64,000 bases of DNA from Clavibacter californiensis (GTDB lineage Bacteria > Actinomycetota > Actinomycetes > Actinomycetales > Microbacteriaceae): NCBI RefSeq assembly GCF_021952865.1, contig NZ_CP040792.1:310001-374000 (forward strand), in the 5' to 3' direction. Position 1 is the stretch's first letter, and the number at the start of each line of letters is the position of its first letter. Shown here piece after piece: positions 1-64,000 of the stretch. The notes below the pieces were generated by a model, which was not told the origin of the DNA, searched no databases, and saw only the letters and a program-made list of their open reading frames with translations. The translations under genes and the position numbers were made by a program.

Positions 1-846
1 GGGCTGCCCGATGACGATCGTGAGGGCGGACACGGCGAGCAGCACGCCGAGCATCGACGGGCCGATCCCCCGCTCGGTCAGCGTCAGCGGGAGGGCGACG
101 TCGATCTGCAGGTAGAGCACCGCGAACCCGGTGCCGCTGGCGAGCATCGCGAGGAGCAGCGGGTCGCGCCACGGGCTGCGCGCGGCGGGCGCTGGCGCGG
201 GCGCGTCCGCCGTCGGCTCCGCGGCCACGGCGGGCGGGCGCCGGCGGAGCCCGACGAGCACGAGGGCGGCGCAGGCCAGGCAGGTGGCCGCGTCCGCGAC
301 GAACAGCAGGCGCAGGTCGATGCCGCCCAGGATCGCCGCGAGGAGACCGGCGAGGACGCCCGCGACCGCGAGCGCCGCCCCGTGCAGTCCGTACGCGGCC
401 ACCCGCTCGCGCTCGTCCGTCACGAGGTCCGCGACGAGCGCCTGCGACGGCGGCTCGTACAGCTCGAACGCGAGGCCGAGCAGCACCGCCGCGACCGCGG
501 CCGTCGCGATCCCCGGAGCCGCGGCCAGCATCAGCTGGAAGCAGGCGGTGAGCGTCAGGCCGATGACGATGGTGCTCCGGCGGCCGATGGCGTCGGCGAG
601 GAGCCCGCCGAGGATCCGCGACGGGATCGTGGCGGCCCCGAACACCGCGACCACGAGGCCGGCGGTGGCGAGCGAGGCCCCGAGGTCGACGGTGAGCACG
701 ACCGTGAGGAACGGCAGCGTGAAGGCGCCCAGCCTGTTGACGGCCCGGGCGACGACGAGGATGCGGACCTCGGCGGGCAGGCGCCGCCAGGTCCCCCTGC
801 GGTCGGCGCGCACATCGGCCGCCCTGCCCTCCGCTCCCGCGCCCAT
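1..846 (-). CDS. MFS transporter (C-terminus cut by window edge)
   Basis: About 282 N-terminal residues of a major facilitator superfamily transporter; the frame is open to the left edge, so the C-terminal part lies outside. After a basic cytoplasmic N-terminus there are alternating hydrophobic helices, a helix 2-3 loop GGLLADAIGRRS that fits the family GxLaDrxGRr signature (about residue 77), and a Pro/Ala-rich charged central loop before the next helix bundle. The ATG at 846 follows the stop of the crtEb-like gene by 24 bases, so it is probably the last gene of the carotenoid operon. Substrate is unknown; a link to carotenoid or lipid export would be a guess from position only. Confidence 0.8.
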   Translation of the reverse strand, partial: MGAGAEGRAADVRADRRGTWRRLPAEVRILVVARAVNRLGAFTLPFLTVVLTVDLGASLATAGLVVAVFGAATIPSRILGGLLADAIGRRSTIVIGLTLTACFQLMLAAAPGIATAAVAAVLLGLAFELYEPPSQALVADLVTDERERVAAYGLHGAALAVAGVLAGLLAAILGGIDLRLLFVADAATCLACAALVLVGLRRRPPAVAAEPTADAPAPAPAARSPWRDPLLLAMLASGTGFAVLYLQIDVALPLTLTERGIGPSMLGVLLAVSALTIVIGQP

Positions 847-870
847 CCGCCCCTCAGCCGGCCGGATGCG

Positions 871-1767
871 TCAGGGGTTCGTGAGCCAGTACGCGATGAG
901 GAGCATCGTCACCACGAAGCCGGACAGGAAGTTGAGGCCGAGGAAGCGGCGCCACCCGCGGTTCGCCCGCTCGGCGTCCTCGTCGCGGATCGACCAGAAC
1001 GGCGCGGTGCTCAGGATGTACGGGATCACGAGCACGCTGGCGATGATCCCCGGCAGCCCGGTGAACAGCATCGCGACCCCGGCCGCGGCGTACGCGAGCA
1101 CGGCGATCCGCACGGTGACGGCCCCGCCGAGCACGGTCGCGATGGAGGAGATGCCGCCCTCGCGGTCGGCCACGATGTCCTGCACCGCGCCGAACGCGTG
1201 CGACGCGACCCCCCACAGGAAGAAGGCGGCGAGGATCGCCCACAGCGCGGGCGTGAACGCGCCGCCCGCGAGCACGATCCCGTAGACCGCGGGGGACGTG
1301 AAGTGCGTGCTCGAGGTGAGGGAGTCGAGCACCGGCCGCTCCTTGAAGCGCAGGCCCTTTAGCGAGTACGCGACCACGGCGAAGACGCTCACGGCGAGCA
1401 CGGCGACGCTCGCCGCGGATCCCACGGCCACGAGGTACACGAGGAATGGCACGTTCGTCACGAGCACCGCGATGAGCACGGGCCGGTGCATGGCGCGCGC
1501 GAGCACGGCGCCCTCCACGCCGCCCTTCCGCGGGTTCCGCATGTCGGACTCGTAGTCGAAGACGTCGTTGATGCCGTACATCGCGAGGTTGTACGGGATG
1601 AGGAAGTAGATGGTGCCGAGGATCGCCGTGAGGTCGAGCTCGCGCGTGACCGTGAGGTACGCGGCCGCGAACGGGAACGCCGTGTTCACCCAGGAGAGCG
1701 GGCGCGACGAGAGCGCGATGGTGCGCAGCATCTGCGCGGCGCCCGGCCGCGCGCGCGCGTCACTCAT
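871..1767 (-). CDS. crtEb: Lycopene elongase, UbiA-type prenyltransferase
   Basis: A 298-residue integral membrane prenyltransferase of the UbiA superfamily. It carries the first Asp-rich motif NDVFDYESD (about residues 67-75) and the second acidic motif with DREGG (about residue 202), which bind the Mg2+/prenyl diphosphate, and about eight hydrophobic segments. In C50-carotenoid producers such as Corynebacterium glutamicum the homologue CrtEb adds C5 units from DMAPP to both ends of lycopene to give flavuxanthin. Its place directly after the two lycopene-cyclase subunit genes, with an 8-base overlap with crtYf, supports that role. Exact product stereochemistry cannot be read from sequence. 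Confidence 0.92.
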   Translation of the reverse strand: MSDARARPGAAQMLRTIALSSRPLSWVNTAFPFAAAYLTVTRELDLTAILGTIYFLIPYNLAMYGINDVFDYESDMRNPRKGGVEGAVLARAMHRPVLIAVLVTNVPFLVYLVAVGSAASVAVLAVSVFAVVAYSLKGLRFKERPVLDSLTSSTHFTSPAVYGIVLAGGAFTPALWAILAAFFLWGVASHAFGAVQDIVADREGGISSIATVLGGAVTVRIAVLAYAAAGVAMLFTGLPGIIASVLVIPYILSTAPFWSIRDEDAERANRGWRRFLGLNFLSGFVVTMLLIAYWLTNP

Positions 1768-2128
1768 GCGCTTCGATGCCGGAGACGCTGCGGCGGCGAC
1801 GCAGCAGGTACCAGACCGCGGGCAGCAGGACGAGGGCGGCGATCGCGTAGGCGAAGTCCTCGATCGGTGCGTAGCCGAGGATGAGGCCCACCAGCTTGTC
1901 GTCGTCGTAGCCGACGAGGCCGACCTTGATCATGATGTTGTCGAAGATCAGGGTCATCACGAGCAGGATCACGACGGGCATCCGCCGGTACCAGTAGTAC
2001 TCGGGGTAGTCGAAGCGGCTGGATCCGTAGGGCACGGCGTTCGCCTCGCGGAGCAGCAGGCGGCGGAACAGGTACCCGACGATCGCGACGGGGATCAGGA
2101 ACAGCAGGTCGAGCACGAGGTAGCTCAT
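1760..2128 (-). CDS. crtYf: C50 carotenoid cyclase subunit CrtYf
   Basis: A 122-residue membrane protein with three hydrophobic helices and the lycopene-cyclase-domain motif around YAPIEDFAYAI (about residues 86-96). Heterodimeric C50 cyclases are made of two such small subunits, CrtYe and CrtYf; together they cyclise the ends of the elongated C50 chain. The start chosen is the ATG at 2128, which overlaps the crtYe stop as ATGA and begins MSYLVLDLLF; a longer open frame upstream only duplicates the crtYe region in another frame. Ring type (epsilon or beta) cannot be decided here. Confidence 0.9.
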   Translation of the reverse strand: MSYLVLDLLFLIPVAIVGYLFRRLLLREANAVPYGSSRFDYPEYYWYRRMPVVILLVMTLIFDNIMIKVGLVGYDDDKLVGLILGYAPIEDFAYAIAALVLLPAVWYLLRRRRSVSGIEAHE

Positions 2129-2469
2129 CGGTTCGCGCGCTCCCTCGCCCGGGCGACGTGGTGGTCGGCGAGGCGGCTGAAGCCGTTGACCAGGTTCATC
2201 GTGAGGTAGCAGAGCAGCGCGAGGAAGAAGACCTCCTCGAGCGGCAGCTCCGGGCCGACGAGGATCCCCGTCATGAACGGCGTCTCCCCGCGGAAGAAGA
2301 TGCCCTGCGAGATGCCCGCGATGTCCCACAGCAGGAAGAACGCGACGCCGATGAGGAGGGTCCCCGCCGCGGCCGTGCGGTCGCGCCAGAAGAACAGGCG
2401 CCAGCGCCGGTCGATGAGCATCATGCAGCCGAGAGCGCCGAGCAGCAGCACCAGGTAGACGAGGCCCAT
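2125..2469 (-). CDS. crtYe: C50 carotenoid cyclase subunit CrtYe
   Basis: A 114-residue membrane protein starting MGLVYLVLLLG, with three hydrophobic segments and the motif PELPLEEVFFL (about residues 73-83) that corresponds to the PxE(E/D) motif of heterodimeric lycopene cyclases. It pairs with the downstream CrtYf subunit; both are needed for cyclisation in characterised actinobacteria. The ATG at 2469 overlaps the crtI stop codon as ATGA, and its own stop overlaps the crtYf start the same way, so translation is likely coupled. Confidence 0.9.
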   Translation of the reverse strand: MGLVYLVLLLGALGCMMLIDRRWRLFFWRDRTAAAGTLLIGVAFFLLWDIAGISQGIFFRGETPFMTGILVGPELPLEEVFFLALLCYLTMNLVNGFSRLADHHVARARERANR

Positions 2470-4067
2470 CAGACGACCGGGCGGCCGACCGTGCGCACGA
2501 GCGGCACGGCGCCGGGGCCGGTCGACGTGTCGCCGCGCAGCCGCTTCACGAGGATCTCCGCGCTGATGAGGCACATGGGCAGGCCGATGCCGGGGATGGT
2601 GGATCCGCCGGCGTAATGCAGCCCGTCGACCTTCTTGCTCGTGTTGCCGGCGCGGAACATGGCCGACTGCGTGAGCGTGTGGGCGGGCCCGAGGATGGTG
2701 CCCTTCCACGAGTGCAGGTCGGCGGCGAAGTCGCCGGGACCCGAGGTGCGGCGGAGGACGATGCGCTCGGCGAGGTCGGGGATGCCGGCCCAGTCGCTGA
2801 TCTGCTGGATGGCGCGGTCGGCGATCTCCTCGACGCGCGCGTCCCCGGCGCCGTCGATGCCGCCGCGGCCGATGGTCGGGTCGGCGGGGATGGGCACGAG
2901 GATGAAGACGTTCTCGTGGCCCTCGGGCGCGACCGAGCCGTCGGTGGCGCTGGGCTTGCAGACGTAGATGCTGGCGGGATCCGGCACCGAGGTCGTGCCG
3001 CCCTTCGGCGGGAAGATGCGGGAGAAGTTCTCGTCCCAGTCCTCCGTGAACAGCAGCGTGTGGTGGTGCAGCGCGGGCAGCTCGCCCCTCACGCCGAGGT
3101 AGACGAGCACGGCGCCGGGGCCGGCGGTGGCCTTGTCCCAGTACGCCTGCGGGTAGGTGCGGAACGCCTCGGGGATGAGCTCGGTCTCCGTGTGGTGCAG
3201 GTCGGCCGTGGAGACGACCACGTCGGCCTGGAGGGTCTCGGTGCCGGCGTCGGTCGTGATCTGCACGCCGCGCGCCCGCGCCTTGCCTGCCTTCGTGGGC
3301 TCGGTGAGGATGCGCGAGACGGGCGCGCCCGTGCGGATCTCGACGCCCTCGGCCCGCGCGACCCGCTCGATCGCGTCGATCACGGTGATGAGGCCGCCCT
3401 GCGGGTACAGCACGCCGTCCTCGAGGTCGAGGTGGCTCATCAGGTGGTACATGCTCGGCGCGAGCTTCGGCGACGAGCCGAGGAACACGGCCGGGTAGCC
3501 GAGGATCTGGCGGAGGCGTCGGTCCTCCACGTAGCGCGCCACGTACGTCTCGAGCGGCGTGAGCAGCAGCTTCCCGAGCGTGCCGGTGCGGGTGACGACG
3601 TCGCGCTTCAGGAGCGGCCGGTAGTCGGCGAAGGTCGTGTAGAGGAAGCGCTTCTTCGCGACCTCGTAGACGTCCTTCGCGGAGTCGAGGTAGCGGGCCA
3701 TCGCCGGGCGGGATCCGGGCTCGACGCTCTCGAACAGGTCGAGGTTGGCCTCGCGGGAGTCGCGGATGTCGATGGGGTCGGGATCGCCCTCGAAGAGCAC
3801 GCGGTAGCCGGGAAGGCGCACGAGGTCGAGCTGCTCGGCGGAGCTGGTGCCCAACAGACGGAAGAAGTGGTCGAACACCTCGGGCATGAGGTACCAGCTG
3901 GGGCCGAGGTCGAAGCGGAAGCCGTCCTTCTCCCAGGATCCGGCGCGACCGCCGACCTCGTCGCGGCCCTCCACGAGGGTCACGCGGTAGCCGTCGCGGG
4001 CGAGGAGCGACGCGGAGGCGAGGCCGGCGATCCCGCCGCCGATCACGATGGCGGTGGGTGCGGTCAT
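2469..4067 (-). CDS. crtI: Phytoene desaturase, alternative internal start
   Basis: This is the CrtI half (532 residues, a normal family length) of the crtB-crtI frame, read from its own ATG. The start MTAPTAIVIGGG places the FAD-binding GxGxxG motif a few residues from the N-terminus, as in free-standing CrtI proteins, and a good ribosome binding site precedes it. CrtI performs successive desaturations of phytoene to lycopene. I list it separately because the conventional annotation would be a stand-alone gene; which product is really made cannot be told from sequence. Confidence 0.5.
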   Translation of the reverse strand: MTAPTAIVIGGGIAGLASASLLARDGYRVTLVEGRDEVGGRAGSWEKDGFRFDLGPSWYLMPEVFDHFFRLLGTSSAEQLDLVRLPGYRVLFEGDPDPIDIRDSREANLDLFESVEPGSRPAMARYLDSAKDVYEVAKKRFLYTTFADYRPLLKRDVVTRTGTLGKLLLTPLETYVARYVEDRRLRQILGYPAVFLGSSPKLAPSMYHLMSHLDLEDGVLYPQGGLITVIDAIERVARAEGVEIRTGAPVSRILTEPTKAGKARARGVQITTDAGTETLQADVVVSTADLHHTETELIPEAFRTYPQAYWDKATAGPGAVLVYLGVRGELPALHHHTLLFTEDWDENFSRIFPPKGGTTSVPDPASIYVCKPSATDGSVAPEGHENVFILVPIPADPTIGRGGIDGAGDARVEEIADRAIQQISDWAGIPDLAERIVLRRTSGPGDFAADLHSWKGTILGPAHTLTQSAMFRAGNTSKKVDGLHYAGGSTIPGIGLPMCLISAEILVKRLRGDTSTGPGAVPLVRTVGRPVV

Positions 4068-5099
4068 GGCGCTCTCCTGCTGCTCGGGGTCGGACGGGGC
4101 GGGCTGGGTCGGGGCCGGCCGGGATGCGATGGCCGGCCGGGCCGCGTGCACGCGGGGTCCGCGGGAGCGGCGCACCAGGCGGCCGTCGACTCCCGACGGC
4201 TCGGCGCCCGACGCGGCGGCGAGCGCGATGCGGGCCTTGACCGGATCCGGCACCCGCACGCGCGTGCGCACGAGCTCGGACGCGGGGGTGTCGCGCAGGC
4301 GCACGGCGAGCTCCGCGAACAGGCCCTGCGCGAGCGCGACGGCGCGGCGGCTGGAGGCGGGGAGGTCGGGGATCACGGCGCCCGACATGCGGAGGTCGTT
4401 GTCGATGTCGTCGAGGATGCGCTCCTTGTCGGCCTCCGAGAAGGTCGCGACGTCGACGCCGGGGAAGTAGCTGCGGCCGAGCGCGCCGTGGTCGGCGGCG
4501 AGGTCGCGCAGGAAGTTGACCTTCTGGAACGCGGCGCCCAGGCGCTTGGCGCCCTCCTCGAAGCGGATCCGCTCCGGTCGCGTCGTGGCGTGGCCGACCA
4601 GGAAGGCGCGCAGGCACATGAGGCCGACGACCTCGGCGGAGCCGTAGACGTACTCCGTGAAGGACGCGGGCGTGTGCTCCATGCGGCGCAGGTCCATGCG
4701 CATGGACGCGAAGAACGGCGCGGTCAGCTCGGCGCCGAAGCCGGCGCGGCGGGCGGTGATCGCGAAGGCGTGCACGACGAGGTTGGTGCTGTAGCCGCGG
4801 AGCATGGCGTCCTCGGTCTCCTGCTCCAGCGCATCCAGCAGGGCCTCGACGTGCGCGGGATCCACGCCCGCCCCGGCCGCGGCGCCGTCGACGATCTCGT
4901 CGGCGACGCGCACCAGCGCGTACACGTTCTCGATGTGCTGGCGCACGTCGGCGCCGAGCAGGCGCGAGGCGAGCCCGAAGGAGGTGGAGTAGCGGCGGAT
5001 CACGACGGATGCGGTCTCCTGCGCGACGCGGTCGTACTTCTCGAGGCCCGTGGGCGCCTCGGGGGCGGCGGGCCGGCGGCCGGGCAGGCGACGCGTCAT
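2469..5099 (-). CDS. crtB-crtI: Phytoene synthase - phytoene desaturase in one open frame (CrtB-CrtI)
   Basis: One uninterrupted 876-codon frame. Residues 1-298 are a phytoene/squalene synthase (Asp-rich motifs DEIVD at 67-71 and DLAAD at 199-203), condensing two GGPP to phytoene. Residues 299-344 are an Arg/Pro/Ala-rich linker with no stop codon. From residue 345 comes a full CrtI-type desaturase: FAD dinucleotide fold VIGGGIAGLASASLLARDG and the C-terminal desaturase signature around GGSTIPGIGLPMC, converting phytoene to lycopene. In related bacteria these are normally two genes. An AGGAG six bases before the internal ATG (4067) suggests CrtI may also be made alone. The start at 5099 overlaps the crtE stop as ATGA. 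Either a true fusion or a lost crtB stop (mutation or sequencing error). Confidence 0.8.
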   Translation of the reverse strand: MTRRLPGRRPAAPEAPTGLEKYDRVAQETASVVIRRYSTSFGLASRLLGADVRQHIENVYALVRVADEIVDGAAAGAGVDPAHVEALLDALEQETEDAMLRGYSTNLVVHAFAITARRAGFGAELTAPFFASMRMDLRRMEHTPASFTEYVYGSAEVVGLMCLRAFLVGHATTRPERIRFEEGAKRLGAAFQKVNFLRDLAADHGALGRSYFPGVDVATFSEADKERILDDIDNDLRMSGAVIPDLPASSRRAVALAQGLFAELAVRLRDTPASELVRTRVRVPDPVKARIALAAASGAEPSGVDGRLVRRSRGPRVHAARPAIASRPAPTQPAPSDPEQQESAMTAPTAIVIGGGIAGLASASLLARDGYRVTLVEGRDEVGGRAGSWEKDGFRFDLGPSWYLMPEVFDHFFRLLGTSSAEQLDLVRLPGYRVLFEGDPDPIDIRDSREANLDLFESVEPGSRPAMARYLDSAKDVYEVAKKRFLYTTFADYRPLLKRDVVTRTGTLGKLLLTPLETYVARYVEDRRLRQILGYPAVFLGSSPKLAPSMYHLMSHLDLEDGVLYPQGGLITVIDAIERVARAEGVEIRTGAPVSRILTEPTKAGKARARGVQITTDAGTETLQADVVVSTADLHHTETELIPEAFRTYPQAYWDKATAGPGAVLVYLGVRGELPALHHHTLLFTEDWDENFSRIFPPKGGTTSVPDPASIYVCKPSATDGSVAPEGHENVFILVPIPADPTIGRGGIDGAGDARVEEIADRAIQQISDWAGIPDLAERIVLRRTSGPGDFAADLHSWKGTILGPAHTLTQSAMFRAGNTSKKVDGLHYAGGSTIPGIGLPMCLISAEILVKRLRGDTSTGPGAVPLVRTVGRPVV
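4074..4078 (-). promoter_or_regulatory. Internal ribosome binding site for crtI
   Basis: AGGAG on the minus strand, six bases before the internal ATG at 4067, inside the linker of the CrtB-CrtI frame. It would allow separate translation of CrtI despite the missing crtB stop. Confidence 0.5.
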
Positions 5100-6166
5100 C
5101 GGATGCGCCCGAGGACGGACTCCGCGACGGGCGCGAGCTCCCGGCGGAGCGCCTCCGGCACGACCGGGTCGTCGAGGCGCGCGACGGCGGCGACCGCGAG
5201 ATCCCGCGCCACGCCCTCGGCGTACGCTCGGGCGCCCGAGCTCTCCAGCACGGAGCGCACGAGCGCGGCCTCGCCGCGGGAGAGGTCGTCCTTGCCGACG
5301 AGCGAGCTGATCTCGCCCCACTCCGACGAGCGGACGGCGTGCGCGATGAGCACGGTGCGCTTGCCCTCGCGCAGGTCGCCGAGGTTGGTCTTGCCGGTCT
5401 CCTGCTCGTCGCCGAAGACGCCGAGCACGTCGTCGACCACCTGGTAGGCGATGCCGATGTCCCGGCCGAAGTCGCCGAGCGCCGCGACCACCTCGGGTCG
5501 CGCGCCGGCCAGCACGGCGCCCGCCTGCAGCGGCGCCTCGAACGAGTAGACGGCGGTCTTGAGGCGCTCCATGCGGAGGATCTCCTCCACGCTCGGCACG
5601 TCCGCGGTGAGCGAGAACTCGACGTCGATGAGCTCGCCCGCGGCCGACGCGAACACGGCGTCGTCGAGGATCTCCATGAGGTGCGACCGCGTGAGGTCGC
5701 GCACGCCGCTCGCGTCGATCAGGCGGTAGGCGTTGACGAGCGCGAGATCCCCCGCGATGACGGCGGCCGACATGCCGCGGTGCTCGGCGAGCGGCTGCGG
5801 CAGGCCCTGCGTGGTGGCGATGTCGCGGTACGCGCCGGAGACGTTGGGTCCGCCGCGCCTCGTGAAGTCGCGGTCGATGACGTCGTCGTGGACGATGAGC
5901 GCGGTGTGCAGCATCTCGAACGCGGCGCCGACGTGGGCCGCGGCCTTCACGTCCTGGCCGCCGAGGCCGTCGTACGCGGCCATGACCATGCGGGGGCGGA
6001 AGCGCTTGCCGCCGGCCGTGTTTGACTCGAGCGTGCGCCACAGCTTCACGTACTCGTCGCCCATGACCTCCGCGCGGACGAGCGAGCGGGCGAAGAACGC
6101 ATCCAGCACGCCGTTCACATGGGCCTGCCTCGATGTGGAGACGGCAGCGAGGTTGGTGGCGTCCAC
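5096..6166 (-). CDS. crtE: Geranylgeranyl diphosphate synthase
   Basis: A 356-residue trans-isoprenyl diphosphate synthase that makes GGPP, the CrtB substrate. It shows the first Asp-rich motif HDDVIDRD (about residue 93) and the second, YQVVDDVLGVFGDE (about residue 243), with GKTNLGDLREGKRT after it as usual in the family. First gene of the carotenoid operon: its stop overlaps the crtB start as ATGA. Its start is only 44 bases from the divergent idi gene, so the two must share a compact promoter region, matching supply of isoprenoid precursors to carotenoid synthesis. Confidence 0.92.
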   Translation of the reverse strand: MDATNLAAVSTSRQAHVNGVLDAFFARSLVRAEVMGDEYVKLWRTLESNTAGGKRFRPRMVMAAYDGLGGQDVKAAAHVGAAFEMLHTALIVHDDVIDRDFTRRGGPNVSGAYRDIATTQGLPQPLAEHRGMSAAVIAGDLALVNAYRLIDASGVRDLTRSHLMEILDDAVFASAAGELIDVEFSLTADVPSVEEILRMERLKTAVYSFEAPLQAGAVLAGARPEVVAALGDFGRDIGIAYQVVDDVLGVFGDEQETGKTNLGDLREGKRTVLIAHAVRSSEWGEISSLVGKDDLSRGEAALVRSVLESSGARAYAEGVARDLAVAAVARLDDPVVPEALRRELAPVAESVLGRIR

Positions 6167-6210
6167 GGATGAAACCTAACATCGTGGGGGTAACGGAAAG
6201 CAGGGAGCGC

Positions 6211-6786
6211 ATGCCACAGCACACCGAGCTCGTCGTCCTCCTGGATGACGACGGCGAGACCATCGGGACGGCGCCCAAGGCGACGGTCCACACCCGCGAC
6301 ACCGCGCTGCACCTCGCGTTCTCGTGCCACGTCTTCGACGCGGAGGGGCGGATCCTCGTCACGCGCCGGGCGATCGGCAAGCTCACCTGGCCGGGCGTCT
6401 GGACCAACTCGTTCTGCGGCCACCCCGCGCCCGACGAGGACATGCTCGAGGCCGTGCACCGTCGCGCCGAGCAGGAGCTGGGCCTGACGCTCGCGTCGGT
6501 CGAGCTCGTGCTGCCCGACTTCCGCTACCGCGCCACGGATGCCGCGGGCGTCGTCGAGAACGAGATCTGCCCCGTGTTCCGGGCGATCGCGGCCACGCCG
6601 GTGGATCCGCGACCCGAGGAGGTCGGCGAGTACCAGTGGGTGGATCCCGAGCAGCTCATCCCCGCCGTCGCCCACACGCCGTGGGCCTTCAGCCCGTGGC
6701 TCACGCTGCAGCTGCCGCTGCTGTACCCGGAGCACGCGGCGCACGCGGGTCTGGCGGACGCGGACGCCGCGGTGCCCGCCGCCTGA
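6211..6786 (+). CDS. idi: Isopentenyl-diphosphate delta-isomerase, type I
   Basis: A 191-residue Nudix-fold isomerase interconverting IPP and DMAPP. Catalytic Cys and metal-binding residues are visible in NSFCGHPAPDE (about residues 65-75), followed by the Nudix-like helix HRRAEQELGL with the metal-binding glutamates. DMAPP is needed both for GGPP chain initiation and for the CrtEb elongation step, so its divergent position next to crtE makes sense. The ATG at 6211, with GGGAG upstream, gives the normal family length; an earlier in-frame ATG at 6169 would extend into the shared promoter. Confidence 0.93.
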   Translation: MPQHTELVVLLDDDGETIGTAPKATVHTRDTALHLAFSCHVFDAEGRILVTRRAIGKLTWPGVWTNSFCGHPAPDEDMLEAVHRRAEQELGLTLASVELVLPDFRYRATDAAGVVENEICPVFRAIAATPVDPRPEEVGEYQWVDPEQLIPAVAHTPWAFSPWLTLQLPLLYPEHAAHAGLADADAAVPAA

Positions 6787-6805
6787 CCCCCGGATCCACC
6801 GACAC

Positions 6806-6840
6806 GAGGGGCCCGGCCGCGATGCGCGGCCGGGCCCCTC
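6806..6840. terminator. Bidirectional hairpin between idi and patatin gene
   Basis: A perfect 15-bp inverted repeat (GAGGGGCCCGGCCGC and its complement) around a GATGC loop, between two convergent genes. There is no long T run, as usual in such G+C-rich genomes. Its core resembles the hairpins at 11316 and 39695. Confidence 0.75.
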
Positions 6841-6858
6841 GACGCGGTGCGGCCGGGA

Positions 6859-7737
6859 TCAGCCCCAGAAGGCGCGGATCTCGTCGGCGAGCCGCTCGCC
6901 CTGGCGGCGGCCCGCCTCGGCGGAGGCCTTCCGGGTCGAGAGCAGGAGCGAGTTCTCGCCGAAGGCGGCCGTGCTCTCGGCGTCGGCCTGGATCACGAGC
7001 ACGTCGGCGCGGCCGCGGAGCTGCTGCACGACGGTCGCGAGCGTCGGGCCCATGCCGCTCTGCGGGGCCTCGGGGCCGCACGCGATGACGAGGATCCGCT
7101 CGTGGTCGGCGACGACGTCGGCGTTCGTGCCGGAGCGCATGCCGCCGTCCATGTAGGGGCGGCCGTCGATGGTGACGGGCGGGAAGACGCCGGGCACGGC
7201 GCAGCTCGCGGCGGACGCGCGCACGAGGTCGGCGCCCGAGGCCTTGTCGAAGACGGTGAAGCGGCCGGTGCCGGCGTCGACCGCGGTGATGCGGAGATCC
7301 TGCTCGGGCCAGTCGCGGATCGGCAGCAGCTGGCCGATGCGCTCGACGCTCGCGGCGTCGTCCACCTCGGGGTCGTACTCCTCGAGCGCGAACTCGCCGA
7401 TCCTCTGGCGCGTGGGGATCTCCCCCTCCGTGCTCGCGACGCCCTCGCCGATGACCTCGACGGTGCGGGAGAGGTCGCGGCTGCCCATCGGCTCCGCCAT
7501 GCCGGCCACGTCGACGAAGTGCTCGTCGTAGGCGGCCTGGATGGCGCCCGCGCGCAGGTTGATCGCGACGACGGATCCCGCGGACGTGCCGACGACCGTG
7601 TCGGCGGCGCCGACGTCCACGCCCGCCGCGATGAGGCCGGAGAGGAGCCCCGTCTCCCACGCGATGCCGGCGACGCCGCCGCCGCCGAGCACCAGTCCCC
7701 GCGTCGGCGTGCTCGTGTCCCGCTCGGTGCCGGTCAT
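6859..7737 (-). CDS. Patatin-like phospholipase family protein
   Basis: A 292-residue serine hydrolase of the patatin family. The oxyanion-hole glycine run GGGGVAGIAWETG (about residues 17-29), the nucleophile elbow GTSAGS (Ser about residue 52) and the catalytic Asp in DGG (about residue 204) are all present, so the Ser-Asp dyad is complete. There is no signal peptide, so it is probably cytosolic or membrane-peripheral, acting on lipid esters. The ATG at 7737 has a strong GAGGAGG just upstream; a longer frame to 7848 adds only low-complexity Pro/Arg sequence. Natural substrate unknown. Confidence 0.85.
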   Translation of the reverse strand: MTGTERDTSTPTRGLVLGGGGVAGIAWETGLLSGLIAAGVDVGAADTVVGTSAGSVVAINLRAGAIQAAYDEHFVDVAGMAEPMGSRDLSRTVEVIGEGVASTEGEIPTRQRIGEFALEEYDPEVDDAASVERIGQLLPIRDWPEQDLRITAVDAGTGRFTVFDKASGADLVRASAASCAVPGVFPPVTIDGRPYMDGGMRSGTNADVVADHERILVIACGPEAPQSGMGPTLATVVQQLRGRADVLVIQADAESTAAFGENSLLLSTRKASAEAGRRQGERLADEIRAFWG

Positions 7738-7869
7738 GGTCCTCCTCTTCCGCGCGCCCGGAGGCACGCGTGCGCGTCGTGGTGGTGGTGGTTGATGCGA
7801 CTCCATCATCCCCGAACACGGTGGACGCCGGCCGAGCGCGGGGTGCACGCGCGGTGGACGCGGTGAGGC

Positions 7870-8454
7870 TCAGCGCGCGGCGGGCGGATCCGCGACGGAT
7901 GCGGACGCGACGTGGCCGGCGGGACCCACTGCCGCCTCCCGGTAGGCCTCCCGCACCTCCCCGAGGAACCGCGTCACGGCGGCGCGCTCCTCGGCGGTCA
8001 GGGCGTCGGCCGCGCGCGCGACGCCGCCGATCATGGGCATGAGCTCGGCCATGGCCCGGCCGACGGAGGCCGGCCGTGGGACCACGACGACGCGGCGGCG
8101 GTCGTGCGGGTGCGGGCGCCGGTCGACGTGGCCGACCTCGACGAGCCGGTCCACCACGAGCGTGGCCGCCGCCGTGGTGATCCCGAGGCGGCCCGCGAGC
8201 TCGGTGGGCGACAGCGACCCCTCCTGGATGAGGTGCTCCATCGCCTTCATGTCGGTGGGGTTCACCTCGAGCACGCCGCCGAGCCGGCGCTCGAACCCGG
8301 CGGCGAGGCCCAGCACGTCGCGGAGGATCCGGCCGAGCTCGCCGGCCGCGCCCGCGTCCGCGGGGACGCCCGCGCCGGGGGCGGGCAGGGCCACGGCGGC
8401 CGCCGCCAGAGCGGCGGGCGCGTCCGCATCGGGGCGGGGACGGCGTCGGGGCAT
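7870..8454 (-). CDS. MarR-family transcriptional regulator
   Basis: A 194-residue winged-helix protein. After an Ala/Pro-rich N-terminus, the MarR core has the recognition helix region SPTELAGRLGITTAAATLVVDRLVEVGHVDRRPHPHDRRRVVV (about residues 82-125), with the family wing DRRR. It is divergent from an MMPL transporter gene 77 bases away and probably represses it and itself. In Corynebacterium glutamicum the MarR regulator CrtR and an MMPL-type gene belong to the carotenoid locus, so this protein may sense isoprenoid diphosphates; that is inference from location, 2 kb from idi/crtE. Confidence 0.85.
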   Translation of the reverse strand: MPRRRPRPDADAPAALAAAAVALPAPGAGVPADAGAAGELGRILRDVLGLAAGFERRLGGVLEVNPTDMKAMEHLIQEGSLSPTELAGRLGITTAAATLVVDRLVEVGHVDRRPHPHDRRRVVVVPRPASVGRAMAELMPMIGGVARAADALTAEERAAVTRFLGEVREAYREAAVGPAGHVASASVADPPAAR

Positions 8455-8531
8455 GCGGGCATCGTACGCCGCGGGTAGCTAAGCCGCTTGACCATCAGTA
8501 GGCTGACGATCACCGCACCCCTGGAGGACCC

Positions 8532-10607
8532 GTGAGATCCATCGCCCGCTTCGTCAGCGCCCGCCGCACCGCCTGGATGGCGCTCGTCATCGCGGCCGCC
8601 GCCGTCGCCGCCCTGTTCGCCTTCCTGCCGAAGGGCGAGGCCGACGCCTTCCCGCCCTCCGGCCTGCCGGACTCGAGCCAGGCGAAGCAGGTGAGCGAGC
8701 TGCTCGAGCGCTTCCCGAGCGCCGACACGACCGTGGGGATCCTCGTCTTCAGCCGGGACGGCGCCGCGCTCACGGACGCCGACACCGCCGCGATCGCGCA
8801 GCGCGCCGCCGCCCTGGCCGCCGACTCGATCGCCCCGCAGGCCGTCGTCCCGCAGCTCAGCGATGACGGGCGCGCGGCGCTCGTCGCGGTGCCGCTCGAC
8901 GCGTCGGAGGCCGCCGACGACGTCGCCGGGACGGCCGAGACGCTCCGCACCACGGCGGCGGACGGACTGCCGGACGGGCTCGTCGCGCAGCTCACCGGCC
9001 CGGTCGGCTTCCAGGCCGACATCTCGAACGCGTTCGCGGGCGCCGACTTCCGGCTCCTGCTCGTGACGGTGCTGGTGGTCGCGGTGCTGCTCATCGTCAC
9101 GTACCGCAGCCCCGTGCTCTGGATCGTCCCGCTCGTCGTGGTCGGCGCGGCCGACGGACTCGCCCGCGTGGTCGTCACGGCGCTCGCGGATCCGCTCGGC
9201 ATCACGATCGACGCCTCCATCGGGGGGATCCTCTCGGTGCTGGTCTTCGGCGCCGGCACGAACTACGCGCTGCTGCTCGTCGCGCGCTACCGCGAGGAGC
9301 TGACGCGCCAGGAGGACCGCCACGCGGCGATGCTCACGGCGGTCACGAGCGCGGGACCCGCCATCGCGGCGAGCGGCGGCACGGTCGCGCTCAGCCTGAT
9401 CACGCTGCTGCTCGCCGAGCTCTCCGGCAACCGCGCGCTCGGGTTCGCGTGCGCGATCGGCGTGCTCATCGCGATCGCCGCCGCCCTGCTCGTGCTGCCC
9501 GCGGCCCTCGTGGTCTGCGGGCGCGGCCTCTTCTGGCCGTTCATCCCGCGCGCCGGGACCGACGCCGACCACGGCGGGAAGCCGGGCGTGTGGCGGCGGC
9601 TCGGCCTCGGGGTCCGGCGTCGCCCGGCGGTCGTGGCCGTCGTCGCCCTCGCCGGCGTCGGCGTGCTCGCGCTCGGCCTCGTCGGCGCGCGGGTCGGCCT
9701 CTCGCAGACGGACCAGCTTCTCGGCGACCCCGAGTCGGTCGCGGCCCAGGAGGTCGTCGACGCCTCGTTCTCCGCCGGCCTCACGGCGCAGACCGTCGTG
9801 CTCGCACCGGACGCGGTGGCCGACGACGCGGTCGCCACGGCCGAGTCCGTCCCCGGCGTCGCGGGCGCCCGGGCGGGCGAGTCGGCGGAGGGCCGCACGC
9901 GCATCGACGTGCAGCTGGACGCCGAGCCCGAGAGCGCCGCGGCCTTCGCGGCCGTGCAGGACCTCCGCGACGCCTACGCGGACGCGCCGGGCGCCGAGTC
10001 CACGACGCTCGTCGGCGGCAGCGACGCGACCGCGGCCGACACGGCCGCCTCCTCTGAGCGGGACCAGGGGCTGATCATCCCGATCATCCTGGCCATCGTG
10101 TTCGTGATCCTCGGCCTGCTCCTGCGTTCGCTGGTGGCCCCGGTGATCCTGATCGCGAGCGTGCTGGCGACGTTCTTCGCGAGCCTCGGTGCCGCGAACG
10201 TGCTGTTCCAGCAGGTGCTCGGCTTCCCCGCGTTCGACGCGAACGTGGTGCTGTTCGCGTTCCTCTTCCTGGTGGCGCTGGGCGTCGACTACAACATCTT
10301 CCTCGTCACCCGGGCGCGCGAGGAGCGGCGCCTGCACGGCACGCGCGAGGGCATGGTGCGGGCGCTCGCGTCGACCGGCGGCGTGATCACCAGCGCGGGC
10401 ATCCTCCTCGCCGCGGTCTTCGCGGTGCTCGGCGTGCTGCCCGTGGTGGCGCTCACGCAGATCGGCGTCATCGTCTGCATCGGCGTGCTCCTCGACACGC
10501 TCGTGGTGCGGACGCTGCTCGTGCCGGCGCTGGTCTTCCTGCTGGGCGACCGGTTCTGGTGGCCGTCGCACCGAGGCGCGCGGCACCGTGAGACGGTGGA
10601 CGCATGA
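8532..10607 (+). CDS. MMPL family transporter
   Basis: A 691-residue RND/MMPL-type transporter. It has the duplicated architecture of the family: an N-terminal helix, an extracellular loop domain (about 40-170), five to six helices (about 170-330), a second helix plus loop (about 365-500), and five to six helices to the end. The helix pairs carry the typical acidic residues (for example GAGTNYALLLVARYREEL and LGVDYNIFLVTRAREERR). These pumps export lipids or hydrophobic molecules using the proton gradient. GTG start with GGAGG five bases upstream. Regulated probably by the divergent MarR protein. Confidence 0.9.
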   Translation: MRSIARFVSARRTAWMALVIAAAAVAALFAFLPKGEADAFPPSGLPDSSQAKQVSELLERFPSADTTVGILVFSRDGAALTDADTAAIAQRAAALAADSIAPQAVVPQLSDDGRAALVAVPLDASEAADDVAGTAETLRTTAADGLPDGLVAQLTGPVGFQADISNAFAGADFRLLLVTVLVVAVLLIVTYRSPVLWIVPLVVVGAADGLARVVVTALADPLGITIDASIGGILSVLVFGAGTNYALLLVARYREELTRQEDRHAAMLTAVTSAGPAIAASGGTVALSLITLLLAELSGNRALGFACAIGVLIAIAAALLVLPAALVVCGRGLFWPFIPRAGTDADHGGKPGVWRRLGLGVRRRPAVVAVVALAGVGVLALGLVGARVGLSQTDQLLGDPESVAAQEVVDASFSAGLTAQTVVLAPDAVADDAVATAESVPGVAGARAGESAEGRTRIDVQLDAEPESAAAFAAVQDLRDAYADAPGAESTTLVGGSDATAADTAASSERDQGLIIPIILAIVFVILGLLLRSLVAPVILIASVLATFFASLGAANVLFQQVLGFPAFDANVVLFAFLFLVALGVDYNIFLVTRAREERRLHGTREGMVRALASTGGVITSAGILLAAVFAVLGVLPVVALTQIGVIVCIGVLLDTLVVRTLLVPALVFLLGDRFWWPSHRGARHRETVDA

Positions 10608-11107
10608 GACTCGCCGAGGCGCTGATGGAACGGTCCGACATGCAGAGGCGCATCGAGTCGCTGCGGAGCAGGATCCAGGCGAGCGCCCGGTACCAGGAGG
10701 GCGAGGATCCCGCCGAGGACGCCGCCGCGCTGCTCGCCGAGGCGGGCGAGACCGTCGACCGGCTCGCGGCGCTCGTCACGCGGATCAACCTCACGAACAC
10801 GGCCGCCCGCCTCGACGACGGCACGCCCCTCACCGCCGCGCTCGCCCGGCGGGACGCGCTGCGGACGCGGCACGGGATCCTCACGGCCGCGGCCGACGCC
10901 GCCTCCGGACGCGGCGGCGTGAGCGCCGCCGGCTACGCGCCGCGGCAGATGCGGAGCGAGCTGCGGCAGATCTCGGCGCTGCCGATCCGCGAGGTGCGCG
11001 ACCGGGCCGACGACACGGCGCGCGAGCTGCGAGAGCTGGATGCGCGGATCCAGCGCGCGAACTGGGAGGTGGAGCTGGTCGACGAGGTCGACGGGAGAGA
11101 GGCGTAG
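10604..11107 (+). CDS. DIP1984 family protein
   Basis: A 167-residue soluble, largely helical protein with the pattern LAEALMERSDMQRRIESLR at the N-terminus and repeated coiled-coil-like helices, matching the DIP1984/septicolysin-like family. Biochemical function is not established. It overlaps the MMPL gene by 4 bases (ATGA), so it is translated together with the transporter and likely shares the MarR control. No membrane segment or signal peptide is visible. Confidence 0.75.
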   Translation: MRLAEALMERSDMQRRIESLRSRIQASARYQEGEDPAEDAAALLAEAGETVDRLAALVTRINLTNTAARLDDGTPLTAALARRDALRTRHGILTAAADAASGRGGVSAAGYAPRQMRSELRQISALPIREVRDRADDTARELRELDARIQRANWEVELVDEVDGREA

Positions 11108-11315
11108 GGGCGAGTCGGTAGTCGTCCGGAGCGGGCACACCCCGGCGGATCAGCGGGCAACCTGATCCCCTGTGGCGCGGAGGGCAGCGCACCCGGCGAG
11201 AGCCGAGCACACGTCAGCCCCGCACATCGCACCGGGAACGGTGCACGGGAACAGCTCACCACCACGTGCCGGTCGGACGACGAGGGCGGGTTCGGGGATC
11301 TCCCCCCTACGCGAG

Positions 11316-11344
11316 CGGGCCCGGCGCGATGCGCGCCGGGCCCG
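11316..11344. terminator. G+C-rich hairpin after DIP1984 gene
   Basis: A perfect 12-bp inverted repeat CGGGCCCGGCGC with a GATGC loop. Same core and loop as the idi terminator. Confidence 0.65.
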
Positions 11345-11355
11345 TCGTCATGCGT

Positions 11356-11391
11356 GGCCGCGCAGCGGCGCGGCCGCGTGGCTGCGCGGCC
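11356..11391. terminator. Second hairpin between convergent genes
   Basis: An 11-bp inverted repeat GGCCGCGCAGC with a 14-base loop, followed by TTT on the plus strand, directly before the stop of the convergent DUF4190 gene. Confidence 0.55.
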
Positions 11392-11401
11392 TTTCAGCGG
11401 A

Positions 11402-12097
11402 TCAGTCCGCGAGGTCCCGCAGGTCCTCCGCGGTGGCGGTGCAGGTGACCGTGGCGCCGTCCCCCTCGGCCCGCTGCTCGGTGACGATGTGGTCGCCCAC
11501 GAGGATCCGGCAGGTGATGTCGCCGTCCGCCGAGACCGCCGGGTCGACGCTCGCGACCGCGCTCACGGAGAACGCCGCCATGTCGAAGTCGGTGGTGTCC
11601 GGGATGACGACCTCGCGGCTGAACGGGAGCGGCTGGTCGGACGCCTGCTCGGATCCCGCGGTGCCGCCGACGGAGGTGGTCCAGAGGACGCCCGCGGTGA
11701 CCGTGCCGCCCGAGCCCTCCACCTGGTACGTGACGCGCGGCTCGTCGGCCGCCTCCGCCGACGACCGCGCCTCGGACTCCCGCACCGCGCCCGTGATGGC
11801 CGTGACGATGCCTGCCGTGTAGACGATGGCGAGCACGATCGAGAGGATCAGCGCGACGACGCTCGCGATGAGGCCCCCGAGCGCCATGCCCTTGGGCCGG
11901 TCCTTGAGGATCAGGCCGATGATCCCGAGCACGATGCCGACGGCCGCGAGGAAGCCCGACACGTAGTTGAGGATCGGGATCACGGAGCCGATGAGCGACA
12001 GCGCGCCCACGATGAGCGCGGCGAGGCCGACGCCGTTGAACGTCTTGCGCTCGCGGGGTGCGCTGGTGTCGGGTTCGGGCGCGTAGCTGAAGGTCAT
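11402..12097 (-). CDS. DUF4190/MmpS-like membrane protein
   Basis: A 231-residue protein with two parts. Residues about 20-105 hold hydrophobic helices in a DUF4190-like arrangement (FNGVGLAALIVGALSLIGSVIPILN, then two further helices). The outer C-terminal part (about 120-231) resembles MmpS accessory proteins: VTYQVEGSGGTVTAG, a central LPFSREVVI and a closing ITCRILVGDHIVTE...VTCTA with two cysteines likely forming a disulfide. MmpS proteins assist MMPL transporters; one MMPL gene lies 800 bases away, convergent. Function otherwise unknown. Confidence 0.75.
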   Translation of the reverse strand: MTFSYAPEPDTSAPRERKTFNGVGLAALIVGALSLIGSVIPILNYVSGFLAAVGIVLGIIGLILKDRPKGMALGGLIASVVALILSIVLAIVYTAGIVTAITGAVRESEARSSAEAADEPRVTYQVEGSGGTVTAGVLWTTSVGGTAGSEQASDQPLPFSREVVIPDTTDFDMAAFSVSAVASVDPAVSADGDITCRILVGDHIVTEQRAEGDGATVTCTATAEDLRDLAD

Positions 12098-12135
12098 GCA
12101 TCGACCCTGCCAGGGATGCGGGCGGATCCGACCGC

Positions 12136-12155
12136 CGCGGGGTCACGATCCCGCG
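12136..12155 (-). terminator. Hairpin after ald
   Basis: Inverted repeat CGCGGGG / (T)CCCGCG with a six-base loop, about 20 bases beyond the alanine dehydrogenase stop; one G-T pair in the stem. Confidence 0.4.
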
Positions 12156-12170
12156 ACGGCCGGGTGGGCG

Positions 12171-13289
<1,119 letters not shown>

Positions 13290-13453
13290 GCGTGCTCCGT
13301 CTCGTCTCCCCGCGAGGTGCGGCCGGCGGCAGCGATGCGGGAGGGCGAGACTCATGGTGGCCATCGTGCGTTTCAAGCGCGTGAACTCCGTAGGATCGTC
13401 GGCGCAGTCGCCCCATCCGGCGCGATCCTGCGGCACGGAGAGGTGGTCGGGCG

Positions 13454-13948
13454 ATGCCGACGAAGGAACTGCGGGCACCCGAGCCCCTCGACGCGGTCGA
13501 CCGCAAGCTCGTCGCCCTCCTCCGGGCCGACGCGCGCACCCCGAACAGCCGCCTCGCCGAGCAGGCGGGCATCGCGCCGTCGACGTGCGTGACCCGGGTG
13601 CGCGGCCTCGTCGAGCGCGGCGTGATCACCGGCTTCACCGCCACCATCGACGCCGACGCGGTGGGCGTGGGCCTGCAGGCGCTCATCAGCATCGCGATCC
13701 GCGCGGGCGCCCGCCACGAGATGGCCGCGTTCGCGTCCGAGATGCGCGAGCTCGCCGACGTGGTGCAGCTCTTCTTCCTCGGCGGATCCGAGGACTTCAT
13801 CGTCCACATCGCCGTCCGCGACAGCGACCACCTCCGCGACTTCGTCCTCCAGCACCTCTCGGCGCACCCGGCCGTGGCGTCCACCCGCACGAGCGTGGTG
13901 TTCGACCACCACTACTCGGGGCCGGCGGTGGGGGATCCGGCGAGCTAG
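13454..13948 (+). CDS. Lrp/AsnC family regulator (AldR-like)
   Basis: A 164-residue feast/famine regulator: N-terminal helix-turn-helix (LDAVDRKLVALLRADARTPNSRLAEQAG, about residues 12-39, then STCVTRVRGLVERGVITGF) and a C-terminal RAM ligand-binding domain (about 70-150). Divergent from ald, so it most likely senses alanine or another amino acid and controls ald, as AldR does in mycobacteria. The 164-base gap contains TTTCAAGCGCGTGAA, a possible half-palindromic site, but I cannot define the operator. Confidence 0.9.
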   Translation: MPTKELRAPEPLDAVDRKLVALLRADARTPNSRLAEQAGIAPSTCVTRVRGLVERGVITGFTATIDADAVGVGLQALISIAIRAGARHEMAAFASEMRELADVVQLFFLGGSEDFIVHIAVRDSDHLRDFVLQHLSAHPAVASTRTSVVFDHHYSGPAVGDPAS

Positions 13949-13996
13949 CTGTCCAGCGCGCTAGACGCTCTGGTGGAGCGCCGAGAGACTGAGCGC

Positions 13997-14773
13997 ATGC
14001 CCCTCTTCGCCGTCTCACCCCATCCGGACAGCGCGTGGATCGCCTGGTCGTTCGCGCACTCCCCCGAGGCGGTGTGGGCGGCGCTCACGGAGCCCGAGGC
14101 GATCGCCCGGTGGCTCGGCGCCGTCGAGGAGTGCGACGTCCGTCCCGGGGGGACGCTCGTCGTCGACCACGGCGAGGGCGTCAGATCCCGCAGCGCCGTG
14201 GTCGAGGCCGACCCGCCGCATCGACTGACGATGACGTGGGACTTCCCCGACGAACCGGCGTCTCACGTCGCGATCACGCTGCGTGCGTCCGAGGACCGCA
14301 CCGTGCTCGAGCTCGTGCACTCCGGGCTTGCGGAACTGGCGGAGTCCTACCGCATCGGCTGGATCACGCACCTCACCTACCTGGAGGCCGTAGCTGATGG
14401 AGTACCGCTGCCCGCGTCGCAGTTCTGGTCGCTGCACGCGACGCTGCAGCGGGGGCTGACCGGAGGCTCTGCCGGACCCGTCCGGCCGGAGATCGTGTGC
14501 GTCTGCGGATCCATGCGCTTCCGAGACGAGATGCGGGAGGCGACGCGCGACCTGGCCCTGGCAGGGGTGATCGTCGTAGCACCGGCCGAAGCGGACGGGT
14601 CGGTCGACGCCGATCACAAGGCCGTGCTCGATGCCCTCCACCTCAGGAAGATCGACCTGGCGGATCGGGTGCTGGTCGTGAACCCGGGGGGCTACGTCGG
14701 CGAGTCCACGCGTCGCGAGATCGCCTACGCCCGAGCCGCGGGCAAGCCGGTCGCGTTCACCGACCCGACCTGA
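13997..14773 (+). CDS. SRPBCC domain fused to nucleoside 2-deoxyribosyltransferase-like domain
   Basis: A 258-residue two-domain protein. Residues 1 to about 155 form an SRPBCC/AHSA1 domain (SFAHSPEAVWAALTEPEAIARWLG, then PPHRLTMTWDFPDEP), a hydrophobic-ligand fold. Residues about 165-258 match the deoxyribosyltransferase-like or DUF4406-like Rossmann fold: VCVCGSMRFRDEM, HLRKIDLADRVLVVNPGGYVGESTRREI, AGKPVAF. Each half usually occurs as a separate protein. The ATG at 13997 was chosen; a GTG at 13973 would add eight residues. Role unknown; a nucleotide-salvage link with the neighbouring dcd is only positional. Confidence 0.75.
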   Translation: MPLFAVSPHPDSAWIAWSFAHSPEAVWAALTEPEAIARWLGAVEECDVRPGGTLVVDHGEGVRSRSAVVEADPPHRLTMTWDFPDEPASHVAITLRASEDRTVLELVHSGLAELAESYRIGWITHLTYLEAVADGVPLPASQFWSLHATLQRGLTGGSAGPVRPEIVCVCGSMRFRDEMREATRDLALAGVIVVAPAEADGSVDADHKAVLDALHLRKIDLADRVLVVNPGGYVGESTRREIAYARAAGKPVAFTDPT

Positions 14774-14788
14774 GCCGGCTGGAGAGGC

Positions 14789-15394
14789 CTACTCCCCCGA
14801 CTGCCCCGCGTCCGTCACCGTCACGTCGGTGTGCACGAAGTTGAGGTGCGAGCGGGAGGCCGTGGGGCCGCGCTGGCCCTGGTAGCGGGAGGCGTACTCG
14901 CCGGATCCGTAGGGCTTCTCGGCGGGCGACGACAGGCGGAAGAAGCAGAGCTGGCCGATCTTCATCCCGGGCCAGAGCTTGATGGGCAGCGTCGCGACGT
15001 TCGACAGCTCGAGCGTGACATGGCCGGAGAACCCCGGGTCGATGAAGCCGGCGGTGGAGTGCGTGAGGAGGCCGAGGCGGCCGAGCGAGCTCTTGCCCTC
15101 GAGGCGGGCGGCGACGTCGTCGGGCAGCGTGACCAGCTCGAACGTGGATCCGAGGACGAACTCGCCCGGGTGCAGGATGAACGGCTCGCCCGGCTTCGAC
15201 TCGATGAGGCGCGTGAGCTCCGGCTGGTCTTCGGCGGGGTCGATGTAGGGGTACTTGTGGTTGTCGAACAGCCGGAAGAAGCGGTCGATGCGCACGTCGA
15301 TGCTCGCCGGCTGCAGCATCCCGGGGTCGTACGGATCGAGGGCCACTCGTCCGGCGTCGAGCTCGGCGGTGATGTCACGGTCGGAGAGGAGCAC
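14789..15394 (-). CDS. dcd: dCTP deaminase
   Basis: A 201-residue trimeric dUTPase-fold deaminase producing dUTP from dCTP (in some actinobacteria bifunctional to dUMP). Family landmarks: [14 protein letters not shown] at the N-terminus, [14 protein letters not shown] (about 33-46), the nucleotide-binding [10 protein letters not shown] (about 111-120) and [22 protein letters not shown] with the catalytic Glu. C-terminal [11 protein letters not shown] closes the active site. The start is a GTG at 15394, chosen because LLSDRD follows as in the family; no ATG fits in frame nearby. Confidence 0.92.
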
Positions 15395-15475
15395 GGCAGG
15401 AGCATACCGGCGCTGGGTGGCGCCCGGCCGGACTCTTGCTAGGCTGTGGTCTCGACCCGGCTCCTGGCCGGTCGC

Positions 15476-15549
15476 GCGAGTGTAGTTCAATGGTAGAACT
15501 TCAGCTTCCCAAGCTGATAGCGCGGGTTCGATTCCCGTCACTCGCTCCA
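15476..15549 (+). tRNA. tRNA-Gly (anticodon CCC)
   Basis: A 74-base cloverleaf with encoded CCA. The acceptor stem GCGAGTG pairs with CACTCGC, then T and CCA. The anticodon stem TCAGC/GCTGA encloses the loop TTCCCAA, giving anticodon CCC for GGG codons. The T arm GCGGGTTCGATTCCCGT is standard. The AT-richer block begins within a few bases of its 3' end, so this tRNA is the probable integration site of the island. Confidence 0.95.
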
Positions 15550-15744
15550 TTGTATTAATTAGAGTTTTTCTCTACCGCCAATTAGCCTTTATCGCTGGCT
15601 TCAAGCGAACGACATTGGCTGACATCGTATTTTTGTCAATTCCGGTTTCGTGACGAGAAGCGACGTACACCGAATGCCCCTATGATTAAAGTCATTCATC
15701 GGCCCACGTCGCGCTGAACGCGGGGCTGAAGCTGCCGCTCGCCA

Positions 15745-16506
15745 CTAAATCCTGGACACGTCAGCCGGCATACCGTCGCTATCGTGATCTACGTAATAGG
15801 TCGCATCACAACTGAAACAAACATTGTCTCCCACATCCATGACATTGACGTCCCCACAACGTGGATCCGTGCATTGCACATTAAGGCTGCCACACGAATC
15901 GCATAACCCTGCCTGAAGTTCACCGTCACGCCACGGCCCGAGGAAGACTTCTCCAAAGCAGTGCTCGGCGCCACACAAAGAGTAACCAAGTGCCTCAGCA
16001 GCCAACTCGGCCCAGCCGTCCTCGATCACCACCTTGCCCCCCTGAGGCGCCTCTGCCGTGGACCCAAGGTCGCGCAAAACAATTCTAGGAAGCGAGTTAA
16101 GCTCCGCGCGCCTTCGAGCGGCGGGCGTCACACCGTTTAGGGCATAGAGGAGACCTACTCCCGCACCGAGATCCTGCAACTTGCCAACAAATTCGTCTAC
16201 CTTGCCAACATCCACAGGCCGTGCGTAGGCCTTACACTCAACGACAACGCCGATTATCTCTCCCACAATGGGATTTTCCGCAATAACATCGATCTGACGC
16301 ATCGCCCCGGATATTTTACCCATCCGCCTAGCGTCCCACTCAATGTGAGCACGATTGTCTAATTCTCGTAAGCGAGCCTCGACTTCTCGTTCGTACAGTT
16401 TCCAGCGAGATGAGGTTTTTAGGCCCAGGTCAACAGACGAGTCATCGTCAGTCGTAATATTCTCTGAGTTCATGCGCTTATCAGGCCGCCCTTCGTGAAA
16501 TGTCAA
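15745..16506 (-). CDS. Mrr-like PD-(D/E)XK restriction endonuclease with zinc ribbons
   Basis: A 253-residue protein. Residues about 35-150 form a restriction-endonuclease-like core of the Mrr_cat type: an early helix YEREVEARLREL, Asp73 in RQIDVIAENP, then Glu90-x-Lys92 in VVVECKAYARPVDVGKVDEF, the predicted catalytic triad. The C-terminal part has four cysteine pairs (C178/C183 with H182, C202/C205, C212/C217, C230/C233), suggesting two zinc ribbons for nucleic-acid binding. An in-frame ATG at 16473 is an alternative start. It lies 150 bases from the AAA ATPase gene, same strand, in the AT-richer block. Likely a DNA-targeting defence nuclease; target unknown. Confidence 0.8.
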   Translation of the reverse strand: MTFHEGRPDKRMNSENITTDDDSSVDLGLKTSSRWKLYEREVEARLRELDNRAHIEWDARRMGKISGAMRQIDVIAENPIVGEIIGVVVECKAYARPVDVGKVDEFVGKLQDLGAGVGLLYALNGVTPAARRRAELNSLPRIVLRDLGSTAEAPQGGKVVIEDGWAELAAEALGYSLCGAEHCFGEVFLGPWRDGELQAGLCDSCGSLNVQCTDPRCGDVNVMDVGDNVCFSCDATYYVDHDSDGMPADVSRI

Positions 16507-16656
16507 GACGAAACCCTGCCATCATGTCAATGAACAGCCTCCCATATAACCATACACCTCTTAACATTTGCGCCAGTTCGACAACGTAACTACGCGTACG
16601 AGCAATGGGCAGCGCGCGGGTCCAGCCGAGTGCTTGGTGTGAGAACAGCAACTGGT

Positions 16657-18945
16657 CTACGACCCAGCTCCGTGCACCAGATTGAGCACCCGCCGTGCGT
16701 AAGCAAGTACTTCCGCCGGATCGGACACGGCCGTGGCATAATTAGCATTAGTATCGTGGTGAAACTTGCCGGCATATCGATTAAGTACCCTAAGCTCATC
16801 TAGCAAAGGTTGCGCGTATACCAGTGCACTGGGCGGCTGCGCACTTGAAATTTGATCGATTGCTTGCCCAAGCATAAGATCCGCGGAGATCTTGCCAGGA
16901 TAACGCCGATGTAAATATCCTTCTAGCACAAGCCTTAAGGACGTGGCGACTGCTCGGTGATCAGAGGACGCACCTAAAACATATTCATCGACAGTCCGGT
17001 AATTTGTGTAGTACGGCGATTCGCATTCCCTATCAACGTCGAACGGCCCGAAATTCGAGTAGTCATCCTCGGCACGCGCGATCTCGAATGTAGACATGCC
17101 CTCGTCGGCGCGAGACCGCGCCAGGGCCGATTTGAGGTCACGAAGGAATAACGCATCGTGCGCCAAGACAATCAGCTGATTACTCTTCGCTGCAAGCTCT
17201 ACTAGGACCTCAATAGTGTAACTGCGCCGCGACCTGTCGAGGCTGCTTACAGGATCATCAACAACCACTACTTTCGTCGCGAGATCCGGGTCGGCGAGCG
17301 TCGAGGCGACGAAGAAAGCGAATGCCATGGTCCGCTTGTCTCCCTCGCTAAGAGCCGTAGCGAAGGACGGTAACCCGCCGGCTAGTTTGATAGACGCTCC
17401 ACGCAATGTTATGCCGTAGTCCGTTCGCGGCGCACTACCCATGTAGTTGGTGCGGATTTCGTCAATTGCAAAAAATGCACCCAAATTTGCCAAATGACTA
17501 TTAATATTCGCCCTATATGCGGTAAGAGTGCGTGTCATTAGATCAGTGAGCGCAGCCCGCGCTGCTTTTTTCGACTGTTCAGCGTTTTTTAGATCTGCTT
17601 CCGCGAGTTCCAAATCCGCTATCAGCTCCTTAACTGCTGGCGAAAAGCGCTTTTCGATCAGCTCAAGCTTGTCCAGCTCCGCTTGAATCAAGGTGAGATC
17701 TTCGCTCTTCAGCCTCTCTTTAAAGAGGAGGATATCCGCATTGGCGGCCTCGACGAGTTCATTAAATTCGGTGAAGAGCTGAAGGTACTGCCCCCATAGC
17801 CTTTCGACTTCGATAAGATCATCGGCGGCACCCATAACATCTGTTAGTGCAACCTCCTTGCGAGCAAAGAGACGCGATAATATCTCCGCAGCAGATTCCA
17901 AGGAAGCGACTGCCAGCTCGTCACGATCGTCCCCGGGTGACGAGAGCTGCACATAAGGCTTCCACTGCTCTATGAGGGCACTGTTGCCATCCCGGACGCT
18001 TCTTAGGGTTTCATACTCCGCACCCCGCCCGAGGCGAGCTACTAGCGCGATAGCCGCGTCAACGTCCTGGCGCAACTTACGAAAGTCCTCATTGAAGTGG
18101 CTTTTATACATCTTAATGAGGTCGACGCCCTCTGTCGATTGGCCACAGTATGGGCATAGAGATGCATTGTCGTACTGTTGTCCATCACTTAGCCAACGGG
18201 AAAGTGAGGCATCGCCAACCACTGCAACGTGGGCTTGTACTGCTACTTCCGCATCCGCGTGTATATCTTCCAATGACCGATCGAGCAGGTCGAAGAATGT
18301 AGTCATGTCGACACTGGGCAACCCTACGGGTGAAAGCACCTTTTGCTGCTGAAGAAGCTCTACTCGGCCGGCTGCGCGAAGACGCTCTGTTGTTAGCGCT
18401 TTCTGAGCCTCCAAATCCTCCACAGGACGCAGGCGCCGGAACACGACAACCTTGGTTCCTGCTGCATGCACCTGTAGCTGAGACGTCAGGGCTTTAATGC
18501 GGCTCGACGCCGCTTGCTGGGCTGTGGTTGATGCTTCCTCGGCCGAGCGTGCTTGCACAGCAGAGTCACCTAGAGCAAAATCGAGTAAGTTCTTCCGGTG
18601 GTCCGCAGTAACTTCAGCACCTGAGTGCACATTCGATGAGACGAACTCCGAATCGTACACCAGCACTTCGGGGCGCTTCTCGGTCCAAGCTCCGTGCTCA
18701 TACGTCACGGGATGGCCGCTGTCGAATTGAAGAGCCACCATGGGGCTATTCGTCGCGTCGACAGTCACTCGCTCTTCGATATCACGCCCACCGCCTTTGG
18801 CTAGCGATCGCAATATACTCGCAAGGGTCGACTTTCCCCGACCGTTTCCGGCATAAATTAATGTGCGCTTCTCCAGCTTCGTGCTGCCGCCTCGTGCATC
18901 ATGAAGTAGTCCGATACCTTGAATCTTTACAATGCGCTTTAGCAT
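16657..18945 (-). CDS. AAA_13/RloC-PrrC-like ATPase with CPYC motif and HEPN-like R-x5-H motif
   Basis: A 762-residue ABC/SMC-type ATPase. Walker A is GNGRGKST (33-40), the ABC-like signature LSEGDKR (532-538), Walker B VVVVDDPVSSLD (559-570) and a switch His at 596 in LAHDALFL. Between the halves lie charged helices with coiled-coil character and a CPYCG at 264-268, at a place where RloC has its zinc hook. The C-terminal helical region (about 640-762) contains R723-YAGKF-H729, fitting the R-x4-6-H motif of HEPN ribonucleases and the PrrC/RloC style of ATPase-controlled tRNA anticodon cleavage. Such proteins act in phage defence. The nuclease assignment is inference: similar R...HH sequences are frequent in AAA_13 proteins of unproved activity. 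Confidence 0.8.
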   Translation of the reverse strand: MLKRIVKIQGIGLLHDARGGSTKLEKRTLIYAGNGRGKSTLASILRSLAKGGGRDIEERVTVDATNSPMVALQFDSGHPVTYEHGAWTEKRPEVLVYDSEFVSSNVHSGAEVTADHRKNLLDFALGDSAVQARSAEEASTTAQQAASSRIKALTSQLQVHAAGTKVVVFRRLRPVEDLEAQKALTTERLRAAGRVELLQQQKVLSPVGLPSVDMTTFFDLLDRSLEDIHADAEVAVQAHVAVVGDASLSRWLSDGQQYDNASLCPYCGQSTEGVDLIKMYKSHFNEDFRKLRQDVDAAIALVARLGRGAEYETLRSVRDGNSALIEQWKPYVQLSSPGDDRDELAVASLESAAEILSRLFARKEVALTDVMGAADDLIEVERLWGQYLQLFTEFNELVEAANADILLFKERLKSEDLTLIQAELDKLELIEKRFSPAVKELIADLELAEADLKNAEQSKKAARAALTDLMTRTLTAYRANINSHLANLGAFFAIDEIRTNYMGSAPRTDYGITLRGASIKLAGGLPSFATALSEGDKRTMAFAFFVASTLADPDLATKVVVVDDPVSSLDRSRRSYTIEVLVELAAKSNQLIVLAHDALFLRDLKSALARSRADEGMSTFEIARAEDDYSNFGPFDVDRECESPYYTNYRTVDEYVLGASSDHRAVATSLRLVLEGYLHRRYPGKISADLMLGQAIDQISSAQPPSALVYAQPLLDELRVLNRYAGKFHHDTNANYATAVSDPAEVLAYARRVLNLVHGAGS

Positions 18946-19033
18946 GTTTGCACCTCTAGCTTATTAGAGTGACGGCTTGTTAGGCGTACGTTACGCGTTG
19001 TAGCGCAGTACGGCCACCCCTACTTCGGGGCGC

Positions 19034-19276
19034 CTAAATCCTGATCGCATCAAACGGATTCAAGACAAAAGGGGGCATATCAGCGCAAGCCCAATCAACA
19101 TCACGCGGTGCTCCTTTCGGCGGTTCCAAAGTAGTAAGCGCAATTTTATCCCAGGCTGCACCGGGCGTGACGGAAGTGTCGAAGAATATACGTTCTTCCC
19201 GGTGACCTCGACAAGCGCAATAGTATTGCCGCAGTAACCCGAGTTGGATTTGCAGAATACTCAGGCTGCTCCGCAT
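19034..19276 (-). CDS. Small hypothetical protein in the AT-richer block
   Basis: An 80-codon frame, 88 bases upstream of the ATPase gene on the same strand. The product has a CACRGHREER segment (two Cys and one His) but no domain I recognise and no membrane helix. Its composition matches the island. It could be a real small accessory gene of the ATPase/nuclease pair or a chance frame or remnant. Confidence 0.35.
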   Translation of the reverse strand: MRSSLSILQIQLGLLRQYYCACRGHREERIFFDTSVTPGAAWDKIALTTLEPPKGAPRDVDWACADMPPFVLNPFDAIRI

Positions 19277-19370
19277 GCTGGGACGGTGAGGTGGGGACTA
19301 GTCATGGGAGGACGAAGCAAGCCCATTCGGGACACGCCGTCGCTAGTAGCGGAAGTTGACCGATGGCCGC

Positions 19371-20099
19371 CTAGCGGATCGCGCTGCTCACCTCCGCCAG
19401 CAACGACGCCATCCCCGCCTCCGCCGTCGCCGCATCCCCATCCCGGATCGCGAAAGCCACCTGCTCGTGGGTGTCCAGCGCATGCGGACGCGGCGTCCGC
19501 GGCATCAGGCCCTGGTGCGTGCGACCGCTGAGGACCTCCGTGATCACCTCGCGGAGGGCGCAGAACATGTCGTTGCCGCTGGCCTCGAGGATCAGGTGGT
19601 GGAACTCGATGTCCACCGCGAGGAAGTCGACGAGGGCGCCGGCCTCGCCGAGGCGGCGGAGATCCACCGCGAGTTCGGCGATGCGCGTGCGCTGGGCAGC
19701 AGTGGCATTGCGCGCGGCGAGTGACGCCGCGACCGGCTCGACCGCGCGGCGCAGCTGGGTGAGGGAGCGGAACTGGTCCGAGCGGCCGGGGCCGGTGAGG
19801 CGCCACCGGATGATGCGCGGGTCGTAGACGTTCCATCGATCCGGGCCCTGCACCACGAGGCCCACGCGGCGCTTGGGCACGATCAGCGCCATCGCCTCGA
19901 GCACGCGCACGCAGTCGCGCACCACCGTGCGGGAGACGCCGAAGCGCTGCTGGAGGTCCTCGATGGTGAGGCGGGTTCCTTCGGCGAGACGGCCGTCGAC
20001 GATGTCGCGACCGAGCTCCTCGATGATCCGCGTCGCCAGCACCGTGGCGGCGGGGACCGCGGCGGCGGGTGCCGAGGGTGGGACTGACCGCGTCGTCAT
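19371..20099 (-). CDS. gntR: GntR/FadR-type regulator of gluconate genes
   Basis: A 242-residue regulator: N-terminal winged helix (LGRDIVDGRLAEGTRLTIEDLQQRFGVSRTVVRDCVRVLEAMALI, about residues 29-73) and a C-terminal all-helical FCD ligand domain with the metal-binding Asp/His set, including DIEFHHLILEASGN (about 163-176). Divergent from gntK-gntP, so it is most likely their gluconate-responsive repressor. A palindrome fitting its operator lies at 20182-20200. Confidence 0.9.
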   Translation of the reverse strand: MTTRSVPPSAPAAAVPAATVLATRIIEELGRDIVDGRLAEGTRLTIEDLQQRFGVSRTVVRDCVRVLEAMALIVPKRRVGLVVQGPDRWNVYDPRIIRWRLTGPGRSDQFRSLTQLRRAVEPVAASLAARNATAAQRTRIAELAVDLRRLGEAGALVDFLAVDIEFHHLILEASGNDMFCALREVITEVLSGRTHQGLMPRTPRPHALDTHEQVAFAIRDGDAATAEAGMASLLAEVSSAIR

Positions 20100-20181
20100 G
20101 GACCTCTCCGGATGCGCGTCGGCCGGTCGGCCGCCTCGATGAGCTTAGGTCGCCGTCTCCGGGTGAGAGCCACGGCGCTCC

Positions 20182-20200
20182 CCAATGGTGTTACCTTTGG
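20182..20200. promoter_or_regulatory. Candidate GntR operator
   Basis: CCAATGGTGTTACCTTTGG, an inverted repeat with arms CCAATGGT and ACCTTTGG (7 of 8 positions match) around GTT, 52 bases before the gntK start and between the divergent gntR and gntK genes. Confidence 0.65.
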
Positions 20201-20251
20201 CCGGACGGCGGCCGACGACACGGCACCGCCCGCGTCGACGAAGGAGTCAGC

Positions 20252-20770
20252 ATGGCCGCACAGCCCCGCCACGTCGTGGTGATGGGGATCTCCGGATCCG
20301 GCAAGACCACGATCGCCACCGCCCTCGCCGAGCGGCTCGGCTGGACCTTCGCGGAGGCGGACGAGTTCCACCCCGAGGCGAACATCGCGAAGATGTCCGC
20401 CGGCACGCCCCTCACCGACGACGACCGCTGGCCGTGGCTCGAGGCCATGCGCGACTGGATGGGCGGCGAGGCCCGCGCCGGCCGCAGCACCGTCGTCACC
20501 TGCTCCGCCCTCAAGCGCTCCTACCGCGACCTGCTCGACGGCGCCGACGGCGACGTGCGCTTCGTGCACCTCTCCGGCGACCCCGAGCTGATCCGCGAGC
20601 GCATGAAGACCCGCAGCGGCCACTTCATGCCGGCCTCGCTGCTGCCGTCGCAGATCAGCACGCTCGAACCGCTCGACGCCGGCGAGCGCGGCCTGACGCT
20701 CGAGAACACCGGCACGCCCGGCGAGGTCACGAGCCGCATCGTCGACGAGCTCGGTCTCGTCGCGAGCTGA
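20252..20770 (+). CDS. gntK: Gluconokinase
   Basis: A 172-residue P-loop kinase phosphorylating D-gluconate to 6-phosphogluconate, feeding the pentose phosphate pathway. Walker A is MGISGSGKTT (about residues 11-20); GluK-type residues follow in EADEFHPEANIAKMSAGTPLTDDDRWPWL (about 36-64), and the lid helix contains KTRSGHFMPASLLPSQ. The ATG at 20252 follows AAGGAG by six bases. First gene of the gluconate operon, followed by the permease 60 bases on. Confidence 0.94.
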   Translation: MAAQPRHVVVMGISGSGKTTIATALAERLGWTFAEADEFHPEANIAKMSAGTPLTDDDRWPWLEAMRDWMGGEARAGRSTVVTCSALKRSYRDLLDGADGDVRFVHLSGDPELIRERMKTRSGHFMPASLLPSQISTLEPLDAGERGLTLENTGTPGEVTSRIVDELGLVAS

Positions 20771-20830
20771 CGCGCCCGCCGCCCGCATACCCCCGACACC
20801 GCAACTGCACGGTTCATCAACGGAGAGAAC

Positions 20831-22231
20831 ATGACCATCGAAGACTGGACGCAGACCCTCACCGCGGGTCCGCTCCTCCTGATCGCGGCCGGCGCCATCG
20901 CCGTGCTGCTGCTCCTGATCATCACGTTCCGCGTCCACGCGTTCGTGGCGCTGATCCTCGTGAGCCTCCTCACGGCGTTCGCCACCGGGATCCCGACCTC
21001 GCAGATCGTGACCGTGCTCGTCGGCAGCTTCGGCTCCACGCTCGGCACCGTCGCTCTGCTCGTGGGACTCGGCGCGATGCTCGGGCGCCTGGTCGAGACC
21101 AGCGGCGGCGCGAAGACGTTGGCCGACACCCTGATCCGGATCTTCGGCGAGAAGCGCGCCCCGTTCGCGCTCGGGGTCGCGTCGCTGATCTTCGGCTTCC
21201 CGATCTTCTTCGACGCCGGGCTCGTCGTGATGCTGCCCATCGTGTTCTCGGTGGCCCGTCGCCTCGGTGGCGGCGTGCTCCGCTACGGCCTCCCCGCGGC
21301 CGGCGCCTTCTCGGTCATGCACATCTTCGTGCCGCCGCACCCCGGTCCCGTCGCGGCCAGCGAGTTCTTCGGCGCGAACGTCGGCATCGTGATCATCGTC
21401 GGCCTCGTCGCCGCGATCCCCACCTGGTACGTCACCGCCTACCTCTACGGGCTCTGGGTCGGCAAGAAGTTCGTGCTGCCGATCCCGTCGCTCATGGGCG
21501 AGGCCGACGCGCACGCCGAGTCGAACCCGCCGAGGTTCGGCACCGTCGTCGCCGTGCTGCTGCTCCCGCTCCTCCTCATCTTCATGAACACCGGCCTCAA
21601 CGCGGCCTCGACCGACGGGATCCTGCCCGAGGGCACGAGCGACCAGGCCTGGTACCAGGTGCTCCGCACCATCGGCGAGACGCCCGTCGCGCTCCTCATC
21701 GCGCTGCTGTTCGCGGCGTTCGTGCTCGGCCGTCGCCGGGGGATCGACAAGACCGCGCTCGAGAAGACGCTCGAGTCGGCGCTCGGCCCGGTCTGCTCGG
21801 TGATCCTCATCACCGGCGCCGGCGGCATGTTCGGCGGCGTCCTCCGCACCAGCGGCATCGGCGACGCCCTCGCCGACGTGCTGGGCGACCTCGGCATCCC
21901 GATCATCCTGGCCGGGTTCCTCATCGCCGCGATCCTCCGCATCGCGCAAGGTTCCGCGACCGTCGCGCTCACCACAGCCGCGGGCCTCGTCTCCCCGGCG
22001 ATCCTCGCGGGCGACTACAACGCCTTCCAAGTCGCGGCGCTCGTCGTCGCGGTGGCCGGTGGATCCGTGGTCGCTAGCCACGTGAACGACTCCGGCTTCT
22101 GGCTCGTCGGCCGCTTCTTCGAGATGGACGTGAAGACGACCCTCAAGACGTGGACCGTGATGGAGACCACCATCGGCGTGATGGGCTTCGCGATCGCGAC
22201 GGCGGTGTTCGGGGTGGCGTCGCTGGTGTGA
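20831..22231 (+). CDS. gntP: Gluconate:H+ symporter GntP family
   Basis: A 466-residue permease with about 12-14 hydrophobic segments and the GntP-family features FGFPIFFDAGLVVMLPI (about residues 124-140) and HIFVPPHPGPVAASEFFGANVG (about 163-184). It imports gluconate for the kinase encoded upstream. Both genes are probably expressed from the promoter carrying the GntR palindrome. Full length for the family; ATG preceded by GGAGA. Confidence 0.93.
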   Translation: MTIEDWTQTLTAGPLLLIAAGAIAVLLLLIITFRVHAFVALILVSLLTAFATGIPTSQIVTVLVGSFGSTLGTVALLVGLGAMLGRLVETSGGAKTLADTLIRIFGEKRAPFALGVASLIFGFPIFFDAGLVVMLPIVFSVARRLGGGVLRYGLPAAGAFSVMHIFVPPHPGPVAASEFFGANVGIVIIVGLVAAIPTWYVTAYLYGLWVGKKFVLPIPSLMGEADAHAESNPPRFGTVVAVLLLPLLLIFMNTGLNAASTDGILPEGTSDQAWYQVLRTIGETPVALLIALLFAAFVLGRRRGIDKTALEKTLESALGPVCSVILITGAGGMFGGVLRTSGIGDALADVLGDLGIPIILAGFLIAAILRIAQGSATVALTTAAGLVSPAILAGDYNAFQVAALVVAVAGGSVVASHVNDSGFWLVGRFFEMDVKTTLKTWTVMETTIGVMGFAIATAVFGVASLV

Positions 22232-22252
22232 CCGGCCAGCGCGGGATCCGCG

Positions 22253-22996
22253 TCAGCTGCCGAGCCGGCTGACGCGGACGGCATCGTCCTCGAGCACGAA
22301 CAGGAGGGTCGTGCCCACGGGGAACGCCTCGCGGAGGATCTCGGGCGAATCGGCCGTGACGTTCATCGGGACGGAGGCCTTTGCCGGTCCGGCCCCGCAC
22401 GAGTACACGCCCACACCGCTGGACGCATCTTGATCCGTGGGGATCACGGAAAGGCAGTCGTCGGTGAGCTGGAGCTCCGACTCATCGCCAGGTAGCCTCG
22501 CCAGGTCGAGCCCGAGGTACTCCGCGGTCAGCACCGTGCCGTTGTCGGCGACGGAGGCCCCGCTGCCTGCGTCGAGCGGGAGGACGGCGACCGTCTCATG
22601 GGGAACGCGGGTGATCCAGGTCGTCGTCGCGGCCGTGCCGGCGATGACGAGGACCAGCGCGACCGCCGCCGTGACACCTCTCCTCCGCGAGGTGCTGGCG
22701 AGGATCGTCCAGGCACGCCGCCGGAGCCGCGCGGTCGCCCGCTCGGGGACCGTAGCCGACGACGGCTCGGATGCGGGCTCGGGCCGTCGCTCGGGTTCCG
22801 GAGGGGAAGCGATGGCAGCGCTCAACGGGGCAGCCGCGTCGTGGGCCGGGCGCGTGCCCGCACCGGCGAGCTCGGCCAGGCGGGCGTGCGCCTCGGGATC
22901 ATGCTCCAGGTCGGGGAGCGGCCCGTAGACGCGGCGGCGTAGCTCGCTGAGCTCGTGACGCCGCGCCTGCGCGTCGGCAGCGGGGTCGGCATCCAT
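22253..22996 (-). CDS. Hypothetical single-pass membrane protein
   Basis: A 247-residue protein not assigned to a family. Residues 1-90 are hydrophilic and acidic/Pro-rich (cytosolic), a basic stretch RATARLRRRAW precedes one transmembrane helix (about residues 107-125, VTAAVALVLVIAGTAATTTWI), and the outer part of about 120 residues has two Cys (about 186 and 207) that could form a disulfide. The topology resembles anti-sigma or sensor-like membrane proteins, but no zinc-binding anti-sigma motif is seen and no sigma factor is adjacent. Confidence 0.7.
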   Translation of the reverse strand: MDADPAADAQARRHELSELRRRVYGPLPDLEHDPEAHARLAELAGAGTRPAHDAAAPLSAAIASPPEPERRPEPASEPSSATVPERATARLRRRAWTILASTSRRRGVTAAVALVLVIAGTAATTTWITRVPHETVAVLPLDAGSGASVADNGTVLTAEYLGLDLARLPGDESELQLTDDCLSVIPTDQDASSGVGVYSCGAGPAKASVPMNVTADSPEILREAFPVGTTLLFVLEDDAVRVSRLGS

Positions 22997-23117
22997 CCCC
23001 GCATCGTGTCACGGCGCTCGTCGCCTCCGGGTCACCGCAACGGCGCGGTCGGCTCCGGGCGTCACGTCGGAGCCCCTGGAAAGAGAGCCGCCCGGTCGCT
23101 ACCGTCGTGAGGGCCGA

Positions 23118-23153
23118 TCAGCGCGCACGTCCGAGTCAGCGCGCACGTCCGAG
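23118..23153. repeat. Two exact 18-bp tandem repeats
   Basis: TCAGCGCGCACGTCCGAG occurs twice head to tail with no gap, 23 bases before the start of the small leader ORF. It may be a regulatory direct repeat or a recent slippage product. Confidence 0.8.
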
Positions 23154-23176
23154 TCCGATCGAGAGGAGACAGGAAC

Positions 23177-23242
23177 ATGAAATTGGGGGATCAGGTCTCG
23201 GCCCTCCTGCTCAGCCGTCCTGTAGGGCGGTGCGCCCCATGA
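23177..23242 (+). CDS. 21-residue leader ORF
   Basis: ATG at 23177 behind GAGAGGAGACAGG, a strong ribosome binding site, encodes 21 residues (starts MKLGDQVSALL) and stops on TGA at 23242, overlapping the next ATG as ATGA. The membrane protein downstream has no ribosome binding site of its own, so this small frame probably drives its translation by coupling. Whether the peptide has its own function is unknown. Confidence 0.5.
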   Translation: MKLGDQVSALLLSRPVGRCAP

Positions 23243-23505
23243 GCCGCTGGATCCGGGCCCTCGCGCCGCTCCTGATGGCCGTGCTCGCAGTTGTGACCTT
23301 CCTCACGATCGATCGCATCCTCGGGATGCTCCTCATCGTGGCCGCGCTGGCGGTCGCATTCCTCTCCGGCCGGGCCGTGCTCGGGCGGGTGCCGGGGCGA
23401 CCCGCGGACGACATCGATCCGCAGGAGGTGCGCGCCTACCGCGAGAGCCACCCCGGCAGCTCCATCGGCGATGCGGTGTCAGCGCTGAGCCGCGAACGCC
23501 GCTGA
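23239..23505 (+). CDS. Small membrane protein, hypothetical
   Basis: An 88-residue protein with two hydrophobic helices (about residues 8-26 and 30-48, LAPLLMAVLAVVTFLTI and LGMLLIVAALAVAFLSG) and a polar cytoplasmic tail containing DIDPQEVRAYRESHPGSSIGDAVSALSRERR. I do not recognise the family. The start at 23239 overlaps the stop of the 21-codon leader ORF; a longer frame from 23107 would translate the tandem repeat and looks unlikely. Confidence 0.6.
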   Translation: MSRWIRALAPLLMAVLAVVTFLTIDRILGMLLIVAALAVAFLSGRAVLGRVPGRPADDIDPQEVRAYRESHPGSSIGDAVSALSRERR

Positions 23506-23515
23506 CGTTGCACGA

Positions 23516-23705
23516 CGCGTGCGGTCCGCCGCGAGCTGCGCGCCCTTCGCGGAGGAGTGCGTGCTGGCGAATGCCCATCCGCGCGGGAGACGTCCTCGAG
23601 GATCAGCGTGCGCGCGTCGGGCAGTCCGTCGAGGTCGAGCGTCGGGGCGGATCCGGTCAGCGAGGGCTGGGCGCGGAGCCAGCGGGCGACGTCGTCGGAG
23701 GTCAC
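23516..23705 (-). pseudogene. Decayed pyridoxamine-5'-phosphate-oxidase-like fragment
   Basis: Minus-strand remnants of a pyridoxamine phosphate oxidase family gene. From the GTG at 23705 one frame gives SDDVARWLRAQPSLTGSAP and then LDLDGLPD-ARTLILEDVS, which joins two motifs that are about 40 residues apart in intact proteins, so an internal deletion is likely. A frameshift follows, and a second frame continues WAFASTHSSAKGAQLAAD, the FMN-binding strand of the family. The rest of the gene is missing. This is reading of motifs from memory, not an alignment. Confidence 0.55.
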
Positions 23706-23781
23706 GGCTCCGGTCCCGCGGGCGCGGGCGGGGGCGGGGGCGGGGGCGCGACGCTTCAGCCCGCGTCCTCACGGTCCTGCG

Positions 23782-24027
23782 TCAGAGGAGGCGGTGGTCG
23801 TCCGCCGAGGTGGTCTCCGCGGCCGTCCGCTCCCGCGCCGCACGCGCGACGCGCACGCCCGTGAGCGTCGTGGCCACGGCGAACGCGATCCCGAGGGCGA
23901 GAGCGAGCATGACGGCGACGGAATCGGTGAGCATCTCCTGCCGACGCAGGCCCAGCACCACGAGGAGGAGCACGATGCTCGCCACCGCCGCCGTCGACGA
24001 GCGCTTGGTCGTGGTCATTCCGATCAT
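23782..24027 (-). CDS. Small two-helix membrane protein
   Basis: An 81-residue protein with two hydrophobic segments (about residues 14-27, VASIVLLLVVLGL, and 35-58, SVAVMLALALGIAFAVATTLTG) and a charged tail. AGGGG lies eight bases before the ATG at 24027. No family recognised. Confidence 0.55.
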   Translation of the reverse strand: MIGMTTTKRSSTAAVASIVLLLVVLGLRRQEMLTDSVAVMLALALGIAFAVATTLTGVRVARAARERTAAETTSADDHRLL

Positions 24028-24187
24028 CGGATCATCCCCTGTTCATCGACGGTCGGAGCAATGATAGCGCCCATTTCCGCGCCTTGACTCCACGCCGCCG
24101 ACCGTGGAATGCTGACGCCGGTCCGAACAGGATAGGAATGCGCGGGGCGAATACGGGCTCCGGCATTCATCACCATTTGGGGGAATC

Positions 24188-24481
24188 ATGAAGGACAATT
24201 CGACGAGCCGCGGCATGCGGTTCTTCACGGGCGCCGCGGCTGCCGCGCTCGCGCTCACGGGACTGGCCGTCCTGCACACCGCGACCGCCGCTCCGGCGAG
24301 CGCATACGTGTGCGGGTACAGCGTCGAGAACGAGGACTACAAGTCGCTCTGGTCCGTCGACCTGCCGATCGTCGGCACGGTGGATCCGTTCGGCGGCACA
24401 CGCCAGGTGGGGCACTACGGCAACTGCAGCACGGGCAAGCAGCGCATCTCGGTGAGCACCGCATCCGGGAAGAAGTCCTAA
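24188..24481 (+). CDS. Secreted small cysteine protein, interrupted copy
   Basis: A 97-codon frame with a clear Sec signal peptide (basic N-terminus, FFTGAAAAALALTGLAVL, cleavage near ASA-Y at about 37-40). The mature part has CGY and YGNC as in the next gene. The frame ends on TAA at 24479, but the same frame resumes with CVKPGDTRLGF and ends GTC-stop at 24565, exactly the missing second half of the paralogue (CVSPGATTLY ... C-stop). It looks like one nonsense change has split a four-cysteine protein. GGGGGA precedes the ATG. The family resembles DUF6355-like secreted proteins; function unknown. Confidence 0.65.
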   Translation: MKDNSTSRGMRFFTGAAAAALALTGLAVLHTATAAPASAYVCGYSVENEDYKSLWSVDLPIVGTVDPFGGTRQVGHYGNCSTGKQRISVSTASGKKS

Positions 24482-24565
24482 TGCGTGAAGCCCGGGGACA
24501 CGAGGCTCGGCTTCACCCAGAACGGCAGCAAGGTGTCCGGGGCCGTCAAGACCGGGACCTGCTGA
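24482..24565 (+). pseudogene. Severed C-terminal part of the interrupted secreted protein
   Basis: In-frame continuation of the preceding gene after its TAA, encoding CVKPGDTRLGF and ending with a terminal Cys before TGA. No start codon or ribosome binding site of its own. Confidence 0.55.
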
Positions 24566-24579
24566 CACCCGTGGGCACG

Positions 24580-24891
24580 ATGAGGAAGCTCGCGGCCTCG
24601 ACCCTGCTGGCCTGCATGCTGGTCGGCGGATCGCTTGTCGCCGCAGCTCCCGCCCAGGCGGCGACACCGTGCGGGTTCTACCCGATCACCACCGGCAACC
24701 TCGGTGGCGGCGAGGACGGCCGATATGAGAAGGCCACGTACAACAACTGCAAGTCCACGCCGGTCAAGATCACCGTCCGGTACTACTACGCGAATCGCAC
24801 GATGTGCGTCTCGCCCGGCGCGACGACGCTCTACGCGAATCCCGCGCTCGGGGCTCTCGTGGGCGCGTCGTGGACGAAGAAGTACTGCTGA
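24580..24891 (+). CDS. Secreted small four-cysteine protein
   Basis: A 103-residue secreted protein with signal peptide MRKLAASTLLACMLVGGSLVA and probable cleavage after AQA (about residues 27-29). The mature domain of about 75 residues has four Cys (CGF, YNNC, CVSPG and the C-terminal residue) and matches the preceding gene position for position, so they are tandem paralogues. It begins 14 bases after the end of the ancestral first copy. A GTG at 24571 is an alternative start. Function unknown; in a plant-associated actinobacterium such proteins could act outside the cell. Confidence 0.7.
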   Translation: MRKLAASTLLACMLVGGSLVAAAPAQAATPCGFYPITTGNLGGGEDGRYEKATYNNCKSTPVKITVRYYYANRTMCVSPGATTLYANPALGALVGASWTKKYC

Positions 24892-24966
24892 TCGGAGAAT
24901 CACCGGACGTCATTTCCCGGTATTGAGGAAATAGGGCCGCGGTGGGATGTCGATCCTGCTGGAGCC

Positions 24967-25797
24967 CTATTCTCGTGGCCGCGCGGACGGCGCATCCGGG
25001 CCTGCCGGCTGGCACGTGGGGCACCACCACGCCCGCCGCCCGCGCTCACTCGTGCTGCCCGGATCGTCGACGCCGATCACCGACGTCCCGCAGCGCAGGC
25101 ACGGCCGGTTCGCGCGGCCGACCACCCAGTGCGTGCGCCCGCGGCGGGGATCGCCCGTCGTGATCTGGTACGCGGCCGGCACCGTCGCCGAGTGGCGGAG
25201 GGAGCGGGCGGCGAGGTCGACGAGCGGGGGAAGGTCCACGTCGCGGACGCGCGTCGCCGGGTGCACGCCGCGCAGGAAGCCGACCTCGTTGACCCAGAGG
25301 TTGCCGAGGCCCGACATGGGGCGCTGGTCGAGGAGGGCGGCACGGATCGTCTCGTCGGGGCGGGCCGCGAGGCGGGTCACGGCGAGCGCCGGATCCCAGT
25401 CGTCACGCAGCGGGTCCGGGCCGAGGTGGCCGATGGCCGCGCGCTCGTCGCGGGTGGGGATCAGCTCGACCACCGGCAGGTCGATGCCCCAGAGCGTGCG
25501 CCCGTCGTCGAGGCGGAGGCGCACGCGCACCTGGTGCTGGATCCGCTGCGGCACGCGCTTGCCCGCGCCGGTGACCGTCCACGAGCCCTGCATGCGCAGG
25601 TGCGTGTGGAGGGTGGTCGCGTCGTCGAGCCGCATGAGCAGGTGCTTGCCGTGCGTGTCGAACCCGGTGATGCGCCTGCCGCCGAGCCGCGCGCCCGCCC
25701 GCGCGCCGGACCGCAGCTCCCCGTCGGCGATCAGCGCCCCGCCGACCTGAGCGCGGAGGCGTGCCGCGAGGACGTAGACGGAGTCACCCTCGGGCAC
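24967..25797 (-). CDS. nei: Endonuclease VIII / Fpg family DNA glycosylase
   Basis: A 276-residue base-excision repair enzyme. The N-terminal catalytic sequence is (M)PEGDSVYVLAARL: Pro2 and Glu3 are the bifunctional glycosylase/AP-lyase residues. GKHLLMRL carries the DNA-binding Lys, and the helix-two-turn-helix includes RPMSGLGNLWVNEVGF. The C-terminal zinc finger CLRCG...CPTC is intact (about residues 231-262). PEGD rather than PELPE points to the Nei (oxidised pyrimidine) branch. GTG start at 25797. Confidence 0.92.
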   Translation of the reverse strand: MPEGDSVYVLAARLRAQVGGALIADGELRSGARAGARLGGRRITGFDTHGKHLLMRLDDATTLHTHLRMQGSWTVTGAGKRVPQRIQHQVRVRLRLDDGRTLWGIDLPVVELIPTRDERAAIGHLGPDPLRDDWDPALAVTRLAARPDETIRAALLDQRPMSGLGNLWVNEVGFLRGVHPATRVRDVDLPPLVDLAARSLRHSATVPAAYQITTGDPRRGRTHWVVGRANRPCLRCGTSVIGVDDPGSTSERGRRAWWCPTCQPAGPDAPSARPRE

Positions 25798-25830
25798 GGG
25801 TCGACGGTAGCGGGGGCCGCCGACAGGGGG

Positions 25831-26937
25831 TCAGGCGTCGGATGGCGAGGGCGTCGCCGCGTCCTCCTGGTCCTCCACCGGCCCTCCCGCCCTGGCGAGC
25901 CCTCGGGTCTGCTCGGCGAAGCGCTTCACGAAGCGCTGCTGCCGGATGATGAGCGGCAGCATCGCCACGAGGAAGACCGCCATGACCACGAGCAGCACGA
26001 GCAGGAACGTGTCGAGCCCACCCCGCGCGATGGTCGGGACGAAGATCCCGACGAAGATCAGCGCGGTCTGCGCCAGGAGGAAGGGCTGCGAGACGCGCAT
26101 CACCGCGGCGACCCGGGCGGCACGCCACTCGAGGTCCGGCGAGAGCGTGTCGGCCTTGCCGGTGACGCGGCGGTTGATGGCCTTGCGATCCGCCATGTCG
26201 AGCCCGCGGACGATCGGACTCACCGCGAGCTGCGCGGGGAAGGCGACGGCGATGCAGGCGATCGCGGCGGCCGTGAAGGAGAGCTGGACGACGAAGGTCC
26301 ACGTCTCGGTGGGTCCGTCGTCATCGGTCAGCGCCAGCACGACCGCGAGGACGCTGCTGACCGCGAGCGCCACGACGAAGGTGACGACGACGACGCGGAT
26401 CTTGCGGCGGATCACCTCGGGCGTCCAGCCTAGGTCCGGTGAGTCCGGGAGGCCCGACTCCGCGCGTGCCCGCTCGCGCTCGTCCAGGGTCGCGCCTGCT
26501 CGGGCACCGAGGATCCAGCTGGCCGTCGCCACGCCGAGGATGCCGAGCAGGGCACCCGCCACGACGATGGGCGCGACGCCCGCCGCGACCGCGGAGGCGA
26601 CGTGCACCACCGTGACGAGGGCCGTGATGCCCGCGATGACGATGAGTCGCACAGGACGACGACCGGTGGCTCCCGCGATCCGGGCCGACGGGCTCTGCAC
26701 GACGACGAGCCCGATGGACATCGCGAAGCTCAGCGCGATGACGCCGGTCGTCATCTGCGTCACTAGGAGGGAGATCGGCGGCTCGTCCGGCACGTCGACG
26801 AACCGGGTGAACATCCCCGCGAAGAGCAGCACGAAGGTGCCCGCCCCGAGGAGGGCGAGCACGGTGACGAGCAGCGCGTTCCCCGGCCTTGATGCGTTCG
26901 CGCCGGATGGTGCCTGGTCCGTGCCACGTCCGCTCAT
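25831..26937 (-). CDS. Multi-pass membrane protein, hypothetical
   Basis: A 368-residue protein with about eight predicted transmembrane helices arranged as pairs, with a charged cytosolic loop near the middle (DERERARAESGLPDSPDLGWTPEVIRRKIR) and a second copy-like loop near residue 280 (LSPDLEWRAARVAAVMR), hinting at an internal duplication. No family recognised. The ATG at 26937 (MSGRGTDQ) is chosen; the frame extends further but only as low-complexity Arg/Gly sequence. Confidence 0.65.
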   Translation of the reverse strand: MSGRGTDQAPSGANASRPGNALLVTVLALLGAGTFVLLFAGMFTRFVDVPDEPPISLLVTQMTTGVIALSFAMSIGLVVVQSPSARIAGATGRRPVRLIVIAGITALVTVVHVASAVAAGVAPIVVAGALLGILGVATASWILGARAGATLDERERARAESGLPDSPDLGWTPEVIRRKIRVVVVTFVVALAVSSVLAVVLALTDDDGPTETWTFVVQLSFTAAAIACIAVAFPAQLAVSPIVRGLDMADRKAINRRVTGKADTLSPDLEWRAARVAAVMRVSQPFLLAQTALIFVGIFVPTIARGGLDTFLLVLLVVMAVFLVAMLPLIIRQQRFVKRFAEQTRGLARAGGPVEDQEDAATPSPSDA

Positions 26938-27146
26938 CCTCCGAACGTATCGGCCGGACGCCACCCGGACGTCTGCCCGCTGGCCCCCGTTCGCGCCCCG
27001 CCGCCCCTCCCCACGTGAACTCCCGCTGGATCCTCCGCGCATCCCCGCGCGCCCGCCGCCACCGCACGAGCGACGGGCCACACTCGACCCACGAACCCGA
27101 AGCCCGTCCCGACTGCCGCGCGCCACCGCGGCGAAGGAGCCCACCC

Positions 27147-27893
27147 ATGAAGATCACCGGCCGCACCGTCCTCATCACCGGCAGCACCTCGGGCATCGGC
27201 CGCGGGCTCGCCGAGCGGTTCCACGCCGCGGGCAACCGCGTCGTCATCGCGGGCCGCCGCCGGGAGCTGCTCGACGAGATCACCGCGCAGCACGACGGCA
27301 TGGCCTCGGTCGTGCTCGACGTCGCCGACCCCGCATCCATCACGGCCGCGCGCGACGAGCTCGCCGCCAGCCACCCCGACCTCGATGTCGTCATCACCAC
27401 GGCCGGCATCATGCAGGCCGAGGACCTCCGGGATCCCGCGCACCAGGCCACCGCCGAGGCCGTCGTCACCACGAACCTCCTCGGCACCATCCGCACGATC
27501 GACGCGTTCCTGCCCGGTCTCCTCGCGAGCGACGAGGCCACCCTGATGACCGTGTCGTCGGGCCTCGCGTTCGTCCCGCTCCCCGCGACGCCCACCTACT
27601 CCGCCACCAAGGCCGCCGTGCACTCGTACACGCAGAGCCTCCGCGCGCAGCTCGAGGGCACGTCCGTCGAGGTGATCGAGCTGGTGCCGCCCAAGGTGCA
27701 GACCGCGCTCATGCCCGGCCAGGCCGAGGCGGCCGACGCCATGCCGCTCGAGGACTTCCTCGACGAGGTGATGGGGATCCTCCAGGCGCGCCCGGAGGAC
27801 GACGAGATCCTCGTGCAGGACGTGCACGGCCTCCGCTTCGCCGAGCGCGACTGCCGCCACGACGAGATGCTCGCCCTCCTCAGCGGGCGGTAG
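27147..27893 (+). CDS. Short-chain dehydrogenase/reductase
   Basis: A 248-residue SDR. The cofactor motif is TGSTSGIGRG (about residues 11-20), AGRRR after strand 2 favours NADP(H), and the catalytic Ser and YxxxK occur in VSSGL and YSATK (about residues 136 and 151-155). The C-terminus is like DltE-type SDRs (VIELVPPKVQTALMPGQ). Substrate unknown. The ATG at 27147 follows AAGGAG; it is transcribed alone, divergent from the membrane protein to the left. Confidence 0.88.
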   Translation: MKITGRTVLITGSTSGIGRGLAERFHAAGNRVVIAGRRRELLDEITAQHDGMASVVLDVADPASITAARDELAASHPDLDVVITTAGIMQAEDLRDPAHQATAEAVVTTNLLGTIRTIDAFLPGLLASDEATLMTVSSGLAFVPLPATPTYSATKAAVHSYTQSLRAQLEGTSVEVIELVPPKVQTALMPGQAEAADAMPLEDFLDEVMGILQARPEDDEILVQDVHGLRFAERDCRHDEMLALLSGR

Positions 27894-27934
27894 CGGCCGG
27901 CACCGGCGGCACGCGGCACGCGGCACGCCGCGCT

Positions 27935-28963
27935 TCAGCTGCTCTGCCGCACCACCAGCGTCGTCGGCATGAGGGTCAGCGGTTCCACCGTCTCCCCGTC
28001 CACCAGCCGCACCAGCACCTCGGCCATCTTCTGCCCCAGCTTCTGGTTGGGCTGGCGCACCGTCGTGAGCGCCGGCACGGCGGACCTCGCGAAGTAGTCG
28101 TCGTCGAAGCCCACCACCGCCACGTCCTCGGGCACGCGCAACCCGTGCTCGCGCAGCTCCGCGTAGACGCCCGCGGCCATCTGGTCGCTCGCGGCGAACA
28201 CCCCGTCGATGGGCTCGCCGCGCGCGAGGAGCGTGCTTATCGCGTCGGCGCCGGACGCGGGCGAGAAGTCGCCGTACGCGACGAGCGTGGGATCCAGCCC
28301 CGCCCCGGTCATCGCCTCGCGGAATCCGCGCAGCCGGTCGATCCCCGCCGGCATGTCCTGGCGGCCCGCCACCGACGCGATGCGCGTCCGCCCCCGCGCG
28401 ATGAGGTGCTCGGTCGCGAGCCTGGCGGCGCCGACGTTGTCGACGTCGACCGTGGGCGCATCGCGGTCGTCGTCCCGCAGAGGCCGGCCGGCGAACACCA
28501 CCGGCAGCCGGTGCCGCAGGCCGCTGAACGTGGCGTCGCCCGAGTGGTGCGAGACCACCAGCACCCCGTCGACGTTGCCGCCGAGCAGGAACCGCCGGGT
28601 CTTCTCGGCCTGCGCGGGCGAGGAGATGAGGAGCGTGAGCGTGTACTCGGTGGCCGCCAGGTGCGTCATCGCGCCCTGGATCAGCGCAGAGAAGAACGGA
28701 TCCGCGAACACCCGCGCCGTCTGCTCCGGCATCACGAGCGCGAGCGCGTTCGTTCGGCGTCCGGCGAGCGAGCGGGCCGCGCGGTTGGGCACGTACTGGA
28801 GCTCCGCGATGGCCGCGTTGACCGCGGCGACGGCTCCGGGCGCGACCCGGTCGGATCCGTTCACCACCCGCGAGACCGTCGCCCGGCTCACGCCCGCGAG
28901 CCTCCCGACCATCTCGAGGGTGGGTGAGCCCTGCTCGGCGTTGGCGGCCACGGTCCCCCTCAT
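27935..28963 (-). CDS. LacI-family transcriptional regulator
   Basis: A 342-residue regulator: N-terminal helix-turn-helix with hinge (MVGRLAGVSRATVSRVVNGSDRVAPGAVAAVNAAIAELQYVPN, about residues 18-60; ARSLAGRRTNALALV after it) and a periplasmic-binding-protein-like effector domain (sugar-type) to the end. It is divergent from a Gfo/Idh/MocA oxidoreductase and probably regulates it in response to a sugar or sugar acid. The shared 127-base region has GAGTG-N10-CACTC at 29003-29022 as a weak inverted repeat; it is not a classical LacI half-site. Confidence 0.88.
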   Translation of the reverse strand: MRGTVAANAEQGSPTLEMVGRLAGVSRATVSRVVNGSDRVAPGAVAAVNAAIAELQYVPNRAARSLAGRRTNALALVMPEQTARVFADPFFSALIQGAMTHLAATEYTLTLLISSPAQAEKTRRFLLGGNVDGVLVVSHHSGDATFSGLRHRLPVVFAGRPLRDDDRDAPTVDVDNVGAARLATEHLIARGRTRIASVAGRQDMPAGIDRLRGFREAMTGAGLDPTLVAYGDFSPASGADAISTLLARGEPIDGVFAASDQMAAGVYAELREHGLRVPEDVAVVGFDDDYFARSAVPALTTVRQPNQKLGQKMAEVLVRLVDGETVEPLTLMPTTLVVRQSS

Positions 28964-29090
28964 GTCGGTGCTCGTCGGATCAGGCGCGGCGTGGATCAGG
29001 TCGAGTGTACGGCCGGGCACTCGCGCCGCCCCGACCGGTCGCGATCCCCGCGCCGGCCGCGACGGCGGGGTCGCGGCATAGGCTCGCGGC

Positions 29091-30119
29091 ATGTCGACGA
29101 CGATGCCGCCCTCGCCCGAGTCCACCACCGCAGGCGACGGCGACGCGCAGGACGACACCCGCCCCATCCGCTTCGGCGTGATCGGCGCCGCCGGCATCGC
29201 GACGTCGGTCGTCCCCGACCTGCTGCGCGTCCCCGGCATCGAGGTCGTGGCCGTGCACTCCCGCACCCGCGCGAGCTCCGAGGCGCTGGCCGAGGAGCAC
29301 GGCATCGCGCGGATCCACGACACCCTCGACGCGCTCCTCGCCGACCCCGAGGTGGACGCCGTCTACGTCGCCACCCCGCACACCCTCCACCGGTCGCAGG
29401 CCGAGGCCGCCCTCCGCGCCGGCAAGCACGTCGTCTGCGAGAAGCCCGCCACCACCACGGCCGAGGACACCCGCGCCCTCGTCGACCTCGCCCGGGCCGA
29501 GGGGCTGCTCTTCCTCGAGGCGCTCTGGATGGCGTTCTCCCCCGGCTACCTCGCCGTCCGCCAGGCGATCGCGGACGGCCGCGTCGGGGATCCGCGCGCC
29601 ATCTCCGTCGCGTTCGGCTTCGTCACCGACGGGAAGGGCCGCCTCTGGGACCCGGAGGTCGGCGGCGGCACGCTGCTCGACATGGGCGTCTACCCGCTCG
29701 CCTTCGCGCACGGCCTGTTCGGCGCCCCGTCGTCCGTCTCCGCGGTCGGCACGGTGATCGAGGGCGGCGTCGACACCGAGGTCGCGATCCTGCTCGGCTG
29801 GCCCGACGGCCGCCACGCCACCCTCGCCTGCTCGCTCGTCGCGGCGCTCCCCACCGGCGCGACCGTCAGCGGCACGGCCGGCCGCATCGAGGTGGATCCG
29901 CTGTTCCTCGCCTCCCGCGCGCTCACGATCGTGCCCGCCGACGGGGATCCGGAACGGCAGGAGCACGCGATCGAGGGCCGCGGCTACGTGCCCATGTTCC
30001 GGGCGGCGAGGGACACGATCCGGGCGGGCGCCGTCGAGTGCGCCCAGATGCCGCACGCGGAGTCGATCGCCCTCGCGGAGCTGATGGACGGGATCCTCGC
30101 GGACATCGGCGCCCGCTGA
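29091..30119 (+). CDS. Gfo/Idh/MocA family oxidoreductase
   Basis: A 342-residue NAD(P)-dependent oxidoreductase. After a 25-residue acidic leader come the Rossmann fold FGVIGAAGIATSVVPDLL (about residues 28-45), VAVHSRT, and the family signature AGKHVVCEKP with the catalytic Lys (about 113-122). The C-terminal domain includes GGGTLLDMGVYPL. Members oxidise sugars, inositols or dihydrodiols (this one looks closest to the dihydrodiol dehydrogenase-like branch). Likely controlled by the divergent LacI regulator. Confidence 0.88.
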   Translation: MSTTMPPSPESTTAGDGDAQDDTRPIRFGVIGAAGIATSVVPDLLRVPGIEVVAVHSRTRASSEALAEEHGIARIHDTLDALLADPEVDAVYVATPHTLHRSQAEAALRAGKHVVCEKPATTTAEDTRALVDLARAEGLLFLEALWMAFSPGYLAVRQAIADGRVGDPRAISVAFGFVTDGKGRLWDPEVGGGTLLDMGVYPLAFAHGLFGAPSSVSAVGTVIEGGVDTEVAILLGWPDGRHATLACSLVAALPTGATVSGTAGRIEVDPLFLASRALTIVPADGDPERQEHAIEGRGYVPMFRAARDTIRAGAVECAQMPHAESIALAELMDGILADIGAR

Positions 30120-30250
30120 CAGGCGCCCGATGCGCACGTCCGGGGAGCCGTCATCCGCCGGTCGTTAGGGTCGATGGCGAGGCACGCGCCTCGCCCTGCG
30201 GCACGTCGACGGAGACGATCCGATCCGGAACGACCCCGAAGGAGAACACC

Positions 30251-30802
30251 ATGACGCACGTCCTCGTGCTCGTCGGGAGCCTGCGCTCAGGCTCCACCAA
30301 CCAGCAGATCGCCGAGGCGGCGGTGCGCCACGCCCCCGACGGCGTGACCCTCGACATCCACGCCGGCCTCGACCGGCTGCCCTTCTACAACGAGGACATC
30401 GACGTCGAGGGATCCGTGCCCGACGCCGCCGTGGCCTTCCGCGACGCGATCGCCGCGGCCGACGCGCTCCTCGTGGTCACCCCCGAGTACAACGGCACGA
30501 TGCCCGCGGTGCTGAAGAACGCCATCGACTGGGCGTCTCGCCCCTTCGGCGCCTCCGCCCTGGCGGGGAAGCCGACCGCCGTGATCGGCAGCGCCTTCGG
30601 CCAGTACGGCGGCGTGTGGGCGCAGGACGAGGCCCGCAAGTCGCTCGGCATCGCCGGCGCCCACGTGCTCGACGACGTCAAGATGGCCGTCCCCGAGTCG
30701 GTGGTCCGCTTCGCCGAGCGCCACCCGGCGGACGACGCCGAGGTCGTGGCGCAGCTCCGCGAGGTGCTCGACGCCGTGCGCACCTCGGCGACCGCCGCCT
30801 GA
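30251..30802 (+). CDS. NADPH-dependent FMN reductase
   Basis: A 183-residue flavodoxin-fold reductase: phosphate-binding loop VGSLRSGSTNQ (about residues 8-18), PFYNEDID (about 44-51) and the FMN-ring loop TPEYNGTMPAVLKNAIDWASRP (about 77-98). Such enzymes reduce quinones, chromate or azo compounds with NAD(P)H and protect from oxidative stress. The ATG has GGAG eight bases upstream. Single-gene unit ending at the perfect hairpin at 30831. Confidence 0.9.
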   Translation: MTHVLVLVGSLRSGSTNQQIAEAAVRHAPDGVTLDIHAGLDRLPFYNEDIDVEGSVPDAAVAFRDAIAAADALLVVTPEYNGTMPAVLKNAIDWASRPFGASALAGKPTAVIGSAFGQYGGVWAQDEARKSLGIAGAHVLDDVKMAVPESVVRFAERHPADDAEVVAQLREVLDAVRTSATAA

Positions 30803-30830
30803 GCCGACCCACCGACCGGGCAGCACGCCT

Positions 30831-30878
30831 GGCACGACGACGGCCGCGCCCCCATGGGGACGCGGCCGTCGTCGTGCC
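30831..30878. terminator. Perfect hairpin between convergent genes
   Basis: An 18-bp perfect inverted repeat (GGCACGACGACGGCCGCG and complement) with a 12-base loop, ending 10 bases before the stop of the convergent dehydrogenase gene; probably works both ways. Confidence 0.8.
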
Positions 30879-30888
30879 GGCCCGGAGG

Positions 30889-32064
30889 CTACGGCTTCAG
30901 CACCACCTTGATGCAGCCGTCCTCCTTCTTCTGGAAGATCTCGTACATGTGCGCGGCCTCGCTGAGCGGCACGGAGTGCGTGACGAGGTCCATGACGCCG
31001 AGCGGGTCGGACGGGTCCTCGACGAGGGGCAGCAGGTCCTGGATCCAGTACTGGACGTTGCACTGGCCCATGCGGATCGCGATCTGCTTGTCGAAGAGCG
31101 ACTTCATGGGCAGCGGGTCGGCCTCGCCGCCGTAGACGCCGGAGATGGAGACGGTGCCGCCGCGGCGGACCGCATCGAACGCCGTGTGCAGGGCCGCGAG
31201 GCGGTCGACGCTCGCGACGTCCATGACCTTCTTCGCTATGCCGTCGGGCAGCAGGCCCGCGGCCTTCTCGGCGAACGAGGCGACGGGGCTGCCGTGCGCC
31301 TCCATGCCGACGGCCTCGACCATGGCGTCCGGCCCGCGGCCGTCCACCATCTCGCGCAGCTTGTCGGCGACGTCGTCGGTGAGGTCGAGGGTCTCGACGC
31401 CGTGGCGCTCGGCCATGGCACGGCGCTCGGCGACGGGATCCACCGCGATGACGCGGTAGCCGAGGTGCCTGCCGATGCGGGCCGCGAACTGGCCGACGGG
31501 GCCGAGGCCCATGACGCCGAGCGTGCCGCCCTCGGGCACGTTCGCGTACTGCACGCCCTGCCAGGCGGTGGGGAGGATGTCGCTGAGGAAGAGGTAGCGC
31601 TCGTCGGGGAGCTCGGAGTTCACGACGATCGCGTTGACGTCGGCGAGCGGCATGCGGAGGCGCTCGGCCTGGCCGCCGGGGACGGATCCGTACATCTCGC
31701 TGAAGCCGTACAGCGCGGCGCCGCTGCCCTGCGCCCGCACCTGCGTGGTCTCGCACTGCGTGAAGAGGCCCTTGTCGCACATGAAGCAGTCGTGGCACGC
31801 GATGACGAAGGGGACGACGACGCGGTCGCCGACCTTGAGCTTCGTGACGGCGCTGCCGACCTGCTCGACGACGCCCATGTTCTCGTGCCCGAGCACGTCG
31901 TCCTTCTCCAGGAACGGGCCGAAGACCTCGTAGAGGTGGAGGTCGGATCCGCAGATCGCGGTCGACGTGATGCGGATCACCGCGTCGGTGTCCTGCTCGA
32001 TCACGGGGTCGGCGACCTCCTTGACCTCGACGTCGTGGGTGCCCTGCCAGGTGAGTGCCTTCAT
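30889..32064 (-). CDS. Zinc-dependent alcohol dehydrogenase (FdhA-like)
   Basis: A 391-residue medium-chain dehydrogenase. Catalytic zinc ligands are Cys in STAICGSDLH (about residue 38), His-Glu in GHENMG (about 60-61), and the structural zinc site is CHDCFMCDKGLFTQC (about 90-104). The NAD fold is GVMGLGPVGQFAA. Insertions and the QWVQDLLP-like region (here VQYWIQDLLPLVEDP) resemble glutathione-independent formaldehyde dehydrogenases. Probably NAD-linked aldehyde or alcohol oxidation; substrate not determined. ATG at 32064 with AAGGAGC upstream. Confidence 0.9.
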   Translation of the reverse strand: MKALTWQGTHDVEVKEVADPVIEQDTDAVIRITSTAICGSDLHLYEVFGPFLEKDDVLGHENMGVVEQVGSAVTKLKVGDRVVVPFVIACHDCFMCDKGLFTQCETTQVRAQGSGAALYGFSEMYGSVPGGQAERLRMPLADVNAIVVNSELPDERYLFLSDILPTAWQGVQYANVPEGGTLGVMGLGPVGQFAARIGRHLGYRVIAVDPVAERRAMAERHGVETLDLTDDVADKLREMVDGRGPDAMVEAVGMEAHGSPVASFAEKAAGLLPDGIAKKVMDVASVDRLAALHTAFDAVRRGGTVSISGVYGGEADPLPMKSLFDKQIAIRMGQCNVQYWIQDLLPLVEDPSDPLGVMDLVTHSVPLSEAAHMYEIFQKKEDGCIKVVLKP

Positions 32065-32450
32065 GGTGCTCCTTCGTTCTCGGGCGCGGATCCTCGTGGG
32101 ACGCGCGCTCATCCACACAACGCCCTCGCGGGCTGTCCGCCAAGCGAAGGTCGGAAGTCGTCCAGGGAACCGGGACGCCCGGGCGCGGCGGGAGGAGCGC
32201 GGAGCGCGCCGAGCGCACGGGGGCCAGGGCCGCTCAGACGATCCGCCCCGGGGAGTCGGTCGTCCACGACACGACCGGACCGGGGCGGATCTGGAGGGCC
32301 GGTGATGACGGTCCGGACTGCATAGGAGGACTCTCGACAACCCTCAAGCGCCCGAGCCCGCGACGGCCCCGTGCCCACAGTGTGCTCCCCATGCGAGGAA
32401 ATGCCCAGCCCCCGTCGTGACTCGCGGCGGACGCGCGGGAACGACGGGGC
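32065..32450. other. Intergenic region, 386 bases
   Basis: No credible coding region on either strand. It must hold the promoter of the dehydrogenase gene at its left end. The only structure I see is the long inverted repeat at 32240-32291. Confidence 0.6.
32240..32291. terminator. Long two-part hairpin
   Basis: Outer arms GATCCGCCCCGG / CCGGGGCGGATC (12 bp, perfect) enclose inner arms CGGTCGT / ACGACCG (7 bp, perfect) with a short internal loop. It lies 160 bases beyond the stop of the minus-strand gene at 32451, so it may be a terminator, though the distance is unusual. Confidence 0.45.
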
Positions 32451-32777
32451 TCAGACGTCCCAGCCGTGCGCGCGCTGCACCTCGCGGAGCGCCCGGGCGG
32501 CATCGCGCTCGGCGTACGGGAGGCGGTCCCAGTGGATGCCCGTCGCGGAGATCCAGCCGAGCTCGGCGAGCGCGACCGCGAGGTCCTCGATGTAGAGGGC
32601 GATGGCGTCGTCGTCACCTCGGATCGCGTCTCCGGTGATGGACCAGCCGTAGTAGCCGGCCAGGAAGCGGGCCTGCTCGGTGGGGCTGCGGCGGGGACCC
32701 TGCGGGCGCGGAGGGAGGGACTCGCTCGCGGAGGACTGGACCAGATCACCCATGTCGTCGGTGCCGGTGTCCTGCAT
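32451..32777 (-). CDS. Hypothetical protein
   Basis: A 108-residue acidic soluble protein with no recognised domain. The C-terminal half is well folded-looking and helical (SPTEQARFLAGYYGWSITGDAIRGDDDAIALYIEDLAVALAELGW then WDRLPYAERDAARALREVQRAHGWDV). The ATG at 32777 follows GAGAGG by about six bases; the frame extends upstream only as low-complexity sequence. Conserved look, function unknown. Confidence 0.6.
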   Translation of the reverse strand: MQDTGTDDMGDLVQSSASESLPPRPQGPRRSPTEQARFLAGYYGWSITGDAIRGDDDAIALYIEDLAVALAELGWISATGIHWDRLPYAERDAARALREVQRAHGWDV

Positions 32778-32925
32778 CGCGTCCCTCTCATCGGGTGACG
32801 CGCCCGCGTGACCCGATCCCACGATGCCAGCCGTCGCGGATCCGCCCGAATGGGAGCCAGGGGGTTGACACGAGGACGGGAGCCCGGCTAGCCGAGGGTG
32901 CCGGGACCGATGCCGTCGCGCGGGG

Positions 32926-33249
32926 TCAGCGCGCGTCGTCGCGCGGCTCGTCCTCCGGGGGCTCACGCATGATGAGCAGGCCGCCGGGGCTGTTCGCCGT
33001 GGTCATGAGGGCGTCCACCCACTTGCGGTTGATGGGCGGCACGCGACTGCCGTGGTACTTGAACACCAGCGGCAGGGAGTTGTGCATCCAGATGGTGGTG
33101 CGTCCGTCGCCCACCTCCACGTCGTCGCGCCAGGAGAAGTAGAAGTTCTCCCCGCGGCGCAGCTTCGCGCCGATGACGAGCTGCAGGTGAGCGAGAAGGC
33201 GGTCATCGAACTCCGCCGTCAGCGTCGAGTCGTACTTGAACGTCCCCAT
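32926..33249 (-). CDS. DUF7882-like small protein
   Basis: A 107-residue protein starting MGTFKYDSTLTAEFDDRLLAHLQLVIGAKLRRGENFYFSW, a pattern I associate with small Microbacteriaceae proteins (DUF7882 type, sometimes named after ATP-dependent DNA ligase by similarity transfer). It also has IWMHNSLPLVFKYHGSRVPPINRKWVDALM. No catalytic motif is evident. The ATG at 33249 fits the family start; function unknown. Confidence 0.75.
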   Translation of the reverse strand: MGTFKYDSTLTAEFDDRLLAHLQLVIGAKLRRGENFYFSWRDDVEVGDGRTTIWMHNSLPLVFKYHGSRVPPINRKWVDALMTTANSPGGLLIMREPPEDEPRDDAR

Positions 33250-33580
33250 GATCGATCCCGTGTTCCCCTCATGAGCTCTCGCGCCCCGCGCCGAGGAGAT
33301 GGGGGCCAGAGAGCGGCGCTGAGCTTCGGCCGTGCCCACCCACTATGCCAGCGTTGCCGGGTCGCATCGCCTCGTCCGGCAGGCGGATCGGCATGTGGTA
33401 ATGGGCGGCCCCCCGGGAGGAGCCGACGCGAGGGGCGGATCCCGCCGCCCCCGACGCGCCCGAGAGAACGCGCCCGGCGCCTGTCACGGGGGTAGGCGCT
33501 CGCCGCCCGTGCGGCGGACGGTCGATGGGAAGCCGCGGTCGCTCCGGACCGCGGCGCCGACGACGAGGAGAGACCCCTCC
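33250..33580. other. Intergenic region, 331 bases
   Basis: Divergent promoter space between the DUF7882-like gene and the manganese catalase gene. No ORF is credible. Near its right end CCGCGGTC and GACCGCGG (about 33534-33556) form a short hairpin just upstream of the catalase ribosome binding site GAGGAGAG. Confidence 0.55.
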
Positions 33581-34465
33581 ATGTTCTTCCACAAGCAGGA
33601 GCTGCAGCACAGCGCCACCCCCGACAAGCCCGACCCCATCTACGCCCGCCACCTCCAGGAGGTGCTCGGCGGCCAGTACGGCGAGATCTCCGTGGCCATG
33701 CAGTACGGCTTCCAGGCCTGGAACTCGAAGCTCCCCGGCAAGTACCGCGACATGCTCTACGGCATCGGCGCGGAGGAGTTCGGCCACGTCGAGATGCTGG
33801 CCATCATGATCGCCAAGCTGCTCGAGACGGCGCCGGTCGAGGCGACCGAGGACGCGATGAAGGACCCCACCCTCGCGGCCGTCATCGGCGGCGGGGACGT
33901 CCAGCACGCCATCGTCGCGGGTGCCGGCGCGCGCCCCGTCGACAGCAACGGCAACCCGTGGCAGGGATCCTTCATCACCGCGAGCGGCAACCTCCTCGCC
34001 GACTTCCACGCCAACGCCAACGCGGAGATGCAGGGCCGCCTCCAGGTCGCCCGGCTGTACCACATGACCGACGACGCGGGCGTGAAGGACCTCCTCTCCT
34101 TCCTGCTCGCGCGGGACACGATGCACCAGAACCAGTGGGTCGCGGCGATCGCCGAGCTCCAGGCAGAGGGCACGGAGGACCTCCCCGTGCCGAGCGACTT
34201 CCCCATCGAGCTCGAGGACCGGGACGTCTCGTACCAGTACCTCAACTTCTCGGACGGCCCGGCGGCAGCCGAGGGGACGTGGGCCTCCGGACCCGCACCC
34301 GACGGCAAGGGCACGTTCACGTACCACGACGGTCCGACCTCCTCGGTGCCGATGCCCGCGCCGCCCCTCGGCAACCCGCTCCTCCACGGCACGATCCCGC
34401 CGAAGGACGGGGGCCTGCTGAAGAAGGCCGCGAGCGCCGTGAAGGACGCCGTCACGCCCGAGTGA
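33581..34465 (+). CDS. Manganese catalase
   Basis: A 294-residue non-haem dimanganese catalase, decomposing hydrogen peroxide. The four-helix-bundle ligands are visible: Glu in LQEVLGGQYGEISVAMQYGFQ (about residue 36), Glu-x2-His in IGAEEFGHVEML (about 66-69), Glu in NANAEMQGRLQVARLY (about 150) and His in ARDTMHQNQW (about 185). The Gly/Pro-rich C-terminus (after about 220) is typical. Strong GAGGAGAG upstream of ATG 33581. Transcribed alone and closed by the hairpin at 34477. Confidence 0.94.
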   Translation: MFFHKQELQHSATPDKPDPIYARHLQEVLGGQYGEISVAMQYGFQAWNSKLPGKYRDMLYGIGAEEFGHVEMLAIMIAKLLETAPVEATEDAMKDPTLAAVIGGGDVQHAIVAGAGARPVDSNGNPWQGSFITASGNLLADFHANANAEMQGRLQVARLYHMTDDAGVKDLLSFLLARDTMHQNQWVAAIAELQAEGTEDLPVPSDFPIELEDRDVSYQYLNFSDGPAAAEGTWASGPAPDGKGTFTYHDGPTSSVPMPAPPLGNPLLHGTIPPKDGGLLKKAASAVKDAVTPE

Positions 34466-34476
34466 TCCGCGACGCG

Positions 34477-34518
34477 CGGCCGGGCGGCCGGCCCTGCTCG
34501 GGGCCGGCCGCCCGGCCG
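34477..34518 (+). terminator. Perfect hairpin after manganese catalase
   Basis: An 18-bp perfect inverted repeat CGGCCGGGCGGCCGGCCC with a TGCTCG loop, 12 bases past the catalase stop. Confidence 0.75.
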
Positions 34519-34580
34519 TGCAGGCAGACCCACGTCCACCGGGACGCGGGACACGACCCGACCCGACCCGACAGGACCGC

Positions 34581-35363
34581 ATGATCCGCACCGGAATCCC
34601 ACCCCATCCCGCCTCGCCCGTGCTCGCGCGCGACGTGGCACCGGGGGTCCACCTGCTCTCCCACGCTCACGTGAACCTGATCCTCATCGACGACGACGAC
34701 GACGGGGTCACCCTCGTCGACACCGCATTCCCGGACACCTGGCCGCACCTGCTCACGGCCCTCCGCGCGATCGGCCGCACGCCCGACGACGTGCGTGCCG
34801 TGGTGCTCACGCACGGGCACTTCGACCACGTCGGATCCGCCGCACGGGCCGCCCGCCAGCTCGGCGTCCCGGTGCACGTGCACCCGGGCGACGCGTACAT
34901 CGCCCGGCACCCGTACTCCCACCGCCGCGAGCGCACGCCGTTCGCGTACCCGCTCCGCCACGGCCGCGCGATCCCCGTGGTCGCCGCCATGGCCGCCGCG
35001 GGCGCGCTGCGCGTCGAGGGCGTCGACGCCGTGGCCGACCTCGCGGCCGGACCGCTCGACGTGCCCGGCCGGCCCGTCGTCATCCCGACCCCGGGCCACA
35101 CCGACGGCCACGTCGCGCTGCACCTGCCGGACCGCGACGCGCTCATCACGGGCGACGCGCTCGTGACGCTGGATCCGTACACGGGTCGCACCGGCTGCCG
35201 CATCGTCGCGGGTGCCGCCACCGCGGACAGCGGGCGAGCCCTCCGGTCGCTCGCCGCGCTGGAGGAGATCGACGCGCGCATCGTGCTGCCCGGGCACGGC
35301 GCGCCCTGGACCAACGGGATCCGCGCCGCCGTCGCCGCGGCCCGCGCCGTGGGCCCGTCGTGA
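34581..35363 (+). CDS. MBL-fold metallohydrolase
   Basis: A 260-residue metallo-beta-lactamase-fold hydrolase. The metal motif is LTHGHFDHVGSA (HxHxDH, about residues 75-85), a second His in TPGHTDGHVAL (about 176), Asp in ITGDALVTLDPYTG (about 193) and the last His in VLPGHGAPW (about 239). Substrate unknown; glyoxalase II-like and lactonase-like members share this pattern. First gene of a tight three-gene operon with a phosphatase and NnrD (overlap GTGA). Confidence 0.88.
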   Translation: MIRTGIPPHPASPVLARDVAPGVHLLSHAHVNLILIDDDDDGVTLVDTAFPDTWPHLLTALRAIGRTPDDVRAVVLTHGHFDHVGSAARAARQLGVPVHVHPGDAYIARHPYSHRRERTPFAYPLRHGRAIPVVAAMAAAGALRVEGVDAVADLAAGPLDVPGRPVVIPTPGHTDGHVALHLPDRDALITGDALVTLDPYTGRTGCRIVAGAATADSGRALRSLAALEEIDARIVLPGHGAPWTNGIRAAVAAARAVGPS

Positions 35364-36097
35364 CCGGCCTCACCGAGCTGTGGCTGGTGCGCCACGGTGA
35401 GAGCACGGCCAACGTCGCCGCGGGCCGGGCCGACCGGGACGGCGCCGAGGTGATCGGGGTGGAGCACCGGGATCCGGACGTGCCGCTCTCCGACGTCGGC
35501 AAGGCCCAGGCGCGCGCGCTCGGTCGCTGGCTCGCGAGCCGGTCCGACGTGCCGACGGTCATGTGGTCGTCCCACTACCTGCGGGCCAGGAGCACGGCGG
35601 CGGTCGCGCTGGCCGAGGCGGGCATCGACGCGGACGTCCGGCCCGACGAACGGCTTCGCGACCGCGAGCTGGGGATCCTCGACCTCCTCACCTCCCGCGG
35701 CGTCGCCGCACGGCACCCCGACGAGGACGACCGTCGCCGCTGGCTCGGCAAGCTGTCGTACCGGCCGCCCGGCGGGGAGTCCTGGGCCGATGTGGCGCTG
35801 CGCGTCCGCTCGTTCCTGCAGGATCCCGAGGTCGCGGCCGCTGACGGCCGCGCCCTGATCACCACGCACGACGCCGTGGTGATGCTCTTCCTGTACGTCG
35901 GCCTCGGGCTCACGGAGGCCGAGCTGCTCGCGTTCCGGGCGCAGCACACCGTGGCGAACGCGTCCGTCACGATCCTCGAGCCGTCCGCCCGACGCGGCCC
36001 GTGGACCCTCCGCGCCTTCTCCGCGACGGAGCACCTCGACGGGCACGGCGCCCCCGTCACCCAGCACGGAGGAGAGCCCGATGACCGACGGCGATGA
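35360..36097 (+). CDS. Histidine phosphatase family protein
   Basis: A 245-residue protein of the histidine phosphatase (phosphoglycerate mutase-like) superfamily. The phosphorylated His is in LVRHGEST (about residues 9-16), the Arg in SSHYLRARSTAAVAL (about 75), and the second His in LITTHDAVVMLFL (about 170), so the catalytic core is complete. GTG start overlaps the upstream stop by 4 bases. Substrate unknown; the operon with NnrD suggests metabolite repair or housekeeping. Confidence 0.88.
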   Translation: MTGLTELWLVRHGESTANVAAGRADRDGAEVIGVEHRDPDVPLSDVGKAQARALGRWLASRSDVPTVMWSSHYLRARSTAAVALAEAGIDADVRPDERLRDRELGILDLLTSRGVAARHPDEDDRRRWLGKLSYRPPGGESWADVALRVRSFLQDPEVAAADGRALITTHDAVVMLFLYVGLGLTEAELLAFRAQHTVANASVTILEPSARRGPWTLRAFSATEHLDGHGAPVTQHGGEPDDRRR

Positions 36098-36992
36098 CGA
36101 CGACGCACGCACCGACGCACGCACCGACGCGCCCGCGGACGTGGTGACGCCGGCCGCGCTGCGCGACTGGGCGCTGCCCGCGGCGACCGGATCGAAGTAC
36201 GGGCGCGGCCAGGTCGTGGTCGTCGGCGGAGCTCTCCGCTCGCCTGGCGCGGCGATGATCTCCGGCCTCGCCGCGCTGCGCGTCGGCGCCGGGCGGCTCA
36301 CGCTCGCGGTGGGTGCATCGGTCGCGACCGAGGTCGCCGTCGCGGTGCCGGAGAGCGGCGTCGTGCCGCTCGAGGAGACGGCCGCCGGTCGGGTGCGCGG
36401 CGCCGGGATCCGCGCCGCTCAGGACGACATCGCCTCCGCCGACGCCGTCCTCCTCGGCCCCGGGCTCGACGACGCGGACGAGGCCGAGCGCATGGTGCGC
36501 CTGCTCGCGATGCTCGTCCCCGACGACGCCGTCGTCGTGCTCGACGCCTTCGCGCTGGGGGTGCTCCCCGCGTGCCGCGAGTGGGCCGCGCACCTCGCCG
36601 GGCGGCTCGTGCTCACGCCGAACTCGTCGGAGGCCGAGCGGCTGCTGGGGCGGGAGGCCGGCGACGACGCCGTGGACGACGCCCGCGAGATCGCCCGGTC
36701 CTACGGCGCGGTCGTCTCCGTGGGTGGGGTGGTCGCCGCCCATGACGGCCGGGCCTGGACGATCGGCGCGGGCGGCAGCGGGCTCGGCACATCCGGATCC
36801 GGCGACGTGCTCGGCGGCGCGGTGGCCGGCCTCTGCGCCCGGGGAGCGGATCCGGCCCATGCGGCGGTCTGGGCGACCCACGCGCACGCCGCGGCCGGGG
36901 ACCGCCTGGCCGTGCAGGTGGGACCGCTCGGCTACCTCGCGAGAGAGCTGCTGCTCGAGCTCCCGCGCGTCCTGGTCGAGCTGGAGGCCTGA
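36081..36992 (+). CDS. nnrD: ADP-dependent NAD(P)H-hydrate dehydratase
   Basis: A 303-residue ribokinase-like enzyme that repairs hydrated NAD(P)H using ADP. Family motifs: GSKYGRGQVVVVGGALRSPGAAMISGLAALRVGAG (about residues 37-71), LTPNSSEAERLLG (about 178-190) and the anion-hole GTSGSGDVLGGAVAGLCARG (about 233-252) with the catalytic Asp. It is the dehydratase domain alone, with no fused epimerase. The N-terminus has a short acidic repeat (DARTDARTDA). Starts 17 bases inside the phosphatase gene, with GGAGG upstream. Confidence 0.93.
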   Translation: MTDGDDDDARTDARTDAPADVVTPAALRDWALPAATGSKYGRGQVVVVGGALRSPGAAMISGLAALRVGAGRLTLAVGASVATEVAVAVPESGVVPLEETAAGRVRGAGIRAAQDDIASADAVLLGPGLDDADEAERMVRLLAMLVPDDAVVVLDAFALGVLPACREWAAHLAGRLVLTPNSSEAERLLGREAGDDAVDDAREIARSYGAVVSVGGVVAAHDGRAWTIGAGGSGLGTSGSGDVLGGAVAGLCARGADPAHAAVWATHAHAAAGDRLAVQVGPLGYLARELLLELPRVLVELEA

Positions 36993-37081
36993 GTCGTCCT
37001 CCCGAGCTGGTCCCGTCGCGCGTCCCCTGAGGATCCCCACCGGGCCCGGTCGTCGCGCGCCGACGGTCGTAGGGTCGGAAC

Positions 37082-37285
37082 ATGACTGATTCGACGTACA
37101 CCGCACAGCTGGTCGGCCCCGATGGCACGGAGGAGACCGAGGTCGAGTTCCTCAACGGCGAGCCCGTGAGGAGCTTCGTCCGCGCCACCTCGCTCAGCGA
37201 GGAGGAGGTCGTGTGGGAGCTCGACGCCGAGGCGGACGGCTACGTCTACCGTCCCGCCGGCATCCCGGGCGCCGACTACTCCTGA
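37082..37285 (+). CDS. Small acidic hypothetical protein
   Basis: A 67-residue strongly acidic soluble protein (TEETEVEFLNGEP, LSEEEVVWELDAEADGYVYRPAG) with no recognised domain and no membrane segment. It stands alone between nnrD and a small minus-strand membrane protein gene. Confidence 0.6.
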   Translation: MTDSTYTAQLVGPDGTEETEVEFLNGEPVRSFVRATSLSEEEVVWELDAEADGYVYRPAGIPGADYS

Positions 37286-37307
37286 TCCGCGGGGCCGTCG
37301 CGCTCCG

Positions 37308-37526
37308 CTAGCTCCAGACGATCGGCAGGCAGCAGAGGACGCTGACCGCGAGCGCGCCGAGCGACGCGAGCGTCCAGGGGCGGACGGGCTGGGCGAATAG
37401 CCCGACCCTCCCGGTGCCGTGGACGCGGATCCCCTTCACGGCGCCGATCACCTGGAGCACGATCCCCAGGGCCAGGGCCGCGAGGGCCACGTACAGGAGC
37501 GCGGTGGTCGTGCCGTCGGAGATCAC
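37308..37526 (-). CDS. Small membrane protein, hypothetical
   Basis: A 72-residue protein with two hydrophobic helices (about residues 10-28 and 50-70) separated by a basic loop KGIRVHGTGRVG. Convergent with the small acidic gene. No family recognised. Confidence 0.55.
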   Translation of the reverse strand: MISDGTTTALLYVALAALALGIVLQVIGAVKGIRVHGTGRVGLFAQPVRPWTLASLGALAVSVLCCLPIVWS

Positions 37527-37633
37527 GCATCGACGCTACCGGCGCGGAGCGTCGGCGGCTGACCCCCGTCCGGCCGGGCCGATCCGCACCCCCGCCGTAG
37601 GATCGAGGTCCCGCACGACGTGAGGAATCCCGC

Positions 37634-38356
37634 ATGAGCACCAGCCCGTCCACGCCCGCGACCGACACGGCCGCGATCGCCCGCATCATCGACCACACGC
37701 TCCTGAAGCCCGAGGCCACGCGCGACGAGGTCGCCGCGCTCGTCGCCGAGGCCGTCGAGCTCGGCACCTACTCCGTGTGCGTCTCGCCCTCGATGCTCCC
37801 GCTCTATCTGCCCGCGGGATCCGACCTCAAGGTCGCGGTGGTCTGCGGCTTCCCGAGCGGCAAGCACCACAGCGAGGTCAAGGCCGCCGAGGCCGCGCTC
37901 TCCATCCGCCAGGGCGCCGACGAGGTCGACATGGTGATCGACGTGGGCGCCGCCCGCGAGGGCCGCTTCGCCGACGTCGAGGCCGACATCCGCGCCGTGC
38001 GCGAGGCAGTGCCCGCGCCCGCCGTGCTCAAGGTGATCATCGAGTCGGCCGCGCTCGACGACGACCAGATCGTCGCCGTCTGTCAGGCGGCCGTCGCCGC
38101 CGGGGCCGACTTCGTCAAGACCTCCACGGGCTTCCACCCCACCGGCGGCGCGACCGTCCACGCGGTCGAGCTGATGAGCCGCACGGTCGACGGCAAGGCG
38201 GGCGTCAAGGCGTCCGGCGGGATCCGCACCTACGAGACCGCAGTGCAGATGATCGAGGCGGGGGCCACGCGCCTCGGCGTCTCGGGCAGCGCGGTCGTGC
38301 TGGCGGGTCCGGTGCAGACGCCCGAGAACGGCGCGCTCGGATCGAGCGGCTACTGA
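37634..38356 (+). CDS. deoC: Deoxyribose-phosphate aldolase
   Basis: A 240-residue class I aldolase cleaving 2-deoxyribose-5-phosphate to glyceraldehyde-3-phosphate and acetaldehyde in deoxynucleoside catabolism. [11 protein letters not shown] (about residues 19-29) is the N-terminal signature; the Schiff-base Lys is in FVKTSTGF (about 159-166) and the second Lys in VKASGGIRT (about 193-201). Its stop shares one base with the aminopeptidase start (TGATG), so the two are translationally linked. Confidence 0.95.
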
Positions 38357-39651
38357 TGCCGATCGACCGCCGCGCGCACCTCGCGGACCTCGGCCGCTTC
38401 ATCCAGGCCTCCCCCTCCTCCTTCCACGCGGCCGAGGAGGGTGCCCGCCGCCTCGAGGCCGCCGGCTTCGCCCGCCTCGACGAGCGCGATGCCTGGCGCA
38501 CCGGCGCCGGGCGACGGTTCATCGTCCGCGACGGCGCGCTGCTCGCGTGGATCCAGCCGGCCGGCGCGCACGCCACCACGCCCTTCCGCGTGCTCGGCGC
38601 CCACACCGACTCCCCCGGCTTCACGCTGAAGCCGAAGCCGACCATCGGATCCGACGGCTGGCTGCAGGCCGGCGTCGAGGTCTACGGCGGCCCGCTCCTC
38701 AACTCCTGGCTCGACCGCGACCTCGAGCTCGCCGGGCGCCTCGTGATGCGCGACGGATCCCGACACCTCGTCCGCACCGGCCCGCTCCTACGCTTCCCGC
38801 AGCTCGCCGTGCACCTCGACCGCGGCGTCAACACCGACGGCCTGCGACTGGATCCGCAGCGCCACATGTCCCCGATCCTCGGCACGGGCTCCCCCGCCGA
38901 CGCCGACGTGCTCGGCCACTTGGCCGGCCTCGCGGGCGTGGCCGCCGACGACGTGCTCGGCTACGACGTGGGCGTCGCGGACACGCAGGCGCCCGGATCC
39001 CTCGGCCTCGACGGCGAGCTCTTCGCCGCCGGCCGCATGGACAACCTCAGCTCCGTGCACGCGGGCCTCGCCGCCCTGCTCGACCTCGCGGCCGCCGCGG
39101 ACGAGGACCCGGACGCGCCCGTCGCGGTGCTCGCCGCCTTCGACCACGAGGAGGTCGGATCCGCGACGCCCTCGGGCGCCGCCGGCCCCATCCTCGAGGA
39201 CGTGCTCGGCCGCGTCTCCGCCGGCCTCGGCGCCTCCTCGGAGGACCGCCGGCGGGCGTTCGCCTCCTCCTGGTGCCTCTCCGCCGACGCCGGCCACGCC
39301 GTGCACCCCAACTACCCCGACCGCCACGACCCGGCGAACCGGCCGGTTCCGAACGGCGGCCCGCTGCTGAAGATCAACGCGAACCAGCGCTACGCGACGG
39401 ACGGCGTCGGTGCCCGCGAGTGGGCGCTGGCCTGCGAGCGCGCCGGCGTGCCGTACCAGGAGTTCGTGTCCAGCAACGCGGTGCCGTGCGGCTCGACCAT
39501 CGGCCCGATCACGGCCACGCGCCTCGGGATCCGCACGGTCGACGTCGGGATCCCGCTGCTCTCGATGCACTCGGCCCGCGAGCTGTGCGGCGCCGACGAC
39601 CCGGGGCACCTCGCCGCCGCGGCCGCGGCGTTCCTCCGCCCGGTCGGCTGA
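38356..39651 (+). CDS. M18 family aminopeptidase
   Basis: A 431-residue dizinc aminopeptidase of the M18 (aspartyl aminopeptidase) family. Metal ligands: His in GAHTDSPGFTLKPKP (about residue 83), Asp in GRMDNLSS (about 228), the catalytic Glu pair in DHEEVGSATPSGA (about 260-272), Asp in LSADAGHAVHPNY (about 312), and His in LLSMHSARE (about 402). Full length. It releases N-terminal residues from peptides in the cytosol and may feed amino-acid recycling. Ends before the hairpin at 39695. Confidence 0.93.
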   Translation: MPIDRRAHLADLGRFIQASPSSFHAAEEGARRLEAAGFARLDERDAWRTGAGRRFIVRDGALLAWIQPAGAHATTPFRVLGAHTDSPGFTLKPKPTIGSDGWLQAGVEVYGGPLLNSWLDRDLELAGRLVMRDGSRHLVRTGPLLRFPQLAVHLDRGVNTDGLRLDPQRHMSPILGTGSPADADVLGHLAGLAGVAADDVLGYDVGVADTQAPGSLGLDGELFAAGRMDNLSSVHAGLAALLDLAAAADEDPDAPVAVLAAFDHEEVGSATPSGAAGPILEDVLGRVSAGLGASSEDRRRAFASSWCLSADAGHAVHPNYPDRHDPANRPVPNGGPLLKINANQRYATDGVGAREWALACERAGVPYQEFVSSNAVPCGSTIGPITATRLGIRTVDVGIPLLSMHSARELCGADDPGHLAAAAAAFLRPVG

Positions 39652-39694
39652 CGCCGGACCGGGCGACGCACCCGAGCGACGCACCGCAGCGCAC

Positions 39695-39743
39695 TGCACG
39701 ACCGAGGGCCCGACGCGATCCGCGCCGGGCCCTCGGTCGTGCA
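39695..39743. terminator. Perfect hairpin between convergent genes
   Basis: An 18-bp inverted repeat TGCACGACCGAGGGCCCG and complement, loop of 13 bases that can itself pair, between the aminopeptidase and DUF305 genes. Core GGGCCCGaCGCGATcCGCGcCGGGCCC resembles those at 6806 and 11316. Confidence 0.75.
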
Positions 39744-39750
39744 CCGGGGA

Positions 39751-40464
39751 TCAGTCCCCGTACGGCTCCAGCAGCGCGCGCATCTTGGTGAGCTGGTCGC
39801 CCTGCGCCGCCGCCATCGCGCCCGCCAGCTCGAGCGCCTCGGTCGACGTGCCGAGCTGCGCCTCCCCGTCGGCCAGCTCTATCGCGGCCTGGTGCCGGGC
39901 GATCATCCCCTGCAGGAACAGCCGGCCGGCGTCCGTGCCGCTCGACGCCTTGAGCACCTGCAGCTCGGAATCGAACGCGGCGTCGCTCATCGCCTCGATG
40001 TCAGCCTCGGACGCGCCGCCGTCCGCCGAGCCGTCGGCGCTGCCGTCCTCGGATCCGCTGCTGGCCGACACCCCGCCGGCCTCGTCGCGGTCCTCGGTGC
40101 CGGTCGCGCCGGATCCGCCCTCCTCGCCCGACCACGCCTCGGCGAGCTGCGCGAGCGTCCTGGCCTGCGGGCCCTGCTCGTCGCGGATCTGCGCGGCCAG
40201 CTCCTGCGCACCCGGCGGCAGGTCGCGCACCTGCAGCGCGGCCACGGCGAGCTCGACGGATCCGGCGGCGTGGTCGCCCATCTCCTCGGCGAAGGAGAGG
40301 TCGGCGCGGTTCCAGCCCTGCGACTCCGTCTCGGACGGGGCCGCCGCGTCGGCGCTGGGGCTGGCTGCGTCCTCGGGCGTGCGCGGCGGCGTGGAGCAGC
40401 CGGCGAGCGCGGCGGCGATGACGAGGGCGGTCGTGGCGGCGGCGATGCGCTTGCGGTATCCCAT
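39751..40464 (-). CDS. DUF305 lipoprotein
   Basis: A 237-residue lipoprotein: signal peptide with lipobox LAGCS (Cys about residue 22), an Ala/Ser-rich spacer, then two ferritin-like DUF305 helical parts. The first has NRADLSFAEEMGDHAAGSVELA and the second has FLQGMIARHQAAIELADGEAQ, with the His/Met residues (MxxHH-like, here MGDH and MIARH) found in this family, which may bind metal or act in copper handling. A long Gly/Ser/Asp-rich insertion (about 115-150) separates the halves. Located outside the membrane. Confidence 0.85.
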   Translation of the reverse strand: MGYRKRIAAATTALVIAAALAGCSTPPRTPEDAASPSADAAAPSETESQGWNRADLSFAEEMGDHAAGSVELAVAALQVRDLPPGAQELAAQIRDEQGPQARTLAQLAEAWSGEEGGSGATGTEDRDEAGGVSASSGSEDGSADGSADGGASEADIEAMSDAAFDSELQVLKASSGTDAGRLFLQGMIARHQAAIELADGEAQLGTSTEALELAGAMAAAQGDQLTKMRALLEPYGD

Positions 40465-40519
40465 GCGTCGATCCTCCTCCACGGCGCGGCGCGCGGGGGC
40501 CCGACGATAGGTTCTCCCC

Positions 40520-41170
40520 ATGCCCGAGATCGTCGACCTGCCGCATCCCGGAGCCACCCTCGAGTTCGGCGAACCCGGCAGCCCCGTGGTCGTGCTCGTC
40601 CACGACGACCACGGCCGCCTCCCCTGGCTCGACCAGTACGCGCTCGCGCTCGCCCGCGCGGGCTTCCACGTGCTCGTCCCCGACCTCTACGACGGCCGCG
40701 CCACCCTCGACGACGGCCTCGCCGCGGGCCTCGCCGCCGAGCTCGACGTCGGGTTCGCCCTCGGCACGATCCGCGACGGCATCGACTCAGCACGCGCCCG
40801 CGGATCCCGGCGCGTCGGCCTCGTCGGCTTCGCCCCCGGCGGCTGGCTCGCGCTCCTCGAGGCGCAGGACGGCGGCGCCGACGCGGTCGTCGCCTACTGC
40901 GCGAGCCTCGGCCCCCAGGAGCACGGCGTCATCCCGTGCGCGGTGCTCCTCCACCTCGCCGAGCACGACGAGTGGATCGACGACCAGCGGCCCGAGGAGT
41001 TCATCGGTCGGCTCCGCGAGCACGGCACGCCCATCGCATCGCACACCTACCCCGGCACGACCCCTGCGTTCCCCAACGCGAGCCTTCGCGACCGCATGGA
41101 TCCCGACGCCGCGGCCCTCGCGTACCGCCGTACGGAGACGTTCCTCCTCGAGCATCTCGGAGACCAGTGA
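40520..41170 (+). CDS. Dienelactone-hydrolase-like protein lacking catalytic residues
   Basis: A 216-residue alpha/beta-hydrolase of the dienelactone hydrolase family by length and order: VVVLVHDDHGRLPWLDQYALALARAGFHVLVPDLYDG (about 23-59), the nucleophile-elbow strand RVGLVGFAPGGWLALL (about 97-112) and LAEHDEWID. At the elbow G-x-C/S-x-G-G the nucleophile is Ala (GFAPGG), and where the family has HAF before the last helix this protein has PAF (TPAFPN). Two of three triad residues are thus missing. It may be a non-catalytic member, for binding, or a mutated copy. Confidence 0.8.
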   Translation: MPEIVDLPHPGATLEFGEPGSPVVVLVHDDHGRLPWLDQYALALARAGFHVLVPDLYDGRATLDDGLAAGLAAELDVGFALGTIRDGIDSARARGSRRVGLVGFAPGGWLALLEAQDGGADAVVAYCASLGPQEHGVIPCAVLLHLAEHDEWIDDQRPEEFIGRLREHGTPIASHTYPGTTPAFPNASLRDRMDPDAAALAYRRTETFLLEHLGDQ

Positions 41171-41224
41171 CCGATCTGCGCGGCATGGGCACCAATCCGC
41201 TCGATTAGGCGGTACGAATGTAAG

Positions 41225-41246
41225 GAGCCTGGGAGATCCCCGGCTC
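41225..41246 (+). terminator. Weak hairpin after DLH-like gene
   Basis: GAGCC-t-GGG-agat-CCC-c-GGCTC, followed by TTCCC. It could also be in the leader of the next gene. Confidence 0.35.
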
Positions 41247-41270
41247 TTCCCTACCAGTGGAGGCACCATC

Positions 41271-41690
41271 ATGAGCTCGTCCCCGAACCGCCTGCTCGGC
41301 ACCGTCTTCGGCGCCGTCTACGTCCTCGTCGGCCTTCTCGGCTTCCTGTTCCCGCCGCAGAGCGGGGGCTTCTTCTCCTCCGACGGCGGCCTGCTGCTCG
41401 GGATCTTCATGGTGAACCCGTTCCACAACGTGGCCCACCTCCTCATCGGCGCGGCCCTCCTCATCGGCGGCCTCTCCAGCGTCGCGTCGGCCAAGGCCGT
41501 GAACTCCACCATCGGATTCGCGTACCTCGCGCTCGGCATCGTCGGCTTCTTCCTCGTGAACACCGACTTCAACATCCTCGCGCTCAACACCGCGGACCAC
41601 TTCCTGCACCTCGGCAGCGCCGTCGTGCTGCTGATCGTGGGCCTCGGCGCCGAGAAGGGCGTCCGCAACCGCGCCGCCCGCGCCGCCTAG
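41271..41690 (+). CDS. DUF4383 membrane protein
   Basis: A 139-residue protein with four hydrophobic helices: about residues 8-27, 41-66 (FMVNPFHNVAHLLIGAALLIGG), 79-96 and 108-126 (NTADHFLHLGSAVVLLIVG). The NPFHNVAHLLIG and DHFLHLG His-rich segments are typical of DUF4383 proteins. Function unknown. GTGGAGG ribosome binding site nine bases before the ATG. Confidence 0.82.
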   Translation: MSSSPNRLLGTVFGAVYVLVGLLGFLFPPQSGGFFSSDGGLLLGIFMVNPFHNVAHLLIGAALLIGGLSSVASAKAVNSTIGFAYLALGIVGFFLVNTDFNILALNTADHFLHLGSAVVLLIVGLGAEKGVRNRAARAA

Positions 41691-41819
41691 GCAGCGCACC
41701 CGCCGCGCCGCTGCACCGGGCGCGTCACGCAACGCATCACCGGCACCACCCGCACCATCGCACGACAGCACGCAGCACCGCACCACCCGCGGCGCCCGGG
41801 ACGACGAAGGGACCAGCAC

Positions 41820-42518
41820 GTGTCACTGCTCATCCGCCACTGGCTGGCCCTCGCCGCCCTGGGCGCCGCGCTCATCCACCTGGCCGTCGGGGCGGGATCA
41901 CCGCCCGCGGCCATGGTGGCCCTCCTCCTCATCGGCGTCGCCGAGGGCGCGTGGGCCATCGCGGTCCTCCGCTCCGACCGCCTGCCGGTCCCGGGTTGGG
42001 CCGCCCTGGGCGCGCTCGTCCCGGTCGCCGGCTGGGCGCTCCTCGTCACCGCCGCGGTCGTCATGTCCGCCCCCGGCATCACGAGCGACCTGCCCGCGAT
42101 CCCCATGCTCGCCGCGACCCTGCTCGACCTCGTGGTCGCCGCGGTCGTCGGCCGCCACCTCCGCTCCCGCGCCGAGTCCGAGGCCCAGGACGCGTACACG
42201 GCCGTCGAGGCGACGTTCCCGGCCGACGTCGAGCTCGTCGGATCCGGCGCCCCGTTCCCGTCCGCCGCCGCGTCGCCCGCCGGCGTGGCCACCGCGCTGC
42301 CGGCAGCGGCCAGCGCCGGGGCCGCCTCCCCCGCCGGTCCCGAGCCCGAGCGCACCGGCGGCCGCTACCTGGTGGGCGTGCTCATCGGCGCCTTCGTCGT
42401 CGCCGGCCTCGTCACCCCGGCCCTCTCGCTCACGCGCGCCGGCGAGTTCGCCGTCCCGCACGGCCAGCACAGCTCCATCGACCTCGACGGCATCCAGAGC
42501 GAGCACTCCGGCCACTGA
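41820..42518 (+). CDS. Hypothetical membrane protein
   Basis: A 232-residue protein with five hydrophobic helices (four in residues 5-115, one at about 178-200), an Ala/Pro-rich cytosolic loop between them and a polar His-containing C-terminus (PHGQHSSIDLDGIQSEHSGH). GTG start at 41820. No known family, though the arrangement resembles small actinobacterial metal-related membrane proteins; that is a weak guess. Confidence 0.65.
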   Translation: MSLLIRHWLALAALGAALIHLAVGAGSPPAAMVALLLIGVAEGAWAIAVLRSDRLPVPGWAALGALVPVAGWALLVTAAVVMSAPGITSDLPAIPMLAATLLDLVVAAVVGRHLRSRAESEAQDAYTAVEATFPADVELVGSGAPFPSAAASPAGVATALPAAASAGAASPAGPEPERTGGRYLVGVLIGAFVVAGLVTPALSLTRAGEFAVPHGQHSSIDLDGIQSEHSGH

Positions 42519-42549
42519 GCCGGCGCGCTCCAGCCGTCGGACGCCCGGG

Positions 42550-43851
42550 TCAGCTCGCGGGCGCGACCGCCGGCGTCACGCGGATGCGCGTGGCCTCGCT
42601 CATGAACCGCCGCACGTTCTCGTCGACGATGATGTCGCCCGGCCGCAGCGGCCGCGTGAGGAACAGGCCGTCGATGTCGGTGATCCGGCTGAGCGCCACG
42701 TACGTCTGACCCGGGCTGAACACGCGCGCACCGAGGTCGACGATCGCCCGGTCGTAGGTCTTGCCCTGCGACTTGTGGATGGTGACCGCCCACGCGAGGC
42801 GCAGCGGGAACTGCGTGAAGTCGGCCACGACGTCGCGCCGCAGCTGCTTCGTCGTGGGCGAGTACGAGTACTTGTGCTTCTCCCACGTGACCGGCTCGAC
42901 CTCGTGCACCACGCCGTCGAGCTCCACGTACACGTTCGTGTCGATGCGCGTGACGACGCCGACGGATCCGTTCACCCAGCGCTGGTCGACGTCGTTGCGG
43001 AGGAACATCACCTGCGCGCCGATCTTGAGGTCCAGCTTCTCGTCGGCCGGGTAGGTGCGGCCGCCGAAGTCGCCCGTGACGTCGGCGGTGGCGGTGAGCG
43101 AGCGGCCGGGCAGGCGCTTCAGGGCCTCCGCGTTGATCCGGTTGACGGTGTCGTTGCGCGTGGCGAGCGTGATGGCGCCGTCGGTCGGCGCGGGCCGGGC
43201 ACCGGCCGCGTTCAGGACGCCCGCGATCTCCGCCGTGACCCGCCCGTGGCGCACGGCGTTCAGCATCTCCTTGAACGCCTCCTCGTGCTGCCGGTGGATC
43301 TCGGTGAGCTCGTAGATCCGCAGCTGCGCCTCCTCCCACACCTTCGCGTCGAAGAACCACATGGAGCGGTAGCGGTCGGCGAAGTAGGCGCGCTCGTCGC
43401 CGTCGCCCGGGACGGGCGCCAGCTGGTACGGATCCCCGAACAGCACGACCTGCACGCCGCCGAACGGCACGTCCTTCTTGTGGCGCGCCTGGCGGAGGCT
43501 GCGGTCGATGGCGTCGACGAGATCCGCGTTGACCATGGAGACCTCGTCGATGACGAGCGTGTCGATGGTGTTGAGGAGCTTCCGCAGCTCGCCGGTCTGC
43601 TCGATCTCCTCGTCGGCGATGACCCCGATGGGCAGCTTGAACAGCGAGTGGATGGTCTGCCCGCCGACGTTGAGCGCCGCGACGCCCGTGGGCGCGCAGA
43701 TGACGATCTGCTTCTCGGTGTTCCACGACAGGTGCGTGAGGAGGGTCGACTTGCCGGTCCCCGCGCGACCCGTGACGAAGATGTGGTCGCGCGTCCCCTC
43801 GATGGCCTGGAAGACCGCGGCCTGCTCCGGGGAGAGGGGGACCGTGCTCAC
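42550..43851 (-). CDS. Pif1/RecD-like AAA helicase
   Basis: A 433-residue superfamily 1B DNA helicase. Motifs: Walker A TGRAGTGKST (about residues 27-36), Ia ICAPTGVAALNVGG (about 51-64), II LVIDEVSM (about 98-105), III VVLFGDPYQLAPV (about 134-146), and the C-terminal V/VI motifs AVTIHKSQGKTYDRAIVDLG and GQTYVALSRITDIDGLFL. It belongs to the small bacterial Pif1-like group, likely involved in recombination or fork processing. The GTG at 43851 is chosen because CCAGGAG precedes it; a longer frame from 43920 adds only an Arg-rich run. Confidence 0.9.
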   Translation of the reverse strand: MSTVPLSPEQAAVFQAIEGTRDHIFVTGRAGTGKSTLLTHLSWNTEKQIVICAPTGVAALNVGGQTIHSLFKLPIGVIADEEIEQTGELRKLLNTIDTLVIDEVSMVNADLVDAIDRSLRQARHKKDVPFGGVQVVLFGDPYQLAPVPGDGDERAYFADRYRSMWFFDAKVWEEAQLRIYELTEIHRQHEEAFKEMLNAVRHGRVTAEIAGVLNAAGARPAPTDGAITLATRNDTVNRINAEALKRLPGRSLTATADVTGDFGGRTYPADEKLDLKIGAQVMFLRNDVDQRWVNGSVGVVTRIDTNVYVELDGVVHEVEPVTWEKHKYSYSPTTKQLRRDVVADFTQFPLRLAWAVTIHKSQGKTYDRAIVDLGARVFSPGQTYVALSRITDIDGLFLTRPLRPGDIIVDENVRRFMSEATRIRVTPAVAPAS

Positions 43852-43981
43852 GCGGGGCTCCTGGCGGGTCGGGGACGGGAGGGTGCGCGTACGGCGGCGG
43901 CGACGCCGCGCGATGCGCACTCGAATCTACCCCGGCGCCCGCCCGGCGAGGCGTCGATGCCCCGCCCGTAGGATGATCCGC

Positions 43982-45001
43982 ATGCCGAGCCCCGCCGTCG
44001 ACGTGCGCGGCGAGCTGCGTCGGGCCGTCGTCGTCTGGTCCCTGCTGGCGGCGCTCCTCGTCGGGGCGTTCCTCGGCACGGTCGCCGCGCTCAACCAGGG
44101 CACCTACAGCGCCCACGGCTTCGTGCGCTCCTACCTCGACGCGCTGGCACGCGAGGACAGCCGCGACGCGCTCGCCACGCCCGGCGTCGTGCTGCCGGAC
44201 GACGGCAGCCGCGCCCTCCTCGACGCCCGCGCGCTGCCCGGCCTCGCCGACGTGGAGCTCGTGTCCGACGAGCCCGCGGGCGACGGCGAGCGCGCGGTCA
44301 CGTACTCCTACTCACTGCCGTCGGGTCCCGGATCCACCGAGTTCCGCGTTCGCGAGACCCCCGCGGCCCTCGGCCTCTTCGCCCGGTGGGAGTTCGCGAC
44401 GAGCCCGGTCGCGGCGATCGACCTCGAGCTGCGGCACGCGTCCACGTTCACGGCCAACGGGGTGGCGGTCTCCGCGACGCCCGGCGGGGAGACGGCCGCG
44501 GGTGCCGGATCCACGTACCTCGTGCTCGCGCCCGCGTCCCTCGCGCTCGACCACGCGTCGGAGTACCTCCAGGCGGCGGACGCCGAGGTCGCCGTCACGG
44601 AACCGGGCAGCGTCGTCCCCGCGCGCATCGACGCGGAGCCGACCGACGAGCTCGTCGCCTCCGTGCAGTCGGAGGTCGAGGCGTACCTGACCGAGTGCAC
44701 GACGCAGGCCGTGCTCTTCCCGTCGGGCTGCCCGTTCGGGAAGACGATCCGCGACCGGATCACCGCGCCGCCCGTGTGGAGCATGACGACCGTGCCGGAG
44801 ATCACGCTGCAGCCGGCGAGCGATGACCCCGCCGACCTCGACTGGGTGGTGCCGTCGACCGTCGGAACCGCGCACATCGAGGTCCCCGTCCGTTCCCTCT
44901 ACGACGGCAGCGTGAAGGACCTCGACGAGGACGTGCCGTTCAGCGTGAGCTGGCGCGTGAGCGTGGACGAGACGTCGGGCGTGCGGATCCAGGGGCTCTA
45001 G
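43982..45001 (+). CDS. Hypothetical single-pass extracytoplasmic protein
   Basis: A 339-residue protein with one N-terminal transmembrane helix (about residues 15-37, VVVWSLLAALLVGAFLGTVAAL) and a large outside part. Two Cys in LTECTTQAVLFPSGCPFG (about residues 238 and 251) could be a disulfide. The first 70 residues after the helix look like a small NTF2-like domain (HGFVRSYLDALAREDSRDALATPGV). Family not recognised; similar architecture is common in Microbacteriaceae. Confidence 0.7.
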   Translation: MPSPAVDVRGELRRAVVVWSLLAALLVGAFLGTVAALNQGTYSAHGFVRSYLDALAREDSRDALATPGVVLPDDGSRALLDARALPGLADVELVSDEPAGDGERAVTYSYSLPSGPGSTEFRVRETPAALGLFARWEFATSPVAAIDLELRHASTFTANGVAVSATPGGETAAGAGSTYLVLAPASLALDHASEYLQAADAEVAVTEPGSVVPARIDAEPTDELVASVQSEVEAYLTECTTQAVLFPSGCPFGKTIRDRITAPPVWSMTTVPEITLQPASDDPADLDWVVPSTVGTAHIEVPVRSLYDGSVKDLDEDVPFSVSWRVSVDETSGVRIQGL

Positions 45002-45125
45002 TCGCCGGTCGCTCGCGGGCACCCTCTCGCGACGTGACGGTGCGGCCCGGGGCGGGCAGGGCCAGGATCGGGATCCATCAGGCTCGTCGCAGACCGCGGG
45101 GATCCGCCACCCGAGGAGCGCCCCC

Positions 45126-45548
45126 ATGTCCGCGATCATGACCCCCTACCTGTCCTTCCGCGACCAGGCCGCCGACGCGCTCAGCTTCTACCAGGGGATC
45201 TTCGGCGGCGAGGTCCAGACGACGACCTTCGGCGAGGGCGGCATGGCGCTCGACCCGGCCGAGGCCGACAAGGTCATGCACGGCCAGCTCACCTCGGGCG
45301 CGGGCTTCGTGCTCATGGCGTCGGACACCCCGGCGTCGATGGGCGTGCCGAGCGGATCCGCCATCACGCTCTCCCTCTCGGGCGACGACGAGACGGTGCT
45401 CACCGGCTGGTGGGACGCCCTGACGGCCGACGGCACGGTCGTCCTCCCGCTCGAGGTGGCGCCGTGGGGCGACCGGTTCGGCATGTGCACCGACCGCTTC
45501 GGGATCGACTGGATGGTGTCGATCGCACAGCCGGCTCCCGCCGTCTGA
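45126..45548 (+). CDS. VOC family protein (PhnB-like)
   Basis: A 140-residue glyoxalase/VOC-fold protein of the PhnB/3-demethylubiquinone-like group: PYLSFRDQAADALSFYQGIFGGEVQTTTFGE (about residues 7-37), GQLTSGAGFVLMASDTP, and a C-terminal WGDRFGMCTDRFGIDWMVSI (about 114-133). Function of the subgroup is unproved; resistance or isomerase roles are known for relatives. Confidence 0.85.
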   Translation: MSAIMTPYLSFRDQAADALSFYQGIFGGEVQTTTFGEGGMALDPAEADKVMHGQLTSGAGFVLMASDTPASMGVPSGSAITLSLSGDDETVLTGWWDALTADGTVVLPLEVAPWGDRFGMCTDRFGIDWMVSIAQPAPAV

Positions 45549-45570
45549 TCCGCGCGGCCGGGTCGCCGTC

Positions 45571-46431
45571 TCAGGCCCAGCGGCCGCCGCGCGGCACGAT
45601 GAGCGGCGTGTGCGAGACGGGGTCGTCGATCACGAGGCAGGGGAGACCGAAGACCTCCTCGACGAGCTCGGCCGTGACGATGTCGCGCGGGGCGCCCGAG
45701 GCGACCACGCGGCCGTCCTTCATCACGATGAGGTGGTCGGCGTAGCGCGCGGCGTGGTTGAGGTCGTGGAGCACGGCGACGATGGTGCTGCCGTCGCGGT
45801 GCAGGTCGGCGAGGAGGTCGAGCAGCTCGATCTGGTGGGCGATGTCGAGGAACGTCGTCGGCTCGTCCAGCAGCAGCACGGGCGTCTGCTGGGCGAGCGC
45901 CATCGCGACCCACACGCGCTGGCGCTGTCCGCCGGAGAGCTCGTCGACGTGCCGGGCGGCGAGGTCGGCGACGCCCGTGGCGGCCATGGCTGCCTGCACG
46001 GCGTCCTCGTCGGTCGGGGTCCACTGGCGGATGAGGTTCTGGTGCGGGAACCGGCCTCGCGCCACGAGGTCGGCCACCGTGATCCCGTCGGGCGCGATGG
46101 CGCTCTGCGGCAGCAGGCCGATGATGCGCGCGGCCTCCTTCGCCCGGTACGACGCGAGCGGCCGGTCGTCGAGGAGCACGCTGCCGGCCGTCGGCGCGAG
46201 CAGGCGCGACAGGGCGCGGAGCAGGGTCGACTTGCCGCACGCGTTCGGGCCGACGATGACCGTGAAGGAGCCGTCGGGCACGTCGACGTCGAGCGCCTCG
46301 GAGATCACCCGGCGGTCGTAGGCGAGCGTGACGCCCTCGGCGCGGAGGCGCGGCGCGGTGGGCGCTGCGGTGGCGGGCGCGGTGTCGTCCACGGGTGGAT
46401 CTCCCATCGGGTCACAGGCTGCGTCAGGCAC
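45571..46431 (-). CDS. Siderophore ABC transporter ATP-binding protein
   Basis: A 286-residue ATPase of the FepC/FhuC type. Walker A is VGPNACGKSTLLRAL (about residues 60-74), Q-loop LLPQSAIAPDGITVADLV, signature LSGGQRQRVW (about 164-173), Walker B VLLLDEPTTFLDI and H-loop VLHDLNHA. It powers the two permeases encoded immediately upstream (overlap 8 bases), completing an iron-siderophore importer. GTG start at 46431 with GAGG nearby. Confidence 0.92.
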   Translation of the reverse strand: MPDAACDPMGDPPVDDTAPATAAPTAPRLRAEGVTLAYDRRVISEALDVDVPDGSFTVIVGPNACGKSTLLRALSRLLAPTAGSVLLDDRPLASYRAKEAARIIGLLPQSAIAPDGITVADLVARGRFPHQNLIRQWTPTDEDAVQAAMAATGVADLAARHVDELSGGQRQRVWVAMALAQQTPVLLLDEPTTFLDIAHQIELLDLLADLHRDGSTIVAVLHDLNHAARYADHLIVMKDGRVVASGAPRDIVTAELVEEVFGLPCLVIDDPVSHTPLIVPRGGRWA

Positions 46432-47530
46432 GTCGGGACGCCTCGCGGATCAGCAGCGCGATCAGGTATGCGCCGCCGACGACGACCGTGACGATCCCGA
46501 CGGGCACCGTCCCCGGCAGCGCGTGCTGGGCGGCGAAGTCGGCGGCGAGGAGCAGCAGGCCGCCCGTGAGCGCGGCCGGCACGAGCGGCAGGCCGGCGCT
46601 GCGGGTGAGGCGGCGCGCGATCTGCGGGGCCGCGAGTGCGACGAACGCGATGGGACCTGCGGCAGCGGTCACGATCGCCGTGAGGGCGACCCCGAGGATC
46701 AGCAGCGCCAGGCGCGTCGGCTCGGCCCGCACGCCGTGGGCACGCGCGGCGTCGTCGCCGAGCTCGAGCTGGCGCAGCGGCGCGGACAGCAGCAGGATCG
46801 CCGGCGCGAGCACGAGGAGGGCGACGAAGGCGGGGAGCGCGCGGTCCCAGCCGACGAGCGCGAGGGATCCGGCGCCCCAGATCGACGCGGCCATCGCCAC
46901 CTCGGTGCCCGCCTTCAGCAGCAGGAACGTGTTGACCCCGTGCAGCACCGCCGTGACGGCGATGCCCGTGATGATCAGCCGGAACCCCTGCACGCGGCCA
47001 CGGTACGCGAGCAGGTAGACGACGAGCGCCGTGCCGAGCCCGCCCGCGAGCGCGCCGACGGCAGTGGGCAGGAAGGCCGCGCCGGCGAGCGTCGTCACGA
47101 TCAGCGCGCCCGTGTACGAGCCCGTCGAGAAGCCGATGATGTCGGGCGAGCCGAGCGGGTTGCGCGTGAGCGACTGGAACACGGCGCCCGCGACACCGAG
47201 CGCCGCGCCGAACGCGAGCGCGGCGAGCACGCGCGGCAGGCGCCATTCGAGGACGATGGTGGACGCGAAGGAGCCGTCCGGGAGCGCCATCGCGCGGATC
47301 ACCTCGGGTACCGTGAGCGGGAAGTCGCCGGTGCCGAGCGCCACCAGCGCGAGGGCGACGGTCGCGACGGCGAGCGCCGCGCCCACGAGCACCTCGCGGC
47401 GCTGCAGGCGGATCCCCACCACGGGCAGGCGGACGGTGCCGGCCACGCGGGCGGGGCGGGCCGCGGTGGGTCGGGTCGCCCCTGACCGGGTCGCGTCCGG
47501 GTGGCGGCCGGCGCGAGCGGGCGCGCTCAC
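46424..47530 (-). CDS. Siderophore ABC transporter permease (FecCD family)
   Basis: A 368-residue permease with about nine to ten helices after a 45-residue polar N-terminus. FecCD landmarks: WRLPRVLAALAFGAALGVAGAVFQSLTRNPLGSPDIIGFSTGS (about residues 100-142), and AAGPIAFVALAAPQIARRLTR (about 285-305). The GTG at 47530 overlaps the stop of the other permease gene as GTGA, so both subunits are co-translated. Confidence 0.92.
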   Translation of the reverse strand: MSAPARAGRHPDATRSGATRPTAARPARVAGTVRLPVVGIRLQRREVLVGAALAVATVALALVALGTGDFPLTVPEVIRAMALPDGSFASTIVLEWRLPRVLAALAFGAALGVAGAVFQSLTRNPLGSPDIIGFSTGSYTGALIVTTLAGAAFLPTAVGALAGGLGTALVVYLLAYRGRVQGFRLIITGIAVTAVLHGVNTFLLLKAGTEVAMAASIWGAGSLALVGWDRALPAFVALLVLAPAILLLSAPLRQLELGDDAARAHGVRAEPTRLALLILGVALTAIVTAAAGPIAFVALAAPQIARRLTRSAGLPLVPAALTGGLLLLAADFAAQHALPGTVPVGIVTVVVGGAYLIALLIREASRRA

Positions 47531-48585
47531 AGCGCCGACGCCCTCTGCCTGCGGACGAGCAGGATCAGCACGGGCGCGCCCAGCACGGCCGTCACGATCC
47601 CGGCGGGCAGCTCGGCCGGCCGCAGCACGATCCGGCCCACGACGTCGGCGGCCAACAGCAGCACGGGCGCGAGCACCATCGTGTACGCGAGGATCCAGCG
47701 CTGGTCGGGCCCGACGATCCAGCGCGCGATGTGCGGGATCATCAGCCCCACGAACGCGATCGGCCCGGCCATCGCGGTCGCGCCGCCCGCCAGCAGCGTC
47801 ACGGCCACCACGGCGACGGCCCGCACCACGACGACGTTCGCCCCGAGGGACCGCGCGAGGTCGTCGCCGAGCGCGACCGCGTCGAGGCTCCGGGCGATGA
47901 GGGCGGCGAGCAGGACGCCCGCCGCGAGGAACGGCGCGACCGGCACGAGGGCGTCCCAGCCGCGGTCCTGCAGCGACCCCGACTCCCACGCGCGCATCGC
48001 GCTGAAGCCCTGCGGGTCGGCCAGCAGCATGCCCGAGGTGATGCCCGCGAGCACCGCGCCGAGGGCGACCCCGGCCAGCGTGAGGCGCACCGGATCCCCG
48101 CCGCCGCGTCCCGCGGATCCCACGACGTAGACCACCACGGCCGCCACGAGCGCGCCCCCGAAGGCGAACCAGAGGTAACCACTCACGGCGGTCACGCCCA
48201 ATACGCCCGTCGCGATGGCGACGGCGAAGGCCGAGCCCGCGGTGACGCCGAGGATGCCGGGATCCGCCAATGGGTTCCGCGTGACGGCCTGGATGAGCGC
48301 GCCCGCGACCCCGAGCGCGAGGCCCGCGGCGAGGCCGACGAGGGTGCGCGGGATGCGGAGGTCGAGGATCACGACGAGCTCGGCCGGGTCGCGCGGCCGG
48401 CCCGCGAGGGCGTCGACGACGGCGCCGAGCGGGATGTCGCGGGAGCCGATCGCGATGCTCGCGAGCGACGCCAGCACGAGCACGCCGAGCGCCAGCATGA
48501 GGCCCGCCGCGCGTGACAGACCGCTCCGCGCCCGGCCCTCGGGGGCGTCGGGAGCGGAGGCGCGCGTGAGGACCCGGAGCGACAT
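47527..48585 (-). CDS. Siderophore ABC transporter permease (FecCD family)
   Basis: A 352-residue FecCD/BtuC-type permease: LRIPRTLVGLAAGLALGVAGALIQAVTRNPLADPGILGVTAGS (about residues 77-119) and GPIAFVGLMIPHIARWIVGPDQRW (about 275-298). First gene of the minus-strand importer operon; its start faces the divergent binding-protein gene across 102 bases that include a DtxR-like box, so iron repression is expected. Confidence 0.92.
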   Translation of the reverse strand: MSLRVLTRASAPDAPEGRARSGLSRAAGLMLALGVLVLASLASIAIGSRDIPLGAVVDALAGRPRDPAELVVILDLRIPRTLVGLAAGLALGVAGALIQAVTRNPLADPGILGVTAGSAFAVAIATGVLGVTAVSGYLWFAFGGALVAAVVVYVVGSAGRGGGDPVRLTLAGVALGAVLAGITSGMLLADPQGFSAMRAWESGSLQDRGWDALVPVAPFLAAGVLLAALIARSLDAVALGDDLARSLGANVVVVRAVAVVAVTLLAGGATAMAGPIAFVGLMIPHIARWIVGPDQRWILAYTMVLAPVLLLAADVVGRIVLRPAELPAGIVTAVLGAPVLILLVRRQRASAL

Positions 48586-48608
48586 GGCCCGACGAGCCTA
48601 CCCTGCCC

Positions 48609-48627
48609 TTAGGTTAGGCTCCCCTTG
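48609..48627. promoter_or_regulatory. Candidate DtxR/IdeR iron box
   Basis: TTAGGTTAGGCTCCCCTTG matches the left half of the 19-bp consensus TTAGGTTAGSCTAACCTAA perfectly and the right half partly. It sits between the divergent importer operon and the siderophore-binding lipoprotein. Confidence 0.7.
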
Positions 48628-48687
48628 CCTGACGGGATCCACACCGGTCCGTCAGCCCGCACCCGAACACCCGAGAGGCCCCGCACC

Positions 48688-49692
48688 ATGAGGTTCCCCA
48701 CCACCGGCTCCGCCCTCGTCGCGCTCACCGTCGCGACGCTCGCCCTCACCGGATGCACCGCCTCCTCCGACCCGGGCGCCTCGGCTCCGCCCGCGTCGGG
48801 ATCCGCCACCGGCGCCTTCCCCGTCACGGTCGACACGAAGTTCGGCGACGTCACCGTGCCGACCGAGCCCACGCGCGTCGTCGCCCTCGGCTGGGGCGAC
48901 GCGGAGACCGCGCTCGCCCTCGGCGTCCAGCCCGTCGGCGCGTCCGACTGGCTCGGCTTCGGCGCCGACGCGGACGGCGTCGGCCCGTGGGCGCAGGGCC
49001 TCTACACGCAGGAGCCGCAGCTCATCGAGACGCTCGAGCCCTCCTACGAGGCGATCGCGGCGCTCAAGCCCGACCTCATCCTCGACACCAAGGGCTCCGG
49101 CGACCAGGCCCGCTACGACCGCCTCTCGCAGATCGCCCCCACCATCGGCGTGCCCGAGGGCGCCGACAGCTACCTCACCGACATGGAGGACCAGGTCGAC
49201 ATGGTCGCCGAGGCCCTCGGCCGCGAGGACCAGGGCGACGCCCTCCTCGACGCCGTCGACCAGCGCTTCGACCAGGTCGAGGCCGCGCACCCGGACTGGA
49301 AGGGCAAGACGGCCACCGCCGCCACCAAGACCAGCGAGGGCTGGGGCGCCTACGCCGAGGGCAGCGAGCGCGTCGCCTTCCTCGAGCGGCTCGGCTTCGA
49401 GCAGAGCCCGACCATCGCGGGGATCCCCGTCAATGCCGGCGGCTTCTCCGTCGACGTCTCCTCCGAGCAGCTCGACCTGCTCGACGCCGACGTGATCGTG
49501 GCGTTCCCGATCTTCATCGACAAGTCCGTCATCACCGACGATCCGCTGTGGCAGGCGATCCCCGCCGTCGCGGCCGGCCACTCGATCGTCCTGGACGGCG
49601 ACGTCTCGTCGGCCTACTCGATCGGCACCACGCTCTCCACCGGGTACGCGCTCGACCAGCTCGTGCCGCTGCTGGAGACCGCCACGAGCTGA
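48688..49692 (+). CDS. Iron-siderophore ABC transporter substrate-binding lipoprotein
   Basis: A 334-residue lipoprotein of the FepB/FecB class. The signal peptide ends in the lipobox LTGC (Cys about residue 22). The class III binding-protein fold shows TRVVALGWGDAETALALGVQPVGASDW, AALKPDLILDTKGSGDQARYDRLSQIAPTIG and a C-terminal WQAIPAVAAGHSIVLDGD. It captures ferric siderophore outside the membrane for the permease pair encoded divergently. The ATG at 48688 gives a normal signal peptide; iron control through the box upstream is likely. Confidence 0.92.
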   Translation: MRFPTTGSALVALTVATLALTGCTASSDPGASAPPASGSATGAFPVTVDTKFGDVTVPTEPTRVVALGWGDAETALALGVQPVGASDWLGFGADADGVGPWAQGLYTQEPQLIETLEPSYEAIAALKPDLILDTKGSGDQARYDRLSQIAPTIGVPEGADSYLTDMEDQVDMVAEALGREDQGDALLDAVDQRFDQVEAAHPDWKGKTATAATKTSEGWGAYAEGSERVAFLERLGFEQSPTIAGIPVNAGGFSVDVSSEQLDLLDADVIVAFPIFIDKSVITDDPLWQAIPAVAAGHSIVLDGDVSSAYSIGTTLSTGYALDQLVPLLETATS

Positions 49693-49723
49693 TCCGGATC
49701 CGGCGCATCCGCCGGCGGGGGCG

Positions 49724-50476
49724 TCAGCGGTAGCGCGCGCCCTCGTCCCGGCGGTGCAGCACGAGGACCAGCACCAGGGCCCCCGCGGTCCACGCGGCCC
49801 AGGCGATCACGGCCGACGCGTTCAGCGGTCCCCCCTGCACGGCCCACACGACGAGGTCCCGGGCCGCACGCGACGGCAGGCCCTGGGAGAGGGCGTCCAG
49901 CCACCCCGGGAACATCTGCGGCGGCAGGAACAGCCCGCCGGCGAAGGCCAGCCCGAACATCAGCACCTGGACCACCGCGACGGCGCCCTTCGACGGCAGC
50001 GAGTAGCCGACCGCCATGCCCAGCAGCATGAACGGCACCGAGACCGCGGCGAGCGCGACGAACCCGGCGAGGATCCGCAGGGGCGGCGCCTCCGCCTCGG
50101 TCAGCAGCGCCCCCACGACCACGACGGGCACCACCGCCGCGAGGGAGAGCGCGCCGGTGGCGAGGATCAGGCCGACGACGCGCGAGATCGCGGGCGCGGG
50201 GAGCGTGCGGAGGTACGGATCCCACGGCTTCTCGCGCTTCTCGGCGATGCCGAGCCCGAAGCCGAACAGGCCGTTCGCGAGCACCCCGAAGACGCACAGG
50301 CTGATGACGGCCTGCGTGGCGAGGAGCGGATCGTCGGCGACGACGCGCTGCGGCACCACGAAGAACAGCAGCGACAGCACCGGGAACACGAGGGCCCCGA
50401 TGACGGCGATGGGGATCCGCACCGTCTCGAGGAGCTCGTAGCGGGCGTGGACCAGGGTGAGGCGCGCGGTGCTCAC
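49724..50476 (-). CDS. ABC-2 type transporter permease
   Basis: A 250-residue six-helix ABC-2 permease (helices at about 18-40, 55-80, 105-130, 135-160, 168-190 and 220-242) typical of exporters for drugs or lipids; LPAPAISRVVGLILATGAL and LFLPPQMFPGWLDALSQGLPSRAARDLV are family-like. The GTG at 50476 overlaps the stop of the ATPase gene as GTGA, so they form one transporter. Substrate unknown. Confidence 0.87.
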   Translation of the reverse strand: MSTARLTLVHARYELLETVRIPIAVIGALVFPVLSLLFFVVPQRVVADDPLLATQAVISLCVFGVLANGLFGFGLGIAEKREKPWDPYLRTLPAPAISRVVGLILATGALSLAAVVPVVVVGALLTEAEAPPLRILAGFVALAAVSVPFMLLGMAVGYSLPSKGAVAVVQVLMFGLAFAGGLFLPPQMFPGWLDALSQGLPSRAARDLVVWAVQGGPLNASAVIAWAAWTAGALVLVLVLHRRDEGARYR

Positions 50477-51414
50477 GCGGCATCCGTCCGTTCTGCGGTG
50501 AGGGCGAGGAAGGCCTCCTCGAGGCTGGCCCCGCGCACCGCGAGGTCGCGGAACGGGATCCGGGACGCGACGAGGTCGCGCACGAAGGCGTCGGAGTCGT
50601 GCACGGCCAGCGCGAGCGGGATCCAGCCGTCGACGGGATCCGCGCCGGCCCGGTCCGCGCGCAGCACGCCGGCGAGGCCGTCCACGGCCGTGCCGCCGGG
50701 CACCGCGAGCGTCACGCGCCGGCTCGCGACCCGGGCGAGGACCCACTCCAGCTGGTCGTCGACGAGCACGCGGCCGCCGTCGACGACCACCACCCTCTCC
50801 GCGAGGGCCTCGATCTCCTCCAGGTAGTGGCTGGTGACCACGAGCGTCGTGCCCGCGGCCCGCTCACGCCGCAGCGCCTCCCACAGCGCATGCCGGGCGT
50901 CGACGTCGAGTCCGGTGGTCGGCTCGTCGAGGAGCACCAGTCGCGGACGGCCGGCGAACGCGAGCGCGACGCTCACGCGGCGCCGCTGCCCGCCGGAGAG
51001 GCCGCCGGCCTGGCGGCGGAGGAGGTCGGCGAAGCCGAAGCGGTCGGCGAGCTCCGCGGTCGGGACGGGATCCGGGAAGTGCGCCCGCACGAGGTCCACG
51101 ACCTCGCCCACCCGCAGCGTCGCGGGGAGGGCCGTCTCCTGCGGCGTGCAGCCCAGCCGCACCCGGGAGCGCGCGTCCGCCGGGTCGCCGCCGAACAGCC
51201 GCACCGTGCCGGAGGTCGGCGCGCGCAGCCCCTGGAGGAGCGAGAGCATCGTGGACTTCCCGGCGCCGTTCGGGCCGAGCAGCCCCACCATCTCGCCCTC
51301 GCCGACCGCCAGCGTGACGCCGTCGAGGGCCGTCGTGGCACCGAACCGCTTCACCGCATCCCGGAGCTCGGCCAGCGGCGCGGACGCCGATGACGCCCGC
51401 GCTGCGGCGCTCAC
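50473..51414 (-). CDS. ABC transporter ATP-binding protein (drug/lipid exporter type)
   Basis: A 313-residue DrrA-like ATPase: Walker A GPNGAGKSTMLSLL (about residues 47-60), Q-loop CTPQETALPATL, signature LSGGQRRRVSVALA (about 139-152), Walker B LVLLDEPTTGLD and H-loop VTSHYLEE. A C-terminal regulatory part of about 95 residues follows. It overlaps the winged-helix regulator gene upstream by 4 bases and the permease gene downstream by 4 bases. Confidence 0.9.
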   Translation of the reverse strand: MSAAARASSASAPLAELRDAVKRFGATTALDGVTLAVGEGEMVGLLGPNGAGKSTMLSLLQGLRAPTSGTVRLFGGDPADARSRVRLGCTPQETALPATLRVGEVVDLVRAHFPDPVPTAELADRFGFADLLRRQAGGLSGGQRRRVSVALAFAGRPRLVLLDEPTTGLDVDARHALWEALRRERAAGTTLVVTSHYLEEIEALAERVVVVDGGRVLVDDQLEWVLARVASRRVTLAVPGGTAVDGLAGVLRADRAGADPVDGWIPLALAVHDSDAFVRDLVASRIPFRDLAVRGASLEEAFLALTAERTDAA

Positions 51415-51707
51415 CGTTCCACCCCGAGCATCTCGCGGAGCGCCTCGCGGTAGTCCTCGAACGCGCGCCGACCCGTGGTCGTGAGCGCCAGGTAGGTGAC
51501 CGGCAGCCGACCCTCGTGCGTCTTCTGCACGCGGACGTAGCCGGGGTCCTCCAGCTTGCGGAGGTGGGTGGACAGGTTGCCTGCGGTCATGTCGAGGATC
51601 TCCTGGAGTCGGGGGAAGGCGAGGGACTCCCCCTCGTCGAGGGTCGCGAGGGCGGACACGATCCGCAGCCGCGCCTGGGCGTGGATCACGGGGTCGAGGT
51701 CAGGCAT
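51411..51707 (-). CDS. Winged-helix transcriptional regulator
   Basis: A 98-residue single-domain winged-helix regulator of the ArsR/MarR-like HTH_34 type: RLRIVSALATLDEGESLAFPRLQEILDMTAGNLSTHLRKLEDPGYVRVQKTHEGRLPVTYLALTTTGRRAF covers nearly the whole protein. Encoded between a membrane protein and the exporter ATPase in one overlapping operon, it probably autoregulates this operon. A candidate operator lies at 52453-52475. Confidence 0.87.
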   Translation of the reverse strand: MPDLDPVIHAQARLRIVSALATLDEGESLAFPRLQEILDMTAGNLSTHLRKLEDPGYVRVQKTHEGRLPVTYLALTTTGRRAFEDYREALREMLGVER

Positions 51708-52401
51708 GGTGCGCCCGGAGCCGACGGCGGACCCGCGACGCCTGGACGACGAGCGTGGTGCCGGTGACGAGGTAGCCGCCCCCGCCGACGAGCGCCATCA
51801 CGAGGTAGGTGCCGGGGTAGCCCGCGAAGGGCGCGACGACGGCGGACGCCAGGAGGATGGATCCGAGCAGCAGCGACGACCGCGAGTGGAACAGCGCCGC
51901 GGTCGACAGCAGCATGAGCCCGGCGGCGAGCGCGAACGCGGAGGTGAAGTAGACCGCGGTCAGCGTGCCGGACATGCCGTTGGCGATGAGGCCGGCGCCG
52001 AGCATGTAGACCGCGATCATGGCGGCCGACCAGCTGATGCCGTAGACCCGGCTCTGCCAGGCGGACGCGGGAGAGACCTTGACCCCGGAGCCGCTGCGCA
52101 CGCCCACGATGATGCTGATGACGGAGGCCGTGCCGATGAGCGTCGCGAAGATCCCGGCGGCCACCGGCGTCTCGAGGGAGAACGTCGCCGACCCGTCGAT
52201 GGACCAGAGCGCGAGGTACCCGAGGATCCAGGCCACGCCCCAGCTGAGGTGCATGACCCACACGAACGACGTCTGCGCGTCGATGGTGACGCGGCGCTGG
52301 TCCTCCATGAGCGCGTACATGGCATGCGCGTCGGGGATGCTCTCGTCGTCGTCGGTCGTCTGCGCCTCGCCGGGCCGTTGGCTGCGTGCCTGCTCGTCCA
52401 T
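51700..52401 (-). CDS. Membrane protein of exporter operon, hypothetical
   Basis: A 233-residue protein: about 45 polar N-terminal residues then six hydrophobic helices in pairs. First gene of the four-gene operon (membrane protein, regulator, ATPase, permease), overlapping the regulator gene by 8 bases. Such proteins are regularly linked to this regulator type in actinobacteria. Function unknown. Confidence 0.75.
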   Translation of the reverse strand: MDEQARSQRPGEAQTTDDDESIPDAHAMYALMEDQRRVTIDAQTSFVWVMHLSWGVAWILGYLALWSIDGSATFSLETPVAAGIFATLIGTASVISIIVGVRSGSGVKVSPASAWQSRVYGISWSAAMIAVYMLGAGLIANGMSGTLTAVYFTSAFALAAGLMLLSTAALFHSRSSLLLGSILLASAVVAPFAGYPGTYLVMALVGGGGYLVTGTTLVVQASRVRRRLRAHHA

Positions 52402-52452
52402 GGTGTCCCCTCCGCGGGCGACCGTCGCCCGCTGGGCTCCCGCCCGCGGCTA

Positions 52453-52475
52453 CTTTGTATCGCAAACTGCTTTGC
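52453..52475. promoter_or_regulatory. Candidate operator of winged-helix regulator
   Basis: An AT-richer patch with overlapping inverted repeats TTTG-tatcg-CAAA and GCAAA-ctgc-TTTGC, about 50-75 bases upstream of the first gene of the exporter operon. Repressor binding here is inference. Confidence 0.45.
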
Positions 52476-52575
52476 TGTGTCAACGGATGCGCTCGGATGA
52501 TGCGGTCCCGGCCGGCCTCCACCATGATCGTCAGGAGCGTCGTGGCCTCCGTCACGGCGCAGGAACAGGAGCCCG

Positions 52576-53208
52576 ATGCACGTCAGACCCCGCCGCCGCG
52601 CGCGCCGTTCGGCACCGGTCGCGGCCACGGCCACGGCCGTGACGGCAGCGGCCCTCGCGGTCGGCGCGGCCCTCGCGGGATGCACGGCGCCGCCCGCAGC
52701 CGGCCCGGCCGCCACCATCCCGGCTGCCCGCCCGACGCCCGCCGCGCTGTCCTCGCCCGACCCCCTGCCGATCCGCCCGGTCGCATCCGATCCCGTGGAG
52801 CTCGGCTCCGGCGAGGTCACGGTCGCGGGCACCCGCGACGCCGTCGGGACGCTGACCTTCACCGACATCGGGGCCGCGGGCATCGACATCCGCCTGACGG
52901 GCCTCGACGACGTGCCGGGCGCCATCAGCCTGGTCCTCCTCGACGAGTACCAGCCGAAGCGCGGCTGCCTCCCGGACGTGTTCCACATGAGCGCCTGGCA
53001 GCCCGACCTGGAGCCCGACGGCACGGGTGCCCGCATCGCCCACGTCGATCGCTACCGCGACGCCTCGGGGGACCGCGCCGAGTTCCCGCACGCGATGATG
53101 ATGCTCGCCGACACGACGGGCGCCGACTTCGACGCCCAGGTGGCCGCGGGCTGCATGTTCCCGGTCGTCGCCGAGTCGGAGGTGACATGGTCCCGCGTCC
53201 GCCGCTGA
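52576..53208 (+). CDS. Hypothetical lipoprotein
   Basis: A 210-residue lipoprotein: basic N-terminus, hydrophobic stretch and lipobox LAGCT (Cys about residue 36), then a Pro/Ala-rich spacer and a domain of about 140 residues with ELGSGEVTVAGTRDAVGTLTFTDIGAAGIDIRLTGLDD and two further Cys (about 137 and 195). Family not recognised. The next gene starts inside its 3' end. Confidence 0.7.
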   Translation: MHVRPRRRARRSAPVAATATAVTAAALAVGAALAGCTAPPAAGPAATIPAARPTPAALSSPDPLPIRPVASDPVELGSGEVTVAGTRDAVGTLTFTDIGAAGIDIRLTGLDDVPGAISLVLLDEYQPKRGCLPDVFHMSAWQPDLEPDGTGARIAHVDRYRDASGDRAEFPHAMMMLADTTGADFDAQVAAGCMFPVVAESEVTWSRVRR

Positions 53209-53858
53209 TCCCCGCCACCGCCGGCCTCGCCTGGATCGCCGCCGCCGTCGTCTACGTCGGCACCGAGGGCGTAGCCGCATCCGCCTTCCCCGGTTACAGC
53301 TACTCCGCCAACTACATCAGCGACCTCGGCGTGCCCGACGTCGCCGAGTACCAGGGCCGCGCCATCGACTCCCCGCTGCACGCGGTGATGAACGCGGGCT
53401 TCATCCTGCAGGGCGTCCTCTACCTCGTGGCCGCTGTGATCCTCACCCGTGCCCTCCGCGCCGGCCCCCGCCGCGCCTTCCTCGCCCTCGCCGTGCTGCA
53501 CGCCGTCGGGATCACGGTGGTCGGCCTCATCCACGGCAGCGCGTCGAGCGCGGCGAGCGGCATCGGCTGGATGCACGCGGTCGGCGCCGGGATGGCGATC
53601 ATCGCGGGCAACGCCGCGTCGATCGTCGCGGGGCTCGGCTCCGGCCGCGTCGGCGCCGCGCGCGCCTTCCGCGTCGCAAGCGTCGCGCTGGGCGTCGTCG
53701 GCCTCGTCGCGCTCGCCCTGCTCCTGGCCCTCGGCGGGTCCGACATCGACGGGATCTGGGAGCGCGGCTCGGTCTACACGGTCACCGCGTGGGAGCTGAC
53801 GGCGGGCATCGCCGTGCTCGTGGCCGCCCGCCGTCACCGCGAGAGCGCGATCGACTGA
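53187..53858 (+). CDS. DUF998 family membrane protein
   Basis: A 223-residue membrane protein with six hydrophobic helices. YSYSANYISDLGVP (about residues 33-46) after the first helix and the spacing of helices fit DUF998 proteins. Starts at 53187 with GGAGG four bases upstream, overlapping the lipoprotein gene by 22 bases, so the two are coexpressed. Function unknown. Confidence 0.8.
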   Translation: MVPRPPLIPATAGLAWIAAAVVYVGTEGVAASAFPGYSYSANYISDLGVPDVAEYQGRAIDSPLHAVMNAGFILQGVLYLVAAVILTRALRAGPRRAFLALAVLHAVGITVVGLIHGSASSAASGIGWMHAVGAGMAIIAGNAASIVAGLGSGRVGAARAFRVASVALGVVGLVALALLLALGGSDIDGIWERGSVYTVTAWELTAGIAVLVAARRHRESAID

Positions 53859-53891
53859 CCCGACAGCGAGCAGGCCAGCGGGCGAGCCGGA

Positions 53892-55871
53892 TCAGCGCCG
53901 CTCGGCCGCCTGCAGCGCCTCGAGGTTGCGGTTGTAGGCCTCGAGCTCGGCGTCGCCGTCCCGGTCGGCCTTGCGGTCGTACCGCACGGAGTCCCGCTTG
54001 TCGCTCTTGCTCCACATGATGGCCGTGACGATCGCGAGGATCACCGTGGGGATCTCGCCGATGCTCCACGCGATGCCGCCACCCGCCTGCTGGTCGGCCA
54101 GCGCCGACTCGCCCCACGGCCGGCCCATCGCGCCGAACCAATCCGCGAGCAGCAGCCCGGTGCCGGTCATGAGCGAGAGCCCGAAGAACGCGTGGAACGC
54201 CATGGTCGCGAGCAGCAGCAGCAGGCGCATCGGGTAGGCGAGGCGCACCGGCATCGGGTCCACGCCGATGAGGTTCTGCGTGAAGAGGTACCCGACGATG
54301 AGGAAGTGCACGATCATCCACTGGTGCCCGATGTGGTCGGTCGTCGCCCAGCTGAACAGCGGCGAGTAGTAGAAGACCAGGAGCGATCCGGCGAACAGCA
54401 CGGCCGCCACGATCGGGTGGCCCACGAACGAGGCGAACCTCGAGTGCACGGCCATGAGGATCCACTCGCGCCCGCCGCGGCTGCCATCCTGCCGCTTGCG
54501 GATGGCGCGCATCGCGAGCGTGACCGGAGCGCCCGGCACGAGCAGCAGCGGGATGACCATGGCGAGCACCATGTGCGCCAGCATGTGCGAGCTGAAGAGG
54601 TACTTCTGGTAGACGTTCACGCCGCCGTTGGTGATGTAGAAGAGGCCGATCATGCCGGCGACCCAGAGGATCGAGCGGTGGATGGGCCAGGCGTCGCCGC
54701 GCTTGCGCAGGCGGTGCACGCCGGCGAGGTAGAAGAAGATCCCGAAGGCGCACAGCAGGATCCAGAGCAGGTCGAAGTTCCACTCGGTGAGGTAGCGCAT
54801 GGGCGTGAGCTCGGGCGGCAGGGGCTCGCCGGTGAGGATCTGCGCGGGCGTCGGATCCGGCAGCTGCGTCGCGACGACCTGGCTCACGGGCGGCGCCGTG
54901 CGGGCGAGCGCGGCGGCCACGCCGGACGCGACGCCCATGAACGCGAGCTCAGCGGTCACGAGCCACCAGAACGGCCCGCGGGCGGCGGATCCGCGCTCCT
55001 CGAGCCGCCCGATGAGAACGCGCCGGTACGCGGCGCCGAAGAGGCCGAGCGCGAGCAGCGCCGCGACCTTGATGAGCACGAGCAGCCCGTACGCGGTCAG
55101 CAGCCGGTCGAGCGAGCCGACGCGGATCTCCGCGCTCACGTACCCGGACGCCGCCACGACCACGAAGCACACGAGCGCGACCGCCGAGTACCGGCGCAGC
55201 ACCGGCACGAGCCGGTCACCGTCGAGCTTCGACCGCAGCAGCACCATCGTGAGGAGCCCGCCCAGCCAGATCGCCGCGAACACGAGGTGCAGGCCGAGCG
55301 CGTTGACCGCGGCGTCGTGGCCCTCGGTGCCACCCGCATGGCCCTGTTGCGCCATGGGCACGAGGCCGCCGACAGCGATCACGAGCACGAACGCGATGGC
55401 GGTGTGGTTGCGCACCGCGAAGCACAGCACCGTGACGGTCGCGGCGATCAGCGTGGTCGCGAGCCAGGCCTGGCCCACGGAGATCTGCGTGAGCACCAGG
55501 CCGAGGCTGGTCCCGAACTCGGCGCTGAAGGAGAAGGCGGTGCCCGAGACGCTGAGGAAGGTGAAGAACGCGGTGATCGCGGAGGCGACCGTCCAGAGGG
55601 CGGCACCGGCGGCCGCGATGTCCAGCGCGCGGCCGTACTCCGGGCGCTGGCGGGACAGCGCGAAGGCCGCGAGCAGCAGCGCGCCGATGGCCGTGGCCGC
55701 CGAGATGTTCACCATCATCTTCGCGGCGGGCAGGCCGTAGCGGACCACGGGCCCGGCGTCCTCGAGCAGCTGCGGGGCGGCGCCTCCACCGATGGCGAGC
55801 GCGGCCAGCAGCGAGAGGAACGCGACGATGAGGAGGGCGGCGGGCCCCGCGACGCGGAGGAGTCTGGGCAT
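53892..55871 (-). CDS. CopD - CtaG (caa3-type) fusion membrane protein
   Basis: A 659-residue integral membrane protein. The N-terminal half (to about residue 320) matches the CopD copper-resistance domain with eight helices (for example GLHLVFAAIWLGGLLTMVLLR). The C-terminal half (about 350-600) is a cytochrome c oxidase caa3-type assembly factor CtaG domain with seven helices and conserved His (SSHMLAHMVLAMVIPLLLVPGAP, HIGHQWMIVHFLIVG, AFHAFFGLSLM). It probably delivers copper to cytochrome oxidase. This fusion is common in actinobacteria. The cytosolic tail is charged. Confidence 0.9.
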   Translation of the reverse strand: MPRLLRVAGPAALLIVAFLSLLAALAIGGGAAPQLLEDAGPVVRYGLPAAKMMVNISAATAIGALLLAAFALSRQRPEYGRALDIAAAGAALWTVASAITAFFTFLSVSGTAFSFSAEFGTSLGLVLTQISVGQAWLATTLIAATVTVLCFAVRNHTAIAFVLVIAVGGLVPMAQQGHAGGTEGHDAAVNALGLHLVFAAIWLGGLLTMVLLRSKLDGDRLVPVLRRYSAVALVCFVVVAASGYVSAEIRVGSLDRLLTAYGLLVLIKVAALLALGLFGAAYRRVLIGRLEERGSAARGPFWWLVTAELAFMGVASGVAAALARTAPPVSQVVATQLPDPTPAQILTGEPLPPELTPMRYLTEWNFDLLWILLCAFGIFFYLAGVHRLRKRGDAWPIHRSILWVAGMIGLFYITNGGVNVYQKYLFSSHMLAHMVLAMVIPLLLVPGAPVTLAMRAIRKRQDGSRGGREWILMAVHSRFASFVGHPIVAAVLFAGSLLVFYYSPLFSWATTDHIGHQWMIVHFLIVGYLFTQNLIGVDPMPVRLAYPMRLLLLLATMAFHAFFGLSLMTGTGLLLADWFGAMGRPWGESALADQQAGGGIAWSIGEIPTVILAIVTAIMWSKSDKRDSVRYDRKADRDGDAELEAYNRNLEALQAAERR

Positions 55872-55949
55872 GAGGGGATCAGCCTAACTCGCCCGTCCTG
55901 ACGGGCGGCTGGCGGCCGTCGGCACCCGCGCGAGCGGCCGGGAACGACA

Positions 55950-55985
55950 CAGCGGGGGCGCCGACCGGAGTCGGCGCCCCCGCTG
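55950..55985 (-). terminator. Perfect hairpin after HU gene
   Basis: A 16-bp inverted repeat CAGCGGGGGCGCCGAC with a CGGA loop, 18 bases beyond the HU stop on the minus strand. Confidence 0.8.
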
Positions 55986-56003
55986 GGCGTGTGGTGAGGA
56001 GGA

Positions 56004-56291
56004 CTACTTGACGGCGGCCTTGAGCTTGCTGCCGGCGGAGACCTTGACGCCCTTGGACGCCTTGATCTCGAGCGGCTCGCCCGTCTGCGGGTTGCGGCCC
56101 GTGCGCGCGGCGCGAGCCGTCTGCTCGAACGCGACCCAGCCCGGGATCGTGACCTTGACGCCGTCGGCGACGTTGGTCGCGACGGTGGAGAAGAGCGCGT
56201 CCAGCACGCCGTTGACGGCGGCCTGGCTCTGGCCCGACTCCGCGGCGACGGCGGCAACGAGCTCGGTGCGGTTGAGTGACTTGTCAGCCAT
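56004..56291 (-). CDS. hup: DNA-binding protein HU
   Basis: A 95-residue histone-like protein (normal length), starting MADKSLNRTELVAAVAAESGQSQ. The DNA-binding beta arm is GWVAFEQTARAARTGRNPQTGEPLEI (about residues 47-72) with the conserved RNPQTGE tip. It forms dimers that bend and compact DNA. There is no Lys/Ala-rich extension as in mycobacterial or streptomycete HupS types. Own transcription unit with a strong terminator. Confidence 0.94.
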   Translation of the reverse strand: MADKSLNRTELVAAVAAESGQSQAAVNGVLDALFSTVATNVADGVKVTIPGWVAFEQTARAARTGRNPQTGEPLEIKASKGVKVSAGSKLKAAVK

Positions 56292-56422
56292 TGGTGTCCT
56301 CCTCGGACCTGGTGCCGTTCTTCGCGAGCGGCCGTGTGGTGGATGGGATCTGTCTACGTCAGCGGACCGCGCGAGCCGAAGAGGCCATCAGCGGTCCGTT
56401 CGGCCGTGCGGCCGTTTGGAAC

Positions 56423-56728
56423 CTACCAGCTGGACTTCGTGATGCCCGGAAGCTCGCCGCGGTGGGCCATGTCACGGAAGCGCACGCGGGAGATGCCGAA
56501 CTTCGACAGGTTGCCGCGGGGGCGACCGTCGATGCCGTCGCGGTTGCGCACGCGGATGGGCGAGGCGTCGCGCGGGAGGCGCTGGATGCCGGCGCGGGCA
56601 GCCTCGCGGCTCTCGTCGGTGCCGTTCGGGTCCACGAGGGCCTTCTTCAGCTCGAGGCGCTTCGCGGCGTACCGCTCGACGATGACCTTGCGCTGCTCGT
56701 TGCGGGCGATCTTGCTCTTCTTGGCCAT
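56423..56728 (-). CDS. rpsN: 30S ribosomal protein S14, zinc-independent form
   Basis: A 101-residue S14 of the long, cysteine-free type ([28 protein letters not shown] ... [41 protein letters not shown]). The zinc-binding CxxC pairs of the short form are absent, so it needs no zinc. It ends the rpmB-rpmG-rpsN operon, next to the zinc-uptake genes, as is typical for zinc-sparing ribosomal proteins. Confidence 0.95.
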
Positions 56729-56730
56729 GT

Positions 56731-56898
56731 TTAGCGCTCCTCGCGGAAGTCGACGTGCTTGCGGACGACCGGGTCGTACTTCTTCAGCACGAGGCGGTCG
56801 GGGTTGTTGCGGCGGTTCTTGCGGGTCACGTACGTGTACCCGGTGCCAGCCGTCGAGCGGAGCTTGATGATCGGACGGACGTCCTGCTGCTTGGCCAT
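56731..56898 (-). CDS. rpmG: 50S ribosomal protein L33, zinc-independent form
   Basis: A 55-residue L33 ([32 protein letters not shown]...) without any cysteine, the zinc-free version. Its ATG shares a base with the rpmB stop (TAATG), and rpsN follows two bases after its stop. Confidence 0.95.
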
Positions 56899-57134
56899 TA
56901 GATCTTCACCCCACGAGCGAGGATGTCCTTGACGACGGACTCGATGCCGCGGGCGTCGATGACCTTGATGCCCTTCGCGGAGAGCGTGAGCTTGACGTTG
57001 CGACGCAGCGAGGGGACGTAGTACGTCTTCTTCTGCACGTTCGGGTCGAAGCGGCGCTTGGTGCGCCGGTGCGAGTGCGAGATGTTGTGTCCGAAGCCGG
57101 GGACGGCGCCGGTCACCTGGCAGGTTGCTGCCAT
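56898..57134 (-). CDS. rpmB: 50S ribosomal protein L28
   Basis: A 78-residue L28 ([34 protein letters not shown]...) with a single Cys, so it lacks the zinc-binding CxxC pairs of the C+ form. First gene of the three-gene ribosomal operon. GGAGG lies five bases before the ATG; a short perfect hairpin lies further upstream in the leader. Confidence 0.95.
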
Positions 57135-57153
57135 GGTTTCCTCCGTAGGTACC

Positions 57154-57173
57154 GTAGGGCGAGACCGCCCTAC
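57154..57173 (-). promoter_or_regulatory. Hairpin in the rpmB leader
   Basis: Perfect 8-bp stem GTAGGGCG / CGCCCTAC with an AGAC loop, 19 bases upstream of the rpmB ATG and just before its ribosome binding site. Next to it is the short palindrome CAAGA-tt-TCTTG (57175-57186). It may control translation or be incidental. Confidence 0.45.
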
Positions 57174-57329
57174 CCAAGATTTCTTGTCGGCACGCCCGTC
57201 CCCGGATCTCGAGAGAGGGGGTCCTGCCCCTCGGGAGGGGCAGCGGGCGCACATGCGAGCGGATGAGCCGCTCGGCCAAGGATCGAGGCTACGCGACGAC
57301 ACGCCCGGGCGCAAGCCGAGGGCCCGGGA

Positions 57330-57779
57330 TCATGCGGATGCGGGGGCCTCCGCGGTCGTCGACCCCGACTCCTCGGCGGACGCCGCCTCGGCCGCACGGC
57401 GCGTGCACTCGGCGCAGAGGCCGAAGACGTCGACCACGTGGCTCGGCGCCGTGAAGCCGTTGCGCGCGGCGACATCGTGCGCCCAGGACTCGACCTCGTC
57501 GGCCGCGATCTCGACGGTCTTTCCGCAGACGCGGCAGATGAGGTGGTGGTGGTGGCCGCCCGTGGCGCACGTGCGGTAGAGGGCCTCGCCGTCCGGCGAC
57601 TGCAGCGAATCGGCGTCGCCCTCGGCGGCGAGGTCGCCGAGCGCGCGGTAGACGGTGGCCAGCCCGATCGGGGATCCCGCGTCGTGCAGGCGCGCGTGCA
57701 GCCGCTGCGCGCTCACGAACTCCGTCGATGCGTCGAGCGCCTGCCGGACGGCCTCGCGCTGCCACGTGTTCCGCTTCAT
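57330..57779 (-). CDS. zur: Fur-family regulator, probably Zur
   Basis: A 149-residue Fur-family repressor. The winged helix (MKRNTWQREAVRQALDASTEFVSAQRLHARLHDAGSPIGLATVYRALGDLA) is followed by metal sites GGHHHHLICRVCGKTVEI (CxxC at about 83-86) and FGLCAECTRRA (second CxxC, structural zinc). Its gene overlaps znuB by 4 bases and ends the znuACB-zur operon, so zinc is the likely signal. The Ala/Glu/Thr-rich C-terminus is dispensable-looking. Confidence 0.92.
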   Translation of the reverse strand: MKRNTWQREAVRQALDASTEFVSAQRLHARLHDAGSPIGLATVYRALGDLAAEGDADSLQSPDGEALYRTCATGGHHHHLICRVCGKTVEIAADEVESWAHDVAARNGFTAPSHVVDVFGLCAECTRRAAEAASAEESGSTTAEAPASA

Positions 57780-58702
57780 GCCCGTGCCCTCCCGGCGGGC
57801 GATCCTCCCCGCGGAGCCAGGGTACGCGTCCCACCCGACCTGCCGCTGCGCGCGCGGAGGGCGTCGACGCCGCGGCAGACCAGGTAGATCGTGAACGAGA
57901 TGGTCGTGACGTACGGGCTGATGGGGATGCTGCTGCCGAGCGCCAGCATGATGCCGCCCACGATGCTCGCGAGCGCGAACAGCACGCTGAGCGAGACCAC
58001 CACGCGCGGCGTCGACGAGACGCGCATCGCGGCGGCGGCCGGCGTCACGAGGAGCGAGAGCACGAGCAGCGCGCCGACGATCTGGATGGAGACCGCCGTG
58101 CCGAGCCCGAGCAGGATCATGAACACGATGGAGAGCAGGCGCACGGGCACGCCGCGGGCGGCGGCCACGTCGGGGTCGACGCTCGCGAACATCAGCGGCC
58201 GCCAGACCACCGCGAGGCCCAGGATGACGACGGCGCTGATGCCGACGAGGTAGCCCAGCTGCGGGTTGTCGACCGAGACGATCTGCCCCGTGAGCAGGCC
58301 GAACTTGTTGCTCGCGCGGCCGTCGTAGAGCGCGAGGAAGAGGATCCCGAGGCCCAGGCCGAACGGCATGATGACGGCGATGATCGAGTTGCGGTCCTTC
58401 GCGCGCGTGCCGAGCACGCCGATCGCGATCGCGGCGATGAGGGAGCCCACCAGGGATCCGCCGACGACGTTCACGCCGAGCAGCAGCGCCGCCGCCGCGC
58501 CCGCGAAGGAGAGCTCGCTCACGCCGTGGACCGCGAAGGCGAGGTCGCGCGTCATGACGAACACGCCGATGAGGCCGCCCACGACGCCGAGCACGGCTCC
58601 CGCGATGATGCTGTTGCGCAGCAGCGCGACGAGCGCGCCGTAGTCGGAGAAGTCGAACAGGCGCGACCAGACGTCGCCCGCGTCGGCGATGAGGTGGATC
58701 AC
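57776..58702 (-). CDS. znuB: Zinc ABC transporter permease
   Basis: A 308-residue ABC-3 family metal permease with eight or nine helices; AFAVHGVSELSFAGAAAALLLG (about residues 55-76) and VSIQIVGALLVLSLLVTPAAAAM (about 203-225) are family signatures. It forms the channel with ZnuC and receives zinc from ZnuA. Overlaps znuC by 4 bases. The last 35 residues are a Gly/Arg-rich cytosolic tail. Confidence 0.92.
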   Translation of the reverse strand: MIHLIADAGDVWSRLFDFSDYGALVALLRNSIIAGAVLGVVGGLIGVFVMTRDLAFAVHGVSELSFAGAAAALLLGVNVVGGSLVGSLIAAIAIGVLGTRAKDRNSIIAVIMPFGLGLGILFLALYDGRASNKFGLLTGQIVSVDNPQLGYLVGISAVVILGLAVVWRPLMFASVDPDVAAARGVPVRLLSIVFMILLGLGTAVSIQIVGALLVLSLLVTPAAAAMRVSSTPRVVVSLSVLFALASIVGGIMLALGSSIPISPYVTTISFTIYLVCRGVDALRARSGRSGGTRTLAPRGGSPAGRARA

Positions 58703-59574
58703 GCGGCCCTCCCGTCGGCGGGAGCGGCGTCGTGCACGCCGTGCGACCCGTGGTCGCCGTGCTCGTCGTGGCCGTCGTCGTCGTGCGAGTGGTGGCCGTG
58801 CGGGTCGTCGGTGGCGCCCACCACGACGACGCGGCCGCGCACGCGCACGACGTCGACGGGGGTGCCGTAGAGCGAGCTCAGCACCTCGGAGTCGAGGACC
58901 TCGTCGGGCGTCCCGATGCGGAACCGGCCGCCCACGAGGTACAGCACCCGGTCGACCATGTCGAGCACGGGGTTGACGTCGTGCGTGACGAACACCACCG
59001 CCGCGTCGGTCTCCCTGCGGTGCCGGTCGATGAGCTCGCTGACCACGCGCTGGTGCCCGAGGTCGAGGCTGAGGAGCGGCTCGTCGCAGAGGAGGAGCCG
59101 CGGATCCGAGGCCAGGGCCTGGGCCACGCGCAGCCGCTGCTGCTCCCCGCCGGAGAGCGTCGCGACGGGAGCGTCCGCGTAGGAGGTGGCGCCCACCGCG
59201 TCGAGCAGCTCGTCGACCCGCGCCCGCTCGGCGCGGCGGCTGATCGGCAGCCCCCAGCGGTGGCCGGTGACGCCGAAGCCGACGAGGTCGCGCGCCCGCA
59301 CGGGCGTGGCCGCGGTGATGAGCTTCTGCTGCGGGATGTAGCCGATGCGCCGCGCACCGCGGCGCACCGGCTCGTCGAGGAAGCGCATCTCCCCCGACGT
59401 GAGGCGCTGGGCGCCGAGGACGGACTTCAAGAAGCTGGTCTTGCCGGATCCGTTCGGGCCCAGCACCGCGACGAACTCGCCGGGTGCCACGTCGAGGTCG
59501 AGTCCGCTCCAGAGGGTGCGCGAGCCGAACGCGAGCGTCGCGTCCCGGAGGCTCAGGACGGGTGCGCCGGTCAC
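58699..59574 (-). CDS. znuC: Zinc ABC transporter ATP-binding protein with His-rich tail
   Basis: A 291-residue ATPase: Walker A GPNGSGKTSFLKSV (about residues 38-51), Q-loop IPQQKLI, signature LSGGEQQRLRVAQ (about 141-153), Walker B LLLCDEPLLSLD and H-loop VTHDVNPV. After about residue 255 it has an extension with about ten His and many Asp (DPHGHHSHDDDGHDEHGDHG and more), probably binding zinc in the cytosol as a sensor or buffer. The GTG at 59574 overlaps the znuA stop as GTGA. Confidence 0.93.
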   Translation of the reverse strand: MTGAPVLSLRDATLAFGSRTLWSGLDLDVAPGEFVAVLGPNGSGKTSFLKSVLGAQRLTSGEMRFLDEPVRRGARRIGYIPQQKLITAATPVRARDLVGFGVTGHRWGLPISRRAERARVDELLDAVGATSYADAPVATLSGGEQQRLRVAQALASDPRLLLCDEPLLSLDLGHQRVVSELIDRHRRETDAAVVFVTHDVNPVLDMVDRVLYLVGGRFRIGTPDEVLDSEVLSSLYGTPVDVVRVRGRVVVVGATDDPHGHHSHDDDGHDEHGDHGSHGVHDAAPADGRAA

Positions 59575-60524
59575 GATCCCCGGATCGCGGAGGCCACGGC
59601 GTCGACGTTCTCGGTCATCCACTCAACGTACCCGCTGCCCGCGGGCAGATCCGCGGGGAGGGTCTCCGTCACGGGCACGACCGGGACACCGGCGGCCTTC
59701 GCGGCGGCGACGACCTGGTCGGTCGTGGCACCCGTCGTCTGCGAGTTGTACACGAGCGCGGCGACCTTCTTCTCGGCGAAGAGCGCGAGCGTCTCCTTGA
59801 GCACGTCGGCGGGCACGTCGGTGCCCTCCTCCACTGCCTCGCTGAACTCGTCCGGCGTGCGGTTCTCGAGACCCATGGCACTCGTCATGTAGAGCGGCAC
59901 GGGCTCCGTGATCGCGACGCCCTTGCCGGTGCCGGCCGGCTTCGCGGCCGCCTCGGCCGCGGCGATGCCGTCGAGCTTCGCGGTGAAGGCCTGCTCGTTC
60001 GCCTCGAACGTGGCGGCACCGGCGCTGTCGGCCTTCGAGAAGGCCTGCTCGATCTCGGCGGCGAGCTTCTTCATCGTGGGCATGTCGTACCAGACGTGCT
60101 CGTTGAGCTCGCCCTCGGCCGGCTTCTGGTCGAAGCCGGAGATGTCGACCGCGTTGAGGAGGACGGGGCTCTTGCCACCCGGGAGCGCCTTGATCATGGT
60201 GTCGACGAAGTCGTCGTAGCCGCCGCCGTTCTGGATCACGACGTCCGCCGTGGAGAGCGTCAGCTGGTCGCGCGAGGTGGCCTGGTACTCGTGCGGGTCC
60301 TTGTCCGGGCTGTCGATGATCGACGTCACCTTCACGTCGTCGCCGCCGATCTGCTGCGCGATGTCGCCGTAGACGTCGGTCGAGGCGACGACCTCGAGCG
60401 TGCCGCCGCCGGACGCGGAGGACGACGCGTCCGCAGCGGGGGTGGCGGATCCGGAGGCGCAGCCCGCGAGCGGGACGGCGAGCAGCGAGACGGCGAGCAA
60501 GGCGGTGAGGGGGCGACGGTTCAT
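59571..60524 (-). CDS. znuA: Zinc ABC transporter substrate-binding lipoprotein
   Basis: A 317-residue cluster A-I binding protein. Lipobox LAGC (Cys about residue 22). Metal ligands are likely His in DKDPHEYQAT (about 78), His in ELNEHVWYDMP (about 145), and an acidic residue late in the protein. Unlike many ZnuA proteins it lacks a long His/Asp loop near the site; the His-rich segment is instead on ZnuC. First gene of znuA-znuC-znuB-zur; a Zur-like palindrome is 20 bases upstream of its start. Confidence 0.93.
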   Translation of the reverse strand: MNRRPLTALLAVSLLAVPLAGCASGSATPAADASSSASGGGTLEVVASTDVYGDIAQQIGGDDVKVTSIIDSPDKDPHEYQATSRDQLTLSTADVVIQNGGGYDDFVDTMIKALPGGKSPVLLNAVDISGFDQKPAEGELNEHVWYDMPTMKKLAAEIEQAFSKADSAGAATFEANEQAFTAKLDGIAAAEAAAKPAGTGKGVAITEPVPLYMTSAMGLENRTPDEFSEAVEEGTDVPADVLKETLALFAEKKVAALVYNSQTTGATTDQVVAAAKAAGVPVVPVTETLPADLPAGSGYVEWMTENVDAVASAIRGS

Positions 60525-60543
60525 GGATCCGACGATACGGTAT

Positions 60544-60558
60544 TGATAACCAGTCTCA
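60544..60558. promoter_or_regulatory. Candidate Zur box upstream of znuA
   Basis: TGATAACCAGTCTCA is an imperfect 15-bp palindrome of the TGAnAA...TTnTCA type seen for actinobacterial Zur/FurB, in an AT-rich patch just before znuA. The sequence is degenerate in two pairs. Confidence 0.5.
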
Positions 60559-60592
60559 GTACCATCGCGCCCGAGCTGTGGACGCGGGCGCG

Positions 60593-61993
60593 TCACTCCA
60601 GCAGCAGCGCCGGCTCCTCGATGATGCTCGCCACGTCGGCCAGGAAGCGGCTCGCCACGTCGCCGTCGACGACGCGGTGGTCGAAGCTCGCGCCGATGGT
60701 GGTGACGAAGCGCGGGCGCACCTCGCCGTCGACGACCCACGGCTTCTGCTTGATCGTGCCGAGCGCGACGATCGCCACCTCGCCCGGGTTGAGGATCGGC
60801 GTGCCGGTGTCCATGCCGAAGACGCCGATGTTGGTGATCGTGATGGTGCCCTGGCTCATGTCCGCCGGGCTCGTCCTGCCGTCGCGCGCCGTGAGGGTGA
60901 GCTGCTCGAGCGCGCGGGCGAGCTCCAGCAGCGACATCGCCTGCGCCTCCTTGACGTTCGGCACCACGAGCCCGCGCGGGGTCGCGGCGGCGACGCCGAG
61001 GTTCACGTAGTGGCGGACGATGATCTCCTGGTCGGTCCACGAGGAGTTGACGGTGGGGTTCCGGCGCACCGCCCAGATCATCGCCTTCGCCATGATGAGC
61101 AGCGGCGAGACCTTGACGCCCGCGAAGTCGGTGGACGCCTTGAGCCGCTTGACGAACTCCATGGTGCGCGTCGCGTCGACGTCGACGAACAGGCTCACGT
61201 GCGGCGCCTGGAACGCGCTCTGCACCATGGCCGCGGCGATGACCTTGCGGACGCCCTTCACGGGGATCCGGTCCTCCCGCGCATCCGGCCACTCGGGCGT
61301 CTCGATGTTCTTGAAGACGCTCGCCTGCTGCGCGGTGCGGATGACGTCCTCGCGCGTGATCTCGCCGACGAGCCCGGTGGCCTCGACCTCCGCCAGGTCG
61401 ACCTCGAGGTCCTTCGCGAGCTTGCGGATGGGGGGCTTGGCGATGATCGGGGCGGCCGACGCGGCGGGCACCGAGTCGGGTCGCGGGGCGCGGGCGGCCG
61501 GGGCGCCGGCCTGCGCTCCGGGGCGCGCGGCATGGCGGGCGGCCGGAGCGGCGTCGCCCGGCTCGGCGCGACGGCGTCGGCTCGCGACCTTGCCGACCGT
61601 GCCGTAGCCCACGAGCACGGCGCCGGAGGTCTCCTCGGCGGCGGGCGCGGGGGCCGGCTCGCGGTTCTCGATGGCGGTGTCGTCCTCGATCACGGTCTCG
61701 CCCGGCAGCGCCATCTGGGCGGGCGTCTCGGCCGGCGCGGACAGGCTCGGCGAGCCCTGCGCGATCGCGATGATGGGCGTTCCCACCTCGACCGTCTGCC
61801 CCTCCTGCACGAGCAGGCCGGAGACGGTGCCCTCGAACGGGCTGGGCAGCTCGACGAGCGACTTCGCGGTCTCGATCTCGACGATCACCTGGTTGAGCGC
61901 CACCTGGTCGCCCGGCTGCACGCGCCACGAGACGATCTCGGCGTCGATGAGGCCCTCGCCCACGTCGGGCAGGGTGAACTCGGAATCAGCCAT
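60593..61993 (-). CDS. bkdC: Branched-chain 2-oxoacid dehydrogenase E2 (dihydrolipoyl acyltransferase)
   Basis: A 466-residue E2 component. Single lipoyl domain with the lipoylated Lys in [15 protein letters not shown] (about residue 43), an Ala/Pro-rich linker, a peripheral-subunit-binding domain ([31 protein letters not shown], about 186-216), and the catalytic domain ending in the active-site SFDHRVVDG (about 434-442). It transfers acyl groups to CoA in branched-chain keto acid oxidation and so supplies primers for branched fatty acids. The start at 61993 gives [14 protein letters not shown]. Confidence 0.92.
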
Positions 61994-62033
61994 CGTGCGG
62001 TCCTCTTCTCCGTGCCGCGGGGGCGGCGGGCGT

Positions 62034-63089
62034 CTAGTAGGCGAGCGAGCGGTCGACGGCCTCGAGGATGCGGTCGGCATCCGGGAGGTACAGCGTCTCG
62101 AGCTTCGCGGGAGGGAACGGGGCGTCGAATCCGGAGACCCGGATCACCGGCGCCTCGAGCGAGTAGAAGGCGCGCTCGGTGACGGTCGCCGCGATCTCGG
62201 AGCCGACCGACACGTGGCCGGGCGCCTCCTGCGCGACGACGAGGCGGCCCGTGCGCTGCACCGACTCGAGGATGGGGCCGTAGTCCACCGGCGACAGCGA
62301 GCGCAGGTCGACGACCTCGACGCTCGTGCCCTCCTCGGCCGCGAGCTCGGCGGCCTGCAGCAGCATCGCGACCATGGCCCCGTGGCCGACGAGAGTGACG
62401 TCGGTGCCGGAGCGGACGACGCGGCTCTCGTGCAGGCCGATCCCGGGAGCGGAGAAGTCGACCTCGCCCTTCGGTCGGTAGCGCGCCTTGGGCTCGAAGA
62501 ACATGACCGGGTCGTCCGACTCGATGGCCTCCTGGATCATCCAGTAGGCGTCGTGCGGGGTGCTCGGGCTCACGACGCGGAGGCCGGGGGTGTGCGCGAA
62601 GTACGCCTCGGGGCTCTCCTGGTGGTGCTCGATGGCGCCGATGTGGCCGCCGTACGGCACGCGGATCACGACGGGCATGCGCATGGCGCCCTCGTGCCTG
62701 TTGGTGATCTTGGCGAGCTGGCTCGTGATCTGGTCGAAGGCCGGGTAGATGAAGCCGTCGAACTGGATCTCGCACACGGGCCGGTAGCCGCGCATCGCGA
62801 GGCCGATGGCCGTGCCGACGATGCCGGACTCCGCGAGCGGGGTGTCGATGACGCGGCGGTCGCCGAAGTCGCGCTGCAGGTGCTCGGTGATGCGGAAGAC
62901 GCCGCCGAGCGGGCCGATGTCCTCGCCCATGAGCAGGACCTTGTCGTCTGCCTCGAGCGCGCGGCGGAGGCCGGCGTTGAGCGCCTTGGCCATGGGCATG
63001 CTCTCGATGCCGGCGGGGGCTCCCGTGCCGCGCGTGGCGGCGTCGTCGGATCCGGCGGGGGTGGCCGCGCGGTCGATGGTGTCGGTCAT
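62034..63089 (-). CDS. bkdB: Branched-chain 2-oxoacid dehydrogenase E1 beta subunit
   Basis: A 351-residue transketolase-like beta subunit: [48 protein letters not shown] (about residues 51-98), and [21 protein letters not shown], and [24 protein letters not shown]. The first 30 residues are extra compared with most homologues. It binds the E1 alpha subunit to form the thiamine-diphosphate site. Starts 4 bases before the E1 alpha stop (ATGA). Confidence 0.94.
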
Positions 63090-64000
63090 CGGTTCCCCTC
63101 CAGGGAGGCCTCGTAGCGCTCGAGCCACTCGCGCTGCTCCGTCGTGACGGGGTGCGGCTCCGAGTAGACGTGGTCGAAGATGCCGGGCAGCGCCGGGCTC
63201 GTCAGCTCGATGGTGCGGCGGCGGACGTCGGCGGCGAGGTCCTTGGCCTCCTCGTCGATCCCGTCGAAGAGCGACTGCGGCGCGCCCTGCTTCCGCAGGT
63301 ACGCCTCGAGGCGGGCGATGGGGTCCTTCGCGACCCAGCCCTGCAGCTCCTCGTCGGTGCGGTACTTCGTGGGGTCGTCGCTCGAGGTGTGCGCGCCGAC
63401 GCGGTACGTGAGCGCCTCGATGAAGGAGGGGCCGCCGCCGTTGCGCGCGTCGTCGAGGTGCTTGGCCGTGACGGCGTAGCTCGCGAAGACGTCGTTGCCG
63501 TCGACCTGCGTGCTCGGCACGCCGAAGCCGCGCGAGCGGAGGTAGAGGGGCGTGCGCGACTGCGTGCTGACGGGGACCGAGATCGCCCAGTGGTTGTTCT
63601 GGAGGAAGAAGACCTGCGGGGTCTGGAAGCTCGCGGCGAAGACGAACGCCTCGCTCACGTCGCCCTGGCTGGTGGCGCCGTCGCCGTAGTAGGCGATGAC
63701 CGCGGTGTCGCGGTCGGGATCTCCCGTGGCGACGTCGCCGTCGAACGCGACGCCCATCGCGTAGCCCGTCGCGTGCAGCGCCTGCGAGCCGATGACCAGC
63801 GTGTAGAGGTGGAAGTTCGCCACCGCCGGATCCCACCCGCCATGGGTGACGCCGCGCATGAGGCGCACGATGTCCACCGGGTCGATGCCGCGGATGAGCG
63901 CGACGCCGTGCTCGCGGTAGGCCGGGAACACGTGGTCCTGCGGGCGCGTGGCCCGACCGGATCCGACCTGCGCCGCCTCCTGCCCGGTGCTCGGCGCCCA
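63086..64000 (-). CDS. bkdA: Branched-chain 2-oxoacid dehydrogenase E1 alpha subunit (N-terminus outside window)
   Basis: The last 304 residues of the alpha subunit; the frame is open to the right edge (WAPSTGQEAAQVGSG... at the border), so about 60-80 N-terminal residues lie outside. Thiamine-diphosphate/Mg motif GDGATSQGDVSEAFVFAASFQTPQVFFLQNNHWAIS (about 132 residues into the visible part) and the TYRVGAHTSSDDPTKYR phosphorylation-loop region are present. First visible gene of the bkd operon read leftward to E1 beta and E2. Confidence 0.93.
   Translation of the reverse strand, partial: WAPSTGQEAAQVGSGRATRPQDHVFPAYREHGVALIRGIDPVDIVRLMRGVTHGGWDPAVANFHLYTLVIGSQALHATGYAMGVAFDGDVATGDPDRDTAVIAYYGDGATSQGDVSEAFVFAASFQTPQVFFLQNNHWAISVPVSTQSRTPLYLRSRGFGVPSTQVDGNDVFASYAVTAKHLDDARNGGGPSFIEALTYRVGAHTSSDDPTKYRTDEELQGWVAKDPIARLEAYLRKQGAPQSLFDGIDEEAKDLAADVRRRTIELTSPALPGIFDHVYSEPHPVTTEQREWLERYEASLEGNR

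What the first reader, a model, noticed from the sequence alone, without database searches (positions are those of the whole stretch)
15476..19300. tRNA-Gly-linked island carrying a nuclease pair: possible undescribed defence system
Seen: directly after tRNA-Gly(CCC) the base composition falls to near half G+C, with an Mrr-like PD-(D/E)XK nuclease gene, an AAA_13/RloC-like ATPase gene and one small ORF on the same strand. Known: RloC and PrrC are ATPase-linked tRNA anticodon nucleases in phage defence, and PrrC is paired with a restriction system. Inference: here a restriction-type nuclease and an RNase-type ATPase may form one two-layer system (DNA cleavage plus tRNA damage as back-up), without a methylase.
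Basis: partly seen in the sequence, partly recalled or inferred. Interest (0 to 1): 0.85.

Follow-up and report, generated by a model that had tools for sequence, protein, structure and literature searches.

The report
Clavibacter tRNA-Gly defence hotspot cargo
Two probable anti-virus genes, a DNA-cutting enzyme and a likely tRNA-cutting one, sit in a chromosome slot beside a glycine tRNA gene that sampled Clavibacter genomes fill with varied, mostly defence-like genes; the slot looks real and worth mining, but the two genes look like neighbours rather than one new system.

Summary
After tRNA-Gly(CCC) (15476-15549) lie 3.8 kb at about 54% G+C, against about 72% around, with an Mrr-like nuclease gene, an AAA_13 ATPase gene and an 80-aa ORF, all on the minus strand.

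The ATPase has an RloC-type layout (Rad50-like ATPase, CxxC zinc hook, R-x3-E...H), invariant in 12 of 12 aligned sequences; the nuclease keeps D...ExK. But the pair is not conserved: another Clavibacter genome carries the ATPase (51% identical) alone in the same slot, and no nuclease relative was found near other AAA_13 loci examined, nor the reverse.

What is real is the site. In 18 of 18 Clavibacter genomes a low-G+C cargo starts right after this tRNA. In 16 it ends at or near the gntR stop codon; in 2 gntR is missing. Cargoes mostly differ, and 15 of 16 scanned match known or candidate defence models. Twenty genomes of 17 other genera with the same dcd-tRNA order show no comparable drop. 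I found no integrase or flanking repeat; exchange through the flanks is inferred.

Verdict: a new core defence hotspot of a known kind, holding a solitary Mrr-like DNase and a probable RloC-like RNase.

The parts
14789..15550 (-). left flank: dcd (dCTP deaminase) ORF; the true start is probably internal, since the ORF's first part is antisense to the tRNA
   Evidence: Pfam DCD 3.4e-45 over aa 55-205; region 14900-15560 found at 93-98% identity in the other 17 genomes of the genus
15476..15549 (+). tRNA-Gly(CCC), CCA encoded; left border of the hotspot
   Evidence: ARAGORN; 74 of 74 bases identical in 17 of 18 genomes, 73 of 74 in G012; sequences diverge directly after it
15550..19370 (.). hotspot interval (cargo), 3821 bp, about 53.7% G+C
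   Evidence: low-G+C cargo at this place in 18 of 18 genomes of the genus
15745..16506 (-). Mrr-like PD-(D/E)XK nuclease with C-terminal Cys-rich (zinc-ribbon-like) region, 253 aa from TTG; an ATG 11 codons later is an alternative start
   Evidence: Pfam Mrr_cat 4.5e-9; D73, E90, K92 and 8 Cys invariant in 4 of 4 aligned sequences, window included
16231..16290 (-). catalytic stretch of the nuclease, D73 to K92 (D...E-x-K)
   Evidence: positions computed from residue numbers
16657..18945 (-). AAA_13 / RloC-like ABC ATPase with C-terminal RNase-type motif, 762 aa
   Evidence: Pfam AAA_13 1.7e-38, PADLOC PDC-S06 4.4e-64; motif positions; 12-sequence alignment
18145..18156 (-). CxxC zinc-hook motif, C264-C267
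   Evidence: invariant in 12 of 12 and 13 of 13 aligned sequences, window included in both
16756..16935 (-). R671, E675 and H729/H730: residues matching the RloC/PrrC catalytic triad pattern
   Evidence: R671, E675, H729, H730 invariant in 12 of 12; in the 13 sequences of A4 R671, E675 and H730 are invariant and H729 nearly so; pattern from PMC2610378
19034..19276 (-). 80-aa ORF of unknown status, possibly a fragment
   Evidence: no match in Pfam, PADLOC or NCBIfam or among plasmids; no relative in the loci tested
19371..20099 (-). right flank: gntR (FCD-type GntR regulator); divergence begins at or within about 12 bp of its stop codon
   Evidence: Pfam FCD 3.7e-21, GntR 4.3e-12; right-border comparison

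Best explanation
The interval between tRNA-Gly(CCC) and gntR is a core defence hotspot of the genus Clavibacter: one slot between conserved genes, filled in all 18 genomes sampled, with varied and mostly defence-like cargo. In this genome the slot holds two stand-alone modules. The first is an Mrr-like type IV DNase, which needs no methylase because it would cut DNA carrying foreign modifications (inferred from the family). The second is an RloC-like ATPase, probably a single-gene abortive defence: a Rad50-like ATPase with a zinc hook senses DNA ends and releases a C-terminal RNase that disables tRNA (inferred from RloC). Cargo is probably swapped by homologous recombination through the conserved flanks, since no integrase or flanking repeat was found and partial gntR duplications mark two sites. 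Shown: the site, its occupancy in the sample, its borders and the conserved motifs. Inferred: DNA target, tRNA cleavage, DNA-end sensing, and exchange by recombination.
For: Occupancy: dcd-tRNA-Gly is in 18 of 18 genomes at 93-100% identity, and the 500 bp counted from the tRNA's first base have G+C 0.48-0.58 in all 18. gntR borders the slot in 16 of 18; in G002 and G007 homology resumes at the next ORF but one, near 20.8 kb. Defence-like cargo: 22 of 30 chosen cargo proteins match PADLOC models at E<=1e-5 against 3 of 20 control genes of the window; 15 of 16 scanned intervals have at least one match. Independent gains: cargo of the same type is only 65-72% identical in DNA over the aligned parts (G003/G013, G009/G014, G000/G015) while the left flanks are 96-97% identical. 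Genus-specific: 20 of 20 examined genomes of 17 other genera with the same dcd-tRNA order lack a comparable G+C drop. Modularity: ATPase alone in G015 at the same tRNA; single low-G+C AAA_13 genes in other contexts in L082 and L092. RloC layout: Walker A, C264/C267, SxGD, DDP, H596, R671, E675, H729 and H730 invariant in the window protein and 11 relatives at 28-57% identity. Scars: gntR 3'-tail copies of 334 bp (G001) and 388 bp (G004).
Against: No function was measured. The HEPN motif Rx4-6H, listed as conserved in the PrrC/RloC family (PMC3710099), is present in the window protein (R723) but that arginine is not conserved among relatives. Which of H729/H730 is the triad histidine is open; only H730 is invariant in the wider set. 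No tested RloC sequence was compared, and PADLOC's PrrC model matched only the ATPase part (557-611, E 1.4e-5). The defence counts lean on generic ATPases and on candidate models, and I chose the 30 proteins. Some cargo has no match (G001, 477 aa). One genome per species was held, so turnover within species was not seen. Exchange by recombination rests on two scars and on not finding integrases in the proteins scanned. G092 (0.55 against a flank of 0.64) and G076 show a mild local dip outside the genus. Restriction-type neighbours at 2 of 7 plasmid AAA_13 loci speak a little against full independence from restriction.
Confidence: 0.7

Rival explanations
1. The two genes are one functional relay: the Mrr-like DNase cuts invading DNA, and the resulting breaks (or failure of restriction) switch on the RloC-like tRNase as a back-up.
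For: Same strand, 150 bp apart, near-identical codon-position G+C (0.64/0.44/0.55 and 0.64/0.42/0.55). [quoted passage not shown] Two of 7 plasmid AAA_13 loci looked at have other restriction-type genes next door: a DUF262/HNH protein and an S-subunit, GIY-YIG and helicase row.
Against: Both hits only in this genome in the family and order draws; the ATPase stands alone in G015; no promoter or terminator signal above shuffles to support or reject an operon.
Confidence: 0.12
2. The AAA_13 gene is a single-gene defence ATPase of the PDC-S06 kind whose C-terminal domain does something other than cleave tRNA (another RNA, or a toxin that is not a nuclease).
For: The HEPN Rx4-6H arginine is not conserved among the relatives; the closest library model is a candidate without known function; the His motif is FHH instead of the SH-ending motif of the G008 and G004 AAA_13 proteins.
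Against: R-x3-E and a downstream His are invariant as in RloC/PrrC; hhalign places the window's R-x3-E on the same motif of the G008 and G004 AAA_13 proteins, though neither alignment reaches the His.
Confidence: 0.2
3. The interval is the decayed remnant of an integrative element that once inserted at the tRNA 3' end by a site-specific integrase.
For: tRNA 3' ends are classic integration sites (recalled); the left border falls exactly at the tRNA end in 18 of 18.
Against: No exact repeat of the tRNA end longer than 11 bp in the stretches tested, and the forward one in the window lies inside the AAA_13 gene; no integrase or transposase family among the 33 interval proteins scanned; smaller and unchosen ORFs were not scanned.
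Confidence: 0.1

Closest known systems
Core defence hotspots cDHS1 and cDHS2 of Pseudomonas aeruginosa (PMC10250203; abstract part and passages seen)
   Same: Defence systems of many kinds between fixed core genes, lower G+C than the host (stated for cDHS1), 29% of cDHS1 and 47% of cDHS2 sites without detectable mobile gene; flank recombination is proposed there too. cDHS2 was located with the tmRNA gene as marker and has a median of 6 kb, close to the 2-8 kb here.
   Different: Other genus and locus; here beside a tRNA-Gly, and filled in 18 of 18 genomes of a one-per-species sample.
RloC anticodon nuclease (PMC2610378; abstract part and passages seen)
   Same: ABC ATPase with CxxC zinc hook and a C-terminal R-x3-E...H motif, rarely linked to a type I R-M system.
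   Different: E to H spacing is 54 or 55 here against 41 in G. kaustophilus RloC; no tested RloC sequence was aligned; HEPN Rx4-6H arginine not conserved in the close family.
PrrC with the PrrI type I R-M system (PMC3710099; passages seen)
   Same: ATPase-coupled tRNase near a DNA restriction function.
   Different: No hsd or methylase gene in the interval; the neighbour is a solitary Mrr-like DNase that is not conserved beside the ATPase.
Mrr-type type IV restriction enzymes (Pfam Mrr_cat)
   Same: Mrr_cat domain with D...ExK, no methylase next door.
   Different: Carries an 8-Cys C-terminal region; no DNA specificity is known.
PADLOC candidate PDC-S06
   Same: Best library match of the ATPase (4.4e-64, aa 1-703).
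   Different: PDC-S06 is itself a candidate; I found no function for it in the search listing.

Membership tests
RloC | ABC ATPase motifs (Walker A, signature, Walker B, linchpin His) | tested here: met
   N34-K38, S533/G535/D536, D563-P565 and H596 invariant in 12 of 12 aligned sequences
RloC | CxxC zinc hook between coiled-coil arms | tested here: met
   C264 and C267 invariant in 12 of 12 and 13 of 13; coiled coils were not predicted
RloC | ACNase triad R-x3-E ... H | tested here: met
   R671, E675, H729, H730 invariant in 12 of 12; R671, E675, H730 invariant and H729 nearly so in 13; by pattern only, no tested RloC sequence aligned
RloC | HEPN motif Rx4-6H conserved | tested here: not met
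   R723 in the window protein, not among the invariant or nearly invariant columns of the relatives
RloC | Cleaves tRNA anticodon loops, responds to DNA breaks or Zn | not testable with these tools
   needs an assay
Mrr-type restriction enzyme | Mrr_cat PD-(D/E)XK core with intact catalytic residues | tested here: met
   Mrr_cat 36.9 bits against a cut-off of 21; D73, E90, K92 invariant in 4 of 4
Mrr-type restriction enzyme | Cuts modified DNA, no cognate methylase | tested here: inconclusive
   no methylase match in the interval; the rest of the genome was not searched for one; activity not testable
Two-gene defence system | The two genes recur together | tested here: not met
   only G000 in both hit lists of the family draw and the order draw; 0 of 12 other AAA_13 loci with the nuclease
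Core defence hotspot | Fixed core flanks with variable, defence-rich cargo | tested here: met
   left flank 18 of 18, gntR flank 16 of 18; 15 of 16 scanned intervals match PADLOC at E<=1e-5
tRNA-site integrative element | Integrase and att repeats | tested here: not met
   no integrase family in 33 interval proteins scanned; no exact tRNA-end repeat over 11 bp

The most novel reading that the evidence does not exclude
The two genes form a relay in which double-strand breaks made by the Mrr-like DNase are the signal that unleashes the RloC-like tRNase. The slot would then be a natural assembly point where solitary modules of different layers are put together into new combined defences and tested by selection in each Clavibacter species.
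Probability: 0.1. Interest if true: 0.65.

Novelty: new member of a known kind. Interest (0 to 1): 0.45.

Why it matters
A short slot filled with varied, mostly defence-like cargo in all 18 sampled species of one genus is a compact place to look for new anti-phage systems: some cargo has no library match, and one set recurs on distant plasmids. It also offers a natural experiment on how defence genes are swapped where no integrase is seen, and it explains why the nuclease pair looked special when read alone.

Tried and rejected
Two-gene system: rejected as a conserved unit by co-occurrence (see evidence). Element with integrase and att sites: no exact repeat beyond 11 bp, no integrase family in the proteins scanned. 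Hotspot across the family: the 20 genomes of 17 other genera examined show no comparable G+C drop; they were chosen because the match ran to or near the tRNA end, so genomes in which tRNA and dcd lie apart were not examined. Phage origin: no match of the ATPase in 50,697 phage records; two scans of viral contigs gave no nuclease relative, while the ATPase gave 42 viral-collection loci, 13 of them matched over 730 or more residues. Solved structures: only Rad50- and ABC-type chains, plus unrelated ones, at weak E-values for the ATPase, and one weak unrelated chain for the nuclease. Operon signals: promoter and terminator counts equal to shuffles. The genome-collection scan with A1 confirmed a single locus, L082. 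The interval as DNA has no match among plasmids. Separate origin of the two genes cannot be told from composition.

One search was partly wrong: its script took a protein row for the window, so its tRNA positions and profiles for the 20 outside genomes are void; it was redone, and nothing is used.
Full report
What is in the sequence. tRNA-Gly(CCC) lies at 15476-15549 on the plus strand. The following 3.8 kb fall to about 53.7% G+C (measured to 19331); the lowest 1-kb window that does not touch this stretch is 65.5%. On the minus strand lie an Mrr-like nuclease (15745-16506), an AAA_13 ATPase (16657-18945) and an 80-aa ORF without any match (19034-19276). The flanks are dcd on the left and gntR on the right.

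The site. The dcd-tRNA-Gly flank is in 18 of 18 at 93-100% identity. In all 18 the 500 bp counted from the tRNA's first base have G+C 0.48-0.58, and the sequences diverge directly after the tRNA. gntR is the right border in 16 of 18, with divergence starting at or within about 12 bp of its stop codon. In G002 and G007 it is missing and homology resumes near window position 20.8 kb, at the start of the ORF 20831-22231 (a gluconate-type permease by recall, not by a call). Intervals of the 16 run from 1,975 to 8,307 bp; those of G002 and G007 are about 3.2 and 4.1 kb.

The cargoes. I chose 30 proteins from the ORFs of 100 aa or more listed (67 rows, many of them overlapping the flanking genes) and scanned them with Pfam and PADLOC. 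G013 and G017 were not scanned, and G014 only for its first gene, because they resemble G003, G001 and G009; a few further ORFs inside the slots were left out too. Contents: G000 Mrr + AAA_13; G001 and G017 a 477-aa protein, the G001 copy without match; G002 and G005 OLD-like ATPase with Toprim; G003 and G013 a thymidylate-synthase-like, aGPT-PPlase/ADDT, ImmA/IrrE and 107-aa set; G004 AAA_13 and a 316-aa protein; G006 DUF4238, a type II-like methylase, caspase-like and AIPR; G007 KAP ATPase; G008 HEC-07 + AAA_13; G009 and G014 Septu-like genes; G010 Beta protein + cll; G011 a PLD-like protein (below Pfam's cut-off) with two methylases; G012 YobI/Tmn-like; G015 AAA_13 alone; G016 PDC-S46. PADLOC at E<=1e-5 matched 22 of 30 cargo proteins, against 3 of 20 control genes from the same window. 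The comparison is rough: the cargo was chosen, PADLOC includes candidate models and methylases, and generic ATPases match on both sides. Of 16 intervals with scanned proteins, 15 have at least one such match; G001 has none. In the window itself the ATPase matches, while the nuclease falls just short (PDC-S02, 1.9e-5).

Independent gain and exchange. Septu in G009 and G014 is 67% and 72% identical in its two aligned DNA pieces, the G003/G013 set 65% over 969 bp, and the AAA_13 genes of G000 and G015 69% over 347 bp, while the left flanks of these pairs are 96-97% identical. The same kinds of system thus probably arrived more than once at the same place. G001 and G017, in contrast, share one cargo at 96%. 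G001 and G004 carry an extra copy of the gntR 3' end (334 and 388 bp) between two pieces of cargo, which looks like a recombination scar. No integrase or transposase family was seen in the 33 interval proteins scanned, and no exact tRNA-end repeat beyond 11 bp. Recombination through the flanks is my inference; the authors of the P. aeruginosa study suggest the same for theirs (PMC10250203, passages).

Control outside the genus. The dcd-tRNA query matched 117 of 120 family genomes; in many only the dcd part matched, and in some the tRNA lies elsewhere, from a few hundred bases to tens of kb away. I took 20 genomes of 17 other genera in which the match reached, or nearly reached, the tRNA end. 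None of the 20 has a drop like that of Clavibacter; G092 (0.55 in the first 500 bp, flank 0.64) and G076 have a mild local dip. gntR was not found in the roughly 8.4 kb after the tRNA in any of the 20. The slot therefore looks specific to Clavibacter within this sample.

Do the two genes belong together? Nuclease: in the 398-genome family draw 8 match at E<=1e-3, of which 4, the window's own included, are strong; 2 of 396 order genomes at E<=1e-15; 3 of 227 phylum genomes with the 4-sequence alignment at E<=1e-12, two of them partial. ATPase: 3 of 18 in the genus at E<=1e-3 (G000, G015 and, weakly, G004), 3 of 398 in the family draw at E<=1e-30, 2 of 396 in the order draw. Only the window's own genome is in both lists of a draw. 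In the genus the nuclease was sought in all 18 slots and, genome-wide, only in the genus members of the family draw. G015 has the ATPase as the only large ORF of its slot. Eleven other AAA_13 loci have no relative of the nuclease within the fetched 4-20 kb; seven of these are named plasmids, out of 36 plasmid records with a match. Nor do 42 loci from the viral collection. Seven loci with nuclease relatives, 3 of them strong, have no AAA_13 relative. Neighbours of AAA_13 differ from place to place: a recombinase gene, plasmid replication genes, an integrase and a TIR protein, a DUF262/HNH protein, a row of S subunit, GIY-YIG and helicase genes, and HEC-07 in G008. The two restriction-type cases fit the known loose tie of RloC to restriction, but not this pair. 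The promoter and terminator scan says nothing either way.

The ATPase. In the window protein and 11 relatives (28-57% identity) the Walker A lysine, C264 and C267 of the CxxC motif, the SxGD signature, the DDP Walker B, H596, R671, E675, H729 and H730 are invariant. In a second alignment of 13 with more distant members C264, C267, R671, E675 and H730 stay invariant and H729 nearly so. PMC2610378 (passages) gives R692, E696 and H737 as the triad of G. kaustophilus RloC and the CxxC zinc hook as a regulator; the R-x3-E spacing is the same here, E to H is 54 or 55 instead of 41. Profile comparison puts R-x3-E on the corresponding motif of the G008 and G004 AAA_13 proteins but does not reach the His. 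Against full membership: the HEPN arginine of Rx4-6H is not conserved in the relatives, and PADLOC's PrrC model matches only the ATPase part. I call it RloC-like, not RloC.

The nuclease. Mrr_cat is matched above its cut-off; D73, E90 and K92 and eight cysteines in the C-terminal part are invariant in the 4 sequences aligned. A DNase directed at modified foreign DNA, without need of a methylase, is the simplest reading and follows from the family, not from a test.

Literature. The listings of searches for Clavibacter with tRNA-Gly, island and hotspot terms (14 papers) and for Clavibacter with defence systems and phage (8 papers) show no title or abstract start that describes this site. One paper on Clavibacter prophages and defences (PMC11856565) was searched for six terms: 'hotspot', 'tRNA', 'defense island', 'RloC' and 'Septu' do not occur in its main text. 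A search for Mrr with RloC terms gave 6 listings, none of them about such a pair by title. Subscription papers, preprints and supplements were not searched.

Verdict. A real core defence hotspot that I did not find described in these searches, a known kind of thing in a new place, with two ordinary-looking modules in this genome. Interest 0.45: the slot and its unmatched cargo are worth mining; the proposed two-layer system is unlikely.

Noticed in passing
L056:1538-4823, L066, L089:765-3880, L188, L189, L190, L191: A thymidylate-synthase-like gene, an aGPT-PPlase/ADDT-like gene and a convergent ImmA/IrrE gene recur in 7 of 7 loci looked at (two Clavibacter slots; plasmids of Rhizobium, Arthrobacter, Roseomonas, Pantoea, Agrobacterium, the last four named partly from annotation), in some with a small ORF behind the ImmA/IrrE gene. 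Five of the 8 plasmid records with the second gene were looked at; no phage record matched. It may be an undescribed DNA-base-modification or defence system.
   Followed up: partly
L089:765-7295: On a Rhizobium plasmid that set stands beside a relative of the window's AAA_13 gene, with one hypothetical gene between.
   Followed up: no
L054:1420-2853 and L070:1420-2853: 477-aa slot protein of two Clavibacter genomes (98% identical); the L054 copy, the only one scanned, has no Pfam match at E<=0.01 and no PADLOC match at E<=1e-5; a candidate unknown defence gene.
   Followed up: partly
L054 and L057: Extra copies of the gntR 3' end (334 and 388 bp) inside the slot of G001 and G004, probable recombination scars.
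   Followed up: partly
L055 and L060: G002 and G007 lack gntR at the slot; homology to the window resumes near 20.8 kb, at the next-but-one gene.
   Followed up: no
L059:2688-6917: Slot of G006 carries a type II-like methylase, a caspase-like protein and an AIPR/AbiU-like protein in a row.
   Followed up: no
L065: In G012 the last base of the tRNA-Gly gene differs, so the encoded CCA end is altered exactly at the slot border.
   Followed up: no
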